Part shown: piece after piece, positions 1 through 64,000 of the stretch | Numbering within the stretch: position 1 is the first letter of the stretch | How the letters are laid out: every line of letters begins with the position of its first letter | Origin: Roseivirga seohaensis | GTDB lineage: Bacteria; Bacteroidota; Bacteroidia; Cytophagales; Cyclobacteriaceae | Direction: 5' to 3' | DNA: 64,000 nt | Assembly (NCBI RefSeq): GCF_001592945.1 | Contig: NZ_LRPB01000006.1 | Coordinates: 124,001 to 188,000, forward strand | Program-made: the position numbers and the translations under genes | Notes under the pieces: generated by a model | The model's database searches: none | What the model was told of the DNA's origin: nothing | What the model saw: the letters and a program-made list of their open reading frames with translations, nothing else

Positions 1-326
1 CAAGAGAGCCCTGTGATGTTGATAAACGAGGGCATTTTTTGACGAAGGATATTTCGCCAACCGATTTTAAAATAGTTTTTGAACATAGCAATGTTGTTAA
101 ATTGAGTTGTTTCACTTGACTTCCTTTTAATATTCTTCCATCGGAATAGGCGAATAATGTCCCAAATAAAAGCACGCTTGGCACTCTTCACCCCTCTTTC
201 TTCTAATCGCCAGAAAAAGAGTTCATGCACATCGCCTTGAATTTGCTCCAATAGCTTAGGGTTGCAATACCACTCTAAAAAGCGGTCGGCCCAGCGTGGT
301 GGTTTCGGTTGCTCAAAATCTTTCAT
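1..326 (-). CDS. FtsX-type ABC transporter permease with N-terminal permease-prefix domain, partial
   Basis: Only the first ~108 codons are present; the gene runs off the left edge. The N-terminus contains a PPRWADRFLEWYC segment, typical of the 'permease prefix domain 2' found on Bacteroidota FtsX-like permeases. It is followed by a WRNILRQKMPSFINITGL segment, the usual entry into the first membrane helix of MacB/FtsX permeases. The ATG overlaps the stop of the upstream PadR gene (ATGA), so the two are almost certainly co-transcribed. PadR plus prefix-domain permease is a common Bacteroidota pairing. The substrate is unknown: such permeases are annotated as drug, peptide or lipoprotein exporters, and nothing here decides between these. 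Confidence 0.85.
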   Translation of the reverse strand, partial: MKDFEQPKPPRWADRFLEWYCNPKLLEQIQGDVHELFFWRLEERGVKSAKRAFIWDIIRLFRWKNIKRKSSETTQFNNIAMFKNYFKIGWRNILRQKMPSFINITGLS

Positions 327-652
327 GCTGAAAAATTGAGTGCTGGTAGTTGATTATAGAGTTTGTCGCGCATGGATTTGACCTCATCCAAAACGGCTCT
401 ACCTGTTGATGTAAGGGAATAATAACGCTTTCTTCTTCCGCCCCGAACTTGTGAGGCCCCACCCATGCCAGAAGTGAGTAAACCTTTTTCTTCGAGCCGG
501 TTCAAAACCGCATGAATAGCGCTGATGTTAACTTCACGTCCGGTCTGCTCTTTCATTTCTTTCAAAACAGAGACTCCGTAAGCATTTTCGTACAATACGC
601 CAACGAGTAAAAGCACAAGCTCTTCTAGTTCACCAATGTTGTCGCCCTTCAT
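323..652 (-). CDS. PadR family transcriptional regulator
   Basis: A 109-residue winged-helix regulator of the PadR family. The order is MKGDNIGELEELVLLLVG, then a YG..VLKE segment, ISAIHAVLNRLEEKGLL (recognition helix), the GGRRKRYYSLT wing and a short C-terminal helix. The start is placed at the internal ATG at 652, because the reading frame further upstream runs through the promoter. It overlaps the permease gene by 4 nt. PadR proteins usually repress their own operon in response to small toxic ligands or envelope stress. Here the palindrome at 670-707 is the obvious candidate operator. The family assignment is firm; the ligand is unknown. Confidence 0.9.
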   Translation of the reverse strand: MKGDNIGELEELVLLLVGVLYENAYGVSVLKEMKEQTGREVNISAIHAVLNRLEEKGLLTSGMGGASQVRGGRRKRYYSLTSTGRAVLDEVKSMRDKLYNQLPALNFSA

Positions 653-669
653 TTTGATTTTATTTAATC

Positions 670-707
670 TACAAATATAGATCAAATCTATAATATCTAT
701 ATTTGTA
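670..707. promoter_or_regulatory. Candidate PadR operator: perfect 13-bp inverted repeat
   Basis: TACAAATATAGAT (670-682) and its exact reverse complement ATCTATATTTGTA (695-707) are separated by 12 bp. The -7 element lies partly in the spacer and the right arm lies in the -33/-7 spacer, so a bound dimer would block RNA polymerase. The arms resemble the ATGT/ACAT-rich dyads bound by PadR proteins. Assignment to this PadR is inferred from position. Confidence 0.7.
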
Positions 708-714
708 AAACAAA
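683..714 (-). promoter_or_regulatory. Bacteroidota-type promoter of the padR-permease operon
   Basis: On the minus strand, TTTG (714-711) is followed after exactly 20 nt by TAGATTTG (690-683), matching the Bacteroidota consensus TTTG-N19-21-TAnnTTTG. The padR ATG begins 30 nt downstream of the -7 box. Confidence 0.75.
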
Positions 715-760
715 TAAAAGTGAACACTAGCCCTTAAAGGGTCACTGTGCCCTAGTTTGG

Positions 761-3700
761 TTAATAAGACCTAGGTTTGTAAGTGTATTTTCTTTTTCGA
801 TCTAAGAAATGCTTGATTCCAAGCTGAACTCCATTAGAATAATAGAGCGACTGATTAAATAGCTCAAATTGGGTGGTTACGTAGGTGAATTCCTTTATTG
901 GAAATGATACATTACCCGTTACTCTCAAAAATCCATCGGTATAGCTATCAAAGAAATAACCTGCTTCTATCCTACTCTTTAACTTTCGCTCGTTTTCTCC
1001 GAATGTCCAAGCAATACCCCCACCACCGTAAAGCCTACTCTTGATAATCCAATAAGGGTTTCCGTTTTCTTGGCTCGTATTGGCAGCTGATACGAATAGT
1101 TCTGCAAAAGGTGAGAATCGGGATTTATTCGCTCTTTTTAAATTGGCAAACAGACGAGAGGTTAACGCGCCTTCCATGCCTCCGTTGGTATAATAGCTGC
1201 CCACCAAAGCAAAGCTCGATTGCCAAAACTTGGTAGAACCACGTTCATAGTAACCAATGATTTCAGACTTATAAATTTCTTTTGAGATACCCACACCTGT
1301 TTGTACAGGTGCAAAGTCTAAACTCAACGACTTAAATACATTTTCTTTTGACTGCGAAATACTAGCCTCCAACTCAACAAACATTTTATTGAAATTATCT
1401 CTCTGCAAGCCAGCCCCGGCACTAAACAATGGTTTTGATGGGTTATTGGCTGTTAGGTAGCGGTAACTTAATCCGTAAAGCTCGTGTGCTAAATTTTGTG
1501 GATCAACATCTGTTAACACCAAATCAGACACGCTTGCATGAGTTACAGAAAAGCTATGCTGCCTCCCCCTTTCTGTTCTTAGGTTGAAAGTAGCGCTGCT
1601 TTCCCAAACTGACTGATCGAAGTTATCTTCTACATAAGCTGTATTTACTTCAACAGAATTATTCTCATTATAACGAAGCTCTTTCGTTAGGGTATGGAGG
1701 GTTTCTGGGCTAAAAAGCTCAGGAGTCCTATCGATCAAAAATTTCTGAACATCGGCATCGAAGTAAATCACGTCTGGATTAAAGCGCTTTTCAATTTCAT
1801 TTTTTTTCTCGCTTCCTTCAGGTAATTGGCTGGCTATAAGAGCTGATCTTTCGTATTCCCCTATATCATACCAAGCAGAACTCACAAATGCTTTAGCCTC
1901 TTGATCTTCTGGATGATCAACAATATATTCATTATAAACGCTTTCCATTTTATTGTAAGCTTCGAGTTCAATCCACCATTGAAGCACCGTGTTTATTGGA
2001 ATTTCATCTGTGAAATCAGACCATAATAATGCTTCCTGAATTCTTCCCTCATCTGAAAATGTGTAAGTAATGGTAGTTGCCTTAGGCCAAAGCAACGGAA
2101 ACTCTTCTGGGCTTTTGCCTATTAATTCTTCACTAAGATTTTCGAGTTCAAAATCTATAAGGAACTGAATATATCGCGCATAATTTTCAGGTGTAGGGTT
2201 GTTTTCGTTTAAGTGAGTGAGCAACTGCTTGATTTGCGACACATATTCGGTAGTGTAAAAGAAAGTGAAGTAATCTTTGATGGCAGATTCATCTTTCGCG
2301 TTGAAGAAAATTTTCCGATAAAGCCATCTTTCTGTTAACTCTTCATTCGGGAATGACTCTTTCTTCAAATAGAGGTTCAAATAATCTAAGGCTAGGGATT
2401 TCGACTGCTCTTGATATACCTCTTCCATAAAACTCCAAACATCCATTGGCTTTTCTTGATAGCCCGAATAGAGCACAAAATCAGTAAAAGTTAGCGAATC
2501 AACCGAGGCTTGCTTAAGAAGTTTATCTTCAAGGATTACTGTTGCTTGCTCTAACTGACTATTTTCGACAAACCATGCTACCGAATCTTCTGTGGTTGTT
2601 AATTGAGCCAGAACCTCCTCTGTAGTTTTTTCAGTTTCACCACTTTCAGCCATATAACCATTAACTATTGTAGCCCTTTCTGATAAGTAGCTACTGTAGT
2701 CTTCATTAGCCATAGCCCTAGCTTCAGACAAATCAAATAAAGGTGCCTCTTTCCATTTTACATTGTTAAATAAAAGTTGAGGTTTTGATGTTTTAAGAGT
2801 AAATAGCGTACCACCGAAAAAAGCTGTTTTTGTATATGTTTCCACTACTTTAGAAAAACCCTTTTCCATAGCCTCTGCGTTTTCTTCTGTTGCAAAAACA
2901 AACCAATAAAACTCTTTATCATTCCATTTATTCGAACTGCTTTTTCTCACCGAATAAAAGTCTCCGCTTTCACTGTATTCATAGGTAGAATTTCTCCAGT
3001 TTCTCGTTATTCTTCCACCTTCTGTTACTGTTAAGAATCTGGTGGTGGGATGTATTGTTCTCACTTTATCAAGGTATGACACCCATCTAGTATACATCCC
3101 TTCCTTATTATCAGAAGTTCTGTACCAGTTCAATCCTTCTCCATTTCTGTATTCAAATTCACCGGCTGAGTTATTGGTTTCGGTAGGCAACTGAAAAATA
3201 TCATCAGGGTGTATAAAATGTGTCCAAATTCCGGTGTATAAATAAAGTGACTGATGAAAATACTCCTTTCTATTATTGAAAGTATAACCGCTTGTGATTC
3301 TAGGAAAATCAAAAAGATTTGGCTCATACGGATCTGGGTCAAAATCTCTTCCTCCACCTTCCACAATGTCGCCTTCATAAGTAGTACTCATAAACTCAAT
3401 CTCAGGCATGGCTCTTTTTAAATGCACCAAGCCAATGCTATCAATATAATTTGATGGTGCTACATAGCTTGTAGGATATTCTCCAAGCCGATCTACAGTC
3501 CATTTTTTTCTAGCCGCCTTAAATGCCGATTCTATGCTTTCTGGATTTTCCCAAACCTCTTTCAATAAAGACTCATGGTTATACCCGTGAATTGCTAATT
3601 CAAAGCCATTTCGAAGAACCTCTCTGCTCATCCACACCGAAGTACTCAACCGCTTCCCCTTTCTTTCCGTTTTTTGAATATCCCACTGATCGAAAAGAAA

Positions 3701-4657
3701 AGGTGAGTTCTTTATTACATTATAGTTGAAAATTGGGTAAGCTGAATATTTGATTCCAAACCTCTTTGACAGCTTAAGCATATCAGGCCACCAAACATCA
3801 GTCACAAATTCTGCTTGGGTAATATCAAATTCCGACTTGATGGGCTCAGACTTAATGTTATAGGTAGGTGTGGGGAAATCATCAATAAAAATAGTACTCA
3901 CGTTTACCACTGGATAAGGTGTTCCTTCTAACCCACTCAAAATAGCCGCAAACAAAAGCCCTCTATCAGACCTTTCTAATTTGATAGTTGTATTAAAGTT
4001 TATTACCCTACCGTTGCCAATAAAATTTTCAAAAATAACAGGGAATTCCTCGTCATTGACAGCTGTAGCCAACACATTAATATTCGGCTTAAAATTTTCT
4101 TTAGCTAAAGCAGTATGCTCCTTGTTAACATATAGGCTAGCACTATCTAAACCAGGTAATACATTTTTTATAAACCTAAAACCTTTAGCTCCTAAATCAT
4201 ACGCAAAGGTGGCATCCTCTTTAATTCCTGACAGATAACCCATACGCTGATCTTCGTTAACACTTGAGAAAATAAGCGTACCACCTTCCCCTACAAAGCC
4301 TACTAAGTAGTCTATTGCTTGTTCTTTTAACTCTACCGCAGCTGTACCATCTATTATAATTACTCTAGGTGTAGATTTAAAAATAGGAGAATCATTAAAC
4401 TTTTTTAGCGGTAGCTCTTTATATGGAATTTTAGTATAATCCATGATTTTACCAATATGGCCTGAGTATGAATCACTCAGTTCACTTCCAGCAAAATGAA
4501 TATACACCACCAAAGGCTCCTCTAGCGCTTCAAAAGCAACTGATTTTTGATTTGTTCCACTTTTGGCTTCATCTGAATTACCACAACTCGCCAAGGCTAC
4601 TATTAAAAATAGAGCCCAGAGAATAATTGGTTGATATGTGATTCTGTAGCAATTCAA
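761..4657 (-). CDS. Pel-like fusion lipoprotein: DUF2194/deacetylase, helical repeats, C-terminal outer-membrane barrel
   Basis: A 1298-residue lipoprotein (signal peptide with lipobox LASC, Cys25). Residues ~50-245 form an alpha/beta DUF2194-type domain. From ~250 there is a deacetylase-like domain with an IDDFP motif (~258-262) and HGYNH (~357-361), consistent with the metal-binding D and HxxxH residues of carbohydrate esterases. Residues ~640-990 are helical and acidic, TPR-like. The last ~290 residues alternate polar and aromatic positions like an outer-membrane beta-barrel and end in Y. PelA normally carries the deacetylase while PelB supplies the TPRs and porin, so this looks like both in one chain. 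It is the last gene of the operon, 1 nt after the preceding membrane protein. The domain reading is by eye. The deacetylase part is well supported and the barrel moderately. Confidence 0.75.
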   Translation of the reverse strand: MNCYRITYQPIILWALFLIVALASCGNSDEAKSGTNQKSVAFEALEEPLVVYIHFAGSELSDSYSGHIGKIMDYTKIPYKELPLKKFNDSPIFKSTPRVIIIDGTAAVELKEQAIDYLVGFVGEGGTLIFSSVNEDQRMGYLSGIKEDATFAYDLGAKGFRFIKNVLPGLDSASLYVNKEHTALAKENFKPNINVLATAVNDEEFPVIFENFIGNGRVINFNTTIKLERSDRGLLFAAILSGLEGTPYPVVNVSTIFIDDFPTPTYNIKSEPIKSEFDITQAEFVTDVWWPDMLKLSKRFGIKYSAYPIFNYNVIKNSPFLFDQWDIQKTERKGKRLSTSVWMSREVLRNGFELAIHGYNHESLLKEVWENPESIESAFKAARKKWTVDRLGEYPTSYVAPSNYIDSIGLVHLKRAMPEIEFMSTTYEGDIVEGGGRDFDPDPYEPNLFDFPRITSGYTFNNRKEYFHQSLYLYTGIWTHFIHPDDIFQLPTETNNSAGEFEYRNGEGLNWYRTSDNKEGMYTRWVSYLDKVRTIHPTTRFLTVTEGGRITRNWRNSTYEYSESGDFYSVRKSSSNKWNDKEFYWFVFATEENAEAMEKGFSKVVETYTKTAFFGGTLFTLKTSKPQLLFNNVKWKEAPLFDLSEARAMANEDYSSYLSERATIVNGYMAESGETEKTTEEVLAQLTTTEDSVAWFVENSQLEQATVILEDKLLKQASVDSLTFTDFVLYSGYQEKPMDVWSFMEEVYQEQSKSLALDYLNLYLKKESFPNEELTERWLYRKIFFNAKDESAIKDYFTFFYTTEYVSQIKQLLTHLNENNPTPENYARYIQFLIDFELENLSEELIGKSPEEFPLLWPKATTITYTFSDEGRIQEALLWSDFTDEIPINTVLQWWIELEAYNKMESVYNEYIVDHPEDQEAKAFVSSAWYDIGEYERSALIASQLPEGSEKKNEIEKRFNPDVIYFDADVQKFLIDRTPELFSPETLHTLTKELRYNENNSVEVNTAYVEDNFDQSVWESSATFNLRTERGRQHSFSVTHASVSDLVLTDVDPQNLAHELYGLSYRYLTANNPSKPLFSAGAGLQRDNFNKMFVELEASISQSKENVFKSLSLDFAPVQTGVGISKEIYKSEIIGYYERGSTKFWQSSFALVGSYYTNGGMEGALTSRLFANLKRANKSRFSPFAELFVSAANTSQENGNPYWIIKSRLYGGGGIAWTFGENERKLKSRIEAGYFFDSYTDGFLRVTGNVSFPIKEFTYVTTQFELFNQSLYYSNGVQLGIKHFLDRKRKYTYKPRSY

Positions 4658-4658
4658 A

Positions 4659-6632
4659 CTATAACAATTCTTTAATTCTCGCTTCTCCTGGATTATTTAC
4701 AATTTCGAAAACGGTAAGGCCATCACTTTTAAAAAACTCTTTTACTGTTCTGCCTTCACTTTTAAGTTTCTCAATTCGACCAATCACATTATCAGTCAAG
4801 TTTAGATACAATGCAAGTCGATTAAACCCTTCTTCGCTGGTTGTATTAAAAACAAATACCAACAGGCTATTTGGAATAATATACTGAGTGTTTGCTCTTA
4901 AAAACTCTTTATCTTCTTTATTAGCAAAGTAAACGGAGTCTCGAACAGCGTATTCACCAAGAAAATCCCTGTAGTTAATAAAATTATGAGAGTTAGTGCT
5001 GAGCGGTTGGAATGTTCCGCTATTTACCACTGCATAGGAATAAGGCAGAAAGCTAGCTGAGATTTCTTGATAAGCCGCAATTACATTTTTTGATAAGCGC
5101 GAGGTAGGTTCTTCTTTACCAAAAAGGTTTTTCTGACCATAAAATGCTCCCGTAGCAAATAGTATAAAAATGAGCACCACAGCAATTGCTTCAGGCATAT
5201 ATACTTTTTTCACTTTGGTTACGAATAGGTACATGCCCAAATAAATGGCTACACCTAAAATAATGGAGATAAATACGGGCAAAACTTCATTAAAAAGGTC
5301 GATATCAAAATATCGGAAGTCTAAAAAACTAATACCAATTAATACATTCACATAGATTACAAAAGCAATCAAACTTGCCCATTTATCTTTTTTACTCTTC
5401 ATCATAAAAAACATTACTATAACAGATACCAGTGAAACAATCTGAACAATAGTAATTAACTCAGTATATGGAAGGATCATATTACTGGTATAAGTTGAGG
5501 ATGTAACCGACAGCAAGTTTGAAACAATGAATTGAAAGAAATCTACGCCTTCATAATAAAAATGCAGGGCATAAACACCTAACACCAGCCCCGTTGCTAA
5601 CGAATATGCTTTTAATGCACGAAAATAAAAGCGTCTATAATTTTTACTGGTAAAGAAAGAAGCAACCAAAATAAACGGTGGAATTAAAACTATTAGCGAG
5701 TAAACATCTATTAAGGCGATGGCCGTGAAAATGACAAATATTTTGGAAGTGTAGGTTCGTGAAGACCTTGCATAAAGTAACCATGGCTTATAAATATATA
5801 CCATAGCCGGAAGCACCAACGTAAGCGCCATTAAGGTTTCTTTACCGTGGGTAATTTGCGAAAGATTAATGGGCACAAGATTAAAGAAAAAGGCAAAACT
5901 CAGGGTAGCCATCAGTGGAACGGTAACCTTAGAGCCCGTCATTATATTCATAAACCAGAATATGATAAAGCTCAGAATAAAAGCTTGAAGAATACCGAAT
6001 GATTCAAGGGTGATTTCTGGACTTATCCCTGTCATTTTTTCGTAAAAAGTCATCAGAGCGTGTTGGCCGACAACCCCTGCATCATTACTTAACCATTTTT
6101 GTTGCGAAATTCCCTTAAGTATTGCCAGTTCACTAAACCATGATTCCGAGAGTTGGTAATTATCATACTTGAATAAGTAAAACCTTACCGCCATAGCCAC
6201 AAAACCTGTTAGTGCCATTATCACAAACCCAAAATTGACTGATAGTCTTTTTGTAGGTTTCTCTTCAACAATATCAATTAATGGTTCTTTATCTTCTACT
6301 TTTTCAATTACATCCAACAAAATCATTTTCCTTTGACGCCTAAATCGAGCCGAATCGGAAAGCACATTTTGAATACCTACTAATCGAACTCCAAAAAAGA
6401 TAACCATGATGAAGAGGCAGGTCATTAGGTCATAACTATTGATTTGAACCAATAGAAAAATCCCAACAACAATAACACTGGCAAAAAAAGACCACATTCC
6501 TGCCATAGAGTTGATTTGATTCTTAGAACCTTTTCCTTTGAAAAAAAGGCGTTTCATTACATATAGGAACAGAATCCAGAGAAAGAGCCTAATGAGGCCA
6601 ATAAATATGGAGTCGGTATATGGAATATTCAT
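4659..6632 (-). CDS. Polytopic membrane protein of the Pel-like operon, unknown function
   Basis: A 657-residue protein with about a dozen hydrophobic segments, a cytosolic loop around residues 100-130 (DVIEKVEDKEPLIDIVEE) and a soluble C-terminal domain after ~residue 500. A periplasmic loop between early helices carries SESWFSELAILKGISQQKW, and the overall pattern recalls GT-C or O-antigen-ligase type integral membrane enzymes. It resembles none of PelC, PelD or PelE that I can recognise, but it occupies their place between the hydrolase and the export lipoprotein genes. It may supply the inner-membrane scaffold or polymerisation function. I do not recognise the family; co-operon membership is the only functional clue. 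Confidence 0.7.
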   Translation of the reverse strand: MNIPYTDSIFIGLIRLFLWILFLYVMKRLFFKGKGSKNQINSMAGMWSFFASVIVVGIFLLVQINSYDLMTCLFIMVIFFGVRLVGIQNVLSDSARFRRQRKMILLDVIEKVEDKEPLIDIVEEKPTKRLSVNFGFVIMALTGFVAMAVRFYLFKYDNYQLSESWFSELAILKGISQQKWLSNDAGVVGQHALMTFYEKMTGISPEITLESFGILQAFILSFIIFWFMNIMTGSKVTVPLMATLSFAFFFNLVPINLSQITHGKETLMALTLVLPAMVYIYKPWLLYARSSRTYTSKIFVIFTAIALIDVYSLIVLIPPFILVASFFTSKNYRRFYFRALKAYSLATGLVLGVYALHFYYEGVDFFQFIVSNLLSVTSSTYTSNMILPYTELITIVQIVSLVSVIVMFFMMKSKKDKWASLIAFVIYVNVLIGISFLDFRYFDIDLFNEVLPVFISIILGVAIYLGMYLFVTKVKKVYMPEAIAVVLIFILFATGAFYGQKNLFGKEEPTSRLSKNVIAAYQEISASFLPYSYAVVNSGTFQPLSTNSHNFINYRDFLGEYAVRDSVYFANKEDKEFLRANTQYIIPNSLLVFVFNTTSEEGFNRLALYLNLTDNVIGRIEKLKSEGRTVKEFFKSDGLTVFEIVNNPGEARIKELL

Positions 6633-6643
6633 TTCCTTAATTC

Positions 6644-7450
6644 CTATTTAAAATTTGGAATGGTTTGTAAGCCAATCTGACCAATAAAATAATCCCACTT
6701 TAATGGAGCTATTTGTTGTTTAACCTTCTGATATAGTTTTCTACTATCGGCATACTCGATAAGTATTACCGGCAATTGATATTTCTTTCTTATTTCCTGT
6801 AACTCCTCAACTCTTCTGTAGAATTCATGCCACTTGTGCATACCATACTCCGATTTGTCGAAGGAATAGTTCGTTGCTACCGATTCTATAGCGACTGTAC
6901 TAATATACTTGGCCGACTTTGGAATTAAGGAAAGTCCAGCGTTCTGCATTAAATGAAAATCAGGGTATTTATCCTTCATCATTTTTAAGAGATTTACCAG
7001 ACCATCTCCCATATTGGGATATGGCCCCCATTCTGCAAAAGTATCTACCGTATCTAGAAATAGTCCGTCAAAGCCCTTTTTAGCCATTTTATCAACAAAG
7101 CTTAGCAGTACTTTCTGGGTATTTTCATCCCGTAAGTTCAGATAATAACTCTCCCAAATCTTGTTCTTACCAAGAGTGCTTTCTTTCAGTTGGTTATAGT
7201 AAAAACGGCTTTTGCTTACTTCACCTACACTTATATAGCCCAATACATTTTCGTTATTTTCCTTGATTAACTTAATATCAAATGCGGTATAGTGTTCTGA
7301 TTCTAGAATTACATATTTATACCCTTGAATTTGATCAGGATTGATTTTACCATAACAAATAAGCACAGAACTGGGCTGTACTTTTTGGGCGAAAAGCCCC
7401 GAAAACGAAAACAAGGCCATAAGAAGCGATAGAGTTTTAATAAGCCGCAT
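6644..7450 (-). CDS. Secreted PelA-type glycoside hydrolase (GH114/GH166-like, endo-alpha-1,4-polygalactosaminidase family)
   Basis: Signal peptide ending SGLFAQ, then a single TIM-barrel-like domain of ~245 residues. Diagnostic segments are YKYVILESEHY (strand 2 acid), GYISVGEV, GFDGLFLDTVDT (the acidic strand-4 signature of the family) and HLMQNAGLSLIP. This corresponds to the N-terminal hydrolase half of PelA, which in Pseudomonas is fused to the deacetylase. Here it is a separate periplasmic or secreted protein, while the deacetylase sits in the large fusion lipoprotein. Start at ATG 7450 gives a good signal peptide and a 14-nt overlap with pelG; a start at 7465 is possible. It likely trims or releases the galactosaminoglycan during export. 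Confidence 0.85.
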   Translation of the reverse strand: MRLIKTLSLLMALFSFSGLFAQKVQPSSVLICYGKINPDQIQGYKYVILESEHYTAFDIKLIKENNENVLGYISVGEVSKSRFYYNQLKESTLGKNKIWESYYLNLRDENTQKVLLSFVDKMAKKGFDGLFLDTVDTFAEWGPYPNMGDGLVNLLKMMKDKYPDFHLMQNAGLSLIPKSAKYISTVAIESVATNYSFDKSEYGMHKWHEFYRRVEELQEIRKKYQLPVILIEYADSRKLYQKVKQQIAPLKWDYFIGQIGLQTIPNFK

Positions 7451-9050
7451 AATAGTAGTAGTCAAGGTTTTTGAAAAACTCCGTTACCGACTTCAAGGTC
7501 AAGAGCATGAAGGTGGTTGAACCTACCAACATTCCTACAACACTATATTCATATGAAACCAACCTGCTCAGGAAAAGCCCTACAACCAAGTTGACTACGG
7601 AGGCAACCATAATGGCTTTTAATGGCTTAGTAGGCTTATTTAGCGTAAACAAATACAAAGAGTTAAGCATACCCCAAGCCAGTAGAATATAACCTAAACC
7701 TCCCAAAATACTCACTTTTATACTTATTGGGCTGAGGGTTTCATTAAAGGCTCTTTCATAACCAAACCAGACCCAAATAACGGTGTATAACAAGGCAATC
7801 ATTACCACACCGGTAATCAGAAGTATTTGAACATGTTCCCAATATGTTTTCAATGATTTACGATTAAACACCTGCGGCTGATTGTAAGGAATCTGTTTTT
7901 GCAACAAATCGCTTAACGTACTAAAGGAGGCGATACTAAATTCTAGAACCCCAACCAACAGGAAGAATATTAGAATTGCGATATCCATGCCAACCTCATA
8001 ATTCTTTTCATAATATACAGCATATGGCAACAAGCCGTCTGCTGAGGTAGACCACGCTAGAATTCGATCAATGAAAATGAACACGAAAAAAAGTAAACCA
8101 TAAAAAAAGTAGCGGTAATTGCGGTAAATCATTACAGCTGCTTTTGAAGTAGCTCTACTCACATTTCGGGTGGCTTTCATCTTCTTATTGAAGAAATAGT
8201 TTAAGTAAATTACCATTAAAATAATGGCTACCCAAATGCCTATCCAATGGGTAAAGTAAGTATCTATATTAGTAAATAGCTTCAAGCTCAGCGCCAATCC
8301 GGTAGCCACAACAAAGGCAACTGTAATCATCCAGCGTTGTTTCAAAGGGTGAAAAACAGCAGAAATAAGTAACAAAATCCCGATTGAAAAGGAATAGATA
8401 TAAACGATGTAGAGAAAACGATATGGATAAATATTTGCAAAGAAATTAACCACCAATAGCAGCACACTCAGCACCGACATGAACAATAATCCATCTTTAA
8501 TTACTTTAATGGTGCTTTTTCTGGCCATCACAAAATCATTGTTATACCAGTAATGTGATATTTGCCGACCAATGACCTGGACAAAACCACCTGTTCCTAC
8601 AAGGCCAAAAATAACCCCAAGCACTACGGCTGTTGATTGAAGCTGATTAAAGCCAACATACGTCCAAAGTGAATACCCAAAAAGAATAATGGTTAGAATT
8701 TGAATAAAAACTGGAAGCCCATGAAAAAGCCCTAACGGATAGTAATAAAAGAAATACTTTGTTTTGATTCGGAGATAATCGGAGGCAGAAGTTACTTCAC
8801 TTTTAAACTGATCATTCACTTTTAATTTACTTGGGTGAGTAGCTATAAAATCGGCACTCGTAATTTGGCTAAAGACCATTCTAGCCAACTCTTGCAAGTC
8901 GTCTACGCCATAATCTGTTTTAGCATCCACGGCTCTAATACTCATGGATTCGAGCATAGCACGCACAACGTTTACATTGACAGGCTTACCTACCTTATCG
9001 TAAACATCTAAACCTAGCCGCTCTATTTTACTCTCAAAATCCATCATCAA
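7437..9050 (-). CDS. pelG: PelG-like exopolysaccharide transporter
   Basis: A 537-residue protein with ~12 membrane helices after a soluble N-terminal region of ~110 residues. The first hydrophobic segment begins near YFFYYYPLGLFHGLPVFIQIL. The pattern FGLVGTGGFVQVIGRQISHYWY and later TLSDLLQKQIPYN fit PelG, the MATE/PST-superfamily inner-membrane protein that works with the PelF glycosyltransferase. Known PelG proteins are ~455 residues and start almost directly in the first helix, so the N-terminal extension (ESKIERLGLDVYDKVGK...) is unusual. The operon order pelF-pelG-hydrolase and tight spacing support the call. Its role is moving the Pel polymer across the inner membrane. Confidence 0.87.
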   Translation of the reverse strand: MMMDFESKIERLGLDVYDKVGKPVNVNVVRAMLESMSIRAVDAKTDYGVDDLQELARMVFSQITSADFIATHPSKLKVNDQFKSEVTSASDYLRIKTKYFFYYYPLGLFHGLPVFIQILTIILFGYSLWTYVGFNQLQSTAVVLGVIFGLVGTGGFVQVIGRQISHYWYNNDFVMARKSTIKVIKDGLLFMSVLSVLLLVVNFFANIYPYRFLYIVYIYSFSIGILLLISAVFHPLKQRWMITVAFVVATGLALSLKLFTNIDTYFTHWIGIWVAIILMVIYLNYFFNKKMKATRNVSRATSKAAVMIYRNYRYFFYGLLFFVFIFIDRILAWSTSADGLLPYAVYYEKNYEVGMDIAILIFFLLVGVLEFSIASFSTLSDLLQKQIPYNQPQVFNRKSLKTYWEHVQILLITGVVMIALLYTVIWVWFGYERAFNETLSPISIKVSILGGLGYILLAWGMLNSLYLFTLNKPTKPLKAIMVASVVNLVVGLFLSRLVSYEYSVVGMLVGSTTFMLLTLKSVTEFFKNLDYYYYAAY

Positions 9051-9061
9051 ATCACCTTCGA

Positions 9062-10585
9062 TTATTTATTTAAACTTTGCGCATACACAGACTCATAAAT
9101 ATTTTCATAAGATTTAATAAAAATATCGAGAGTGAAATTATCGATCACACGCTGACGGGCCTTTTTACCCATTTCCATTCTCAGTTCATTATTGGTAAGC
9201 AATTCAACTACCTTACTTCCTATTGCCTCTGGGTCTCTGGGTTTGCATACAAATCCAGTACCTTCCTCAATCGCCTCACTTACTCCTCCAACATCGGTAG
9301 CTACAACCGGTATGCCACAACTCATCGATTCTAAAACTGTAAACGGAAAGCCTTCTGAAATAGAAGTAAGAATTGAGATATCGCCTTCACTAAAAATCAG
9401 ATGAGGTTGGCTATGAAAACCCTTTAAAAAGAAGTTATTTCCCAAATTCAGTTCCTCGATCAAAGCCTCACACTCTGCTGTATATTCAGGCACCGCATTT
9501 TTATCTCCATAAACCAAATACTGAACATTTGGTATCTTCTTCATTACTACCGCGCATGACCGGATCATGGTAAGTACATCTTTTAATTCAAAGATTCTAG
9601 CTACCGCAACCACGGTAGGAATGCCCTTTAAATGTTCAGGCTTTTCTCTAGGCACAAACCTTTCATGATCTACCCCATTGTAAGTGATTTCAACTTTATC
9701 TCTATCTGCTCCATACATTAGCTCCCAAGTAATATTGAATTTATTTACGGAGAGAATTTTATCGGCCTTGTAATAAGAAAGTCGGGTAATACATTCTGTT
9801 AGTTTTATCAGAAATACCTTTATGAAATATGAATAGTCTGAACGATTAATGTAAAGTAAGCGCTCTCTTACGTACACCCCATGTTCTGTAATCATGAGTG
9901 GAGTACCGTATCTATATTTTAAAACCAGAGCTGGTATTAAAGGGAAACCAGAAAGCGTAATGTGTGATACATCCACTTTTTCAATGGCTATGGAAAAAGG
10001 AATCAAAAACCTATACAACCAACGTAAACCAACAGTTAAATCAAAAAGTGTAGCTTCTACTCCCCCAGCCTCTGTTTCTTGAATGGCTTCTTCCTGAAAA
10101 ACGCGCCATACTTCTTCGCTTTTCATTGTCTCCTTATAATCGTAATCCTTAAAGTATTCCCACATACTTCGGAACACAAAATCAAGCGCTTCCATGTTTT
10201 CAGAATCACTATAAAGAAGGTCTAGGAATTTTTTAAAAATGGGAACAAAGTGCTTTTGAATAACTTCTGGTGAAGTATTTTCTTTTTTACTCACCACTTT
10301 ATAATATTCCCTACTAAAGCTAACATAGTCTTGAGGTTCGTCTGGAGCCCATAGAGGAACTTGTATCACTTTTTTTACATTCTCACTTAATTCAAAAATT
10401 GGCTCCTTTTCAAAACCCGCATTAATTGAATATAAAGTAAAATCTACATTCGTTACTCTATCACAAAGCATATGACTCCAAGTAGAAATACCTCCACCAT
10501 AGAATGGATATGTACCCTCAGAAATCAATAAAACTTTTATCTTCTTTTTTTTATCCAACGTTGTGCAGGTTTTAAACTTACGCAA
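9062..10585 (-). CDS. pelF: PelF-like GT4-family glycosyltransferase
   Basis: A GT-B fold enzyme of ~507 residues. It has the N-terminal signature LLISEGTYPFYGGGISTWSHML, TEHGVYVRERLL in the middle, and the nucleotide-sugar binding motif EGFPFTVLE (EX7E) followed by GIPVVATDVGG. The long insert between the first strand and TEHG is characteristic of PelF, a soluble UDP-GalNAc/GlcNAc-using polymerase. It heads the operon. There is no ATG near the N-terminus: the frame opens at a TTG (10585) and another TTG lies at codon 10, so the exact start is uncertain. Upstream I see no convincing TTTG/TAnnTTTG promoter within 180 bp. No PelD-like c-di-GMP receptor gene is present beside it. Confidence 0.88.
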   Translation of the reverse strand: MRKFKTCTTLDKKKKIKVLLISEGTYPFYGGGISTWSHMLCDRVTNVDFTLYSINAGFEKEPIFELSENVKKVIQVPLWAPDEPQDYVSFSREYYKVVSKKENTSPEVIQKHFVPIFKKFLDLLYSDSENMEALDFVFRSMWEYFKDYDYKETMKSEEVWRVFQEEAIQETEAGGVEATLFDLTVGLRWLYRFLIPFSIAIEKVDVSHITLSGFPLIPALVLKYRYGTPLMITEHGVYVRERLLYINRSDYSYFIKVFLIKLTECITRLSYYKADKILSVNKFNITWELMYGADRDKVEITYNGVDHERFVPREKPEHLKGIPTVVAVARIFELKDVLTMIRSCAVVMKKIPNVQYLVYGDKNAVPEYTAECEALIEELNLGNNFFLKGFHSQPHLIFSEGDISILTSISEGFPFTVLESMSCGIPVVATDVGGVSEAIEEGTGFVCKPRDPEAIGSKVVELLTNNELRMEMGKKARQRVIDNFTLDIFIKSYENIYESVYAQSLNK

Positions 10586-10768
10586 TCAAGTAAGTTTTCG
10601 TCAAAATTCTTGAATGAATCGGTGATTTAACAGCAATTACAGACCAATCACACTTTTCTGGAGGTAAAGCGCACTTTCCTCTTCTGTAAATCAGGTACTA
10701 AAACACAGTTCTGTTTTGGGCATGGAGAGGCCCTATGCTTAAATAAGGCCTATTCTACTCTAATATAA

Positions 10769-13700
10769 TTACTCCATTTCTATCACCAAATCTTCTTGGT
10801 CAATCATTTCTCCAGCTTGTAAATGAACCCTCTTTACTTTACCTGCTTTTGGAGCAGAAACCGTTGTTTCCATTTTCATTGCTTCAATCACGAATAAGCC
10901 TGTATTGGCTTTAACTTCCTGACCTTCTTTTACTTTGATTTCTGCCAATCGGCCTTGCAAAGGTGATCCAATCTCATTTTCGGCCTCTGCCTTACGATGA
11001 ACTGCTTTGGTTACTTTTACATTCTGATCTTTTACTTCAATGACTCTGGTTTGACCATTCAGATCGAAATATACTTTTCTTATGGCATCTTCGTCTGGTT
11101 CTGATTTATGCAGCATTTTGACAATGATGTGCTTGCCTTTACCAATTTGAACAAACACTTCTTCGTTCTCTTTTAAACCATAGAAAAAGGCTTTTGTTGG
11201 AAGGTGTCGTACTTCTCCGTAAGTCTGCCAGTGCTCATAGAAATCTCTGAACACTTTTGGATAAAGTTTATAAGACAGAAAGTCTAATTCATCACAATAT
11301 TCATCAAAGTCGATTTGAAACTGCTTAAACTCTTTATCGAAATCCACTGGCTCTAAATGAGCATTTGGCCGATCGGTATATGCCGTTTTTCCTTTGAGAA
11401 TAATTTTTGAAAGCTCTTGAGGAAAACCTCCAGGGGTTTGCCCTAAATCTCCTCTAAACAAACTCACCACCGATTCTGGAAATGAAAGAGACTCTCCACG
11501 AGTCATTATATCTTCGACTGTTAGGTTATTCGAAGTCATATAAATGGCCATATCGCCCACCACTTTCGATGATGGAGTTACTTTAACTATATCTCCAAAT
11601 AACTTATTGACGATTGCGTAATTCCTTTTTACTTCTTCAAACTTATGCTCTAAACCTAAGGCTGTTGCTTGCGGGCGTAAATTAGAATATTGCCCACCTG
11701 GAATTTCATGGTCATATACTTCTGCCGTGCCTGCTTTTAAGCCACTTTCAAACGGATAATAGTATTCACGAACGTCTTCCCAATAATTAGAATACTCATT
11801 CAGTTTTGATAAGTTGATTTTTGGATCTCTTTCATGACCTTCTAAACAAGCTACTATTGAGTTGAAATTAGGTTGTGAAGTAAGACCCGACATTGATGCA
11901 ATGGCCACATCAACAATATCGACCCCGGCCTCAATGGCGTGGAAATAAGTTGTGGCTTGCATTGAGGAAGTATCGTGGGTATGCAAATGAATTGGCATTT
12001 CCACCGACTCCTTTAAGGCTGTGATCAATTTGGTAGCGGCTCTAGGTTTTAATAAACCTGCCATATCCTTTATACAAAGTATGTGAGCACCTTCATCTTC
12101 CAAAGCCTTGGCCATGTCGATGTAATACTGAAGATTGTATTTTGAGTTTGCATCGAGCACATCGCCTGTATAACAAATACAAGCCTCTGCTACGGAATTG
12201 GTTCTTTCCCGAACCGTTTTGATGCTCACTTTCATGTTTTCAATCCAGTTCAGCGAATCAAAAATTCTGAAAACGTCCATACCATGCTCTGCTGTTTTTT
12301 CCACAAATCGCTCGATCAAGTTATCTGGATAAGCCGTGTAACCAACTCCGTTAGAGCCTCTCAACAACATTTGAGTTAAGGTATTGGGCGCAGCTTCGCG
12401 AATAAGTTTTAGTCTGTCCCATGGATTTTCATTTAAGAAGCGCATGGACACATCGAAAGTGGCACCGCCCCACATTTCTAGAGAGAAAATTTCTGGGTGA
12501 TTTTTCGTGAAACCATCGGTTACTTTAAGGATATCCAAAGTCCGCATTCGGGTGGCCAAAAGCGATTGATGAGCATCACGAAAAGTGGTGTCAGTAAACA
12601 AAATCTGTTTCTGATCTTTTACCCATTTCACCAAGCCATCTGGTCCGCCTTCCGTCAATATCTGTTTTGTGCCTCTAGGATGAGAAGCAAGTCTATCGCT
12701 GGCAGGTATTTTCGGCTCTCTAAAATGAACGTACGGATCGATTCGCTTTACATTTGGATTTCCATTTACTGCTACTTCACCCAAGTAATTTAGTAGACGC
12801 GTTGCGCGGTTCATAAACCGTGGCATTTCAAAAAGCTCAGGGTGAGATTCAATGAATTTTACTGTGGCTTCTCCATTATAAAAAGTAGGATGTTTCAGTA
12901 CGTTTTCGAGAAAACCCTTATTGGTTTTCACTCCCCTTATTCTAAATTCTGAAAGAGCTCTCTGCAATCTTTGAGAAGCCCCTTTCAATGTTCTTCCCTT
13001 TGCTGAAATTTTCACCAACATAGAGTCGAAGAATGGTGATATGGTTACGCCTGCATAGCAGTTTCCTGCATCGAGCCTGATACCAAATCCACCAGCACTT
13101 CTATAAGCTATAATGGTTCCATAATCTGGTTTGAAGCCATTTTCAGGATCTTCAGTAGTTATTCTACACTGTATTGCAAAACCATTGCATTGTATATCTG
13201 CCTGATCCTTAATGAAAATTCTAGGGTCGGAAAGCGGGTAACCTTGGGCAATTTCGATTTGTGAACGAACAATATCGATTCCAGTAATTTCTTCTGTTAT
13301 GGTATGCTCTACTTGAACTCGCGGGTTGACTTCAATAAAGTAAACATTCTCTTCAGCATCGACCAAAAACTCAACCGTACCAACATTGTTATAGTTTACC
13401 TCTTTTGTAATTCGAAGGGCGTACTCATACAATTTATCGCGAGTGGTTTGGCTTAAATTTATTGATGGTGCTACCTCCACTACCTTTTGATACCTTCTTT
13501 GTACCGAGCAATCTCGCTCATACAAATGCACCAAATGACCATAATTATCACCCATAATCTGCACTTCGATGTGCTTAGGATTATCAATGAATTTTTCAAG
13601 AAACATGGTGTCGTCTCCAAAAGCTTTTGAGGCTTCACTTTTGGCTTCATTGAATGCTTTTTCAAGATCAGCTTCTTGACGAACTACACGCATTCCCCGG

Positions 13701-14215
13701 CCTCCACCGCCTGCTGCGGCTTTCACCATTATAGGAAAACCAATTCTTTTAGCTTCTTTTAAAGCAACATCAAACGAATTTAGCGATTCCTGACTGTCTT
13801 CAATTAAAGGCACTTGGGCTTTACTGGCTACAATTTTCGCTTGCACCTTATCGCCAAGTTTTTCCATCACCTCTGGTTCAGGCCCAATAAAGATAATTCC
13901 TGCCTCTTTACATGCCCGTACAAAATGGACGTTTTCAGAAAGAAAGCCGTATCCCGGATGAATAGCGTCTACACCTTCGTTTTTAGCCAAAGTAATAATC
14001 TCTTGAATATCGAGATAAGGCTTTAAGGCCTCTTCATTTTCACCTATCTGATACGCTTCGTCTGCTTTGTATCTATGTAATGAGTAGCGATCTTCATAAG
14101 TATACATAGCAACCGTTCTGATTTTCAATTCAGAAGCAGCTCGTAAAACACGGATGGCAATTTCGCCACGATTGGCGACCAACAGTTTTTTGATTTTCTT
14201 GATTTTAGGCTCCAT
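10769..14215 (-). CDS. pyc: Pyruvate carboxylase
   Basis: A 1148-residue single-chain biotin enzyme converting pyruvate, bicarbonate and ATP to oxaloacetate, the main anaplerotic reaction. N-terminal biotin carboxylase: VANRGEIAIRVLRAA, the ATP-grasp glycine loop KAAAGGGGRGM and FIEVNPRVQVEHT. Central carboxyltransferase: FTDTTFRDAHQSLLATRMRT, GGATFDVSMRF, IKDMAGL and the metal-binding HLHTHD. C-terminal biotinyl domain: the EAMKMET motif carries the biotinylated lysine. The start at 14215 (MEPKIKKIKKLLVANRG) matches family N-termini; an upstream in-frame ATG at 14320 would add 35 atypical residues. It appears monocistronic, with 183 bp before pelF's start. Confidence 0.97.
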   Translation of the reverse strand: MEPKIKKIKKLLVANRGEIAIRVLRAASELKIRTVAMYTYEDRYSLHRYKADEAYQIGENEEALKPYLDIQEIITLAKNEGVDAIHPGYGFLSENVHFVRACKEAGIIFIGPEPEVMEKLGDKVQAKIVASKAQVPLIEDSQESLNSFDVALKEAKRIGFPIMVKAAAGGGGRGMRVVRQEADLEKAFNEAKSEASKAFGDDTMFLEKFIDNPKHIEVQIMGDNYGHLVHLYERDCSVQRRYQKVVEVAPSINLSQTTRDKLYEYALRITKEVNYNNVGTVEFLVDAEENVYFIEVNPRVQVEHTITEEITGIDIVRSQIEIAQGYPLSDPRIFIKDQADIQCNGFAIQCRITTEDPENGFKPDYGTIIAYRSAGGFGIRLDAGNCYAGVTISPFFDSMLVKISAKGRTLKGASQRLQRALSEFRIRGVKTNKGFLENVLKHPTFYNGEATVKFIESHPELFEMPRFMNRATRLLNYLGEVAVNGNPNVKRIDPYVHFREPKIPASDRLASHPRGTKQILTEGGPDGLVKWVKDQKQILFTDTTFRDAHQSLLATRMRTLDILKVTDGFTKNHPEIFSLEMWGGATFDVSMRFLNENPWDRLKLIREAAPNTLTQMLLRGSNGVGYTAYPDNLIERFVEKTAEHGMDVFRIFDSLNWIENMKVSIKTVRERTNSVAEACICYTGDVLDANSKYNLQYYIDMAKALEDEGAHILCIKDMAGLLKPRAATKLITALKESVEMPIHLHTHDTSSMQATTYFHAIEAGVDIVDVAIASMSGLTSQPNFNSIVACLEGHERDPKINLSKLNEYSNYWEDVREYYYPFESGLKAGTAEVYDHEIPGGQYSNLRPQATALGLEHKFEEVKRNYAIVNKLFGDIVKVTPSSKVVGDMAIYMTSNNLTVEDIMTRGESLSFPESVVSLFRGDLGQTPGGFPQELSKIILKGKTAYTDRPNAHLEPVDFDKEFKQFQIDFDEYCDELDFLSYKLYPKVFRDFYEHWQTYGEVRHLPTKAFFYGLKENEEVFVQIGKGKHIIVKMLHKSEPDEDAIRKVYFDLNGQTRVIEVKDQNVKVTKAVHRKAEAENEIGSPLQGRLAEIKVKEGQEVKANTGLFVIEAMKMETTVSAPKAGKVKRVHLQAGEMIDQEDLVIEME

Positions 14216-14340
14216 AAAGACAGGGGGTGTTCTTGAAAAGGTAAGATAACAGAATATGGGATAAACGGCTACGATTCGTCCCTTATGATTTTTAAAATCA
14301 CAAGTTTTTTTTGAAAACACAGCCGATATTGGATGGCTCT

Positions 14341-15267
14341 TTAGAAGCGATTTCGGTTAAAACCCAACCGAATTGAAAAACCAATTAGCTGTAATTTAAA
14401 GGTGTTTCGACCTATTTTCTTTACCAAACTAATGTATTGATCAGCTAAAGCATAAACCTGATAACGAATGCATTGACGATGTTCATAGGACAGTCTAAGG
14501 TAGAGCGAATCTAACTCTGATTTGCTTTTACATAAGCTAAAAACCTTTCTACAAACGGTAAATACCGACTGCATCTGATCATTGTGCTGATGCTTATACC
14601 TCAATGCCGACATACTGCTTGTCAATTTGCGTTTCTGCATCAGAACCTCATCTATAAAAGTGTATTTATAGTAACGAGAAGAACGCACCCAAAAATCAAA
14701 ATCTTCATAAGCCAAGCTTTCATCATAGCCCCCCATTCTATCGAAAACACTTTTGCGAATGACCATAGTAGGAGTGCAAATGAAGTAGCGCTTAAGCACC
14801 ATTTCGAAAATATCGCCTTGAGGAATTTCAGAAATCAACTTCTTAGCTCGAAGCGTATCATTATGATTACCAATTATCTCTGACTTAGAATTTATGTAGT
14901 CCGCATTGCTAAAACAGACCCCGTATTCTTCAGCTAATGCTTCAAGTCGTTCGACACTTTTGCTTAAAAAATCAGGACGCATTACATCGTCTAAAGCAAA
15001 ATCAACGATGTACTTCCCTTTTGCTAAAGCTAAGCCCTTATTAAAAATTGGAGTGTAGCCCTCATTTTCAATATTAGGGATAAAAACCACTTCTGGTTTA
15101 CCTTGAATCATCTTTTCAATTTCTCCAACGCTAGTATCTGAGCTTCCATCGTCCAAAATAATGATTTCTATTTCAGTATAAATTTGGCCGAAAACCGAAT
15201 TTAAAGCCTCACTTATATAAGGAGCATGATTATAGGAAATACATATTACCGAAACGAGTGGATTCAT
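14341..15267 (-). CDS. Family 2 glycosyltransferase
   Basis: A 308-residue inverting GT-A enzyme. The N-terminus PLVSVICISYNHAPYISEALNSVFG is the classic GT2 start, followed by IIILDDGSSD (nucleotide binding) and VDFALDDVM (DxD-type metal site). It lacks membrane helices and probably acts at the cytoplasmic face on a lipid-linked glycan. It overlaps the flippase gene by 4 nt and is last in a four-gene unit (cupin, FemAB-like transferase, flippase, GT2). The sugar specificity cannot be read from sequence. Confidence 0.88.
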   Translation of the reverse strand: MNPLVSVICISYNHAPYISEALNSVFGQIYTEIEIIILDDGSSDTSVGEIEKMIQGKPEVVFIPNIENEGYTPIFNKGLALAKGKYIVDFALDDVMRPDFLSKSVERLEALAEEYGVCFSNADYINSKSEIIGNHNDTLRAKKLISEIPQGDIFEMVLKRYFICTPTMVIRKSVFDRMGGYDESLAYEDFDFWVRSSRYYKYTFIDEVLMQKRKLTSSMSALRYKHQHNDQMQSVFTVCRKVFSLCKSKSELDSLYLRLSYEHRQCIRYQVYALADQYISLVKKIGRNTFKLQLIGFSIRLGFNRNRF

Positions 15268-16526
15268 TTGAATAAGAATTTCCTATTAAACAGAATGAGG
15301 ATAAGGAAGAAGCCAATGTAGCGCCATAAGTAAGCCAATGTAAGGGCTTCTAAATTAAACCGATCCATTAATAAATATACCAATGTGACATAAATGAGAG
15401 CTGAAAATAACTGCGCTACAATATATTTTACGGTTAGCACTCTGGCAGAAAGTAAATAAGCCAACAGGTAAGAAAGAATACAAAAGAAGTCGCCAATAGC
15501 CTGAAAACGCACCAAGTAGGCTGCTCTTTCAAAGCCTTTTGCAAAGAAGAGGTTTAATATAAATTCACGATTGAAGTAATAAATCCCCAAACAAATTACG
15601 GTTATGAAGCCTACGAAACCCATTACTTTCAGTACATAGCTCCTTAAGGCAACTTCATCATGAATAAGCGATGCCATTTTAGGATAATACACCACTCCTA
15701 CCGTGCCGCTAAACACCAACAAATAACTACTCGACATTTTTGCTACGGACTGCCAAAGTCCGGTTCGATCCAAGCCATACAGTTCAATTACATAATCACG
15801 AACCATAAAGTCTAACAGTTTGCCAAGCACAATAGAGCTAATGGCCATTATAACGAACTGACTTATTTTCTTTAATGAAGCTCCATCGGGGGGGGCAATC
15901 CGTAGCTTAACCTTATTTCTATTTAGAGCAAAGTAAACCAACGAACAGAAAAACATAAGCCCATAGCCCACTACAAAACTAAGAAGTGCCTGGTCTAAAT
16001 TACCTAAGCTTACCGCCCAGAGTACCACGACCACCAGAAGAATAATTCCCGAAATACTAACTAAGGCATAGCCCTTTACATCTCGAAATGAAAGAATGAC
16101 CGAATTAAGTAAGCCAGTCATCAACATTAGAAAGATGGCCGGAAGGAAAATTACCAGAAACTGAACAATGCTATAAAACTCTACAAATCGACTAAAAAAG
16201 TAATCTCTTCGCCAAAAAAAGAGCAAACAGAAAATGACTATAAAAATCAGGTTAGTTACCCAAAAGCCTGTTTGCCAAAGTTTATGTTTACTCTGTTCAC
16301 TGGCTTTAGGGTCCGACCAATGCTTCATTACTGCCCTATTGATTCCTTCAGAAGGAAGCAGGGTAAATAATGAAGTAAGGTTTTGAAAGTGAGAGAGTAG
16401 CGTGATGCCGTTAGTACCGAAGAAAACCGCAAAGAGTTTATTGATAGTGAGTCCTCCAATGGCGCGAAACACCACTGCGAGAAAAGACCATCGAGAACTT
16501 TTAAAGAATTGAGACGCCAACAGCAA
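15264..16526 (-). CDS. Wzx-like O-antigen/polysaccharide flippase
   Basis: A 420-residue protein with ~12 evenly spaced membrane helices. FGTNGITLLSHFQNLTSLF and EGINRAVMKHWSD near the N-terminus are typical of the WzxE/RfbX O-antigen translocase group of the MATE/PST superfamily. It would move a lipid-linked oligosaccharide across the inner membrane. The frame opens with TTG codons (16526, and codon 3) and no ATG precedes the first helix, so a non-ATG start is likely. It is only 11 nt from the upstream transferase gene and overlaps the GT2 downstream. Confidence 0.85.
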   Translation of the reverse strand: MLLASQFFKSSRWSFLAVVFRAIGGLTINKLFAVFFGTNGITLLSHFQNLTSLFTLLPSEGINRAVMKHWSDPKASEQSKHKLWQTGFWVTNLIFIVIFCLLFFWRRDYFFSRFVEFYSIVQFLVIFLPAIFLMLMTGLLNSVILSFRDVKGYALVSISGIILLVVVVLWAVSLGNLDQALLSFVVGYGLMFFCSLVYFALNRNKVKLRIAPPDGASLKKISQFVIMAISSIVLGKLLDFMVRDYVIELYGLDRTGLWQSVAKMSSSYLLVFSGTVGVVYYPKMASLIHDEVALRSYVLKVMGFVGFITVICLGIYYFNREFILNLFFAKGFERAAYLVRFQAIGDFFCILSYLLAYLLSARVLTVKYIVAQLFSALIYVTLVYLLMDRFNLEALTLAYLWRYIGFFLILILFNRKFLFK

Positions 16527-16537
16527 AAGATTTAATG

Positions 16538-17473
16538 CTAAGATACGGCTTTCCGAAAACTGTAGCTCAAAAAGCTTTGGCCACCTAAATGCGACTTAAA
16601 CTGTTTGAGCCCTTCGTTTACCTTACCGCTAAGGTAAGACGTACCTAAATCAAGGTAGTTTAATTCCTTTGCTCTGCAAAAATCGTAAAGTCCTTCCGTA
16701 AGCAAAACCACTGGACTTAACTGGTCATATTCAGGATGATGTGCTGGAGAGAAATTATAGAGGACTTTATCAGAAGCTAAAATGCCAATGGTAGCTGCTA
16801 TAATTCGCTCACCATCTTTCACTACAAAGGGAATATAAGCTTCGGCATTTAATTTTTGTGCTAATTTCATCTGAGGCCAATCCATGGAGAATTCGTAACC
16901 CTTTTTCTGACGCTGGTTTTTCACGAAATCAAATACATCGGCCAATTTATGCTTTGGAAGCCTACTGAACACAAAACCTGCCTCTTTGCATTTCTTCAAT
17001 TTGCGAACTTCCATAGAAGCTAAGCCCGCTTCAAAGGCTTGATTAGTAATATGTATCGCCTGATATTCCAATTGTTCGACTAAGTCAAAACCCGCATGAA
17101 CTAAGTTTTCCTTCAAAAACTGGGGATTATTGAAATAACAATAGGGTGCCAATTTCATTTGGATGGAATTCACACCTTGTTCTTTGAGTTTTCTCAGAAC
17201 TTCAAAAATAAAGAAGGTGATTTCTGTGCTGGTCAAATCATGAGCTAAAGTAAAACCTCCAAAAGGAGCTCGATAAGGACTAAATGCGGTTCCTTCTTCC
17301 AAAGAAAAACCAATATGACCTACTCCAACCTTGGTCGTATGATCAAATAAATAGAAATGGATTTGCGGCAATTGGTTATTGCCAATAAGAAAATTAGGTT
17401 GTGTATAAAGCAGTTCAGAAAAAGCCCTTTTGGTGTTTTCTGGTAAAGCTTCAGTCACTTTCAGGTTTCTCAT
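16538..17473 (-). CDS. FemAB/GNAT-like acyltransferase in glycan cluster
   Basis: A 311-residue protein with the two-lobed acyltransferase architecture of the FemAB/GNAT superfamily. The N-terminal half contains FGGFTLAHDLTSTEITFFIFEVLRKLKEQG and the C-terminal half contains AATIGILASDKVLYNFSPAHHPEYDQLSPVVLLTEGLYDF and NYLDLGTSYLSG. The last segments match the acceptor and acetyl/aminoacyl-CoA domain of FemAB-like proteins of exopolysaccharide systems. It probably N- or O-acylates a sugar or peptide precursor. It overlaps the upstream cupin gene by 4 nt. The family is well supported; donor and acceptor are unknown. Confidence 0.75.
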   Translation of the reverse strand: MRNLKVTEALPENTKRAFSELLYTQPNFLIGNNQLPQIHFYLFDHTTKVGVGHIGFSLEEGTAFSPYRAPFGGFTLAHDLTSTEITFFIFEVLRKLKEQGVNSIQMKLAPYCYFNNPQFLKENLVHAGFDLVEQLEYQAIHITNQAFEAGLASMEVRKLKKCKEAGFVFSRLPKHKLADVFDFVKNQRQKKGYEFSMDWPQMKLAQKLNAEAYIPFVVKDGERIIAATIGILASDKVLYNFSPAHHPEYDQLSPVVLLTEGLYDFCRAKELNYLDLGTSYLSGKVNEGLKQFKSHLGGQSFLSYSFRKAVS

Positions 17474-17856
17474 TTGAACTCAGAGCGTTTTCTTATGTAA
17501 TCATTCTCATCAAACTCATCGGAGGCGAGACCAATCATAATGGTATCTTTTCTAAAAATCATTCGCCCCCACCACATGGGCGGAATATAAAGCGCTTTAT
17601 CTGCCTTATCTAAAGTACAATTGAATAAATCACCTTTTTTGGATTCTAACAAAACCTCAACTTTACCCTTGATAGCAACAATAACCTGCTCACCAGTTTT
17701 ATGAGCATGGTCACCCCTTACTTGCTGTTCTGGCAAATCGTAGAGCCAATACACACGTTTTATTTCAAAAGGAATGCTTTTCAATTCCTCTAAATAAGTC
17801 AGGTTCCCCCTCAAATCGGGTTTCGAATCGAATGTATAGACTTCAGGTTTTTTCAC
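17470..17856 (-). CDS. FdtA/QdtA-type cupin (WxcM-like), sugar nucleotide isomerase family
   Basis: A 128-residue cupin. DLRGNLTYLEELKSIPFEIKRVYWLYD, RGDHAHKTGEQVIVAIKGKVEV and KALYIPPMWWGRM are hallmark segments of FdtA/QdtA/WxcM proteins, which isomerise dTDP-4-keto-6-deoxy-glucose on the way to dTDP-Fuc3NAc or Qui3NAc. It begins the four-gene polysaccharide unit. The FemAB-like neighbour could be the matching acyltransferase, but the partner aminotransferase (FdtB) is not in the window. Some members act only as binding proteins, so catalysis is not assured. Confidence 0.82.
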   Translation of the reverse strand: MKKPEVYTFDSKPDLRGNLTYLEELKSIPFEIKRVYWLYDLPEQQVRGDHAHKTGEQVIVAIKGKVEVLLESKKGDLFNCTLDKADKALYIPPMWWGRMIFRKDTIMIGLASDEFDENDYIRKRSEFK

Positions 17857-17911
17857 GGCAGTTATTTAATCACTAAAGTAACAATTAATCTATTCTGTAT
17901 CTTCGCGCGCT

Positions 17912-18784
17912 ATGCTTTACCTTTTACTCGCAATACTTGGCAATGTTGCCGTTTTTCTTTCCTTTAGGTCGTTTACACGATTTAAAATCAGCACTTTCCC
18001 TGCCATTGTTACCAATTACTTGGTTTGTGTAATTACAGGGAGTATTTATGTGGGTTTTGGGCATATAAAATCCAATATCGCTTTCGACCAACCTTGGTTC
18101 TATAGTGCTTCAGCATTGGGTTTATTATTTATTGGCACATTTTACCTGATGGCCTTAACTACTCAATTAAGAGGCGTTGCCGTGGCTACAGTAGCTACCA
18201 AAATGTCATTGGCTATTCCAGTTTTGTTTAGTCTATTTATTCTGAAGATAGGGACTTCTGAACTTGGCCTTTGGAACTACACAGGTATCATTACTGCCTT
18301 TGTGGCTATCTTTTTGGTATCGAAGAAAAAGGTTTCATTAGAGATAAAAGAGCCGATAACTCTTGGTTATGTGGCCTTACCTTTTGCTGTTTTTTTACTG
18401 GGCGGAGCCCTAGACACTTGGCTAAATTACGCTAGCGAAAACTTGATTGAAGCACATATAGAAGGTATTTACCCTATCATTACTTTCGGTACGGCTTTTA
18501 TTATTGGGAGCACTGTAATTTTGGTACGTAAAATTAAAGTGCGTAAGAAAGACATTCTGGGAGGTCTCTACTTAGGCATACCGAATTACTTTTCAATTTA
18601 CTTTCAAATCAAAGCACTTTCTGCTTTCGACAATAATGGCGCAGTTCTTTATCCGGTACTGAACATCGGAATCATCATTACTTCTACAATTTTCGCAGCC
18701 TTTATTTTTAGAGAATACCCAAGCAAGCTGAATATTATAGGAATAGTACTTGCCATTGCAGCACTTATTCTCATCAGCATGTAA
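17912..18784 (+). CDS. EamA/DMT-superfamily membrane transporter
   Basis: A 290-residue protein of ten predicted helices with two internally similar halves: GVAVATVATKMSLAIPVLFSL in the first and NNGAVLYPVLNIGIIITSTIFAAFIF in the second. The paired halves and the FxFxEY-like end of helix 9-10 (FIFREYPSKLNIIGIVLAIAALILI) fit the drug/metabolite transporter superfamily. The substrate is unknown. It is divergent from the cupin gene, with 55 bp between the start codons, and is probably monocistronic, ending in a hairpin shared with floA. Confidence 0.8.
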   Translation: MLYLLLAILGNVAVFLSFRSFTRFKISTFPAIVTNYLVCVITGSIYVGFGHIKSNIAFDQPWFYSASALGLLFIGTFYLMALTTQLRGVAVATVATKMSLAIPVLFSLFILKIGTSELGLWNYTGIITAFVAIFLVSKKKVSLEIKEPITLGYVALPFAVFLLGGALDTWLNYASENLIEAHIEGIYPIITFGTAFIIGSTVILVRKIKVRKKDILGGLYLGIPNYFSIYFQIKALSAFDNNGAVLYPVLNIGIIITSTIFAAFIFREYPSKLNIIGIVLAIAALILISM

Positions 18785-18790
18785 AACAAA

Positions 18791-18818
18791 AAAAGGCCGC
18801 CTTTGCAGACAGCCTTTT
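18791..18818. terminator. Bidirectional hairpin terminator between DMT transporter and floA
   Basis: AAAAGGC (18791-18797) pairs with GCCTTTT (18812-18818) across a 14-nt loop between two convergent genes. A-tract and T-tract arms would serve both directions. The stem is short (7 bp). Confidence 0.55.
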
Positions 18819-18840
18819 GAAGTTCTCCCGAGGAAGATTA

Positions 18841-19845
18841 TTATTTTTTATCCTTGTCGTCAGACTTTCTTCTTGAAGTCGATTTTTGCTCTGGATTAGC
18901 AATAGATTCTCTCATGTCCGTATCGGCTTGAATGTTCTCCATTTTATAATAATCCATCACTCCTAAACGACCGCTTCTGAAAGCTTCGGCCAATGCTTTA
19001 GGCACTTCTGCTTCCGCTTCAATTACCTTAGCCCTTGCCTCTTGCGACTTGGCTTTCATTTCTTGTTCTTGAGCAACGGCCATCGCACGTCTTTCTTCTG
19101 CCTTAGCTTCTGCTACTTTCAAGTCGGCCTGTGCTTGGTCAGTTTGAAGTATCGCGCCAATGTTCACCCCTACATCTACATCCGCAATGTCAATAGAAAG
19201 AATTTCGAATGCAGTTCCAGCATCCAAACCACGGCTTAGTACCAGTTTCGAAATTTTATCTGGGTTGGCTAACACTTCTTTATGAGAAGCAGCAGAACCA
19301 ATTGAAGTTACAATACCTTCACCTACTCTGGCAAGGATAGTATCTTCACCTGCTCCCCCAACTAATTGCTGAATGTTAGCACGAACGGTTACTCTTGCCA
19401 CAGCCACCAACTGAATACCATCAGCAGCCACAGCCGCTACTTTAGGCGTAGTGATTACTTTTGGGTTTACCGAAATCTGTACTGCTTCAAATACATCTCT
19501 ACCCGCAAGATCAATTGCTGTAGCTTGTTTAAAGCCTAAAGTGATGTTTGCTTTGTCGGCAGAAATAAGTGCTTTAATTACAGAAGGAACATGGCCACCT
19601 GCTAAATAATGAGTTTCAAGTTCAGTAGTAGTAAGCTCCAAACCCGCTTTTGTAGCCGTAATCATAGCGTCTACTACAATTCTTGGCGGTACTTTTCTAA
19701 TACGCATGAACACAAGTTCAAGCAAGCCTACCTTAACATTCGAAAACCTAGCCGTAATCCATAGATTGACTGGCACGAAATAGAAAAAAGCAAAAAACAG
19801 AATTATACCGGCTCCTATGGCCACCAGCGTTATGTATTCATTCAT
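18841..19845 (-). CDS. floA: Flotillin-like protein FloA
   Basis: A 334-residue membrane-associated scaffold of functional membrane microdomains. An N-terminal membrane segment ([22 protein letters not shown]) is followed by an SPFH-like domain with [22 protein letters not shown] and [16 protein letters not shown], both diagnostic of FloA/UPF0365. There is then an Ala/Glu-rich coiled-coil (~residues 225-290) and a charged tail. It lies 2 nt downstream of an NfeD-family gene, the usual partner. This is an operon of two, transcribed nfeD then floA. Confidence 0.95.
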
Positions 19846-19847
19846 AT

Positions 19848-20321
19848 CTAATTATTTATTCGTTCAACTGTAATTCTATTCCCTAGAACTTTAATGATTT
19901 CAATTCTACTACCTGATTCAATGTGAGAACCCATGGAAACTACTTCGTAACTTTTATCTCCAAACTCCCCTTTGCCAACAGGCTTTAAATCAGAAATTGC
20001 AATTCCTTCCATCCCAACTTCCAAGCCCAAAGAGTAACCCTCATTGAATTTACCCTTGTTAGTGTCTTTGAGTGAAAACCGATCCCAGGATTTCGATTTA
20101 AAGCTAAAGTAAATGGCCACCACCGAAATAAGAAAAGAGCCCACAAGCATATAATTACCTGCCAAAGCACCGTGTTTCTCATAGGTAAGGTAAATCCCCG
20201 CGCAAGTAAGGGCAAAGCCAACCACACCTACTACGGTAGTACCTGGCACAAAGAGCAATTCTATATAAATTAGAATCAACCCGATGATCACCAATAGAAT
20301 AATAGCAATCCACTCTCCCAT
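19848..20321 (-). CDS. NfeD-family membrane protein, FloA partner
   Basis: A 157-residue protein with three or four N-terminal membrane helices and a C-terminal OB-fold of ~60 residues ([30 protein letters not shown]... [16 protein letters not shown]), the standard short NfeD layout. NfeD proteins pair with flotillins and stomatins and help organise them in the membrane. Directly upstream of floA with 2 nt spacing. No protease (ClpP-like NfeD1a) domain is present. Confidence 0.9.
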
Positions 20322-20368
20322 TTGCTCAGCTTTTTAAACTTGTCCGAATATACTATTTATTAGTAATA

Positions 20369-21847
20369 TCAGTACGCTTTTGCAAAAAGTACTCGGCCAG
20401 CAGATGGTTTTCCAGAGTAGATACAAACACTAGCTTCTTCTTTTCTATCTAAAGGAATACAACGTATGGTTGCTTTAGTCTCTGTTTTAATCTTGTCTTC
20501 GGTTTCGGCTGTACCATCCCAATGAGCAGAAACAAAGCCTCCCTTCCCATCAATAACTTTTTTGAAATCATCATAAGTATCCACCTCAGTAGTGTTTTCG
20601 GCTCTGAAATTGAATGCTTTTTGATAAATAGAATTCTGAATTTCTTCTAATAAAGCTTCAACTTTATCGGCCAAGTTATTTTCTAAGCTGAAAAGTTCTT
20701 TTTCACCAGTGTCTCTTCGGGCAATTTCAACAGAGTTATTTTCTAAATCCTTTGGTCCAATGGCCAGCCTAACTGGCACACCTTTTAATTCCCATTCGGC
20801 AAATTTGAAACCTGGCTTGTAAGTGTCACGGTTATCAAATTTCACAGAAATACCTTTAGCTTTCAAACCTTTGGTAAGCTCAGCTACTTTATCAGAAATG
20901 GTTTGAAGTTGTTCTTCTCCTTTATATATAGGTACAATTACCACCTGTATTGGCGCCAATTTTGGAGGAAGCACTAAGCCTTGATCATCTGAATGCGCCA
21001 TAATCAACGCTCCGATCAACCTTGTACTTACACCCCATGAAGTTCCCCAAACAAAATCTTGCACTCCTTCTTTATTCGTAAATTTCACATCGAAAGCCTT
21101 TGCGAAATTCTGCCCTAAGAAGTGAGAAGTTCCCGCTTGAAGCGCTTTTCCGTCTTGCATCAAAGCTTCGATACAATAGGTTTCTACAGCACCTGCAAAC
21201 CTTTCGCTTTCTGATTTTATTCCTTTAACCACTGGCATGGCCATGAAATTTTCAGCGAACTCAGCATAGACATTCATCATTTGCACAGATTCGTCAATTG
21301 CTTCTTGCTTAGTAGCATGAGCGGTATGCCCTTCTTGCCAAAGAAATTCGGCTGTTCTTAAGAAAAGGCGAGTTCGCATTTCCCATCGAACCACATTAGC
21401 CCATTGGTTTATGAGTAGAGGTAAATCTCTGTAAGATTGCACCCAGTTCTTATAAGTGTTCCAAATTACTGTTTCCGAAGTTGGCCTAACAATAAGTTCT
21501 TCCTCCAATTTAGCATCAGGATCCACTACAACTCCCTTTCCGTCAGGGTCGTTCATTAAACGATAATGAGTGACTACGGCACATTCCTTAGCAAACCCCT
21601 CTACATGGTCAGCTTCTTTACTTAGGTATGATTTTGGAATGAAAAGAGGGAAATATGCATTCACATGCCCAGTTTCTTTAAACATTCGATCAATCTCTGC
21701 CTGCATTTTCTCCCAGATGGAAAAGCCATAGGGTTTGATTACCATGCAACCACGAACAGGTGAATTTTCAGCTAAATCTGCTTTTTTCACCAGCTCATTG
21801 TACCACAACGAGTAATCTTCACTTCTTTTTGGTAATCCTTTGCTCAT
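20369..21847 (-). CDS. proS: Prolyl-tRNA synthetase, short (archaeal/eukaryote-like) type
   Basis: 492 residues, the size of the ProS type without the bacterial editing insertion. Class II motifs are visible: motif 2 region ([30 protein letters not shown]), motif 3 region ([28 protein letters not shown]) and the anticodon-binding domain beginning [13 protein letters not shown]. The protein ends in ...FAKAY, the conserved C-terminal aromatic of this subtype, with most zinc-domain cysteines lost. It charges tRNA-Pro. A minus-strand TATCTTTG (21908-21901) 53 nt upstream is a good -7 box. Confidence 0.97.
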
Positions 21848-21900
21848 ATCAGTTGTTTGGTATGAATCTTGTTTGTTAATGGTTGTTAAAATAGTTGATA

Positions 21901-21908
21901 CAAAGATA
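21901..21908 (-). promoter_or_regulatory. Candidate -7 promoter element of proS
   Basis: TATCTTTG on the minus strand matches TAnnTTTG. A TTGG rather than TTTG sits about 22 nt upstream (934-931), so the -33 element is imperfect. Confidence 0.45.
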
Positions 21909-21980
21909 TATCATTCGATTATTTTATCGACCAATTTTGATAAATACACGTTAACATAAAAAAGCCAAGGAGGAAACATC

Positions 21981-23456
21981 ATGAAAAGACGAGACTACAT
22001 CCGGATATTAATGGCACCACTCAGTATGCTTACGGTGTTTGCATGCTCACCAAACCAATTTCAATCTTCCCAAGAGTATGATGATGTATACTTTACATCA
22101 GCAGACAGAACAAGCAAACCAACGATTATTGAATCGACAAAAGAAATTGAGTCTTCTAACGAAAAAGCATTTTCGCTGGGTGACTATTCAAGCGAATCGG
22201 TAGACCCTATGCTGGTAACAAAATACAACAATAGCCAGGATAGAGAAGTAGTCTATTTTGAAGAAGGCCCTTTGGTAACCAAAGCCAGCGAGCTAAACTA
22301 TGATGATTTCATATACGATTACGAAAATGAAAACTTGGCCTATTATGAATTACCATTAGACTGGAATACAGATTGGGATAGAAACAGTTTTAATAGTCTT
22401 ATGGCAAATGATTTTCAATTCCAATTGGCTTGGTATGAACAATACTATTTAAACCGTGATTTCAGAATGAACAACTACCTATCTGGAAGATATGGTAATA
22501 GAAGAAATGGATTTGGTACTCCAAGAGTAGGTTTAGATATCGCATTTGTTTCTGCAGGTTATTCTCCTTACTTTTTTTCCAGCATGACTTATGTAAGTTT
22601 GAATAGATTCGGTTCTTTTGATCCATTCTGGAGCCCTTATTATGATCCATTCTGGGACTATGGCGGATTTTATTCACCATTCTACACCTCATACAACTAT
22701 TACGGTCGCCCTTGGGGATGGAGTAGATGGAACAGAAGGCCATATAACTATTATTACACTAGTAATTATTACTACAACAATGAGGGAAATCTAGTAAACC
22801 GAAATGGTAGAGATGTGACTAGAGGCGGTAGAATAACTTCAACTTCTGTAAGTAGTGTAAGAACTGATGCTGTAAATGGTTCAACTCCGAATACGCGTTC
22901 TGCTAGATATGCTAGTGATTTAGGTACCAGAGGATCTAGATCTGGAGGCTCTACAGATAGCTATCAAGTAATAGGGGGAAGAAATAGCTCTACAGCTACT
23001 ACAGCTGGCAATACTAGAAGTTCAAGGGTAAATACCAATGCTTATCAGTTTTCTAACGACAGCCGATTAACACGTTCAAACGTAGTAAGAAGCAGCACAG
23101 CCAGAAGTAGCAGAAGCACTACCTCTCGAGTAACTTCAGGAAGAAGTAGTTCTTCTAGTAGCAACTTATTTAGCAGATCAAGTTCTACAAGATCGGCAAC
23201 ACCAACTTACAGTCGATCTTCAAGCAGTAGCAGAAGTTCTGGCGTGTCCGCCAGTAGATCTTCCTCGAGCTCATCAAGAAGTAGTGGAGTTTCTTCTAGT
23301 AGAAGTAGCAGTTCTTCTTCGAGCAGATCATCGGGAACAGTGAGTAGTTCTTCTTCAAGAAGTTCTAGCTCTAGCAGCCGCTCTGGTAATACCAGCAGTT
23401 CTAGCTCATCAAGAAGTAGTAGTAACAGTTCATCAAGAAGCGGAAGAGGTAATTAA
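21981..23456 (+). CDS. Lipoprotein with Ser/Arg-rich low-complexity C-terminus, unknown function
   Basis: A 491-residue lipoprotein (lipobox VFAC, Cys22). Residues ~100-280 are rich in Tyr, Asn, Phe and Trp (for example SFDPFWSPYYDPFWDYG and NYYYTSNYYYNNEG). From ~300 to the end it is a repetitive Ser/Arg tract of SRSSSSS-like units. The basic, disordered tail would be exposed from the outer membrane or periplasm and could bind polyanions, but no function is known. The gene has an unusually strong Shine-Dalgarno, AAGGAGG at 21967-21973, 7 nt before the ATG, which is rare in this phylum. It is followed 25 nt later by a FadL-type porin, so the two are probably co-transcribed. Confidence 0.8.
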   Translation: MKRRDYIRILMAPLSMLTVFACSPNQFQSSQEYDDVYFTSADRTSKPTIIESTKEIESSNEKAFSLGDYSSESVDPMLVTKYNNSQDREVVYFEEGPLVTKASELNYDDFIYDYENENLAYYELPLDWNTDWDRNSFNSLMANDFQFQLAWYEQYYLNRDFRMNNYLSGRYGNRRNGFGTPRVGLDIAFVSAGYSPYFFSSMTYVSLNRFGSFDPFWSPYYDPFWDYGGFYSPFYTSYNYYGRPWGWSRWNRRPYNYYYTSNYYYNNEGNLVNRNGRDVTRGGRITSTSVSSVRTDAVNGSTPNTRSARYASDLGTRGSRSGGSTDSYQVIGGRNSSTATTAGNTRSSRVNTNAYQFSNDSRLTRSNVVRSSTARSSRSTTSRVTSGRSSSSSSNLFSRSSSTRSATPTYSRSSSSSRSSGVSASRSSSSSSRSSGVSSSRSSSSSSSRSSGTVSSSSSRSSSSSSRSGNTSSSSSSRSSSNSSSRSGRGN

Positions 23457-23481
23457 TAAAACTCACAAAAACTCACAAAAC

Positions 23482-25020
23482 ATGAAACTTGGAATAAAGC
23501 TTATTATGATAAGCCTGGGCGTGGTTTGCCTATTTCAAACCTCTCAGGCACAAATTCAACAAGGATCCTTTGGTTATTATAATGATGCCTTAAGGTATAG
23601 TCAATTACAAAACTTTGGAACTGCGAGATTTTCAGCATTAGCAGGTTCTGGTTCGGCACTTGGTGGAGACATTAGCTCTGCTATTTACAACCCCGCTGGG
23701 CTTGGTGTTTTCAATAGATCTCAATTCACCTTTACCCCTGGTTTTTCAACTTTACAAACTGAAGGAAATTCCTTTGGTACTATTAATAAAGATGAAGCCA
23801 CCAAATTCACCATCGCTAATTTAGGCGTAGTGATCAATTTCAATAAGGGAGATCTTGTTCCTGGAACATTTAGAGGGGGATCATTGGCCGTTACATACAA
23901 TAGGATTAATGACTTTAATAGAAATGTTCTGTCCAGCGGATTCAATGGCAACAACTCCATTATTGACAATATGCTCCAGCAGGCGGATGGCTTTTTTCCA
24001 GAAGAGCTTAATGGAATAGCTCAAACTGGATACGACCATTATATTATCAACCCTGACCCCAATGATGAAACACTCTACCATTCTCCGGTTTTAGGTTTTC
24101 CCACACAAACGGAAACTCTTAGAACTAAAGGTTATACCGATCAGGTGAATATTGCATACGGAACCAATTTTGACGACAAAATATATTTAGGGGCTGGAAT
24201 GGGAATTACCTCTTCTAGCTACACGAATAGTAGAATTTATACGGAAAGCTTTACCAACGAACCACTTAAATCTTTTACCATAGATGAAAGACTAGAGTTG
24301 AATGGAACGGGTGTAAACTTCAATATTGGCGCAATTATTCGTCCTATGGATGCTTTGAGAGTGGGCTTATCTTACACATCTCCTACCTACAACAACTTTA
24401 ATGAAGAGGGAGACAATATTTACGTTTCGGACTGGAATAATTACGATGTTTCAAATTTTAGAAATAACCAAGGCAATCGCATCATTTTGGAAGACACTGT
24501 TCTGAACAGATTAGAAACCGCAACAGACATATTTGTTTCTACTTTCAATTTAAGGACACCTTCAAAATTGAATGCTGGCTTGGCCTTTTTCTTTAATAAA
24601 AACGGATTTATCACAGCGGATATCGAGCATTTAAATTATGCCAATGCCAATATTTCATCGAATGATTTCTTTACTGGGCCTGACAATGCCACCATTGAAA
24701 ATATTTACAATTCTGTAACCAACATTAAACTAGGTGGAGAATACCGCTACGAGATGTTTAGGTTTAGGCTAGGTTATGCAAACTATGGCGACCCATACAA
24801 AAGTAATTTTGACGGAGTAGAATTAGATAGATCGAGAAAGATTGTTTCAGGTGGTTTAGGAATTAATATGGGGAAATACTTCTTCGATTTAGCCTTAGTA
24901 AACACCAAATATGATCAATCATTTAGAAGTTATAGAATGGCAGTGCTCGAAGATTCTCCATTGACAATCATTAAGCACAATTTTACAAATGCAAAACTGA
25001 CTTTTGGATTGAATTTCTAA
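23482..25020 (+). CDS. OmpP1/FadL-type outer-membrane protein
   Basis: A 512-residue barrel with a signal peptide ending QTSQAQ. The segment ALRYSQLQNFGTARFSALAGSGSALGGDISSAIYNPAGLGVF is the conserved N-terminal hatch of Bacteroidota FadL/OmpP1 proteins. Strong strand alternation continues to the C-terminal KLTFGLNF, which ends in the aromatic expected for BAM recognition. The substrate is probably hydrophobic (fatty acids or aromatics). It follows the Ser/Arg-rich lipoprotein by 25 nt. Confidence 0.88.
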   Translation: MKLGIKLIMISLGVVCLFQTSQAQIQQGSFGYYNDALRYSQLQNFGTARFSALAGSGSALGGDISSAIYNPAGLGVFNRSQFTFTPGFSTLQTEGNSFGTINKDEATKFTIANLGVVINFNKGDLVPGTFRGGSLAVTYNRINDFNRNVLSSGFNGNNSIIDNMLQQADGFFPEELNGIAQTGYDHYIINPDPNDETLYHSPVLGFPTQTETLRTKGYTDQVNIAYGTNFDDKIYLGAGMGITSSSYTNSRIYTESFTNEPLKSFTIDERLELNGTGVNFNIGAIIRPMDALRVGLSYTSPTYNNFNEEGDNIYVSDWNNYDVSNFRNNQGNRIILEDTVLNRLETATDIFVSTFNLRTPSKLNAGLAFFFNKNGFITADIEHLNYANANISSNDFFTGPDNATIENIYNSVTNIKLGGEYRYEMFRFRLGYANYGDPYKSNFDGVELDRSRKIVSGGLGINMGKYFFDLALVNTKYDQSFRSYRMAVLEDSPLTIIKHNFTNAKLTFGLNF

Positions 25021-25033
25021 AACCTAGTTTTAG

Positions 25034-25552
25034 CTAAGGGTTTAAATACGAGATAACTTTATCCAGTGTGATTCGGTTGTCTCGTATTTTTATTTTGGCC
25101 TCATTATAAAAAGAGAGTCTTCTTTCGGCCAAATCACGCACTTCCTGAATCAAATCTTGCTGATCGTAACTTTTAAAAAGTGGTCTTTTTTCAACGCCCT
25201 GATCTAGTATTCGCAAGGCTAAATCTCCGGGACTAACATCTAAAAATATCGTGGTTCCCATTTCATTCATATGATCCATATTGAAATGGAAACAAGGTGC
25301 CCCACCACCAGTAGCCATCACAAACTGCTCATTGGCAGAACCTAGATTTCTCAGTGTCTCCTTTTCTTTAATTCTGAAGTTCCCCTCTCCTTGAAAATCG
25401 AAGTATTCGGGAATGGACTGCCCCACCACCTTAACAACTTCAGCGTCCAAATCGATGAACTGGACACCTAAATGTTCGGCCAATTGTTTTCCAATTGTAG
25501 TTTTACCCGAGGCTGGTAAGCCCACTAAATAAATCCTGCCGATTTGATTCAT
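25034..25552 (-). CDS. aroK: Shikimate kinase
   Basis: 172 residues. P-loop GLPASGKTTIGKQLA, FIDLDAEV (shikimate-binding Asp), FRIKEKETL and ATGGGAPC give the full shikimate kinase signature, and the lid region contains EKRPLFK. It phosphorylates shikimate at O3 in the chorismate pathway. It overlaps the last base of the upstream DoxX-type gene and is last in a three-gene unit with DUF1599. Confidence 0.95.
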   Translation of the reverse strand: MNQIGRIYLVGLPASGKTTIGKQLAEHLGVQFIDLDAEVVKVVGQSIPEYFDFQGEGNFRIKEKETLRNLGSANEQFVMATGGGAPCFHFNMDHMNEMGTTIFLDVSPGDLALRILDQGVEKRPLFKSYDQQDLIQEVRDLAERRLSFYNEAKIKIRDNRITLDKVISYLNP

Positions 25553-26544
25553 TACCTGAAATTGGACATTAAATCACTGGCCGATGGAATATCGTTGTAA
25601 TGCCATTTCTTTAAGATTGTTCCGTTTTCTATCAGTACTAAACCAGGGTTTGAGCGCACCATAGTTTTGAGCAAAGTAGCATCGGAATACACATAAGGAA
25701 TGGCCAATTGAACACTATGCCTTAGCTCTTCAAATTGCTGGCCAGAGGAAGCAGTTACTGCAATTGCCTCCACTTGATTCCCTAAGGCACTAATCAATGC
25801 GTTTAAATCAAGGTATGAATCCGCATCGGTTTTGTTCGCTTCGTGAATTACCACCAACAGCTTTCTTCCTGTCAGAATATTTTGCGTTTCGTCTGCCGTA
25901 TCGCTCCACATGGCAAAATTAGTGATTTTAGGCACCTCATTTGGGTCATTTCCGGGTGGCAGCATTTCGGTAGGAATATGGGTTCTTTCCTTATAAGCTC
26001 TGAAATCGATAAAAGGTAAATGAGCAATGGCCAAGAATGAAATCACCAAGCAAAACACAAGCGTTCCTGCCAAAGCAATTGACTTAGTTTTAATGCCAGC
26101 TGTAAGTTCTTCTTTCTTCCGATTAATGAATAGCACCAGTATTAAAACCAAGAGAATGATGTCTTTAGTAAACGATTCCCAAGGCGTAAGTTTAATGGCA
26201 TCGCCAAAACAACCGCAGTCGGTTACTTTATTGAAATAGGCTGAATAGAAAGTAAGGAAGGTGAAAAACACAATCATGGCCAAAAGCAACTTGGTTACGA
26301 TTTGCGGCTTATACCTCAACAATACTGCTAGCCCGAGTACTATTTCTAAAGTAGAAAGCAGCACTGAAAGGAATAATGCAGCTGGTTTTAGTGCATCAAA
26401 AAATGGAGCAATATCTACTGAGAAAACGGTAAAATATTCCTCTAGTTTTATCTGCGTCCCTACAGGGTCGTTAATCTTAATTAGGCCAGAGAAAATAAAA
26501 AGTCCTCCTACCAAATACCTTGAAATCGAGGTTAATAGCTTCAT
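25552..26544 (-). CDS. BT_3928-type protein: DoxX-like membrane domain with thioredoxin-like C-terminus
   Basis: A 330-residue protein. Four helices of DoxX/MauE type (LVGGLFIFSGLIKINDPVGTQIKLEEYF...) include FNKVTDCGCFGDAIKLTPWESFTKD, a Cys pair typical of MauE-like membrane proteins. The C-terminal ~110 residues resemble a thioredoxin fold without a CxxC. The start at ATG 26544 overlaps the DUF1599 stop as ATGA. This gene, DUF1599 and aroK form a compact unit often seen in Bacteroidota. A redox role is possible from the family; no substrate is known. Confidence 0.85.
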   Translation of the reverse strand: MKLLTSISRYLVGGLFIFSGLIKINDPVGTQIKLEEYFTVFSVDIAPFFDALKPAALFLSVLLSTLEIVLGLAVLLRYKPQIVTKLLLAMIVFFTFLTFYSAYFNKVTDCGCFGDAIKLTPWESFTKDIILLVLILVLFINRKKEELTAGIKTKSIALAGTLVFCLVISFLAIAHLPFIDFRAYKERTHIPTEMLPPGNDPNEVPKITNFAMWSDTADETQNILTGRKLLVVIHEANKTDADSYLDLNALISALGNQVEAIAVTASSGQQFEELRHSVQLAIPYVYSDATLLKTMVRSNPGLVLIENGTILKKWHYNDIPSASDLMSNFR

Positions 26545-27089
26545 GATTTTGAAAATTTCATTAAGATCAAGCAAAACACTGCGTAATTGATCATGTCTTG
26601 ATAATTGGCATCAATTCCTTCAGAAATGATGGTTTGCCCTTGGTTGTCTTCAATCTGCTTCACGCGGAGCAATTTCATCAGAATAATATCCGTCATAGAA
26701 CTCACCCGCATGTCGCGCCAAGCTTCACCATAATCGTGATTTTTATTCATTAACAGATTAAAAGTGCTTTCCACTTTTTGGTCGTACAAAGGTTCAAGGG
26801 TTTCCACTTCCATTTCGAAGGGGTCATCTTCGCTCAACTCCATCTGGATCAACGCAATAATACAGTAATTGATAATGCCTATAAACTCTCCAGCAATATC
26901 ATCGCCCACCTTCTGATTTCCTTTATTCTGAATAGATTGAATGCGCTTGGCCTTGATAAAAATCTGATCCGTGATAGAAGGCAGCCTGAGTATTCTCCAT
27001 GCCGTTCCGTAATCTTTGGTCTTCTTCAGAAATATGTCTTTACAGGCCTCTATAACTTGCTTATATTCGCCTACCGTTTGCTCCTTCAA
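26541..27089 (-). CDS. DUF1599 protein with two internal repeats
   Basis: 182 residues, soluble. The sequence contains two copies of one motif: KKTKDYGTAWRILRLPSITDQIFIKAKRIQ and NKNHDYGEAWRDMRVSSMTDIILMKLLRVKQIE. The K/N-x-DYG-x-AWR pattern is the DUF1599 signature and resembles the metal-binding core of the nucleotide pyrophosphohydrolase (MazG/dUTPase-like) all-alpha superfamily, which is only a guess at function. It is divergent from folP with 31 bp between starts. Confidence 0.85.
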   Translation of the reverse strand: MKEQTVGEYKQVIEACKDIFLKKTKDYGTAWRILRLPSITDQIFIKAKRIQSIQNKGNQKVGDDIAGEFIGIINYCIIALIQMELSEDDPFEMEVETLEPLYDQKVESTFNLLMNKNHDYGEAWRDMRVSSMTDIILMKLLRVKQIEDNQGQTIISEGIDANYQDMINYAVFCLILMKFSKS

Positions 27090-27120
27090 GTTGAGTGATT
27101 TTAATTGCTAAAGGGAATTT

Positions 27121-27978
27121 TTGAAAGCGAAAGATAAAATATTTCAGGTTAAAAAGACATTGAACTTACGTGGAAATCTAGTTTCGCTCGATACGCCTGC
27201 AGTAATGGGTATTTTAAACATTACCCCTGATAGCTTTTATTCGCTTGGCAGACAAAACACTGAGAAAGAAATTCTATCAACAGCTGAAAATATGCTGGCA
27301 GAAGGCGCCCTCATTTTAGATATTGGTGGTTATTCTTCTCGCCCAAATGCCGAAGATATAAGTACCGAAATTGAAACTGACCGAATCAGCAAAGCTCTAG
27401 CACTTATCGTTAAAGAATTTCCTGAAGCCTATATTTCTATCGATACATTTAGAAGTTCAGTAGCCAAGGTTGCAATCGACCAAGGCGCCTGCATTATCAA
27501 CGATATTTCTGGCGGAACATTAGACACCAACATGTTTGAGACTGTTACTAAATTGAATGTGCCTTACATTATGATGCACATGAGAGGAACACCCCAAAAC
27601 ATGGCTCAGCAAACCGACTATAAAAATTTATTAAAAGAGGTTATTTTATTCTTCAGCGAAAGAGTAGAAAAACTGCGAATTTTGGGCGTAAAGGATATTA
27701 TTCTTGACCCTGGCTTTGGTTTTGCAAAAACCGCAAAACAGAGTTATGAGATTCTCCAAAATTTGGATTATTTTAAAGGATTGCGGTTACCTTTGCTCGC
27801 TGGCTTATCCAGAAAATCTATGATTTATAAAACTCTAGGTATTTCGGCTGAAGAAGCACTCAATGGCACTACTGCCTTAAACATGGCTGCGCTTATAAAT
27901 GGGGCTTCTATTCTTAGGGTACACGATGTGAAAGCCGCAGTAGAAACAGTTAAACTATATAAATCAATACATCCTTGA
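27121..27978 (+). CDS. folP: Dihydropteroate synthase
   Basis: 285 residues, TIM barrel. GILNITPDSFYSLG (pterin and PPi site), ILDIGGYSSRP, FISIDTFRSSVA, INDISGG, MHMRGTPQNM and DPGFGFAKT are all present, so the enzyme should be active in folate synthesis. The start must be the TTG at 27121: an in-frame TAA lies at 27109 and the next ATG is inside the first conserved motif. It ends overlapping the cdaA start (TTGA). Confidence 0.95.
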   Translation: MKAKDKIFQVKKTLNLRGNLVSLDTPAVMGILNITPDSFYSLGRQNTEKEILSTAENMLAEGALILDIGGYSSRPNAEDISTEIETDRISKALALIVKEFPEAYISIDTFRSSVAKVAIDQGACIINDISGGTLDTNMFETVTKLNVPYIMMHMRGTPQNMAQQTDYKNLLKEVILFFSERVEKLRILGVKDIILDPGFGFAKTAKQSYEILQNLDYFKGLRLPLLAGLSRKSMIYKTLGISAEEALNGTTALNMAALINGASILRVHDVKAAVETVKLYKSIHP

Positions 27979-28823
27979 TTTACGCTTTTAAAATAGGATT
28001 TCTAGAAGTACGATGGGTCGATATTATCGATATCCTACTCGTAAGTGTATTGCTATATCAGGTTTATAAGCTCTTAAAAGGAAGCGTAGCAGTAAGGGTT
28101 TTGGTTGGCTTTCTTTCACTGTACCTTATTTATTTGGTGGTAAGGGCTGCTCAAATGGAGTTACTGGCAGGTATTCTTGGTCAGTTTATGGGGGTTGGAG
28201 TTTTAGCCGCTATCATCATCTTCTCTCAAGAAATCAGAAAATTCTTACTTATTCTAGGCAAAACTTCCTTCCGAAAAAACGGAGTGCTTGAATCACTACT
28301 GATTTGGCGGAAAAAGAAACCTAAAGTGAACATGAACCTTACCGCTGTAATTGAAGCCTCAAAGAGTTTATCAGGTTCAAACACTGGGGCTCTGATGGTG
28401 TTTTCCAGAAATACTGAGCTCAAGTTTTATGCAGATTCCGGTGACCTTTTGGATGCCTTTATTTCCAAAAGACTACTGATTTCCATTTTCAATAAATACA
28501 GTCCATTGCACGATGGCGCGGTAATTCTGTACGAAGGGAAAATAAAAGCTGCGCGTTGCCTTTTGCCTGTAAGCGAGAGGGAAAACCTACCCGCTCAATA
28601 TGGCTTACGACATAGGGCTGCATTAGGAATGTCTGAGGCCACCGACACACTTATCCTAATCATTTCAGAAGAAACCGGGCAAATGTCAATTGCAAGAAAT
28701 GGCAAAATAGACAGTAACCTTTCGGCCCCAGAAATCAGGAAAAGATTAAACCGTTATTTAAGCGAAGAAGAGGAAGAAGCCACAGAAACCGACAAGAAAG
28801 AAAGTCTTGAAGTGGCCTCTTGA
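27975..28823 (+). CDS. cdaA: Diadenylate cyclase CdaA
   Basis: 282 residues. Three N-terminal membrane helices are followed by a DAC domain with the catalytic motifs DGAVILYEGKIKAARCLLPVSE (DGA) and GLRHRAALG (RHR). It makes c-di-AMP from two ATP at the inner membrane. It starts with a TTG whose last bases overlap the folP TGA, implying translational coupling. No CdaR-like regulator or GlmM follows, unlike Firmicutes; the next gene is convergent after 14 bp. Acidic C-terminal tail (SEEEEEATETDKKES). Confidence 0.93.
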   Translation: MIYAFKIGFLEVRWVDIIDILLVSVLLYQVYKLLKGSVAVRVLVGFLSLYLIYLVVRAAQMELLAGILGQFMGVGVLAAIIIFSQEIRKFLLILGKTSFRKNGVLESLLIWRKKKPKVNMNLTAVIEASKSLSGSNTGALMVFSRNTELKFYADSGDLLDAFISKRLLISIFNKYSPLHDGAVILYEGKIKAARCLLPVSERENLPAQYGLRHRAALGMSEATDTLILIISEETGQMSIARNGKIDSNLSAPEIRKRLNRYLSEEEEEATETDKKESLEVAS

Positions 28824-28837
28824 TTAAAAAACGCTTT

Positions 28838-30001
28838 CTAGAACTCTTTAAACTTCACCCAAAGCAACACCGGATTCTGAGAAGATTGTATTCCTTCAAG
28901 GGTTGATCCCTCAAGAAGCTTATAGTTCTCGCTATTGAAACTACTCAGCAATTGTGGTAAATCTTCGGGCAGAATACTAAATAACATTCTATCGTCTTCC
29001 CAAGCTAACGGAGACAATGAGAGTTGTTGATTACCCTCCCCTTTCAAATCGAAAATCTCATAATTTCTTGTGCTTCTATTCAGTACCAACTGAGAATAAT
29101 CGGCCAAAGAAGTATAATAAGTAAGGTAGATGAGTTTATCATTTACAAAAGGATTCATTGCCCAAACTTGGCCATCTTCCCTAATTCGGCTCATCACGCT
29201 TGGGTCTTGCATTGCAATCCCTTCTCCGTTCCAAAACCAATTTTTACCAAAATCAATTTGAGCAATTGGCTTGCTCTTCTTGTCTTTCAAATAGAAAATA
29301 GTATCGTTCAATACAGAATGATATGTTAAATCCTCTTTATACGGTTTAAAGCTATTTATCGACAAGAGTAATGGCACCCTTAAAAGTCCAGTATTAGGGT
29401 TTGCCATCGCTTCTACATTAAACTCCTTATCCATAAAAAGCACATTGTAAAAAAGGCTGTCTTGATAAGGGTAGTAGTTCATATTAGCTACATAGCCGTC
29501 ATGGTATGGGAAAATATGCGTTGGGTTGAAAGGTAGGTTGATACGATCAAGTTCTTCGCCTTGTATATTATAGCTTACCAAGCGCCTGTTAAAATAAATA
29601 GAGATAGAATCTGAATTTACCCAAGAGCTTTGAATAAACATATACTCATTTAAACTGCTGCCTTTATGGCTAAACGTGCCCAAAAACTTACCGTCTTTGG
29701 TATACGAGAAAATTTCTCCTTTTCGGGCGGTAGCAAAATAGAGTTCACCATCCTCCCCCCTTTCAAATGACATTACATCACTCAACTTGGCTTCCTCGGT
29801 TTCTTCTAAAGCCAATATTTCCACATTATCAATTAAATCTGTAAACGCAGTTCGTTTGCTTTCAACATTGATAGAGTAAGCACGGAACTGGTCTGCATCT
29901 ACATCAACCGTTGTGGTACTTTGGGATTTATTATCTGAACATGAAAAGACCAACAGGCCAACTAAAACGAATGTTAATACTGCTTTTACTCTCAATTTCA
30001 T
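28838..30001 (-). CDS. 6-bladed beta-propeller lipoprotein, paralogue 9 of array
   Basis: ~387 residues, lipobox VFSC. The body has the recurring FSYTKDGKFLGTFSHKGSSLNEY blade pattern and the IDFGKNWFWN segment seen in all copies. The C-terminus QSSQNPVLLWVKFKEF is the array's shared tail. The start is placed at ATG 30001; a GTG at 30022 would overlap the preceding gene's stop. It is the promoter-distal member and the most divergent in the blade 2 motif (SSLNEY instead of GPEEY). Confidence 0.85.
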   Translation of the reverse strand: MKLRVKAVLTFVLVGLLVFSCSDNKSQSTTTVDVDADQFRAYSINVESKRTAFTDLIDNVEILALEETEEAKLSDVMSFERGEDGELYFATARKGEIFSYTKDGKFLGTFSHKGSSLNEYMFIQSSWVNSDSISIYFNRRLVSYNIQGEELDRINLPFNPTHIFPYHDGYVANMNYYPYQDSLFYNVLFMDKEFNVEAMANPNTGLLRVPLLLSINSFKPYKEDLTYHSVLNDTIFYLKDKKSKPIAQIDFGKNWFWNGEGIAMQDPSVMSRIREDGQVWAMNPFVNDKLIYLTYYTSLADYSQLVLNRSTRNYEIFDLKGEGNQQLSLSPLAWEDDRMLFSILPEDLPQLLSSFNSENYKLLEGSTLEGIQSSQNPVLLWVKFKEF

Positions 30002-30021
30002 TCTTAAATTCTTTGTAATCA

Positions 30022-31179
30022 CTAGTTAAAGTCTTTGAACTTCACCCACAATAATACTGGGTTTTCTGAAGATTCTATACTTTCTAGCGTACTCCCTTTC
30101 TTGAAAGTGGCGTTTTCAGTGCCAATTTCCTTGATTAATTCGGCCAAATCGTAAGAATTGAAACTAGCAAGCAATACGTCTTCATCCCATTTAATAGGAA
30201 CAAAAGCATAATTCTCCTCCACATTCTTTTTAGTATCTATTTGATAATAATTTCCTGAATTTCTATCGATCAACAACCAAATGGCCTCTGAAAAGCTCGT
30301 ATTGAAATTCAAATAAATTTTAGAATTGCCCACCTTGGGGTTGAAAATCCATACTTTCCCACTTTCTTGGATGCTGCCCATCGCCTTTTGCCCATCAGCC
30401 CTCATTGTTTCATCATTCCATAAATATTCTGAGCCAAAGTCAAGTTTTAGCAATGGTTTCACCATAGTGTCCTGAATAAGAAAAACCGTGTCGCTGAACA
30501 TCTCTTTATATATCAAATCATCATTATAAGCTGCCAGACTGTTTACGGTAGTGACAATCGGAAAAGGGATCACGTTTTTATAAGGGTTTTTCATTCCGGT
30601 CATCTTCAGTTGATCATCATAAAAAACAACATTAAACTTGAGTGAGTCGTTAATTGGCCTTCTGTTCATATCACCGACATAACCATTCTGATAAGGGTAG
30701 TAGTGAGTGGGCTTAACATTTGGTTTTATCTGCCCTACATATTTCCCGTCAAAATCATACTTATTTATGTTTCCTCGCTGGCCATCATGGATAAACAGCG
30801 TGTCCTTTTTTATCCAAAGATGCTGTATACGTCCATACTCTTCTGGTCCATCACCCTCTCGATTAAAAGTAGAAATGAACTTTCCTTCATTAGAATAAAT
30901 AAAAACATCGCCTTCTGACCCGCTAGGGAAAACGATTCTGTTGTTTGCTTGAGAAAAATTATAGACACCGCTTAAAAGTCCTTCATCGGTTTCTTCTAAG
31001 CCCATTATTTCAATGGACTCAATCATTTCAGAGAGTTTCCGTTTCTCTGATTCTATAGACAAAGGAATGACCTTAAACTCGTCATTGGTTTGATTTTTCT
31101 CTTCCGTAGTATTCTCTTTTTGACCGCCACAGGCCGTAAACAATGCTGCGACTAATAGTACTGGGAAAACTCGTTTCAT
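30022..31179 (-). CDS. 6-bladed beta-propeller lipoprotein, paralogue 8 of array
   Basis: 385 residues, lipobox FTAC at residue ~17. It carries EIMGLEETDEGLLSG, FIYSNEGKFISTFNREGDGPEEY, the LKLDFGSEYLWND segment and the tail IESSENPVLLWVKFKDFN. This matches the Bacteroidota family annotated as 6-bladed beta-propeller (BF3164/DUF5128-like). It is probably anchored to the outer membrane. It lies 20 nt upstream of paralogue 9 and 13 nt downstream of paralogue 7, so 7-8-9 are likely one transcript. Confidence 0.85.
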   Translation of the reverse strand: MKRVFPVLLVAALFTACGGQKENTTEEKNQTNDEFKVIPLSIESEKRKLSEMIESIEIMGLEETDEGLLSGVYNFSQANNRIVFPSGSEGDVFIYSNEGKFISTFNREGDGPEEYGRIQHLWIKKDTLFIHDGQRGNINKYDFDGKYVGQIKPNVKPTHYYPYQNGYVGDMNRRPINDSLKFNVVFYDDQLKMTGMKNPYKNVIPFPIVTTVNSLAAYNDDLIYKEMFSDTVFLIQDTMVKPLLKLDFGSEYLWNDETMRADGQKAMGSIQESGKVWIFNPKVGNSKIYLNFNTSFSEAIWLLIDRNSGNYYQIDTKKNVEENYAFVPIKWDEDVLLASFNSYDLAELIKEIGTENATFKKGSTLESIESSENPVLLWVKFKDFN

Positions 31180-31192
31180 ATATTCTAAATTC

Positions 31193-32344
31193 TTATTTCA
31201 GTTCTTTAAACTTTATCCACAATAATACTGGGTTTTCTGAAGATTCTATTTCTTCTAATGTAGTTCCTTCACGAAATTTGATTTGCCTTCCCTGCAAGCC
31301 TTCCATAAACTCGTTTAGTTCTGCGGAAGAAAGACTCACTAGGAATCGGCCATCATCCCATCTAATAGGCATGAATTGAAAATTGCGCCCATCTTTCTTG
31401 CTAACTTTCAATCTCTGGTAATCACTTGTAGTTCGATGAATCATGATGTAATCATTGATGTTACGTGAGTTGAATAGTACAAAGTTCTCATCTACAAAAG
31501 GGGCAAAGGCAAAAACATCAGTTTGTCTTTCTCCTATCGCCCTCATGGCTTTCGGTCTATTTCCGATTAATGACTTATCGTTCCAAACCCAATTCTCCCC
31601 AAAATCAATATTAAAAAGCGGAGCCATCTTTTGACCTTCCAAAAGGAATACTGTATCACTTAGAGCCGCATGATAAAGTAGTCCATTCTTATAGGGACTA
31701 AACGCATTTGCAGCCATACGAAAACCAAAAGGTGGGAAGTGTTCAAATGGGTTCAACATTACTTGAGGCTTTAAAGCTTTATCCACTAGAATCACATTGT
31801 ATTGTAGTGAATCATTTGTCACTTTTCCACTAACATCGAGTGCATAACCATCAGGAGTTGGGTATACAGCGTTCACATTTTTTGACAGCTTGGAACTACC
31901 TAAAAATTTGCCGTCAAAGTCGTACTGAAAAATAGAAGTACCGTCAAAAATCCCAATCCCATTTGCGGCTGCCCATACGCTACCAAGTCGTTCATATTCT
32001 TCTGGCCCTTGCCCTTGTCGGTTGAAAGTGCTTTGGTACTCGCCTGTTTTTGAAAAGAAAATCAAATCTCCATTTCCGTGAGGTATTAGTATTCGGTCAT
32101 TCGTGATTTCTATTCCCGCCACCATAGCAAGCAAGGCGTTGTCCGTTTCCTCCAGCCGCATAACCTCCACTTCATCTATGAAATCGACTAAATCAACGGC
32201 TGGTGCTTCAATATCAATTTTAAAAGTCTTGAAATTATCAGCATCCTCAGCTTGGTTAGCTTCCTTCTGTTTTATGTCTGAAGAACAGGACATCAATCCA
32301 GAAAGCAACAACAACAGGGTCACACACCCAATTTTTTTGTTCAT
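31193..32344 (-). CDS. 6-bladed beta-propeller lipoprotein, paralogue 7 of array
   Basis: 383 residues, lipobox LMSC. Conserved landmarks are EVMRLEETDNALLA, FFSKTGEYQSTFNRQGQGPEEY, DFGENWVWND and the tail IESSENPVLLWIKFKELK, the one member with WIKF in place of WVKF. Its start overlaps the stop of paralogue 6 by 4 nt (ATGA), which shows translational coupling. Confidence 0.85.
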   Translation of the reverse strand: MNKKIGCVTLLLLLSGLMSCSSDIKQKEANQAEDADNFKTFKIDIEAPAVDLVDFIDEVEVMRLEETDNALLAMVAGIEITNDRILIPHGNGDLIFFSKTGEYQSTFNRQGQGPEEYERLGSVWAAANGIGIFDGTSIFQYDFDGKFLGSSKLSKNVNAVYPTPDGYALDVSGKVTNDSLQYNVILVDKALKPQVMLNPFEHFPPFGFRMAANAFSPYKNGLLYHAALSDTVFLLEGQKMAPLFNIDFGENWVWNDKSLIGNRPKAMRAIGERQTDVFAFAPFVDENFVLFNSRNINDYIMIHRTTSDYQRLKVSKKDGRNFQFMPIRWDDGRFLVSLSSAELNEFMEGLQGRQIKFREGTTLEEIESSENPVLLWIKFKELK

Positions 32345-33495
32345 TTAACTAGCGATTTAAACTTCACCCATACCAGCACTGGATTCTCAGAGGACTCAAT
32401 CTTTTCTAAAGTAGTGCCTTGGCGAAATTTCACCTTATCCTCCCCTAATTCTTCAATAAGAAAAGCTACACTTGTAGATGGTAAGCTGCTAAGAATTCTA
32501 TCTCCATCCCATTGAATAGGCAAGAGCCCAAGCGTTTCTTGATTCTCCATGGAAAAGTCAATGGTTTCATACAGACCAGTTTTCCTATCAATCCATACAT
32601 AACCTGTGTGGTTTCTATAAGAGGCTAATATAGTTTCTGAACCCACGTAAGGCTTAATTGTCCATACCAATTCTTTGTTCCTCATTACTTCCCTATTTTT
32701 AACCCGATCTAAACGATCAGCATCATCCTTCCAGCCCCACTTACTTCCAAAATCAAGGCTGAACAGAGGTCTGGCATCCTTATCCTCCAAAACAAAAACA
32801 GTATCACTGAATGGGTCATGGTAGACTATTGTATTTTTATAGTCTGCAAAACTATTGGCTCCAATAAGGCCTACTTCATGCCGTTTTGATGGATTCATCA
32901 TTGACCTAAGCCTCATGGCTGAGTCAAGCAACATAATACTATGATGGACAGGCCCTTCAGTAAAAGTTTGACTTAAGTCCAATGCATAACCTCCCTCATA
33001 AGCGTAAGCATGAAAGGGGGAAATTGGAAGATTCTCTTTGGCTAAAAACACCCCTTCTAAATCATACTGTATAATAAAACGACCTACAGAATATAACCCA
33101 ATACGTCCATTCTTCACCCAAAAATTACTAAACCCTGGATATTCCTCAGGCCCCTCTCCTTTATGGTTGATCCTTCTGACCAACTCTCCTGTTTTTGTAA
33201 AAACATGAATATCCGGTTTAGACATTCCAGCCAAGACATATTGCCCTTGAGAATGGCCAATAAAGGTCACATTAGTTAATAAAGATTCGGGGGTTTCTTC
33301 CAACCTCATTACCTCCACTTCCTCAACTAAATCAAAAAAAGAAGTGGGTGCTTTTTCTGGATCTATGGAGTAAGATTTAAAATCATCGATGTTATTTGCG
33401 GAATTACTCTCCTTTTCGCTTTTATAAGAGCAGGACATTAAACCGAAAAAAAACAAAGCATAACAGGCGGTAAGTCTTATATAAAATATTTTCAT
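32341..33495 (-). CDS. 6-bladed beta-propeller lipoprotein, paralogue 6 of array
   Basis: 384 residues, lipobox LMSC. It contains EVMRLEETPESLLTN, VFTKTGELVRRINHKGEGPEEY, LDFGSKWGWKD and the tail IESSENPVLVWVKFKSLVK. It starts the tightly packed 6-7-8-9 group; the 108 bp upstream of it do not carry the leader repeat found before paralogues 2-5. Confidence 0.85.
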   Translation of the reverse strand: MKIFYIRLTACYALFFFGLMSCSYKSEKESNSANNIDDFKSYSIDPEKAPTSFFDLVEEVEVMRLEETPESLLTNVTFIGHSQGQYVLAGMSKPDIHVFTKTGELVRRINHKGEGPEEYPGFSNFWVKNGRIGLYSVGRFIIQYDLEGVFLAKENLPISPFHAYAYEGGYALDLSQTFTEGPVHHSIMLLDSAMRLRSMMNPSKRHEVGLIGANSFADYKNTIVYHDPFSDTVFVLEDKDARPLFSLDFGSKWGWKDDADRLDRVKNREVMRNKELVWTIKPYVGSETILASYRNHTGYVWIDRKTGLYETIDFSMENQETLGLLPIQWDGDRILSSLPSTSVAFLIEELGEDKVKFRQGTTLEKIESSENPVLVWVKFKSLVK

Positions 33496-33603
33496 ACTTT
33501 AAAATAAGTAATCAAAGTTCAATGTTATAGTTATATTCCTTCAACAGCATAATTCATGTACTGAATCCTTGTTTCCCTGTCTTCAAAGTCAGATAGTAAA
33601 ACA

Positions 33604-34746
33604 TTATTTAAACTTCACCCACATCAGTACTGGGTTTTCTGAGGATTCGATTTCTTCTAAAGTGGTACCCTCTCGGAATTTGACTTTTGCTTCACCCAGG
33701 TCATTTATATACGCTCGGACATCTGGAGATTGCACACTAACCATAAACCTATCTTCTTCCCATTTAATAGGCGTCATTGCATACTTGGTTGCAGCATTTT
33801 TGTTCACTTTGAATGCTCTTTGAATTCCAGAATTACGATCTATCAATACCCTGAATACATCTTTGAACGATGTTTTATAGCTCAAGTAAATCCACTTTTC
33901 ATTTATGTAGGAGTCCACCCACCAAACTAAGTCTGTTTCACGAATAAGACCAGTTGTTCTTGGATTGTTTTTTATGGTTTCTTCTGTCCAAAGCCATTCC
34001 TCACCAAAGTCAAACTTAAGCAAGGGCCGAGTTTGATTATTTTTAATAAGAAAAACTGAATCGCTTTTAAATCCATGATAAATAAGGTCTTTTCCATAAG
34101 GTTGAAAACTATTGACACTGCTACCTACATATAGAATCAGTGGTGAAGAGTATGGATTAGCCATTTGCTTCACTTCCATATTTTCATCGAGAAAAAGGAC
34201 ATTGAATTGTAATGAATCTTGATAGGCTGTATAATCCAAATCGGCAACAAACCCCTTATCATATGTAAAAAAGCTCTTAGCATAGAATGGGAGTTTCCAA
34301 CTTCTCAAATGATTGCCCTCTAAGTCATAAGAGATTAAGCTACGCCTGTTAATATCAGATACGAAAATATGATCTCCATCTACCCAGAAACTCCAGATAA
34401 ACTCATACTCTCCCGGGCCATTCCCTACATGGCTAAACTTACTAATGAACTCTCCTTCTTTGGAATAAGAATAAATACTGCCGTCATTTCCACTCGGAAA
34501 AACAATTCTATCCTCTGTGCTAGACACTTTAAATACACTGCTCAATAACGACTCTTCGGTCTCTTCTAAACGCATGATTTCAACTTCTTCAATTAATTCG
34601 AAAATTGAAACAGGTTTGGCCTCTGTATCGATTTTGAAAGTTTTGAACCCATCCAAATTAGTGGACTTCTTATCATTAGAGGCTCCCTTTTCAGCGCAGC
34701 TCCACGCTGTTAATAGAAGTAGTAAAAGGCAAATATTTATTCTCAT
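33604..34746 (-). CDS. 6-bladed beta-propeller lipoprotein, paralogue 5 of array
   Basis: 380 residues. The signal peptide and lipobox (MRINICLLLLLLTAWSC) and the following AEKG are identical to paralogue 4 and also at nucleotide level over ~60 nt, while the body differs strongly. It has EIMRLEETEESLLSS, YSKEGEFISKFSHVGNGPGEY, FDFGEEWLWTEE and the tail IESSENPVLMWVKFK. It is preceded by a leader repeat with an inverted repeat (34747-34868). Confidence 0.87.
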   Translation of the reverse strand: MRINICLLLLLLTAWSCAEKGASNDKKSTNLDGFKTFKIDTEAKPVSIFELIEEVEIMRLEETEESLLSSVFKVSSTEDRIVFPSGNDGSIYSYSKEGEFISKFSHVGNGPGEYEFIWSFWVDGDHIFVSDINRRSLISYDLEGNHLRSWKLPFYAKSFFTYDKGFVADLDYTAYQDSLQFNVLFLDENMEVKQMANPYSSPLILYVGSSVNSFQPYGKDLIYHGFKSDSVFLIKNNQTRPLLKFDFGEEWLWTEETIKNNPRTTGLIRETDLVWWVDSYINEKWIYLSYKTSFKDVFRVLIDRNSGIQRAFKVNKNAATKYAMTPIKWEEDRFMVSVQSPDVRAYINDLGEAKVKFREGTTLEEIESSENPVLMWVKFK

Positions 34747-34868
34747 TGTAAGTTGTATGTTTAGTAAACCAACTTTTGGGGGGACTTTCAGGGTGATGGA
34801 AACCCTCCAAAAGGCAGTTCTATATTTGATCTTTTTCTAAAATCTAACTACTAAATACTATGTACTAA
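34747..34868 (-). repeat. Array leader repeat, copy 1, with inverted repeat
   Basis: Intergenic unit shared by four array junctions. Read on the plus strand it carries GTTTAGTAAAC (34759-34769, itself a palindrome), CTTTTGGGGGG (34773-34783) and CCCTCCAAAAG (34803-34813), then a conserved AT-rich stretch ending TACTATGTACTAACTACTCC. The two G/C-rich arms are complementary with one mismatch and would form a hairpin upstream of paralogue 5. Confidence 0.8.
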
Positions 34869-36038
34869 CTACTCCTTAAACTTCACCCACATCACCAATG
34901 GGTTTTCAGAGGATTCAACCTTTTCTAAAGTAGTGCCCTCACGGTAATTGATTTGATTTTCATCCAGCGCAGATAGAATGTTAGGAACATCGCTTGTAGT
35001 AACAGAAAACATCAGCCGATCTTTTTCCCAACCCAAGTATAAAAACTCTTCATTCACTGATTTGCCCTTCGGCATTTCCATTCGCTTGACCTTCCCATTT
35101 ATTCTGTCAATTAAAAAATACTCCCAATGCGAATAGCCAATCAAGGCATCTGCATAAATGTGTTTTTGACCAATCGACATGCCTAGTACCCAAGCTTTAT
35201 TCTCGGCTTCTACTTTCTCTAAAAGCTCGTTTGTAGGAGCAGGTTTATCTCCCCAAAACCAATTTCCCTTAAAATCTAAATGCACCAAAGGGGCGAGTTT
35301 ATCATTTGTGTAGGCGTAAATGGTATCGCTAAAAACCCTAAAAAGCTGCATTCCACCTTGGTAGGGAATAACTGTTGAGTAAGCAATAAACCAAGGCATT
35401 TCATCAGGTGCTTTGTCGTATTTCAAAAATGCTTTTTCCAGTTTTAAATCTTTATTCAGCTTTGCGAACTTGTAATAAGAGGTGTCATTGATGGGGTTAT
35501 AATTCATTTCAGCAACGTAGCCATCTTTATAAGGCCGAATATCTCCAACTCGAAGTTTATCAGGCAATTTACGTGAGTCGACAAACTCGCCTTCAGGAGT
35601 ATAGCGGTAAATTATAGATTTGGGCATTGAATACACCGTAACCAAACCATTCTCCACCCATAAACTTCCGATTGAAATGTACTCTTCTGGCCCCTGCCCT
35701 TGTCGGTTTATTTTATTCTTGAATTTTCCGTTTTCATCAAAAAAGTAGATTGTCGTATGCTCATTCGTGCCCAACTTTTTATCTGTATGAAAGACAAAAC
35801 CATCATCGAGCCTATTGATTTTTCGGATCGTAGATAAAAGTGACTCATCGGTTTCTTCAAATTGCATTAGTTCTACAGACTCAATCATATCGATAAAACT
35901 CTCTTTGGGCAGGTTCAAATCAAGATGATATGATTTAAAGTCGTCCAAACTGATAGCCTCCTTGTCATTAACCTTACCCTTTTCAGCGCAGCTCCACGCT
36001 GTTAATAGAAGTAGTAAAAGGCAAATATTTATTCTCAT
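34869..36038 (-). CDS. 6-bladed beta-propeller lipoprotein, paralogue 4 of array
   Basis: 389 residues. The same signal peptide as paralogue 5 is joined to a different mature domain: ELMQFEETDESLLST, FFDENGKFKNKINRQGQGPEEY, LDFKGNWFWGD and the tail VESSENPLVMWVKFKE. Identical ends with divergent centre suggest recombination between copies. It is preceded by leader repeat copy 2. Confidence 0.87.
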   Translation of the reverse strand: MRINICLLLLLLTAWSCAEKGKVNDKEAISLDDFKSYHLDLNLPKESFIDMIESVELMQFEETDESLLSTIRKINRLDDGFVFHTDKKLGTNEHTTIYFFDENGKFKNKINRQGQGPEEYISIGSLWVENGLVTVYSMPKSIIYRYTPEGEFVDSRKLPDKLRVGDIRPYKDGYVAEMNYNPINDTSYYKFAKLNKDLKLEKAFLKYDKAPDEMPWFIAYSTVIPYQGGMQLFRVFSDTIYAYTNDKLAPLVHLDFKGNWFWGDKPAPTNELLEKVEAENKAWVLGMSIGQKHIYADALIGYSHWEYFLIDRINGKVKRMEMPKGKSVNEEFLYLGWEKDRLMFSVTTSDVPNILSALDENQINYREGTTLEKVESSENPLVMWVKFKE

Positions 36039-36160
36039 TATCAGTTGTATGTTTAGTAAACAAACTTTTGGAGGGGCTTTAAGGGTGAAGACAACCCTCC
36101 AAAAGGCAGTTCTATATTTTATCTTTTTCTAAAATCTAACTACTAAATACTATGTACTAA
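36039..36160 (-). repeat. Array leader repeat, copy 2, with perfect inverted repeat
   Basis: CTTTTGGAGGG (36065-36075) and CCCTCCAAAAG (36095-36105) are exact reverse complements separated by 19 nt. The flanks GTTTAGTAAAC and CTATGTACTAACTACTCC are the same as in copy 1. Confidence 0.82.
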
Positions 36161-37303
36161 CTACTCCTCCTTAAACTTCACCCACATCAGCACCGGGTTT
36201 TCAGAGGATTCGATTTTTTCTAAAGTGGTGCCCCTTCTGAACTTTATTCGAGACTGATCCAACTCACTTATCAAAGTAATTAAGTCGTTAGATTGAATTG
36301 AGCCAAAAAAAGAATTGCCTTCCCATTTTATGGGAGAAATTGTATACCGCCCATCGTCTTGGTTCCGAAGGTCAATTGACACTACTGCTCCAGTAAGTCT
36401 ATTAATGAGAAAGGGCTGAGTATCTGTCATTATATAGGTGGCAGCTAGCCAAATCTGCCCCTCTCCAATGTACGAGTTAATGTTATCCACCTTTTCGCCC
36501 TTGCTCGACATATACATTTTAGGGTTCATTTTAGCCTCTTCAGTCCAATACCATTTCTCCCCAAAATCAAAATGAGCCAGTGGCTTTACTTGATTATTAT
36601 TTACCAAATACAACGAATCGCTCATTACTCCTAAATAAGTAGCTCCATTACCATAGGGCTTTAATGAAGGAGAATTAGAGAAGTAATGCATTTTGGGAAA
36701 AGCATTAAAGGGCAAAAGTGCTTTTTCCAACTTATGTTCTGAATTGACTACTACTGACCTATACTTGAGTGAATCTTCAATCACCCCATAATTCAAGTCA
36801 TACACGAAACCATTTTTTATTGGGTAAACATGATGAGTGTAATAGGGAATTCTAATTGAGCTGATGAAATTCCCTTCTAAATCAAATTGTTTAATATGTT
36901 GACTTGCTTTAGAAAAAATCGCAATTGTATCTCCCTCAATCCAAAAATCATAAATATCAGCATACTCACCTGGTCCTGATCCTTTATGATTGAAACCATG
37001 CATAAAGTCACCTTCCTTATTGAAAAAAAGTACTCCAACCTTTTCACTGGCCATGACGAACCCTCTGCTGTACTCTTGTAAACGACTTGCATAACCAAGC
37101 AGTGATTCTGAAGTTTCCTCAAGCCTTATTACTTCAATAGTATCTATTAAGTCGGCCAGTTTAGTTTGAGACATATCCATGTCTATTTTATAAGACCGAA
37201 ACTCATCTATGTTCAAACCAGATTTATCTAAACCCTCTAACTTCTCTTCAGAACAGCTCCATAGAACTATCAGAAGTAGTAAAACAGAAAAATTTATTCT
37301 CAT
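36161..37303 (-). CDS. 6-bladed beta-propeller lipoprotein, paralogue 3 of array
   Basis: 380 residues from ATG 37303 (MRINFSVLLLLIVLWSC), chosen because it aligns with the MRINIC start of paralogues 4 and 5; a TTG two codons upstream is the alternative. It contains EVIRLEETSESLLGY, FFNKEGDFMHGFNHKGSGPGEY, FDFGEKWYWTEE and the tail IESSENPVLMWVKFKEE. It is preceded by leader repeat copy 3. Confidence 0.86.
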   Translation of the reverse strand: MRINFSVLLLLIVLWSCSEEKLEGLDKSGLNIDEFRSYKIDMDMSQTKLADLIDTIEVIRLEETSESLLGYASRLQEYSRGFVMASEKVGVLFFNKEGDFMHGFNHKGSGPGEYADIYDFWIEGDTIAIFSKASQHIKQFDLEGNFISSIRIPYYTHHVYPIKNGFVYDLNYGVIEDSLKYRSVVVNSEHKLEKALLPFNAFPKMHYFSNSPSLKPYGNGATYLGVMSDSLYLVNNNQVKPLAHFDFGEKWYWTEEAKMNPKMYMSSKGEKVDNINSYIGEGQIWLAATYIMTDTQPFLINRLTGAVVSIDLRNQDDGRYTISPIKWEGNSFFGSIQSNDLITLISELDQSRIKFRRGTTLEKIESSENPVLMWVKFKEE

Positions 37304-37435
37304 TGTCAATTGTATGTTTAGTAAACAAACTTTTGGAGGGGCTTTAAGGGTGAAGACAACCCTCCAAAAGGCAGTTCATGTTTTGCATTTATCAAAAATC
37401 TAGCTACTCAATAGTATGTACTAAGTACCCTCTTC
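37304..37435 (-). repeat. Array leader repeat, copy 3, with perfect inverted repeat
   Basis: CTTTTGGAGGG (37330-37340) and CCCTCCAAAAG (37360-37370) again have a 19-nt spacer, with GTTTAGTAAAC on the left. The distal AT-rich part has diverged (GTTCATGTTTTGCATTTATC). Confidence 0.82.
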
Positions 37436-38578
37436 TCAATACTCCTCCTTAAACTTCACCCACATCAGCACCGGGTTTTCAGAGGATTCGATTTTTTCTA
37501 AAGTGGTGCCTTGGCGGAATTTGATTTGTTCAGACTTTAACCCAGTAATTAAATCTACTGCATCGTAAGAAGGCATTGAAACCAAGAGTCGATCACCTTT
37601 CCACTGAATCGGGTAAAAACCAATATATTCTCCATCCTTTTTCTTTAGCTCAATTCTAAATTGCCCGCCCGTCTCTCTGTTGAACATCGTAACCACTCCC
37701 TCACCAAAACCCAGCCCATAGGAAAGGTATATATACCTCTCTCCCAAATGAGATTCAACCGCCCACACCTTCTTCTTTTCACTCACAAAGCTCATAGCCT
37801 GATCTGGCTTAGCCTGCACTTCAGGGTCAGACCATAGCCAGTCATTTCCAAAATCCAGTTTGATGATTGGCTTTAATTCCTTATCCTGAGAGATCAAATA
37901 AATGGTGTCGCTTAATACGGATTTATAGGCTACGTTTCCTTTGTATTCATTAAAGGTATTCAAGGTCAGGCTCAAAAAGTCTTGCTCATCCTTCCGAGAA
38001 AAAGTTGTTGATTGCTTTTGGAAATTAGCATCTAAAAAGACCAGTATAATATTTTGATCTTCATCCCGATGTTCGGCCACATACCCCTTGTTTAGTGGGA
38101 AGATGTCGCGATATGGTTCTTCTAATTTAGTAGAAGAAATAAACTCTCCCTGAAGGTTATACGCGAGAACCCTATAGCTCTTTTTTGAAAAAACAAATAC
38201 TTGCTCGTTCTCTACCCATAAGTTTTGGATATCGTGATATTCTTCTGGTCCTTCACCTTTATGATTGAATTTATTGATGAGCTCACCCAATTGGTTATAA
38301 ATAAATATATCCCACTCGCCCGGACTCGTAAAGATGAGTTTATCTGCTTCCTTATTAAGTAAACGAACTTCAGTAATTAAGCCCTCCTGACCTTCCTCAA
38401 AGCGCATTAATTCTATTTCATCAATAACTTCGGGAAGCTTGAATTTCTCGGCTTCAATATCAATAGGCAGAACTTTGAACTCGTCTTGGTTAATAATATT
38501 ATCGTTACTCTCTCTTTCAACACAACTCACAGCAGCCAATAGCAACAGTAAAAAACAAATATTTATAATCCATTTCAT
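37436..38578 (-). CDS. 6-bladed beta-propeller lipoprotein, paralogue 2 of array
   Basis: 380 residues, lipobox AVSC. It contains ELMRFEEGQEGLITE, IYNQLGELINKFNHKGEGPEEY, LDFGNDWLWSD and the tail IESSENPVLMWVKFKEEY. The first 60 nt at its 3' end are nearly identical to those of paralogues 1 and 3. It is preceded by leader repeat copy 4. Confidence 0.87.
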   Translation of the reverse strand: MKWIINICFLLLLLAAVSCVERESNDNIINQDEFKVLPIDIEAEKFKLPEVIDEIELMRFEEGQEGLITEVRLLNKEADKLIFTSPGEWDIFIYNQLGELINKFNHKGEGPEEYHDIQNLWVENEQVFVFSKKSYRVLAYNLQGEFISSTKLEEPYRDIFPLNKGYVAEHRDEDQNIILVFLDANFQKQSTTFSRKDEQDFLSLTLNTFNEYKGNVAYKSVLSDTIYLISQDKELKPIIKLDFGNDWLWSDPEVQAKPDQAMSFVSEKKKVWAVESHLGERYIYLSYGLGFGEGVVTMFNRETGGQFRIELKKKDGEYIGFYPIQWKGDRLLVSMPSYDAVDLITGLKSEQIKFRQGTTLEKIESSENPVLMWVKFKEEY

Positions 38579-38694
38579 CTCTATATTAATTAAACAACCT
38601 TTTGAAGGGACTTTCAGGATGAAGACAACCCTCCAAAAGGCAGTTCTATATTTTATCTTTTTCTAAAATCTAATTACAAAGTACTATGTACTAA
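38579..38694 (-). repeat. Array leader repeat, copy 4, with imperfect inverted repeat
   Basis: CTTTTGAAGGG (38599-38609) and CCCTCCAAAAG (38629-38639) pair with one mismatch and the same 19-nt spacing; the AT-rich segment CTATATTTTATCTTTTTC is identical to that of copy 2. Confidence 0.8.
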
Positions 38695-39849
38695 CTACTC
38701 CTTAAACTTCACCCACATTAGCACCTGATTTTCAGAGGATTCGATTTTTTCTAAAGTGGTGCCTTGGCGGAATTTGATTTGGTCTTCCTTAAGTTCTGAG
38801 AGAAAAGAGGCCACGTTTGGAGATTGAATAGTAAATATCATTTGCTCACTATCCCAACCGATAGGAATAGCCACATTATTAGATTTATCTGCTTTTCTCA
38901 TATCCACGTTGTGAACAGCTCCCGTGGCACGGTCAATTAGAAAGCTTGGAACCACAATACCTTCTGAAAAACCACTATAAGTAAATACCCAAATTAGACG
39001 ATCACCAATATGAGCAGTGGCTGTCCATACTTTTTCTGTTTCTTGTATCACTTGAACAAAATCAGGTGTTACATCCTTTCCTTCATTCCAATACCAATCC
39101 TTCCCAAACTCCAAATGAACTAGCGGAGCAAACCCTTTATCATTCAAATAATACACCGTATCACTCATTATTCTATGTAGTGTAACTCCATCTTTGTAAG
39201 GAGTTATTGAATTGGTCCCCAAAGTAAGTCCCGCAGGAATATGCTTGTCGACAGGCTGGTACATATCTACCAGCTTCAAATCCTTGTCCAATGTGGCATA
39301 TCTATAATAGGAAGTATCGTTAATAGGACGGTAATTCATCTCCATCGCGTAACCATGGTTATAAGTATAGAGATGACCTGGAGATGCTGGCAACTTTTCC
39401 GATCTAATAAAATCGCCTTCCAATGAATAGCGCTTTACGGAAGATTGGTTTCTTGAATAGATGGCCAGCGTATCTCCTTCCAACCACAAATCAGTAATGT
39501 TCAAATACTCTTCTGGTCCTTCACCTTTCCTATTGATCTTGCGAACAAAATTTCCTTCCAAGTCAAAAACAAATACATCAGACTCTCTTCCACTGGTGAA
39601 CACCAACTGATCTTTCGACTGATGGACGTCATAGATGTAAGACAATAAAGAATTATCGGTTTCTTCCATCCGTACCAGCTCAACAGATTCAATTAAATCA
39701 GCGAAACGTTCGGTAGGAAGGTCTCTATCGAGTTGATAGGACTTAAAGTCATCGGTGACCACAACGGCTTCACTTTCCTTTTCAGAAACATTTTTTGAGC
39801 ATGAAAATGCGACCAATAGAGTGATAAAAAATAGGATAAACTGCTTCAT
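38695..39849 (-). CDS. 6-bladed beta-propeller lipoprotein, paralogue 1 of array
   Basis: 384 residues, lipobox AFSC, first gene of the array in transcription order. It contains ELVRMEETDNSLLSY, VFDLEGNFVRKINRKGEGPEEY, LEFGKDWYWNE and the tail IESSENQVLMWVKFKE. Its upstream region lacks the leader repeat, so the array's main promoter, if one exists, is in the 391-bp gap to the right; I could not identify a canonical TTTG/TAnnTTTG pair there. Confidence 0.87.
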   Translation of the reverse strand: MKQFILFFITLLVAFSCSKNVSEKESEAVVVTDDFKSYQLDRDLPTERFADLIESVELVRMEETDNSLLSYIYDVHQSKDQLVFTSGRESDVFVFDLEGNFVRKINRKGEGPEEYLNITDLWLEGDTLAIYSRNQSSVKRYSLEGDFIRSEKLPASPGHLYTYNHGYAMEMNYRPINDTSYYRYATLDKDLKLVDMYQPVDKHIPAGLTLGTNSITPYKDGVTLHRIMSDTVYYLNDKGFAPLVHLEFGKDWYWNEGKDVTPDFVQVIQETEKVWTATAHIGDRLIWVFTYSGFSEGIVVPSFLIDRATGAVHNVDMRKADKSNNVAIPIGWDSEQMIFTIQSPNVASFLSELKEDQIKFRQGTTLEKIESSENQVLMWVKFKE

Positions 39850-40240
39850 CGTTTTTTTGAGGTTGAAGGAAGTTTGAACTTGATTAATAAGTCAAACATT
39901 CACCAACAAGAATAACTAAAAGAGTAGTCGTTTCAAAAGAATAACAGATCAAATTTGATTTTGTGTATTCTAAAGTTTTCAGATGGAATAAGAGAAAAAA
40001 CACAACAGCTTGCTCTAATAGCCTCACAGCCAAATCAAGTTCACTACCATTTTATCGCAAGGCCTAAACCAGTGATTAAATCTCCTTTCGGCATGACTTA
40101 TATCAGTATTCGGCAATGGGGCATTCGCTAACTTCATAACATGAAAACTAAAGCATTTAAACCGCTGATCGTTTGAGGATTGTGTCTGGTAATCATCACG
40201 GTATTGTGCTTTTATTCCAAACCACCTAACTATTGAGATT
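39850..40240. other. 391-bp intergenic region without a recognisable gene
   Basis: Divergent region between the propeller array and the DUF2892 gene. It is AT-rich and contains no convincing ORF, hairpin or repeat. It must hold the promoters of both neighbours, but no canonical element stands out. Confidence 0.6.
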
Positions 40241-40447
40241 ATGAAAAAGAATATGGGAAATGCAGACAAAGCAGTAAGAATTTTAATCGCAGTGGCGATT
40301 GCAATTCTTTATTTTGGCAACATAGTAACGGGTACTTTGGGCATTGTTTTATTGGTGTTGGCGGCAGTATTCCTTCTGACCAGCTTGGTGAGCTTTTGCC
40401 CACTCTATACGCTCGTAGGGTTCAATACTTGTCCCGCAAAAAAATAG
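40241..40447 (+). CDS. DUF2892 (YgaP-like transmembrane) small membrane protein
   Basis: 68 residues. The N-terminus KNMGNADKAVRILIAVAIA followed by two helices and the end CPLYTLVGFNTCPAKK match the DUF2892 family, which also forms the membrane part of YgaP rhodanese proteins. The rhodanese domain is absent. The two conserved cysteines near the C-terminus are present. Function unknown. A terminator follows. Confidence 0.88.
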   Translation: MKKNMGNADKAVRILIAVAIAILYFGNIVTGTLGIVLLVLAAVFLLTSLVSFCPLYTLVGFNTCPAKK

Positions 40448-40452
40448 CATAA

Positions 40453-40487
40453 AAAGAGGCCATCAGATTGAATCCAATGGCCTCTTT
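40453..40487. terminator. Bidirectional intrinsic terminator (DUF2892 / kbl)
   Basis: AAAGAGGCCAT (40453-40463) and ATGGCCTCTTT (40477-40487) form a perfect 11-bp stem with a 13-nt loop between convergent genes. Confidence 0.85.
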
Positions 40488-40509
40488 ACTAATCAGTTAT
40501 TATGAAACG

Positions 40510-41703
40510 TTAAATCACTCCTAAATCTTTACCTACTTCAGTAAAGGCTTGAATGGCTTTGTCTAAATGGTGCATTTCGTGCCCAGCAGAAACCTGAACT
40601 CTAATTCTGGCTTGGCCTTTCGCCACTACAGGGTAGAAGAAGCCAATCACGTAAATGCCCTTTTCTAAAAGTGCATCGGCCATTTTTTGAGCCAATTTGG
40701 CATCGTAAAGCATTACAGGTACAATAGCGTGCTCGCCCGGCTTAATATCAAAACCAGCTTCGGTCATTTTACTTCTAAAGTACTTGGTGTTTTCCTCCAA
40801 TTTATCGCGAAGAGTGGTGGCTTCAGAAAGCATATCGAATACCGCAATAGAAGCTCCTACAATAGAAGGCGCCAAAGTGTTGGAGAATAAATAAGGTCTT
40901 GAGCGCTGACGAAGAATTTCGATCACTTCTTTCTTACCAGAAGTAAAACCTCCAGACGCACCACCTAGGGCTTTACCCAATGTACCAGTGATAATATCTA
41001 CACGGTCCATGCAGTTTCTGAATTCATGAACGCCTCTACCTGTTTTGCCCATAAAACCTGTTGAATGACATTCGTCTGTCATTACCAAAGCTTTATACTT
41101 ATCAGCCAAATCACAGATTTTGTCTAATTGTGCAATGGTGCCGTCCATTGAGAACACGCCATCGGTAACAATGATTTTATTCTGTGCTCCCTTAGCATCT
41201 GCATCTTTCAATTGCTGCTCTAAGCTGTCCATATCATTATGATCGTAACGGAAACGCATGGCTTTACACAAACGCACACCGTCAATAATTGAAGCGTGGT
41301 TTAGTGCATCTGAAATAATCGCGTCTTCGGCACCCAACAATGGTTCAAAAACACCACCGTTGGCATCGAAAGCTGCTGCATAAAGAATGGTATCTTCCAT
41401 GCCCAAAAAATCTGAAATCTTTTGCTCTAGCTCTTTGTGAATATCTTGTGTTCCACAAATAAAACGTACCGAAGACATACCAAAACCGTGGGTATCGATG
41501 GCTTTTTTGGCCGCCTCAAGCACCCTTGGGTGAGAAGACAGACCTAAATAGTTATTTGCACAAAAGTTGATTACTTCTCTTCCATCAGCCGTTTTGATAT
41601 CGGCTGCTTGGGGAGTGGTAATGATTCTTTCTTTTTTATAAAGTCCGGCTTCTTTGATTTCTGCTAGTTCAGCCTGAAGTTTGGGTTGGAGTGTATCGAA
41701 CAT
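40510..41703 (-). CDS. kbl: Glycine C-acetyltransferase (2-amino-3-ketobutyrate CoA ligase)
   Basis: 397 residues, fold-type I PLP enzyme of the alpha-oxoamine synthase family. [50 protein letters not shown] and [15 protein letters not shown] (PLP lysine) identify Kbl rather than BioF or HemA. It cleaves 2-amino-3-ketobutyrate with CoA to glycine and acetyl-CoA. The tdh gene that makes its substrate is ~490 bp away on the other strand. It lies 2 nt downstream of a small ORF, probably the same transcript. Confidence 0.95.
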
Positions 41704-41705
41704 AA

Positions 41706-41969
41706 TTAATTTGTTTTCGGTTTGGGTCTCATCATCACTTTAGGGCGGGCTGCCGCTGTTGGCACTGCCTTCTCTGGCAGCTCTTCTTTTAGTGGAAATG
41801 CTCTCCTAATTGGGTTAATGAGAAATAATTTTTGAGCTGTAAAGCTATTAGGGTGCATTTGGTCATATAAAACTTTGAATTTAGACCACTGTTCGGGCTG
41901 CGCTTTTTTAAAAGCATCCGAGTCAATTTTCTTGTCTTTTAAATAAGATTCAAAGTCCTTGATTTCCAT
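41706..41969 (-). CDS. Small conserved-looking hypothetical protein upstream of kbl
   Basis: 87 residues, soluble. The first 50 residues ([30 protein letters not shown]...) look like a compact helical domain ending in [13 protein letters not shown]; the rest is a Pro/Lys/Arg tail ([14 protein letters not shown]). I do not recognise a family. It is 2 nt upstream of kbl, suggesting co-translation. Confidence 0.65.
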
Positions 41970-42192
41970 CGCAATGCAAATATAAAAAATATGGGTTCCG
42001 AACGGCTATTCGTATCGGCAAAGGTTTTACTTATTCTATTCCATTCGCTAATATTGCAGCGCAAAATGGTAGCGCCTTTTGAGGGTTTATCCTCCACTGG
42101 GTCTTCCTACCGTTCAGAAACTTTCTATTCTTAAAGCAGAAAAAGAAGAATAGATTTCTGATTCAACGATTACAACTAAAATTAAGAAGCAA

Positions 42193-43143
42193 ATGACTAG
42201 AGTACTTATCATCGGAGCGAGTGGACAATTAGGATCGGAACTGACAATTGCGCTCGGTGAGGTTTTTGGAAACGAAAACATCATTGCTTCTGATATTTCT
42301 TCTCCACACGCCAACATTGCTGGTTTCACTTTCGAGAAACTAGATGTAATGAATGCGGCTCAGCTGAAGGAGGTTGTTGAAAAACATTCAATCACACAGA
42401 TTTATCATTTGGCGGCCATCCTTTCTGCCAAAGGCGAATCTAATCCTCAGTGGGCTTGGAACTTGAACATGACCAGCTTATTGAATGTGTTGGAATTGGC
42501 CAAGGAGAAAAAGCTAGACAAAATTTACTGGCCAAGTTCTATTGCCGTTTTCGGACCGAACACGCCTTTGGACAATACACCTCAGTTCTGCGAAAAAGAC
42601 CCCAACACCGTATATGGCATCAGCAAACTTGCTGGCGAAAGATGGTGCGAATACTACTTCGATAAATACGGGGTGGACGTTCGAAGCATCAGGTATCCCG
42701 GCCTTATTGGTTACAAATCATTACCGGGTGGCGGCACTACAGATTACGCGGTAGACATTTACCACAAAGCATTGAAAGGTGAGAAATTTACCTGTTTCTT
42801 AAGAGAAGACACGGCCTTGCCTATGATGTATATGCCAGATGCCATTAAAGCAACTATTGACCTAATGCAGGCACCAGCCGAACAAGTAAAAGTACGTTCT
42901 AGCTATAACCTTTCGGCCATTAGTTTTACACCAAAAGAAATGGCAGCTTCTATTCAAAAGCAAATACCTGAATTCGAAATTGATTATGCGCCAGATTTCC
43001 GTCAGGCCATAGCCGATAGCTGGCCCAATACCATTGATGATTCTCAAGCGAGAGCAGATTGGGGTTGGAAACACGGTTTCAGCCTAGATGCCATGACAGA
43101 AGACATTCTTAAAAACCTTCCTCCGATTTTAGATAAGTTTTGA
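42193..43143 (+). CDS. tdh: L-threonine 3-dehydrogenase, epimerase (SDR) family
   Basis: 316 residues. Rossmann motif IIGASGQLGSEL, YHLAAILSAKGESNP, WPSSIAVFGP, the catalytic YGISKLAGE (YxxxK) and SIRYPGLI are characteristic of the short-chain, UDP-galactose-epimerase-like threonine dehydrogenases found in Bacteroidota, unlike the zinc enzyme of E. coli. It oxidises threonine to 2-amino-3-ketobutyrate. With kbl opposite, the window encodes the whole threonine-to-glycine pathway. Confidence 0.88.
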   Translation: MTRVLIIGASGQLGSELTIALGEVFGNENIIASDISSPHANIAGFTFEKLDVMNAAQLKEVVEKHSITQIYHLAAILSAKGESNPQWAWNLNMTSLLNVLELAKEKKLDKIYWPSSIAVFGPNTPLDNTPQFCEKDPNTVYGISKLAGERWCEYYFDKYGVDVRSIRYPGLIGYKSLPGGGTTDYAVDIYHKALKGEKFTCFLREDTALPMMYMPDAIKATIDLMQAPAEQVKVRSSYNLSAISFTPKEMAASIQKQIPEFEIDYAPDFRQAIADSWPNTIDDSQARADWGWKHGFSLDAMTEDILKNLPPILDKF

Positions 43144-43285
43144 TATTCTGAAATTACAGCCAAAGAGCTGAGAGTAAATATGAATAATGTTCTTCTAACC
43201 GTTAAGTGAATTCTATTTTAGCATTCATGAATATACTGATGGTAACAAAAGAATAAACCCACCGTCCCCTTGATAAAAGAACGCG

Positions 43286-44095
43286 ATGGTCAAAGTATTC
43301 AATTTATCTCTGCTCTTAGTTCTGTTGACTTGGAGTAATGCACAATCCCAAACTACTGACACATTAATTAATGTCGGCAATCATGATTTGCATTTTAAAA
43401 TAATAAAAGGAAAAGGTACACCTATTCTTTTCGAGTCAGGAAATGGTGATGATGGAAGTGTTTGGGATGATATTCTAAAACCAATCCATCAATTAACTGG
43501 AGCAACTCTAATCACTTATGATAGGGCTGGACTTGGGGAAAGTGAAATCGACACCACTTCAATTTCTTTTAAGCAAGAAATAAAGGACTTAGAATATGCG
43601 CTAAAGGAATTAGGTTTCGACAAGGATCTATTCATCGTGAGCCACTCATTTGGTGGCTTCTACTCTACATTATTTGCTAATCAAAATAAGGACAAAATAA
43701 AAGGATCCGTCTATATTGATGTAGCACTACCTTGCTTTTTCACAAAGCAATGGTCACAAGATTTTACGAAGAATATCTCAAAAGAGGATTGGGAGTTAAT
43801 AAAAACTCATAAAACAGGACTCTATTATGTGCTTAAAAATCTTGCAGAGATTTCCATCTATGTGGGAAATGAAACTTTATACACAAAAATACCTGTCACC
43901 TTAATTGCTTCGGAAAAAATACCCGCCATGGTAAAACAGGATGAGGTAGACAAGTGGAAAGAATGCCTCAAGTCTTTCGGCTCTCTACCTAATCACAAGT
44001 ATGTTTTAGCGAATGGTGCAGGCCATAAGGTATGGGTAGACAATCCCGAAATTGTCATTAACGAGGTGGCAGCATTATATAAAAGAATAAACTAA
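43286..44095 (+). CDS. Secreted alpha/beta hydrolase
   Basis: 269 residues with a signal peptide (LLLVLLTWSNAQSQ). An alpha/beta-hydrolase core follows: ILFESGNGDDGSVWDD (oxyanion region), TYDRAGLGESE, nucleophile elbow SHSFGG with Ser121, and NGAGHKVWVDNPE with the catalytic His. The substrate is unknown; the family includes esterases and lactonases. It is followed by the repeat-flanked toxin-antitoxin pair. Confidence 0.82.
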   Translation: MVKVFNLSLLLVLLTWSNAQSQTTDTLINVGNHDLHFKIIKGKGTPILFESGNGDDGSVWDDILKPIHQLTGATLITYDRAGLGESEIDTTSISFKQEIKDLEYALKELGFDKDLFIVSHSFGGFYSTLFANQNKDKIKGSVYIDVALPCFFTKQWSQDFTKNISKEDWELIKTHKTGLYYVLKNLAEISIYVGNETLYTKIPVTLIASEKIPAMVKQDEVDKWKECLKSFGSLPNHKYVLANGAGHKVWVDNPEIVINEVAALYKRIN

Positions 44096-44146
44096 TCTTC
44101 TGTTATAGGCTCATTTAACTATCTTTGACAGAGCCAGCCTACTGTC

Positions 44147-44262
44147 GCAGATTCTCCGGACCTATGACGATTTATGGACACAAGGATTCTGTCCCTTTGA
44201 AAAGCCCTCATATCTGTGTTACCGAAAAAAATCCCTACGGGATGACTTAACGCTGGCTTAGG
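44147..44262. repeat. Imperfect direct repeat, left flank of toxin-antitoxin pair
   Basis: It shares with 44858-45009 the blocks TTCTCCG, TATGGACAC.AGGA.TCTGTC, GAAAAA and CCTACGGG.TGACTTAACGC.GGCT in the same order. The copy here is shorter by ~36 nt. Confidence 0.7.
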
Positions 44263-44331
44263 TGCGACATTGAAATAAGCATGGCTACTTTTTAATCAGG
44301 AATCTTCTGAAATTATTTATAACTTGATTTT

Positions 44332-44571
44332 ATGATTCAATCCGAAGAACAGCATGTCAATAGACTGATAGAAAAGATCAAATCTATTAAAGACCCTAAT
44401 GTACTTGAGGAAGTTTACAGACTTTTGGCTGTTGATTTTGATGATTCCATTTATCTAACGTCTGATGCTCAAAAACAAGTGGTTGCTGAATCACAACAAA
44501 TGATTGAGGGAGGAAATGGCATATCGTCTGAAAAAGCCGATGATGAAATTGACCAATGGTTAAAAAAGTAG
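44332..44571 (+). CDS. Antitoxin of RelE/ParE-type toxin-antitoxin pair
   Basis: 79 residues: IEKIKSIKDPNVLEEVYRLLAVDFDDSIYLTSDAQKQVVAESQQMIEGG ... ADDEIDQWLKK. This is the usual Bacteroidota antitoxin form preceding RelE/ParE toxins, with an N-terminal helix bundle and a C-terminal toxin-binding tail ending in WLKK. The toxin start overlaps it by 16 nt. It has no obvious DNA-binding ribbon-helix-helix. Confidence 0.78.
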   Translation: MIQSEEQHVNRLIEKIKSIKDPNVLEEVYRLLAVDFDDSIYLTSDAQKQVVAESQQMIEGGNGISSEKADDEIDQWLKK

Positions 44572-44813
44572 TTTGGTCCCCAAAAGCGCAAGCAGAACGT
44601 AAATCAGTGCTGGAATATTGGGTCAACCGTAATAAAAGCAAAACCTACAGTTTAAAGCTCAATACGCTGATCAAAGAAGCTATAAACTTAATTATCTCCA
44701 ACCCAGATATTGGACGTAAAACCGACATCCCTAATGTTCGAATTAAGATTGTTCGTGACTACTTAATTTTCTATGAGGTCAAAGACGAATCACTGCATAT
44801 TCTGTCCTTTTAG
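44556..44813 (+). CDS. RelE/ParE-family toxin, probably truncated by a nonsense codon
   Basis: 85 residues with the family profile VVWSPKAQAERKSVLEYW, LIKEAINLIISNPDIGRKTDIPNVRIKIVRDYLIFYEV and HILSF. Family members normally continue WDxRQxPxxL. Here the Trp position is TAG (44811-44813) and the in-frame codons after it read DSRQDPQKV then stop at 44847-44849. A TGG to TAG change therefore seems to have removed about 13 C-terminal residues. Those residues often carry part of the active site or fold, so the toxin may be inactive or weakened. The antitoxin gene is intact. Confidence 0.8.
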   Translation: MVKKVVWSPKAQAERKSVLEYWVNRNKSKTYSLKLNTLIKEAINLIISNPDIGRKTDIPNVRIKIVRDYLIFYEVKDESLHILSF

Positions 44814-44849
44814 GATAGCCGCCAAGACCCTCAAAAAGTAAAACCCTAA
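44811..44849 (+). pseudogene. Severed C-terminal codons of the RelE/ParE toxin
   Basis: Reading through the TAG gives DSRQDPQKVKP before TAA, matching the conserved end of the toxin family. This supports a recent point mutation rather than a naturally short protein. Confidence 0.65.
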
Positions 44850-44857
44850 AGGCTTTT

Positions 44858-45009
44858 GCAGGTTCTCCGATTTATCTGCCCTTAGGCAGAACCTGTGACC
44901 AACTATGGACACTAGGACTCTGTCTGCTTTATTAAGAACCACACCATTATCTGCTCAACTGAAAAACCCCGAAGTCTCGGGGCCTACGGGGTGACTTAAC
45001 GCGGGCTAA
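44858..45009. repeat. Imperfect direct repeat, right flank of toxin-antitoxin pair
   Basis: Homologous to 44147-44262. It contains two hairpins not in the left copy: CAGGTTCT/AGAACCTG (44859-44895 region) and CCCCGA/TCGGGG near 44967-44982. Ends in TGACTTAACGCGGGCT. Confidence 0.7.
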
Positions 45010-45054
45010 AGCAGAAACTATTCATTCCTAGAGAATACAGCGTATCTCAACACT

Positions 45055-45924
45055 CTACTCCATATCAATGGCCTTGTCTGCTAAAATTTCGATCAGAGAT
45101 TTAATTTCCTCTACCTTTTCGGTGTTGCCTAGTTTTTCATGGGCAATGGAAAGATTTCGCAATACACGAACCACAATATCTACATTAGTGCATGGTTCGT
45201 AATATTGATCTTTAGGCGTTAGTTTTAAGTTCGATACATAATCGTCAACTTCCTTTTTAGAGAAAATCAAGCCGCGATTGAAAGCATTGATATAAAACTG
45301 AGTTTCCCCTTTCTTATACGTAAGCACAAATAGGTTGGGCAAATTCACACCATAGATGGGGAGCTTCAACTTTTGAGCAACCAAGGCATATATTATGCAA
45401 AGAGAAACTGGATTTCCTTTTTTGGTTTGAAGCACCACATTCATCATAGAGTTTCCTGTAGAATGGAAATTCTTAGTATTCGCTCCAAATTTGAGTTTAT
45501 TGAAAATAACTGAATTCAAGATTTTCACCTGATCCACTGGATGCACATCGGTTCTAAACTCCAGCCAGGCCTCGTAATAAATTTGCTCCAGATCCTTTTT
45601 CAGGTCATCATATTCTAAATCAGGATATTGATAGGTATTCACCAACCACATTCCTTCCAAAAGATCGTCACCGTCTTTTTCCTTCCAAGCTTCCAGTTTT
45701 TCTCTGAGCAGTTGAAATTGAAGAGAATGCACCAGCTCCTCAATTCTTTTCTGCACTCTTGGATTAAAACTTCCCTCCCATTCAAATTCTAAATAAGGGA
45801 TAATATGAGTGCCCAGCGACTTGATTTTGCTTTCCACATGATCAACCACTTCAGCGTCATCATCTTCCAGCAGCGAAATCAACGCCTTTAATTCTTTATT
45901 GGTCAGGTTTTCTGTTTCGTTCAT
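45055..45924 (-). CDS. SirB1-type transglutaminase-like protein
   Basis: 289 residues. An N-terminal helical region (LISLLEDDDAEVVDHVESKIKSLG, HEAT-like) is followed by a transglutaminase-like core with NTKNFHSTGNSMMNVVLQTKKGNPVSLCIIYALVAQKLKLPIYGVNLPNLF. The GNPVSLCIIY strand carries the Cys-equivalent region of the SirB1/YchA (Transglut_core2) family. The role in the cell is not established. It is 2 nt downstream of the carboxyltransferase gene, so co-transcribed. Confidence 0.83.
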   Translation of the reverse strand: MNETENLTNKELKALISLLEDDDAEVVDHVESKIKSLGTHIIPYLEFEWEGSFNPRVQKRIEELVHSLQFQLLREKLEAWKEKDGDDLLEGMWLVNTYQYPDLEYDDLKKDLEQIYYEAWLEFRTDVHPVDQVKILNSVIFNKLKFGANTKNFHSTGNSMMNVVLQTKKGNPVSLCIIYALVAQKLKLPIYGVNLPNLFVLTYKKGETQFYINAFNRGLIFSKKEVDDYVSNLKLTPKDQYYEPCTNVDIVVRVLRNLSIAHEKLGNTEKVEEIKSLIEILADKAIDME

Positions 45925-45926
45925 TA

Positions 45927-47561
45927 TCAGGTTTGAATAATCCCTACATTGAATTGTTCACGAATTGGTGCATGATTGGCCGCTTGAATTCCCTTGGCAA
46001 TCACCTTTCTGGTGTCTAAAGGATCAATAATTCCATCTACCCAAATGCGAGAAGCCGCATAATAAGGACTCAATTGCTCATTGTAGCTGTCTGTGATTTC
46101 TTCTAACAACTTCTTCTCTTCTTCTGGTTCAATTACTTTGCCCTGTGCTTTTAGCGAAGCTACTTTGATTTGAAGTAAGGTTTTGGCTGCTGCTGCACCA
46201 CTCATTACCGCCATTTGAGCGGTTGGCCAAGCGTAAATCAATCGTGGGTCATAAGCCTTTCCGCACATAGCATAATTGCCCGCGCCATATGAGTTACCTA
46301 TTACTATGGTGAATTTTGGCACTACAGAATTGGCCATGGCATTTACCATTTTAGCACCGTCTTTAATAATTCCTCCGTGCTCAGCTCGGCTACCTACCAT
46401 AAAACCGCTAACATCTTGCAAAAACACCAATGGAATTTTACGCTGGTTGCAGTTCATGATAAATCGCGCTGACTTATCGGCTGAGTCGGAGTAAATTACT
46501 CCTCCCATCTGCATTTCGCCCTTTTTCGATTTTACCACCAAACGTTGGTTGGCTACAATTCCTACAGCCCAACCTTCGATTCGGGCATAGCCACAAACGA
46601 TGGATTTGCCATAAGCCTCTTTATATTCATCAAACTCAGAGTCATCTACTATACGTTTAATGATTTCTTTGATCTCGTAAGGTTTTACCCTACTATCCGG
46701 CATAATACCGTAAATTTCTTCTGGGTTTTCCTTTGGAGCCTTAGGTTCCTTTCTATCGAAACCTGCTTTTTCAAACTCTCCAATTTTATCAAAAACGCTT
46801 CTGATATAATCTAAACAAGCCTGATCATTCGGGAACTTGTTGTCGGTTACGCCAGATATTTCAGATTGAGTTGTAGCACCACCTAAAGTTTCATTGTCAA
46901 TATCTTCACCAATAGCAGCCTTTACTAGGTAAGAACCTGCTAAGAAAATAGAACCAGTTTTATCAACAATAGCCGCCTCATCGCTCATAATTGGCAAATA
47001 AGCACCACCAGCCACACAGCTACCCATAATTGCGGCTACTTGAATAATACCCATGGAAGACATTTTCGCATTGTTCCTGAACTGTCTTCCGAAGTGTTCT
47101 TTATCGGGGAAAATTTCATCTTGCATTGGAAGAAATACACCTGCACTATCTACCAAATAAATAATTGGCAGACGGTTTTCCATCGCAATTTCTTGAGCAC
47201 GAAGGTTCTTTTTTGCCGTAATAGGAAACCAAGCCCCAGCTTTCACGGTGGCATCGTTGGCTACAATCATACAATCACGACCGCTCACTTGGCCTATACC
47301 TGTGACCACACCGCCAGAAGGGCAACCGCCTACATCGGCATACATGCCATCACCAGCCAAAGCCGCTACTTCTAAAAAGTCGCTACCATCATCAATAAGA
47401 TACTCGATTCTTTCGCGAGCGGTGAGTTTACCTTTCTTATGTTGTGATTCAATTTTCTTTTCGCCTCCACCCAATTTTACTTTCTTGAGTTTTTCATCGA
47501 GTCTATACACCAATTGGCGCATAGTGTCATCGTTTTTATTGAATTCAATATCCATATGCAA
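45927..47561 (-). CDS. Acyl-CoA carboxylase carboxyltransferase (beta) subunit, methylcrotonoyl-CoA type
   Basis: 542-544 residues with both crotonase-like halves: KLTARERIEYLIDDGSDFLE, SGGVVTGIGQVSGRDCMIVANDATVKAG, GSCVAGGAYLPIMSDE in the N-half and PLVFLQDVSGFMVG, VVPKFTIVIGNSYGAGNYAMCGKAYDPRLIYAWPTAQMAVMSG in the C-half. It transfers carboxyl from biotin to an acyl-CoA. The length, YAGGCPSGG-like start and long charged insert fit methylcrotonoyl-CoA carboxylase beta, but propionyl- or geranyl-CoA enzymes are close. No biotin-carrying subunit is adjacent. Start 47561 or 47555 (two close ATGs). Confidence 0.88.
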   Translation of the reverse strand: MHMDIEFNKNDDTMRQLVYRLDEKLKKVKLGGGEKKIESQHKKGKLTARERIEYLIDDGSDFLEVAALAGDGMYADVGGCPSGGVVTGIGQVSGRDCMIVANDATVKAGAWFPITAKKNLRAQEIAMENRLPIIYLVDSAGVFLPMQDEIFPDKEHFGRQFRNNAKMSSMGIIQVAAIMGSCVAGGAYLPIMSDEAAIVDKTGSIFLAGSYLVKAAIGEDIDNETLGGATTQSEISGVTDNKFPNDQACLDYIRSVFDKIGEFEKAGFDRKEPKAPKENPEEIYGIMPDSRVKPYEIKEIIKRIVDDSEFDEYKEAYGKSIVCGYARIEGWAVGIVANQRLVVKSKKGEMQMGGVIYSDSADKSARFIMNCNQRKIPLVFLQDVSGFMVGSRAEHGGIIKDGAKMVNAMANSVVPKFTIVIGNSYGAGNYAMCGKAYDPRLIYAWPTAQMAVMSGAAAAKTLLQIKVASLKAQGKVIEPEEEKKLLEEITDSYNEQLSPYYAASRIWVDGIIDPLDTRKVIAKGIQAANHAPIREQFNVGIIQT

Positions 47562-47657
47562 GTGTTAGCCCGATAAGAACGGGAGTATGATAATTACCTT
47601 TGATCTAAAGTAAACCCAAGATTTAATGTTATCAAAAAGATCTATTCGCTCAGGAAT

Positions 47658-48611
47658 TTATTTTTTCTTTTTGTCTGCTGGAGGCCTGTTCTTTCTTCCA
47701 AAAATTGAAAAATGAACATAGCGTTTTGGGTTCTCTCTCAGGTCTATGAACAGACTATCTAAATCGGTCATAGAGCTATTCAACGCATTATACAGCGAAT
47801 CATTGGTCATCAGTTTACCTAGAGTTCCTTCATTAGAATTCAATCTACCTATAAATTCTTGAGTACCCATTAGCACCGAATCCATTCGCATTAAACGTGA
47901 TTCTACATCTATAGCATTAAGTTTTTCACCCAAAGCTGTGTATTCATCCAATAGTGGTCGAACACCACCCATAGCCGCTACAATAGAATCGGTAACGTAT
48001 TCAATTCTAAGATTGATTTGCTCCATACCAGAATTGAGCGTACCAGCCATATAAGTTAAGGAATCGGAAAAGTGTTTAAAGTTATCTATGGCTAAGGCAA
48101 TGGTATCGGCTCTAGACGCGAATGGTTCCAGTACATCATTTATTTTTTTCACTACAGAGTTTAAACTGTTAGCCGCAGAAAGGCCTTCTTCGGTAATCAT
48201 TTCGGTAATACCTCTGTCCATTTCACCGCTCAAAAAGTCACCACTTTCTAGTATCCGTTCACCCTCTGGGTTTAAAATCAGCTGTACTTCCAAAGCCCCA
48301 AGAATATCTGGTTTGGCTAATCGAGCCACAGTACCCTCTTTCATTTTAATGGTGTTGTCGATAGCGAGTGTTACCAATATTTCGTTATAGGCATCTGAGC
48401 TGAATTTACGCTCGAGCACCGTACCTACATTTAATCCGTTAAGAATTACCCTGTCGCCCTTATTTAAGCCACTGATATTACTATACTTGACGTAATAGGT
48501 GTTTAATGGGGAAAAAACATCGAGTCCCCTTAAATAGTTGAAACCTATATAAAGTGAGCCCAACATTAGCACCGCAAATAAACCGACTTTAAATTCTCTT
48601 CCCTTTGCCAC
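47658..48611 (-). CDS. MCE/MlaD family lipid-transport protein
   Basis: 317 residues. One N-terminal membrane anchor (GLFAVLMLGSLYIGFNYLRG) is followed by a single MCE domain (YYVKYSNISGLNKGDRVILNGLNVGTV) and a long helical region ending KNRPPADKKKK. MCE proteins form periplasmic rings that move phospholipids between membranes. The lack of an MlaE/MlaF pair next to it is normal in Bacteroidota. It lies 3 nt downstream of the amidase gene. Confidence 0.9.
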   Translation of the reverse strand: MAKGREFKVGLFAVLMLGSLYIGFNYLRGLDVFSPLNTYYVKYSNISGLNKGDRVILNGLNVGTVLERKFSSDAYNEILVTLAIDNTIKMKEGTVARLAKPDILGALEVQLILNPEGERILESGDFLSGEMDRGITEMITEEGLSAANSLNSVVKKINDVLEPFASRADTIALAIDNFKHFSDSLTYMAGTLNSGMEQINLRIEYVTDSIVAAMGGVRPLLDEYTALGEKLNAIDVESRLMRMDSVLMGTQEFIGRLNSNEGTLGKLMTNDSLYNALNSSMTDLDSLFIDLRENPKRYVHFSIFGRKNRPPADKKKK

Positions 48612-48614
48612 TAT

Positions 48615-49421
48615 CTACCTTGTTGATTCCAAATAATTAATATAATCTCGAATTGCTCTAAAAATTGCCGAAGCTAAATAATCCTGTACTTCAGCAGATC
48701 CTAGCTCTCTTTCCTCTTTTGGGTTGGTAAGATAGCCAAGTTCTATCAAAACACTAGGCATAGAGGTATTCCATAATACCCATAAACTCGACTGCTTCAC
48801 TCCTCTACTCTTCCTTCCTGCCCTTTTAGAAAACTGATCTTCAACGTTTTGCGCAAGCAAAATGCTATTTTCTTGAAATGCTTCCTGCATAATAGAAAAA
48901 GCAATATTTACTTCAGGCGAAGTAGGGTCAAAGCCTTGATACTTCTCTTTATAATCTTCTTCTAACAAGATTACAGAGTTTTCTCTTTTGGCTACCTCAA
49001 AGTTTCTACCTTCATTTTTAACCCCCATTACATAGGTTTCTGTTCCATATACATGTTCATTACCCGCAGGCATGGCATTGGCATGAATAGAGACAAATAA
49101 ATCTGCATTGGCCTCATTAGCTATGATGGCACGAACTTTGGGATGGCTGTATTCATCCGTTTTTCTAGTGTAAATAACCTCAACGTTGTCTAAAAGTTCA
49201 TTTAAATACTCCCCTAGTTTCATGGATACGGCAAGTGCAACGTTTTTTTCAAGTAAATTCTTCCCTCGCGTACCAGAGTCTTTTCCGCCATGACCTGGGT
49301 CAATCACCACTTTAAATTTAGGCTTAGCCGCTTGAGAAAGCCCTTGATATGGAGCAAAAACTAGTAAAGCCAATGACAAAGCAAGAAGAACAAGCCTATT
49401 ATTTTTTACTTTGGTTCGCAT
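48615..49421 (-). CDS. N-acetylmuramoyl-L-alanine amidase (AmiC/LytC-type, Amidase_3)
   Basis: 268 residues from ATG 49421, with a signal peptide (LLALSLALLVFAPYQGLSQA). FKVVIDPGHGGKDSGTRG carries the first zinc ligand, VIYTRKTDEY and ANADLFVSIHANAMP the later ligands, and LWVLWNTSMPSVLIELGYLTNPKEE the catalytic Glu. It hydrolyses the amide between MurNAc and the stem peptide, for cell separation. A longer ORF extends upstream over lptD but lacks a plausible signal start. The start codon lies 4 bp from the proposed lptD ATG in divergent orientation. Confidence 0.92.
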   Translation of the reverse strand: MRTKVKNNRLVLLALSLALLVFAPYQGLSQAAKPKFKVVIDPGHGGKDSGTRGKNLLEKNVALAVSMKLGEYLNELLDNVEVIYTRKTDEYSHPKVRAIIANEANADLFVSIHANAMPAGNEHVYGTETYVMGVKNEGRNFEVAKRENSVILLEEDYKEKYQGFDPTSPEVNIAFSIMQEAFQENSILLAQNVEDQFSKRAGRKSRGVKQSSLWVLWNTSMPSVLIELGYLTNPKEERELGSAEVQDYLASAIFRAIRDYINYLESTR

Positions 49422-49425
49422 AGAA

Positions 49426-52227
49426 ATGGTTATTAGAATACCTTTACACAAAAATCTGAATTTTTTCCATAAAGCGAAAAATCCTTTGGTCTCTGTTAGA
49501 AACATATCTTTCATATTAGTTTTACTACTGATGGCGTTTGGCCTAAGGGCCCAAGAAGGAGGTTTAAAGAATGATCCTGTTAAGATCGAACCTACTCCGC
49601 TCAGCACCAGCCCAACAACAACCAGACCAGTTGGTACAGACACCCTCAAAATCAAGAACAATGGCATAGAAACTACTATTTTGTACTATGCCGAAGATTC
49701 GATTATTACCAAAACTGCTACGAATGTAACGTACTTATACGGAAATGCTTACATCGAGTATGGCGATATTAAATTAGATGCTGCACAAATTATTATCGAT
49801 AGAAATCAAAATGAACTTATTGCCAAGGGTGTTCAAGATTCTACAGGCAGCTGGATTGGCCTTCCTGTTTTTCAAGATAAGGGCGGAGTATATGAAACTC
49901 GGGGTATTCGCTACAACTTCGCAACCAACCGAGCCAAAATTACAGGCGTAGTAACCAAGCAAGATGAAGGCTACGTTTCGGGTGAAGAAATCAAAAAGAA
50001 CCAAGATGGTAGCGCCTATATTAAAGGCGGAAAGTTTATCCCTTGTGCCGAATTGTTAGCTACTACTTACATTAAGGCTGATAAAATCAAGGTAATTCCT
50101 GGCGATAAAATCATTACAGGCCCTGCCCAATTGTATATTGGCGATATCCCCACCATATTCGCTCTGCCTTTTGCTTTCTTCCCCGATGTTAAAAGCGATG
50201 CCCAATCTGGAATTCTTTTTCCAAAATATGGGGAAGAAAGGGTGCGAGGAATTTTCTTGCGCGAAGGAGGTTATTTCTTTGGCAATAATGAGTACATAAG
50301 AACAGCCGTTACAGGCGATTATTACTCAAAGGGAAGTTTTGGTTTTAACGTACGCTCCACCTATAAAAAACGCTACAAGTATAGTGGCAGTGTAGACCTT
50401 AGGTATAATAAAAGCAAAACTCCTGAGATAGACGAAAATCCATTGAACTCAAATGACTTTTGGGTTTCCATTTCTCACAGGCCAGAATCAAGAGGTAAAA
50501 CTCGTTTTTCGGCAAGTATCAATGCTGGAACAAGCTCATACAACAACAATAATATTTCCACCGAAAACTTCCAGAATACGATTCGTTCAGAGTTCCGTTC
50601 CAACATTTCGCTAACAGGAAGTTTTGCAAATAATCGTTTTAGCTATGGTTTAAACGCACGTCATTCACAAAATATTCAAACCAATATTCTTGATGTATCC
50701 TTACCTGAGTTTTCCCTAAACATGACTAGGGTAACACCATTTTCAACAGCCAAGCAAGAAGCTTTGAAAAGGCTTTCTTTCTCTTGGGCCTTCAGTACAT
50801 CGAATAAGATTACCAACTTAATAAGACCAAATACCGCTGGATTTGACATTTCCAATTCTACCAATGAGGCCGATACCTTAGCAGTTACTTTTGCCAAACT
50901 ACCAGAGTTATTTGCTAATGCCCAAAATGGAGCAAGACATACCATCCCTATTTCCACTTCCTTCCCATTTTTGAAAAACTTTAACGTTTCTCCTTCTATC
51001 AATTTTCAAGAACTATGGTATTTACAAGAGCTTGATTACACCTATTTAGAAGATGAGAATGCAGTTAGAATAGACACATTAAATGGCTTTTCGAGGGCAT
51101 CTACCTACGGGGCAAATGTTAACGTTTCTACTCAACTTTATGGCATCAAAAACTTTAAGCCAAGCAGTAAGGTTGAGTCTATTCGTCATATCATGCAGCC
51201 CAGTTTAAGTTTCAGTTACCGTCCTGATTTTGGACAAGAGAAGTATGGTTATTATAAAAACATTCAAGTAGACTCCACTTCTACCGGAGAGCCGGTTTAT
51301 CAGTTTTTATCTAAATACAACGGCTTTGTGTTTGGAAGTCCATCATTAGGAGAATCGGCAGCTATTACTTTTAACGTTAGTAATAAGGTTGAAATGAAAG
51401 TGAGGAACGATACCACCAAATCTGAAAAGGTGTCGATTCTTGAGAACCTTTCGTTTTCTACCAGCTACAACTTTCTGGCCGACTCATTCAATCTTTCGGA
51501 TTATAATATAGCCGCAAGAACTACACTGTTTAAAAACAAAATCGACATTAGTGCGGGTATAGTTTTAGACCCTTACACTTATTTAACCACCAATGATGGC
51601 GAGGGCGATGTAATCAAAAGGGTAGATGTAATTGCGCTTACACAAGGCAAAGGGCTTGGAAAAATAAGAAGTGGGCGTTTTTCTTTGAGCACCAACCTCA
51701 ATTCAAAGGCATCAAACAATAATTCGTCTTCATCTATGAGGGGCGGAGCTGGTGGTATGGCGGCAATTGAAGGAGGTGGTTTTTTAAACGGAGAAGACGA
51801 TGGTTATGGCACTTTAAATAATGGAGACATGGTGAATCAACAGCGGGTACCTCAATATTTTGACGACCCCAATGCTTATGTTGATATTTCCGTACCATGG
51901 AACGTTAGGTTCAGTTATAATTACTCCTTTAGCCAAAATTTATTTAATAATAAGTTTTCTACAACCACACGCCAATCCATTAAAATGAATGGTCAAGTGG
52001 CCGTTTCCGAAAAGTGGCAACTCACTTTTAATACGGGTTATGATGTAGAATTAAAAGAGTTTACACAAAGTTCATTAGGCGTTTACCGCGACCTAGGCTG
52101 TTGGGAGTTAACGGGCAACTGGATTCCATTCGGACGATTTACCTCCTACTCTATCGACATTCAAATTAAAGCTTCGGCACTTAAAGATTTGAAACTTAGC
52201 CGCAGAAGAAGCTTCTTCGATAATTGA
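49426..52227 (+). CDS. lptD: LPS-assembly outer-membrane protein LptD
   Basis: ~933 residues. Signal peptide (LVLLLMAFGLRAQ), then an OstA-like jellyroll (TYLYGNAYIEYGDIKLDAAQIIIDRNQNELIAKGVQDS..., the periplasmic LPS-receiving domain), then a barrel of ~26 strands to the end ...KLSRRRSFFDN. It inserts LPS in the outer leaflet. The start is uncertain: ATG 49426 gives a 26-residue N-region, and a TTG at 49486 would give a more normal signal peptide and leave room for promoters. The 3' end (from ~52135) is duplicated at 53058-53165. Confidence 0.92.
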   Translation: MVIRIPLHKNLNFFHKAKNPLVSVRNISFILVLLLMAFGLRAQEGGLKNDPVKIEPTPLSTSPTTTRPVGTDTLKIKNNGIETTILYYAEDSIITKTATNVTYLYGNAYIEYGDIKLDAAQIIIDRNQNELIAKGVQDSTGSWIGLPVFQDKGGVYETRGIRYNFATNRAKITGVVTKQDEGYVSGEEIKKNQDGSAYIKGGKFIPCAELLATTYIKADKIKVIPGDKIITGPAQLYIGDIPTIFALPFAFFPDVKSDAQSGILFPKYGEERVRGIFLREGGYFFGNNEYIRTAVTGDYYSKGSFGFNVRSTYKKRYKYSGSVDLRYNKSKTPEIDENPLNSNDFWVSISHRPESRGKTRFSASINAGTSSYNNNNISTENFQNTIRSEFRSNISLTGSFANNRFSYGLNARHSQNIQTNILDVSLPEFSLNMTRVTPFSTAKQEALKRLSFSWAFSTSNKITNLIRPNTAGFDISNSTNEADTLAVTFAKLPELFANAQNGARHTIPISTSFPFLKNFNVSPSINFQELWYLQELDYTYLEDENAVRIDTLNGFSRASTYGANVNVSTQLYGIKNFKPSSKVESIRHIMQPSLSFSYRPDFGQEKYGYYKNIQVDSTSTGEPVYQFLSKYNGFVFGSPSLGESAAITFNVSNKVEMKVRNDTTKSEKVSILENLSFSTSYNFLADSFNLSDYNIAARTTLFKNKIDISAGIVLDPYTYLTTNDGEGDVIKRVDVIALTQGKGLGKIRSGRFSLSTNLNSKASNNNSSSSMRGGAGGMAAIEGGGFLNGEDDGYGTLNNGDMVNQQRVPQYFDDPNAYVDISVPWNVRFSYNYSFSQNLFNNKFSTTTRQSIKMNGQVAVSEKWQLTFNTGYDVELKEFTQSSLGVYRDLGCWELTGNWIPFGRFTSYSIDIQIKASALKDLKLSRRRSFFDN

Positions 52228-52241
52228 TTTTTGAGGGGTTA
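52135..52241 (+). repeat. lptD 3'-end direct repeat, copy 1 (in gene)
   Basis: The last ~31 codons of lptD plus ~14 bp downstream. Nearly identical to 53058-53165, with substitutions only at the outer ends and one extra T in the second copy. Confidence 0.92.
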
Positions 52242-52405
52242 AACGTTATTTGTTATTATGTTAGCGTTCAAAAGGTTTTTCGCAAACAATAAACCCAATG
52301 TTCATAGACGTTTAAAGTGCATGTGTTGCCATCATTTAGTTCACTCTTAAGTAATTTGAGTATGGCTCTATTTCAAGATTATACTATTCACTATCTTTAT
52401 CATCC

Positions 52406-52714
52406 ATGGTCTCCATTATCGAAAATAATTTAGATGCGATTTATGCCTTGTTCAAAGAACACAAGGTAATTTCTGCTGCTTTATTTGGCTCTGCAGCTAA
52501 AAATAACTTGCACGGAAATAGTGACATTGATTTTTTGATTCAATTTTCAGAAGAACTGGAGCTTCTAGATTATGCAGATAATTATTTCGATTTGAAAGAA
52601 AAGCTTGAAACGCTCCTTGGCAGAAGCGTTGACTTAGTTTCTCGTAAGTCTTTAAAAAACCCGATTCTTATTCAGTCTATAAACGACTCAAAAAAAGAAT
52701 TATATGCAGCCTAG
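52406..52714 (+). CDS. mntA: MntA-type nucleotidyltransferase antitoxin
   Basis: 102 residues, minimal nucleotidyltransferase fold. GSAAKNNLHGNSDIDFLI has the catalytic GSX10DXD pattern (Gly28-Ser29, Asp40 and Asp42). Such proteins AMPylate the HEPN partner, neutralising it. The stop overlaps the hepT start by 11 nt. The gene lies within a segment bracketed by the duplicated lptD end. Confidence 0.88.
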   Translation: MVSIIENNLDAIYALFKEHKVISAALFGSAAKNNLHGNSDIDFLIQFSEELELLDYADNYFDLKEKLETLLGRSVDLVSRKSLKNPILIQSINDSKKELYAA

Positions 52715-53045
52715 AGCACTAAAATACATTTTAGATATTGAGAGTGTAATTGAAGAACTAGAGCACTTCAAATCCTTGGTGGAAAATAATTTCGAAAACT
52801 ATCAAAAGGAGATAGTGGTAAAAAGAGCTACGGAAAGAAACCTAGAAATAATAGGCGAGGCGATAAAGAAATTCCACTCCATAGAACCAAATCTAAAAAT
52901 ATCTTCGTCTGCAAAAATTATTGGACTCAGAAACCTAATTGCTCATGCTTACGACTCAGTAGATGATGAAATAATTTGGGCAATAATCCAGAAAAACATT
53001 CCGGCCCTCTCCGAAGAAATCAAAAAGATAAAAGCAGGCAACTGA
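52704..53045 (+). CDS. hepT: HepT-type HEPN toxin (DUF86)
   Basis: 113 residues, all-helical. RNLIAHAY provides the RX4HXY motif (Arg76, His81, Tyr83) that forms the RNase site of HepT dimers and is the target of MntA AMPylation. Upstream RNLEIIGEAIKKF is the second family signature. The motif is intact, so the toxin should be active. Confidence 0.9.
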   Translation: MQPRALKYILDIESVIEELEHFKSLVENNFENYQKEIVVKRATERNLEIIGEAIKKFHSIEPNLKISSSAKIIGLRNLIAHAYDSVDDEIIWAIIQKNIPALSEEIKKIKAGN

Positions 53046-53057
53046 TTACTTTTAGCA

Positions 53058-53165
53058 CGATTAACCTCCTCCTCTATCGACATTCAAATTAAAGCTTCGG
53101 CACTTAAAGATTTGAAACTTAGCCGCAGAAGAAGCTTCTTCGATAATTGATTTTTTGAGAGGTTA
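53058..53165 (+). repeat. lptD 3'-end direct repeat, copy 2 (downstream remnant)
   Basis: A second, untranslated copy of the lptD terminus, including the stop codon, directly after hepT. About 85 bp in the centre are identical to copy 1. Confidence 0.92.
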
Positions 53166-53315
53166 GAGATTAGATGATAAACGTTAGACCAGAGCCCCGA
53201 AAAATGAAGGTGGCTAACTGATCCACTTGCAAAGTGTAGTACGATGAAATAATTTTATAGACCTTTATATTGTTCATCATATGAAAGGCCCTAAATCTTT
53301 TAACTATCTGCTCCA

Positions 53316-54035
53316 TTGAATAATTTAAACAAATTTGACAGGCTCTATCTTGAGGTAAAAGGGAATAGATGGTATTGGCTATTTTCCATTTTCTGTCGCG
53401 TAAGCTTGGCTTACGCCTTTATTTTTGCCGGAATCGTAAAAATCGTGGGCGAAAGATTTGCCAGCGGTCTTTCTGTACTTCATCCCATGGGCGCCTACCT
53501 TAATGCTTTACATCACACTGGCTTTTATTATACATTTATTGGAATTGCTCAGGTTATTGCCGCTATCTTACTCTTAATACCACGCACTGTAGCTTTAGGT
53601 GCGTTATTGTATTTTCCAATCATTCTTAATATTTGGATACTCTCTTTTGCCGTTCGTTTTGAAGGCTCTTTTGTGACCTCACCGCTGATGGTACTCGCCA
53701 ATTTGTTTCTTATTGTTTGGTGCTACGATAGACTGAAATACCTCTTGCCCATTAAAACCTACTCCAACATTACACTATTTCAAAAACCGAAAAAATACAG
53801 CACTAAATTCCCTTTCGCATTCTTTTCATCAGTAATTATTACGGTTGCCCTTACCATTGCCTGGGCTCAATTTGGTTTTGAAGCCATGCCTAGAAACTCT
53901 CTATCAGATTGTAAAAAGCAATTTGAGAATACCGAAAATGAAGTTGCTGGATTCCAGTTTTGTGAATGCATTCATATTAATGGAGAACCATTAGATGGAT
54001 GTTTAGAGGGGTTTGAAAGCGCAACAACACAATAG
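53316..54035 (+). CDS. DoxX/MauE-like membrane protein
   Basis: 239 residues with four to five helices. FIFAGIVKIVGERFASGLSVLHPMGAYLNALHHTGFYYTFIGIAQVIAAILLLIPR is the DoxX-family core. A periplasmic C-terminal tail carries ENEVAGFQFCECIHINGEPLDGCLEG with three cysteines. The start must be TTG at 53316, because an in-frame TAA lies at 53301. Function unknown; it sits between the MntA/HepT island and the DUF433 pair. Confidence 0.8.
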   Translation: MNNLNKFDRLYLEVKGNRWYWLFSIFCRVSLAYAFIFAGIVKIVGERFASGLSVLHPMGAYLNALHHTGFYYTFIGIAQVIAAILLLIPRTVALGALLYFPIILNIWILSFAVRFEGSFVTSPLMVLANLFLIVWCYDRLKYLLPIKTYSNITLFQKPKKYSTKFPFAFFSSVIITVALTIAWAQFGFEAMPRNSLSDCKKQFENTENEVAGFQFCECIHINGEPLDGCLEGFESATTQ

Positions 54036-54222
54036 CTAACGGATTTATAACCAATTAAAACCCCCATTATTTTAAAGCGCGTTTTTCTGAAAGTTTTGAT
54101 AAATTAAATGTGATATGGACGTCATGTTTGTAGCGTATGCATAAACTTTGAGAAAGGATGCCTGCTACCTGCTACTTATTTAAAACCGAACTAGAAACTC
54201 ATAAATTTCGTATTTTTAGACT

Positions 54223-54450
54223 ATGGATTGGAGAAACTATATCATTGCAGACGACACAGTATTATTAGGTAAGCCAACGGTAAAAGGCACAAGAGTGTCT
54301 GTTGAACATATCATCGGACTGTTAGCCCAAGGATGGACCGAAGATCAAATCCTAGAGAACTATCCGCGTCTAAATCATGAATCTTTGCAAGCGGTATTTT
54401 CTTATATCCAAGCATGTTTGAAAGATGGATTACTGTACACCACCTCTTAA
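54223..54450 (+). CDS. DUF433 antitoxin-like protein
   Basis: 75 residues: DTVLLGKPTVKGTRVSVEHIIGLLAQGWTEDQILENYPRLNHESLQAVFSYI, the full DUF433 profile (a short helix-turn-helix). DUF433 genes sit before PIN-like DUF5615 genes as a putative toxin-antitoxin pair, and that is the case here (10-nt gap). Confidence 0.9.
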   Translation: MDWRNYIIADDTVLLGKPTVKGTRVSVEHIIGLLAQGWTEDQILENYPRLNHESLQAVFSYIQACLKDGLLYTTS

Positions 54451-54460
54451 CTAAGATAGA

Positions 54461-54814
54461 TTGAAGTTTCTAGCAAATGAGAACGTCCCATTCTCCAGTG
54501 TAACTCACCTTAAGTCTATAGGGTATGACATTAAAGCCATTGGCATTGATAACCCTAGTATTACAGACGAACAAGTTATGCAAATAGCGATTGCAGAGAA
54601 CCGAACCATCATTACCTATGACAGCGACTACGGAGAGCTAATTTTCAGACATGGTTACAGGCCAAACGCAGGAGTAATCTTTATCAGGCTTCAACCAGAA
54701 GACCCTTTAGAAACTGCTAGAATATTAGAAAACTTGATCTCTAAAAACATATTATCATTTGATAAAAATCTAACTGTAATCGACTCTAATTCAATCCGTC
54801 AGAAAAAATATTAG
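54461..54814 (+). CDS. DUF5615 PIN-like protein, putative toxin
   Basis: 117 residues. It contains MKFLANENVPFSSVTHLKSIGYDIKAI, the strand TIITYDSDYGELIF (acidic PIN-like site) and RPNAGVIFIRL. It starts with TTG. The usual D-E-N at the N-terminal strand is A-N-E-N here, so one conserved acid is displaced or lost. The family is regarded as a nuclease partner of DUF433, with limited experimental support. Confidence 0.85.
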   Translation: MKFLANENVPFSSVTHLKSIGYDIKAIGIDNPSITDEQVMQIAIAENRTIITYDSDYGELIFRHGYRPNAGVIFIRLQPEDPLETARILENLISKNILSFDKNLTVIDSNSIRQKKY

Positions 54815-54974
54815 CCCCTCAAAATATGATAGCTAAAATCATGGCGATTTAGTGGGGCCTCATATTCCGCCATTCTTAATATTCTTCACCACCAAGCCAC
54901 CATTAATTAGTTACTGAAAAGATTTTTTTGATAAATTGTATGATATATATACGCTCTAAATGTGGCGGATATAT

Positions 54975-54988
54975 AACGTTAACACCAA
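54975..54988. repeat. 14-bp direct repeat left of AbiTii gene
   Basis: AACGTTAACACCAA, identical to 55960-55973. The two copies bracket the AbiTii gene and 13 to 40 bp of flank, like the ends of a single-gene cassette. Confidence 0.7.
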
Positions 54989-55006
54989 TTTTAAATCAAC
55001 ACCGAG

Positions 55007-55930
55007 GTGAAACTAATAAACGACATAATTAACGAACTAATTGATACTGACAAATCAATTAGTTCTCCACTCCTTAAGACGAAAGTTCTTGCAAGTAGAC
55101 TTCAAAACGAGATTCTTTTAAATTGGGTTAGCAACGAGCTTAAAGGCTATGACAAGTCAAGTGATTTACCCGATTACAGAAAATATAAAGGAAATATCAC
55201 TGGCACTTACATAAATGGAAATATGCAATACAATGACCAACCTGTGCCCACAATCGGACTCAAGCGTGAATTGGAAGAGGTTATACGTTCAATGGATTTT
55301 AATCAAAGTATTGCAAGTCTTGAGATTCTAAAGGCAGAGAATAAATCTGGAACATTGGAACATAAATTTCCGGCAGAACTTACCGGACTAATTCAACAAA
55401 ACTGGAGAAAAATGGGTAATCCATATTTACAGTTGATTAATTGTAAAAAATCTATTCCCGTCAATGCTGTTGTTGAAATTCTATCTTATGTAAGAAATAA
55501 CTTACTTGACTTTATGCTTAAAATAGATTCCGAATTTGGAAACATAACAGAAATAGAAGAATTGAAAACTAAAAAAGAAGAAATAGCCACTTTTATGAGT
55601 CAGACTATAATAAACAATTCTGGTGACGGTAATGTAGTAAACACAGGAGATAAAGCAAAAATAATAGCGACTATCAGTATTAATAAAGGAAATCAAGAGG
55701 AGTTAGAAAAACATTTACAAAACATCGGACTGAGTAAAATTGACACAGCTGAACTTGTTGAAATCATCGACACCGAAGAGCCCAATTTAGAAAATAAGAC
55801 ATTCGGACAGAAAGTAAACTCTTGGACTCAAAAAATGCTTGGTAAAGCTCTTGACGGCTCTTGGAATATTGGAATTGGAGCAGCCGGAAATTTAATTGCA
55901 GAAGCTATAAAAGCGTATTATGGAATGTGA
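55007..55930 (+). CDS. AbiTii-domain protein, putative phage defence
   Basis: 307 residues. The N-terminal ~190 residues (LINDIINELIDTDKSISSPLLKTKVLASRLQNEILLNWVSNELKGYD... and YLQLINCKKSIPVNAVVEILSYVRNNLLDFML) match the AbiTii domain of abortive-infection proteins. A helical region leads to a C-terminal segment with SWNIGIGAAGNLIAEAIKAYYGM. It starts with a GTG preceded by GAGG-like bases. It stands alone between two copies of a 14-bp repeat. The mechanism of AbiTii proteins is unknown. Confidence 0.78.
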   Translation: MKLINDIINELIDTDKSISSPLLKTKVLASRLQNEILLNWVSNELKGYDKSSDLPDYRKYKGNITGTYINGNMQYNDQPVPTIGLKRELEEVIRSMDFNQSIASLEILKAENKSGTLEHKFPAELTGLIQQNWRKMGNPYLQLINCKKSIPVNAVVEILSYVRNNLLDFMLKIDSEFGNITEIEELKTKKEEIATFMSQTIINNSGDGNVVNTGDKAKIIATISINKGNQEELEKHLQNIGLSKIDTAELVEIIDTEEPNLENKTFGQKVNSWTQKMLGKALDGSWNIGIGAAGNLIAEAIKAYYGM

Positions 55931-55959
55931 AAAAACTGGTGACAACAGGCATTTGACAA

Positions 55960-55973
55960 AACGTTAACACCAA
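55960..55973. repeat. 14-bp direct repeat right of AbiTii gene
   Basis: AACGTTAACACCAA, the same as 54975-54988, ~30 bp after the AbiTii stop and ahead of the lysS end. Confidence 0.7.
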
Positions 55974-56031
55974 AAGAAAGCCATTCTACTCTCGCAAAAT
56001 GGCCTTCTGTAAATTTAGGTTGGGTTAGCTA

Positions 56032-57753
56032 TTAGCTTAACCAGCCTTCGATTTCTTCTAAGCTAGCCGCTGCAACATCTTGAAGTTTGAGCTTCTTTCT
56101 CATACCACCCATATCGTTGAGCAGTTTAGAAGCCGTTTGTTCTTTGAGTTGCGCAATGGTATTGATGTTCAGCTTTCTCAGAATTTGAACCAGCTCTAAT
56201 CGAACACCTTCTTTTACAAACTCTTCATCCGTTGCCATTTTGGCTTTCTTCTCTGGTTTCATTTGAGGGAAGAACAACACATCTTGAATCGACTTTGAGT
56301 TGGTCATAATCATCGACAGACGATCGATACCAATACCCAAACCAGCGGTTGGTGGCATACCGTATTCCAAAGCACGAAGGAAGTCTTCATCCAAAGTCAT
56401 GGCTTCATCATCTCCTCTTTTGCCTAATTCCAGCTGCTCTTCAAAACGCGCTCTTTGGTCGATCGGGTCGTTCAATTCAGAGAATGCATTACAGATTTCT
56501 TTCCCGTTACAAATGGCTTCGAAACGCTCTACCAAACCTTCTTTGCTACGGTGCTTTTTCGCCAATGGCGACATTTCCACAGGGTAATCAGTAATGTAAG
56601 TAGGCTGAATTAGCTTGCCTTCACAGTGCTCACCAAAAATTTCATCAATGAGTTTTCCTTTCCCCATCGACTCATCCGTAGGTACATTCAGTTTTTTAGC
56701 AGTTTCTCTCAGCTCGGTCTCGTTCATTTCAGAAATATCAATTCCTGTAAAATGCTCAATGGCTTCGAACATGGTAAAGCGTTTCCACGGACGCTGGAAA
56801 TCAATTACATTTTCGCCCACCTGAACTTTGGTAGTTCCGTGTAAATCAATGGCTACTTTCTCTACCATTTCCTCCACCAAATCCATCATCCAATTGTAAT
56901 CTTTGTAAGCCACATAAAGCTCTACTTGGGTAAATTCTGGATTATGGAAACGTGACATTCCTTCGTTTCTGAAATCTTTAGAGAACTCAAAAACACCATC
57001 GAAGCCGCCTACAATTAATCTTTTTAGGTACAATTCATTGGCAATTCGCAAATAAAGCGTCATGTCCAAAGTATTGTGATGTGTTTTGAAAGGCCTTGCT
57101 GCTGCCCCACCGTAAAGCGGTTGAAGAATTGGTGTTTCCACTTCTAGGTAACCTCTATCAGCCAAGAACTGACGCATAGAGTTTACCATATGCGTTCTTT
57201 TAATGAAAGCCTCCTTTACATGAGGGTTCACCACCAAATCCACATAGCGCTGTCTGTAACGCTGCTCCGGATCAGTAAAGGCATCATGCACTTTGCCTTC
57301 GGCATCAGTTTTTGGTAAAGGCAGTGGCTTTAAAGATTTAGTAAGCACGGTCATTTCTGTAACGTGCACAGAAATTTCGCCTACCTGTGTTTTAAACACG
57401 TAGCCTTTAATTCCAACAAAATCACCAATACTAAGAACCTTCTTAAAAACCGTATTATAAAGCGTTTTGTCTTCGCCTTCGCAAATATCATCTCTTCTTA
57501 CATAGACCTGAATTCGGCCTTGAGAATCTTGAATTTCGGCAAAAGAGGCAGAGCCCATAATTCTACGGCTCATCATTCTACCTGCAATGGTAATCTGTTT
57601 AAAGCGTTCAGGGTCTTTATCAAATCCTTCCTTAATTTCCTTTGAATAAGTGGTTACTTCATAGGTTTCTGAAGGATATGGATTGATACCGAGCTTTTGA
57701 AGTTCCTCCCGCTCTTGTCTTCTGACAATTTCCTGTTCGCTTAAAATCTGCAT
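56032..57753 (-). CDS. lysS: Lysyl-tRNA synthetase, class II
   Basis: 573 residues. The N-terminal OB anticodon domain ([31 protein letters not shown]) is followed by class II motifs: motif 1 ([30 protein letters not shown]), motif 2 ([26 protein letters not shown]) and motif 3 ([18 protein letters not shown]). A C-terminal helical extension of ~70 residues ([23 protein letters not shown]...) is common in Bacteroidota. Start at ATG 57753; 57786 is an alternative giving 11 more residues. Confidence 0.97.
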
Positions 57754-57892
57754 TGCTTTATTTTTTTCGAGGCGCAATTTAGTCATTCACTCACATTTAT
57801 TAAACAATTAAAAACGGTCTCTATGTAGTATTCACCTGAACTCGATCAATAAAACAGGCATAGTTGGGTAATGTGGATATTTCTGAAGTTAG

Positions 57893-57974
57893 AAACCCTC
57901 CAAAAGTTTTTTCTCGTGCTTCAGATGAACCATTTATCCTCTCTGATATTTAGGAGACAACTTTTGGAGGGTTT
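57893..57974. repeat. Inverted repeat with array-type arms, upstream of blaI
   Basis: AAACCCTCCAAAAG (57893-57906) and CTTTTGGAGGGTTT (57961-57974) are exact reverse complements of 14 bp, separated by 54 bp. The arms contain the same CCCTCCAAAAG/CTTTTGGAGGG core as the leader repeats of the propeller array. Lies in the 326-bp gap between lysS and blaI. Confidence 0.8.
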
Positions 57975-58020
57975 ATGCAGAATTTAAAAGCGGTCTCTAT
58001 GCTCCATTGAAAAATTTTAC

Positions 58021-58036
58021 TCCTAAATAATTAGGA
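58021..58036. promoter_or_regulatory. Candidate BlaI operator
   Basis: TCCTAA-ATAA-TTAGGA is a perfect 6-bp dyad 44 bp before the blaI ATG; TTAGGA recurs at 58070-58075. BlaI/MecI repressors bind short dyads and usually control their own operon; inferred from position only. Confidence 0.5.
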
Positions 58037-58079
58037 ATTATCCGAAAAGTTTAAGAGATTTCCGAAAGAATTAGGAGCT

Positions 58080-58439
58080 ATGAAAGACTTAACAAAAGCA
58101 GAAGAGCAAATAATGCAGATTGTTTGGGAGCACGATAAAATGTTTATCAAAGACATTGTGGATCAAATGCCCGAGCCAAAACCGGCCTATAATACGGTAG
58201 GTACTTTCTTGAAAATTTTGGAAAACAAGGGTTTTGTAAACAGAGAGAAAGTGGGCAATACATTTTCTTATTCCGCTACGGTGAAAAAGAAAGCTTACAC
58301 CAAAAACTTCATGAATGGATTTTTGAGCAATTATTTCGAGGGCTCGGCCGAAAAGCTGTTTTCATTTATGATGCAGGAAAAAAAGCTAAGTCCCGAACAA
58401 GTGGAAGATTTGATGAAAAAACTAAAAGACCATGAATAG
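58080..58439 (+). CDS. blaI: BlaI/MecI/CopY-family repressor
   Basis: 119 residues. LTKAEEQIMQIVWEHDKMFIKDIVDQMPEPKPAYNTVGTFLKILENKGFVNREKVGNTFSYSATVKKKAY is the winged-helix DNA-binding domain, followed by a C-terminal dimerisation region whose internal cleavage site would be the target of BlaR. The gene overlaps the blaR-like gene by 8 nt. No beta-lactamase gene is near, so the regulon is unknown. Confidence 0.9.
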   Translation: MKDLTKAEEQIMQIVWEHDKMFIKDIVDQMPEPKPAYNTVGTFLKILENKGFVNREKVGNTFSYSATVKKKAYTKNFMNGFLSNYFEGSAEKLFSFMMQEKKLSPEQVEDLMKKLKDHE

Positions 58440-59610
58440 CTATTTAATAGAATCTTCGATTTGCCTAGCAAGTTTTTATGGCTTCTATTGGCTTTTTCTG
58501 CGAGGCGAAAAACTGCTTTCTGTGAATAGGTTTTACCTGTTATTCACGGTTGTGGCTTCAATACTAATTCCTCTATTGAGTTTCGAAAGTCAATTTGCTT
58601 TTAGTTCAGCTTTGGCGGCTCAGGCTACCTCTTCCACGCCAATTAGTGTTTCAGAAAATTTTACTCAAGCAAACCCACTAGTTTCTATTGAAGCCCTATA
58701 TCTTTTAGGCTTAATAGTCTCGGTCATTATTCTGGTTTTCAAATTATTCATTGTAAAGCGAAAAGTGGGCAAATGGCCTTCGTTACAGAACAACTGTATT
58801 GAAGTAGTTGAAACCGAGGGCAATGATGCTTACAGCTTCTTCAACACCATTTTTGTGGGTAAAGAACTGAATAAAAACGAAAGTTTAAAACAGCAGATCA
58901 TCGCGCATGAACTTGCTCATATTGAAGGAAGGCATTCACTGGATTTACTGCTTTTTGAAGTACTCAAGTGCGTTTATTGGTTCAATCCATTTAGTTACCT
59001 GTATGCTAAATCCATCCGTCTTCAACATGAATATATTGCCGATCATTCGGTATTGAAACGCACACATCCAAAACATTACGAAAGGTCATTATTGCAATTT
59101 GCTTTGGCCAAAGTAAACAGCAGTTTGATTTCCAGTTTTAACGAGCACCCAATTCAGAAAAGATTAAAAATGATTCAAAAACTAAACTCAAATGTCATGA
59201 ACAAACTAAAACCATTACTCGCCCTGCCTATTTTAGGCCTTTTAGTTATTGCTTACGCCTGCACCGATGTAGTTGAACCTGTATTGGAAGATGAACTCGA
59301 AGAAGTTCTCATCGATGTGGAAGTTGAGGTTGAACCTTATCTTATAGAGTATCTCGATTCAACACGTACTTCAGATAATGAAATTATTTTCGAAAATGAA
59401 ATTGAAGTGCCCGTAGAAGTAGTGGAGGTAAAATCTGTTAAACGTAATTTCAAACTACCAACTGAAACCGAATTGCAAACCCTTAAAGACCATCCATTGG
59501 TCAAAAGCACTTTTACTAAAGAAGGCATAGAAATATTAGAAATTCCAAATGATCTAATTTCTGAAAAGCCAGTAGTTACAGTGAAAAGCGTTAGAAGAAG
59601 TAATAATTAA
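58432..59610 (+). CDS. BlaR1-like M56 metallopeptidase
   Basis: 392 residues. Membrane helices surround a zinc peptidase domain with IIAHELAHIEGRHS (HELAH at residues ~159-163) and QHEYIADHSV downstream. A further hydrophobic segment ending ACTDVV is followed by an acidic tail of ~110 residues (for example LEDELEEVLIDVEVEVEPYL). The penicillin-binding sensor domain of Staphylococcus BlaR1 is absent, so the signal sensed is unknown. It would cleave BlaI to derepress the operon. A terminator lies 20 nt downstream. Confidence 0.85.
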   Translation: MNSYLIESSICLASFYGFYWLFLRGEKLLSVNRFYLLFTVVASILIPLLSFESQFAFSSALAAQATSSTPISVSENFTQANPLVSIEALYLLGLIVSVIILVFKLFIVKRKVGKWPSLQNNCIEVVETEGNDAYSFFNTIFVGKELNKNESLKQQIIAHELAHIEGRHSLDLLLFEVLKCVYWFNPFSYLYAKSIRLQHEYIADHSVLKRTHPKHYERSLLQFALAKVNSSLISSFNEHPIQKRLKMIQKLNSNVMNKLKPLLALPILGLLVIAYACTDVVEPVLEDELEEVLIDVEVEVEPYLIEYLDSTRTSDNEIIFENEIEVPVEVVEVKSVKRNFKLPTETELQTLKDHPLVKSTFTKEGIEILEIPNDLISEKPVVTVKSVRRSNN

Positions 59611-59629
59611 CATCAAAACAACACGCATT

Positions 59630-59666
59630 AAAAAGCCTGATCTAGTTCAACTAAGTCAGGCTTTTT
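59630..59666. terminator. Bidirectional terminator between blaR-like gene and proline dehydrogenase
   Basis: AAAAAGCCTGA (59630-59640) pairs with TCAGGCTTTTT (59656-59666), a perfect 11-bp stem with a 15-nt loop and a T tract. Confidence 0.88.
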
Positions 59667-59689
59667 GCTTTACTTCAAAAGCGATTAGC

Positions 59690-60901
59690 TTAAAATTTAT
59701 CCTGATGAGCAAATTGTTTTTTGGCTCCTTTTCTTCGTTCCAACTCCTTCTTAATCAAAGTTAATTCGCGTCCGCTTTGTCCTTTTACAGAAGTATTTTC
59801 ATTTGCCCTTCTCATCAAATACGGAATGGTAGCCTTAATTGGCCCATAAGGCACATACTTAATTACGTTATACCCTGCTGCCGCAAGGTTGAATGAAATG
59901 TGGTCGCTCATGCCATACAACTGACCAAAGTAAACTCTTCTATCATCTCTTGGTAAACCATACTTTTCTAGATAAAGCGTTACCAAATAATTACTCTTCT
60001 CGTTGTGTGAACCTGCAAAAAGGCCTAAATCATCAATATGTTTAATGCAATATTCGGTTGCTGCATCAAAATCTCTATCCGTTGCTTCTTTGTTAGGTTG
60101 AATTGGATTTTCATAGCCCATTTCTTGCGCTCTTTCAGCCTCCTTTTCCATGTAAGCCCCACGCACTAACTTTGCGCCTAGCCTATAGTTGTTCTCTTTG
60201 GCATCTGCATGCAGCTCTTTCAAATGGCCTAACATGCTATGGGCATACATCTGAAAAGTATAAAACACTAAGGCCTTTTCCGTATTGTACTTGGCCATCA
60301 TGTCTCTCGTAATTTCTGTTACGGGTTTCTGAATCCAAGTTTCTTCTGCATCAATCAACACAGAAACATCCTTTCGCTTGGCTTCGGCACATATCATATC
60401 TACCCTAGCCTTCACTCTTTCATAAGCAGCGGCTTCCTCTTCTGTCAGTTTTTCTCCTGCATGAATTTTAGTCAGTAAATCAAAATGAGCCAAGCCTGTA
60501 ATCTTAAAAGCAGAAAACCGAATGAACTCATATTGGCTCGCTCGGTCTATGGTTCTCATTATTTCTTGTGCACTTCCATCAAATCCTTCTTCAGATTTCT
60601 CTCCTTCAACAGAATAATCGAAAATGGCACCAATACCAAAAGCCGCCAACTCATTAGTAGCACGCTGACACCCATCTAGTGTTTCGCCTCCACAAAACAA
60701 ATTGAAAATGGTTTTTCTAATGATTCCCTTTACTGGCAAACCTACATTTAACGACCACTTGGTAAGGGCCATTCCTACTTTTACCAATCCGGGAGATTGC
60801 ATAGTAGAGAAAATAAAATGCGCTTGCTTAAGTGCTTCGTCAGTTCGAGCCGCAAAGGCATTCGTAAGGTTGTCAAAATCAACAAACTTTTTTAGTTCCA
60901 T
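59690..60901 (-). CDS. Proline dehydrogenase
   Basis: 403 residues, FAD-dependent barrel. ISVLIDAEETWIQ, ALVFYTFQMYAHSML, LGAKLVRGAYMEKE, AGSHNEKSN, VYFGQLYGMSDHISF and YGPIKATIPYLMRRANENTSV are the proline dehydrogenase signatures, including the C-terminal RRxxEN-type substrate arginine pair. It oxidises proline to pyrroline-5-carboxylate; the P5C dehydrogenase partner is not in the window. Start at ATG 60901 (MELKKFVDF), preferred over 60934. Confidence 0.93.
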   Translation of the reverse strand: MELKKFVDFDNLTNAFAARTDEALKQAHFIFSTMQSPGLVKVGMALTKWSLNVGLPVKGIIRKTIFNLFCGGETLDGCQRATNELAAFGIGAIFDYSVEGEKSEEGFDGSAQEIMRTIDRASQYEFIRFSAFKITGLAHFDLLTKIHAGEKLTEEEAAAYERVKARVDMICAEAKRKDVSVLIDAEETWIQKPVTEITRDMMAKYNTEKALVFYTFQMYAHSMLGHLKELHADAKENNYRLGAKLVRGAYMEKEAERAQEMGYENPIQPNKEATDRDFDAATEYCIKHIDDLGLFAGSHNEKSNYLVTLYLEKYGLPRDDRRVYFGQLYGMSDHISFNLAAAGYNVIKYVPYGPIKATIPYLMRRANENTSVKGQSGRELTLIKKELERRKGAKKQFAHQDKF

Positions 60902-60926
60902 AGCGATATTCAAAGTCCGCAAATAT

Positions 60927-60960
60927 AGTAACAAACCAATAGTCTCCTACCTTTGTTACT
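60927..60960. promoter_or_regulatory. Inverted repeat in the putA-like/aroA divergent promoter region
   Basis: AGTAACAAA (60927-60935) and TTTGTTACT (60952-60960) are exact reverse complements with a 16-nt spacer. A minus-strand TATATTTG (60927-60920) next to it fits a -7 element for the proline dehydrogenase gene. Could be an operator for one or both genes. Confidence 0.5.
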
Positions 60961-60983
60961 AATGAGTTGCAAACGAAATATAC

Positions 60984-62081
60984 ATGACTAATCTCCCTTT
61001 ACACAGACGGTTAGACAGCGACAAAAAGCCCATCATTATTGCCGGGCCTTGTAGCATAGAAAGCCAAAGTCAATTTTTAGAAACGCTTAAAGGATTAGAC
61101 CTTTCTAAAGTAGACTTTATTAGAGGCGGAATTTGGAAACCCCGAACCCGCCCCGGCTCTTTCGAAGGCATGGGCGAAGTGGCTTTTGAATGGGTGAAGG
61201 AAGTGCAAAAGGAGCTCGGTTTTAAGTTTGCTACCGAAGTAGCCTCTACCGAACATGTAGACATTGCTTTAAAAAATGGCGCTGGCTTATTATGGATTGG
61301 GGCACGTACCACCGTTAACCCATTTAACGTACAAGAAATTGCCGAAGCACTCAGAGGCACAAACCTTCCTGTTTTTGTAAAGAACCCCATCAATCCAGAT
61401 TTATCACTTTGGAAAGGGGCTTTGGAAAGGCTGTTAAAATGTGACGTCAAAAATCTTGGTGCCATACACCGTGGCTTTCAAACTTTTCAGCAAAGCAAAT
61501 ATCGCAATACTCCGCTGTGGCAAATCCCAATGGAATTGAAAAGTGAATTCCCAGACTTGCCTTTGCTCTGCGACCCAAGCCATATCGGTGGAAAAAGAAG
61601 TCTCATAGCAGAACTATCGCAACGGGCTTTAGACCTTGATTTTGATGGCTTAATGATTGAAACGCATATTGACCCTGACAATGCGCTTAGTGATAATGCG
61701 CAACAGCTTACTCCCAATGCCTTTAATCTTCTTTTGGAGAATCTGATTTTAAGAAATCATACTTCTAAAAATGAAGACTTCAACAATCAGCTAGACATTA
61801 TTCGTGAGCAAATAGACCAAGCAGACAGGGAAATATTGGAAGCTATTGCCACCCGATTGAGCCTGGTTGAAAAAATTGGAGAGTTCAAAAAAGACAACAA
61901 CGTGGCTATCTTTCAAATTAGCCGCTGGAAAGAGATTTTGCAATCCAGACCAGAATGGGCGAAATCTTTAAACTTAGACCCCGAATTTATTCGCGAACTT
62001 TACCGACATATTCATCAGCAATCCGTAAGGATACAGACATCCGTATTTAATACAGAACAAGACAAACAACCTAATGACTGA
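60984..62081 (+). CDS. Bifunctional DAHP synthase (type I-beta) / chorismate mutase (AroQ), first copy
   Basis: 365 residues. The N-terminal DAHP synthase domain has IIIAGPCSIES, FIRGGIWKPRTRPGSFEGMG, WIGARTTVNPFNVQE, KNPINPD, CDPSHIGGKR and LMIETHIDPD. The C-terminal ~90 residues form an AroQ chorismate mutase (LDIIREQIDQADREILEAIATRLSLVEKIGEFKK). The same domain order occurs in the characterised Porphyromonas gingivalis enzyme, where the mutase domain gives prephenate-dependent feedback. It starts the aromatic operon and overlaps the next gene by 8 nt. Confidence 0.93.
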   Translation: MTNLPLHRRLDSDKKPIIIAGPCSIESQSQFLETLKGLDLSKVDFIRGGIWKPRTRPGSFEGMGEVAFEWVKEVQKELGFKFATEVASTEHVDIALKNGAGLLWIGARTTVNPFNVQEIAEALRGTNLPVFVKNPINPDLSLWKGALERLLKCDVKNLGAIHRGFQTFQQSKYRNTPLWQIPMELKSEFPDLPLLCDPSHIGGKRSLIAELSQRALDLDFDGLMIETHIDPDNALSDNAQQLTPNAFNLLLENLILRNHTSKNEDFNNQLDIIREQIDQADREILEAIATRLSLVEKIGEFKKDNNVAIFQISRWKEILQSRPEWAKSLNLDPEFIRELYRHIHQQSVRIQTSVFNTEQDKQPND

Positions 62082-62616
62082 ACTAGGACTACTCGGCCCT
62101 GAAAACACTTATCATGATATGGCTAGGCAAAAGTTTTTGCCCAATATGAACCATATGCTTTTCACCTCTTTTGATGAAATTTTTAAAGCGCTCAAAGAAA
62201 AGCGAATTAAAAAAGCATTGATCGCCATCAAAAACAACACCTCCGGCTTAGTTGGAGATAATTTAGAGCGAATCAAAAACTCTGGCCATCGTATTCTGGA
62301 GCAATTTGAGCTTCCGATTCATCTTTGCTTGGGAAGTTTTAAGGCAACCAATATTGAGGGAATAAAGAAGATTTATTCTCACCCAATGGCAATCAAAGAG
62401 ACCCAAAAATTCTTTATCAAATACAGCCATATCACTTTCATTTCAAGTACTAGCACGGTAAGTGCCATTCATGAATTGAAGAATAACCGTGAAAAAAACG
62501 CAGGGGTAATTGCCAGCAAAGATGCGATAGAAGCCAATGATCTTATATTGTTATCAGAAAACATTGAAGACCATTCAACCAACAGCACTACTTTCGCTTT
62601 GGTAGAGAATGCTTAA
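62074..62616 (+). CDS. Prephenate dehydratase-like protein lacking ACT domain and TRF motif
   Basis: 180 residues, about the size of a lone prephenate dehydratase catalytic domain. LGLLGPENTYHDMA corresponds to the family GPxGTFS-A start, and YSHPMAIKETQKFF, STSTVSAIHEL and GVIASKDAIE follow in order. The expected catalytic Thr-Arg-Phe near the end reads STTF, so the Arg is missing, and GTF is NTY. There is no C-terminal ACT domain for Phe feedback. It may be a divergent, non-catalytic or altered-specificity form. It is in an operon with the DAHP synthase-chorismate mutase, so an aromatic role is likely. Confidence 0.72.
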   Translation: MTELGLLGPENTYHDMARQKFLPNMNHMLFTSFDEIFKALKEKRIKKALIAIKNNTSGLVGDNLERIKNSGHRILEQFELPIHLCLGSFKATNIEGIKKIYSHPMAIKETQKFFIKYSHITFISSTSTVSAIHELKNNREKNAGVIASKDAIEANDLILLSENIEDHSTNSTTFALVENA

Positions 62617-62670
62617 AAAATAATTTCATTTTATATTTTTCTTTAAAGAAGAGATACCTAAGTTTATCGC

Positions 62671-62748
62671 ATGTTAGCAGCAAGGACATCATTTTATTAC
62701 TTTTTTTACTTTAGAACCCACTCGGGATCGAGCCTGCGCTATCATTAA
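62671..62748 (+). CDS. Aromatic leader peptide (Phe/Tyr-rich), attenuator control
   Basis: A 25-codon ORF from ATG 62671 to TAA 62748 in the gap between the dehydratase-like gene and the second DAHP synthase. Codons 8-14 encode FYYFFYF, i.e. seven consecutive aromatic residues, then RTHSG... and stop. A hairpin with nine T's follows 24 nt later. This is the layout of the pheA/pheS leader peptides of Enterobacteria, here with mixed Phe and Tyr. No strong ribosome site is visible, which is normal in this phylum. Confidence 0.72.
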   Translation: MLAARTSFYYFFYFRTHSGSSLRYH

Positions 62749-62772
62749 ATGAAATTGTAAAAATATTTTATT

Positions 62773-62804
62773 AGCCCGGTTCGAAAGAGTCGGGCTTTTT
62801 TTTT
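62773..62804 (+). terminator. Intrinsic terminator/attenuator upstream of second DAHP synthase
   Basis: AGCCCG (62773-62778) and CGGGCT (62791-62796), then nine T's (62796-62804), ending 14 nt before the ATG at 62819. Antiterminator candidates: CTCGGG/TCGGG (62721-62726) with CCCGG (62775-62779), or TCGAGCC (62728-62734) with GGTTCGA (62778-62784, one G-U pair). Both use bases of the terminator's 5' arm and overlap the leader peptide's coding end. Confidence 0.78.
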
Positions 62805-62818
62805 GACCAAACGTAATT

Positions 62819-63913
62819 ATGAACATCATCGACATTAAAGATTGGGGGCTAGGATTATCAGAGCATGTGCTTATTGCCGGCCCTTGCAGCGCAGAAAGTC
62901 CGCAGCAAATCGAAACCATTGCCAAAGGTTTAAAAGGAAGCCCTGTTGAGTTATTTAGGGCGGGGGTATGGAAACCCAGAACTAGACCGGGCTCTTTTGA
63001 GGGCGTTGGTGCTGAAGCATTAGAATGGCTACAAATTGCCAAAGACATTCTGAATGTGCCCGTTACCGTAGAAGTAGCGAAAACAGAACATGTAGAAGCA
63101 GCACTAAAAGCTGGTGTAGACGTGCTTTGGATTGGCGCTAGAACCACGGTAAACCCATTTTCGGTACAAGAAATTTGCGAAGCCTTAAAAGGCACCAACA
63201 TTCCTGTAATGGTAAAAAACCCGATCAATCCAGACCTTCAACTTTGGTTAGGTGCTTTTGAAAGGCTTAATAAAGTAGGCATTAAAAAAGTAGCTGGTAT
63301 TCATAGAGGTTTTTCAGATCCTTACGAAAAAAGATACCGCAACAAGCCTGAGTGGTCTTTACCCATTCACTTAAAACGCATGATTCCTGGCATTTCTGTG
63401 ATTTGTGACCCAAGCCATATTGCTGGCGCACGCGAAATCATTGGAGCCGTGAGTCAAAGGGCCATTAACTTTGGCTTGGATGGTTTAATGATTGAAACCC
63501 ATCACGACCCAGACAAGGCTTGGAGCGATGCCAAACAACAGATTACCCCAGACACGCTCAAGATCATTTACGAAAGCCTAATTTTCAGAGAAAATGTAGA
63601 TGAACATCCAGAAATGCTCAATGAACTGGAGCAGTTCAGACAAAAAATTGATTTACTAGATGCCCAATTACTAGAACTTTTTGCCGAAAGGTTCAAAGTA
63701 ATAGAGCAAGTAGGCGACTATAAGCGTGAACATAATTTGGCCGTTTACCAGCCCAGCCGTTGGGAAGAAGTAATGGAAAGCAGAATTCAGGATGGCTTGC
63801 GTAAAAACATGACGGAGAAGTTTATGAAAAGCCTTTTATTTGCTATTCACGAGGAATCAGTGAAAAAGCAAGAAGCACAACTGAAAGAAACCCGTCCATT
63901 AACAAAAGCATGA
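62819..63913 (+). CDS. Bifunctional DAHP synthase / chorismate mutase, second copy
   Basis: 364 residues with the same architecture as 60984-62081 and clear homology throughout: VLIAGPCSAESPQQ, LFRAGVWKPRTRPGSFEGVG, CDPSHIAGAREIIG, then an AroQ domain (LEQFRQKIDLLDAQLLELFAERFKVIEQVGDYKRE). The two differ enough to be old paralogues, probably differently regulated isozymes. This copy is the one preceded by the Phe/Tyr attenuator. aroB starts within its stop (ATGA). Confidence 0.93.
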   Translation: MNIIDIKDWGLGLSEHVLIAGPCSAESPQQIETIAKGLKGSPVELFRAGVWKPRTRPGSFEGVGAEALEWLQIAKDILNVPVTVEVAKTEHVEAALKAGVDVLWIGARTTVNPFSVQEICEALKGTNIPVMVKNPINPDLQLWLGAFERLNKVGIKKVAGIHRGFSDPYEKRYRNKPEWSLPIHLKRMIPGISVICDPSHIAGAREIIGAVSQRAINFGLDGLMIETHHDPDKAWSDAKQQITPDTLKIIYESLIFRENVDEHPEMLNELEQFRQKIDLLDAQLLELFAERFKVIEQVGDYKREHNLAVYQPSRWEEVMESRIQDGLRKNMTEKFMKSLLFAIHEESVKKQEAQLKETRPLTKA

Positions 63914-64000
63914 GCCACATTGTAATTGACCACATAGAAACCAGCCTTAAGGCGGTATTAAAGGAAACTGACTTTACGCAACTAGCGGTTTTAGTCGATG
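63910..64000 (+). CDS. aroB: 3-dehydroquinate synthase, partial N-terminus
   Basis: The last 91 bases encode ~30 residues (HIVIDHIETSLKAVLKE ... LAVLVD) that fit the start of AroB, whose N-terminal domain begins with such a strand-helix-strand and a VLVDxN segment. The ATG overlaps the preceding stop by 4 nt. Next enzyme after DAHP synthase, so the order makes sense. The gene continues past the window. Confidence 0.7.
   Translation, partial: MSHIVIDHIETSLKAVLKETDFTQLAVLVD

Follow-up and report, generated by a model that had tools for sequence, protein, structure and literature searches.

The E. coli pheA (pheL) and trp attenuators combine regulatory codons in a leader peptide, protector, antiterminator and terminator arms in the leader RNA, and a terminator placed before the structural gene. 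The leader peptide of C. glutamicum ilvBNC is reportedly formed without a ribosome-binding site, as stated in the title of a study by Morbach from the year 2000, and a comparative study of 2010 by Lopatovskaya et al. may cover Bacteroidota. The aroF leader of C. glutamicum contains the residues Phe-Tyr-Phe (accessible text of PMC4046766). Leaderless short ORFs with polycysteine stretches have been reported from mycobacteria (Canestrari 2020, as described in parts of PMC9031893 and PMC13236596). Within Bacteroidota, leader attenuation has been suggested for amino acid operons of F. psychrophilum, in which conserved 5′ elements without an Rfam match precede pheA and hisG (main text of PMC9723704), and it is hinted at for B. 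thetaiotaomicron in the available part of PMC7366714. For Bacteroidota the motif Bacteroid-trp (RF01692) is also listed in a table. In the open-access literature that was searched, neither a Phe/Tyr attenuator of DAHP synthase nor a Tyr attenuator of phenylalanine hydroxylase was found described in Bacteroidota.

The window analysed here is a stretch of 64,000 nt from a genome of the Roseivirga group, Cytophagales. Its DAHP synthase is 99% identical to the copy of Roseivirga ehrenbergii KMM 6017, the best named match. In the NCBI taxonomy, Roseivirga belongs to Roseivirgaceae and Algoriphagus to Cyclobacteriaceae, two families of the order Cytophagales; the genome collection used in this study appears to pool the two genera as one family, since some same-family loci have leader stretches identical to those of named, mostly Algoriphagus, loci. 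Upstream of the second DAHP synthase gene of the window lies a leader that is very probably a ribosome-mediated transcription attenuator responding to the supply of Phe and Tyr (probability about 0.9). Its anatomy, conservation, mutually exclusive pairings and promoter spacing are observed by computation and are described below, and the coordinates of its elements are listed in Table 1.

Table 1. Features of the aromatic cluster and of the leader upstream of DAHP synthase 2 (window coordinates)
Feature	Position	Strand	Remark
DAHP synthase-chorismate mutase 1	60984-62081	+	
Prephenate dehydratase (pheA)	62074-62616	+	
−7 promoter box TAAGTTTA	62659-62666	+	Bacteroidota consensus TAnnTTTG; exactly 4 nt upstream of leader ATG
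Leader region	62671-62804	+	between prephenate dehydratase and DAHP synthase 2
Leader peptide ORF, MLAARTSFYYFFYFRTHSGSSLRYH	62671-62748	+	25 codons
Regulatory codons FYYFFYF	62692-62712	+	seven consecutive Phe/Tyr
Arm 1 of putative protector hairpin	62675-62695	+	pairs with arm 2
Arm 2	62720-62741	+	partner of arm 1 or, in the antiterminator, of arm 3
Antiterminator core	62728-62734 with 62778-62784, plus 62738-62741 with 62772-62775	+	
Arm 3	62772-62790	+	common to antiterminator and terminator
Intrinsic terminator (arms 3 and 4)	62773-62804	+	10 bp, GAAA loop, nine T; stem AGCCCGGTTC/GAGTCGGGCT, 62773-62782 with 62787-62796
DAHP synthase-chorismate mutase 2	62819-63913	+	predicted regulated gene; Pfam DAHP_synth_1 and CM_2
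aroB start (3-dehydroquinate synthase)	63910-64000	+	overlaps DAHP synthase 2 stop; runs beyond window

The cluster contains two DAHP synthase-chorismate mutase paralogues that are about 49% identical to each other, and the leader is positioned before the second only. Beyond the window edge, aroB is followed by aroA (EPSP synthase) and an ABC transporter-like ORF identified by eye, and a proline dehydrogenase gene is divergent from the aromatic cluster. An earlier note on this DNA had placed the leader inside an aromatic operon. The leader does precede DAHP synthase 2 and aroB, but it probably has its own promoter and heads its own transcription unit (leader, DAHP synthase 2, aroB and aroA) instead of acting solely as a site within a longer operon.

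The 25-codon ORF with seven aromatic codons recognized in the earlier note is present at the position given in Table 1, and the hairpin described there, with a stem spanning 62773–62796, is followed by a tract of nine T's (62796–62804) that ends 14 nt upstream of the DAHP synthase 2 ATG at 62819. A short upstream ORF with six or more aromatics in a stretch of nine residues occurs at only one of the 43 genes of 120 amino acids or more in the window, namely DAHP synthase 2; the same scan shows no such leader before the first DAHP synthase gene (60984), in agreement with the earlier note. In first-order resampling of the 420-nt region, a comparable aromatic ORF arises in 114 of 5000 sequences, and a run of at least seven F/Y in one of 5000. 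The three terminator-like sites in 60900–64000 are at the chance level in number (3.2 expected from shuffles), and the leader terminator is the longest of them (10 pairs versus 5 and 5) and the sole one on the plus strand. Folded as a single sequence, the window leader does not stand out (z = −1.76; 10 of 200 shuffles do equally well); the weight of the argument rests on the comparison with relatives.

A search of 59 genomes with DAHP synthase 2 as the query identified 18 full-length orthologues in the genus, the window copy included, and only a distant match in the genus member G008, the genome of which is 84% complete. An aromatic leader begins 136–154 nt upstream of all 18 full-length genus orthologues and also precedes four of four orthologues at 60–63% identity from other genera. 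The set of 80 named loci that were examined comprises 59 orthologues with at least 60% identity and 21 loci with 49–54% identity. Whether it was sought by aromatic content or by promoter spacing alone, the leader is present at 57 of the 59 named orthologues. The two misses are a match at a contig edge with nothing upstream (L138) and an interrupted match at which no leader was found (L111). At 49–53% identity, a run of four aromatics is absent from seven of eight loci, and the aromatic-rich ORF at L030 is of a different kind; one of the 21 loci with 49–54% identity was flagged for a leader, which is chance-like (L158).

The covariance model built from 22 leaders was searched against 196 genomes of the family. 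It matches 184 of them at the loose threshold of E up to 1, and 68 at E ≤ 5.9e-10, 10 of these 68 being in the training set. All 29 strong model-matched loci that were read carry an aromatic leader, followed at 28 of them by a DAHP synthase motif no more than 500 nt away. The sets of leaders overlap, as 9 of the 22 aligned and 7 of the 29 model-matched leaders share an identical 120-nt stretch with a named locus. The comparison with close relatives proposed in the earlier note thus found the leader kept both in the genus and in related genera, and among the 22 aligned leaders the terminator and antiterminator stems are kept with some compensating changes.

The start of the leader ORF is positioned at a constant distance from its promoter box. 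The sequence TAnnTTT[GA] occurs exactly 4 nt before the start codon in all 57 named leaders that were found by aromatic content alone. The converse search, which used the spacing alone in the 90–300 nt upstream of the 59 named orthologues, yields 58 starts, 57 of which have at least six aromatics in codons 8–16. In F. psychrophilum the −7 box extends from −12 to −5 relative to the transcription start (accessible text of PMC9723704), and this geometry together with the 4-nt spacing would place the start of transcription at the A of the leader AUG. The leader peptide is predicted to be leaderless, with transcription starting at or within 1 nt of its ATG. The same attenuator could instead have an ordinary 5′ UTR, with a transcription start well upstream and a close box that is not a functional promoter. 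Such an arrangement would agree with the abundance of TAnnTTTR-N4-ATG in the window, where three occurrences against 3.14 expected by chance make a single one uninformative, and with the share of leaderless mRNAs in F. psychrophilum, which is only 5.5% in the same part of PMC9723704. It would also agree with the three of 29 model-matched loci that lack the strict 4-nt spacing found in the other 26, and with some leaders elsewhere in the phylum that have, in our reading, a box about 15–32 nt from the start, so that a leaderless start is not universal. However, the spacing was not used to find the 57 named leaders that share it, the four bases between the box and the start vary among them, and 52 of the 57 have a TTTG 16–22 nt above the box. 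An ordinary 5′ UTR appears unlikely to us, although it is the alternative to be taken most seriously.

Other counts place the predicted leaderless start in its genomic setting. The 4-nt distance between box and start is seen at none of the 43 genes in the window that encode 120 amino acids or more, and 5′ UTRs shorter than 10 nt make up about 3.7% in B. thetaiotaomicron (available part of PMC7366714). The window leader has no clear −33 TTTG upstream of its box. A sigma-70 scan returned 8 promoter-like sites versus 6.0 expected, with a model that is ill-suited to Bacteroidota. Elsewhere in the window, a 75-aa ORF (54223–54450; box and start at 54211–54225) begins 4 nt past a TAnnTTTR sequence and may be leaderless as well.

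The hairpin could also be a plain terminator of the upstream unit of DAHP synthase 1 and pheA, in which case the ORF would be accidental and its tract a T-rich pause signal or promoter feature. The terminator does sit 3′ of pheA at a distance that would enable it to end that transcript, and the codons for F and Y are inherently T-rich. The reading frame was examined at fixed codons 8–16 of leaders picked by promoter spacing alone, with no regard to aromatics, which gave 29 distinct segments. In the leader frame these segments contain 219 TTY or TAY codons, 42 other codons and no TTR or TAR, whereas the other two frames contain 26 and 71 TTR or TAR codons. None of 2000 within-segment base shuffles has as few TTR/TAR codons or reaches the TTY/TAY count of the leader frame, which indicates that the tract is conserved as codons. 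An earlier count, in which 160 of 160 codons were TTY or TAY, was set aside as circular because the run had been defined by its aromatic residues. A T-rich tract without a coding role is rejected on this fixed-codon test, and T-rich tracts are not a feature of the His and Trp leaders in the genus. With the conserved antiterminator pairing described below also standing against it, a plain terminator is very improbable.

The structural alignment comprises 22 leaders, from which 16 were picked as non-redundant for the permutation of pairing partners. The RNAalifold consensus of the leaders contains the terminator only (11 pairs). In the 22-row alignment, 97.9% of the cells of the terminator and 93.2% of those of the antiterminator are paired, compared to at most 59.9% and 54.9% in slid controls, and the covariation score of each element exceeds those of 500 out of 500 shuffles. 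Two stricter counts for the antiterminator do not exceed the shuffled level: 3 pairs have changes on both sides versus 2.2 in shuffles (181 of 500 as high), and further pair types are as high in 207 of 500 shuffles. For the terminator, two-sided changes and further pair types are each reached by 7 of 500 shuffles. Among the 16 non-redundant leaders, arms 2 and 3 pair with −17.5 kcal/mol with their cognate and −14.0 kcal/mol with permuted partners, and arms 1 and 2 with −14.2 versus −11.4 kcal/mol (1 of 5000 permutations for each); in only three rows for 2:3 and one row for 1:2 does the cognate partner rank first among the 16. Leader by leader, the 2:3 pairing is above shuffles at the 0.05 level in 20 of 22 cases and the 1:2 pairing in 9 of 22. 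The window leader scores 0.007 for 2:3 and 0.233 for 1:2, the latter being not better than shuffles.

The most direct sign of the putative antiterminator is a co-switch of bases in the terminator loop with bases of arm 2 (C-G,T-A versus T-A,G-C), which is observed in 19 of the 22 leaders. The switching pair of bases lies in the terminator loop of most leaders and is dispensable for the terminator there. The exceptions are L017, in which the co-switch fails and the antiterminator is weak (−9.5), and L020 and L021, which pair in a shifted register. The aligned leaders are related by descent, and hence the number of independent switches is small. The earlier note had offered two alternative pairings that would break the terminator. 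That of 62728–62734 corresponds to the conserved core of the antiterminator, with 62778–62784 as its partner, but that of 62721–62726 is not conserved among relatives and was ruled out as an antiterminator.

Folding of the leaders in successive states is consistent with a switch. The untranslated leader folds into the terminator in 22 of 22 cases. When a ribosome, represented by an assumed footprint, is stalled in the middle of the run and arm 4 is not yet made, the antiterminator forms in 22 of 22. With the ribosome placed at the stop codon, all 22 leaders form the terminator, a result that follows largely from the exclusion of arms 1 and 2 from the fold. When arm 4 is added to the stalled leader, the antiterminator survives in the minimum-energy fold of just 5 of 22 leaders, the window leader included, and therefore the switch must depend on the temporal order of arm synthesis. 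In Algoriphagus-type leaders (L022 and L023) the stop codon is located about 20 nt beyond arm 2, so that this step must work differently there; arm 1 would need to pair with arm 2 again in the wake of the ribosome.

The leader thus has a short ORF rich in codons of the pathway products, an intrinsic terminator between this ORF and the structural gene, both in the window and in all 22 aligned leaders, and, by computation and with the two stricter counts weak, a mutually exclusive antiterminator that uses the 5′ arm of the terminator. A protector hairpin of arms 1 and 2 is a candidate element, favoured by the 16 non-redundant leaders taken together but not by the window leader on its own. From this arrangement we infer translation of the leader, stalling, a response to starvation and a leaderless start. 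RNA polymerase would initiate at or beside the leader AUG, and a ribosome would load on the 5′ end of the RNA and translate the leader. If Phe-tRNA or Tyr-tRNA were scarce, the ribosome would stall in FYYFFYF and cover arm 1, leaving arm 2 free to pair with arm 3 once arm 3 is made. The terminator would then be prevented, and DAHP synthase 2, aroB and aroA would be transcribed. If charged tRNAs were plentiful, the ribosome would reach the stop codon and either cover arm 2 or pass on so that arms 1 and 2 re-pair; with arm 2 sequestered, arms 3 and 4 would make the terminator. A leader left untranslated would lead to termination too.

In some leaders it is the nascent peptide that arrests the ribosome, TnaC being an example, and the leader analysed here might in the same way sense free Phe, free Tyr or another ligand in the exit tunnel instead of uncharged tRNA. 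A translated leader followed by a terminator is common to both mechanisms. However, the 57 named leaders, two of which start with GTG, encode 46 distinct peptides, F and Y interchange inside the run, and the residues outside the run vary, whereas stricter conservation would be expected of a specific arrest sequence; peptide arrest is highly improbable. A riboswitch or T-box sensing the amino acid or tRNA directly, for which a structured leader with terminator and antiterminator could speak, is rejected as barely credible, because no Rfam family matches at gathering score in 60900–64000 (best over the leader L10_leader, 26.6 of 44 bits) or in 15 related loci (best relevant match that of the genome's own trpE leader to RF00513, 34.4 of 41 bits), and the conserved features include a reading frame.

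The leader of DAHP synthase 2 has sister leaders in the same genome. The leader MLHSSAHHYYYYYPNDRNGSAM, with a terminator, precedes the phenylalanine 4-monooxygenase gene (NF008877, 270.3 bits versus a cut-off of 247) on the reverse strand near 1499–1639 of locus L062. Of 88 genomes, 58 contain a match to phenylalanine hydroxylase. Thirty loci of the family were read, 11 of which have, in our reading, a Tyr-run leader before the gene. The automatic scan also flagged 11 hydroxylase loci, 8 of them in agreement with the Tyr-run leaders read; the flagged loci L286, L291 and L297 are chance-like and were dropped before the pairing test. The best nine-residue windows of the 11 Tyr-run leaders contain 54 Y and 2 F, and a strict box precedes seven of these leaders, at 5, 5, 5, 5, 6, 6 and 9 nt. 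In these Tyr-run leaders, pairing of the arms is better with cognate than with permuted partners (27 and 48 of 5000 permutations). This leader is predicted to be a Tyr-specific attenuator of the enzyme that converts Phe to Tyr.

A WWW leader precedes trpE in all nine genus loci read (L220 and eight others, of 18 strong matches), with a box spacing of 5–8 nt; the copy in the source genome, MRNTNLHSAWWWHLTELS, is followed by a hairpin and a T run. A His-rich leader was flagged before hisG in 13 of the 14 genus loci read (of 19), the source genome included, with L186 as a near-miss and a box spacing of 4–7 nt. The spacing scan for trpE and hisG was limited to 2–8 nt. The residues of the leaders match the genes that follow them: F/Y for DAHP synthase, Y for phenylalanine hydroxylase, WWW for trpE and His for hisG. 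No obvious hairpin with a T run is seen at the hisG leaders (L188 and 13 others, within L180–L198), most of which are followed, as judged by eye, by a GGCCTACGCGGTC-like segment. It is possible that the hisG leaders have a different mode of control. No Ile/Val/Leu leader was flagged before ilvD at any of the 10 loci read, out of 17 found in the genus. In another family of the order, the leader MQPITYTILISVIIITALF and a terminator precede ilvD (L178:455–586), probably as a branched-chain attenuator.

Similar leaders are found more widely. The 12 order-level model matches that were read comprise seven with an aromatic leader, one with Ile/Val/Leu (that of ilvD at L178) and, in our reading, four with none; counted among the last is L168, with an aromatic-rich ORF resembling the end of a coding region. 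At the phylum level, 14 of 24 matches read have an aromatic leader, which the other 10 lack, and many low-scoring matches of the model are terminators only. The aromatic leaders of the order and phylum precede genes of DAHP synthase, phenylalanine hydroxylase and pheA, with most identities assigned by eye. Prephenate dehydratase genes (pheA) with aromatic leaders were seen at L246, L248, L250, L251, L253, L255, L256, L260, L263, L264 and L268, two of these phylum loci being identified by Pfam and the rest by eye. The remark in the earlier note that attenuation is rarely described in this phylum needs qualification: the leader is not a lone oddity, as the genome also has Tyr, Trp and His leaders, and attenuation has already been suggested for F. 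psychrophilum (accessible text of PMC9723704).

Attenuation by a leader peptide is a known kind of control, and what is less expected here is the predicted leaderless start and the Tyr-specific sister on phenylalanine hydroxylase. We lean, with modest confidence, towards the wider reading that in Roseivirga and Algoriphagus, and in part of Bacteroidota, leaderless or nearly leaderless attenuators with codons matched to the products govern the supply of aromatic amino acids, Trp and His. In this wider scheme the promoter would set the transcription start at the leader AUG and the first ribosome would load directly on the 5′ end, in a phylum not reliant on Shine-Dalgarno sequences, and the leaders would include a Tyr-only sensor on phenylalanine hydroxylase. 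The window leader, of a type covered by no Rfam family, is a concrete and comparatively supported example of probable classical attenuation in Bacteroidota, a subject on which the accessible parts of the literature give brief suggestions only. If the leaderless start is true, attenuation at this leader needs initiation at the 5′ terminus and not Shine-Dalgarno loading, which bears on the coupling of transcription and translation in Bacteroidota. If the Tyr-run leader functions as predicted, phenylalanine hydroxylase serves the supply of Tyr in these bacteria and not only the breakdown of Phe.

The leader of DAHP synthase 2 shares regulatory codons, antiterminator and terminator arms and a terminator upstream of the structural gene with the E. 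coli pheA and trp attenuators, and its arm 1 is a candidate protector arm. It differs from them in its mixed Phe and Tyr codons and in a start predicted at the 5′ end of the mRNA, unlike the Shine-Dalgarno leaders of E. coli, and it does not match the Trp_leader family RF00513 at gathering score. The elements before pheA and hisG of F. psychrophilum are alike in belonging to Bacteroidota and in the leader attenuation suspected before amino acid operons; they precede other genes in another family, and the main text of PMC9723704 gives no codons, pairing or promoter spacing. The mycobacterial polycysteine ORFs, as far as the accessible descriptions go, resemble the window leader as short ORFs, leaderless by prediction here, with consecutive codons of the amino acid sensed, but they differ in sensing cysteine and in attenuating downstream translation, not transcription. 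The C. glutamicum aroF leader likewise places Phe and Tyr codons before a DAHP synthase gene, in a different phylum and with three aromatic codons compared to typically six to eight in the leaders described here. The ilvBNC leader of C. glutamicum is reportedly similar in its start without a ribosome-binding site, which is predicted here. Unlike in C. glutamicum, a start free of a ribosome-binding site and the Phe/Tyr codons are predicted to occur together in one leader.
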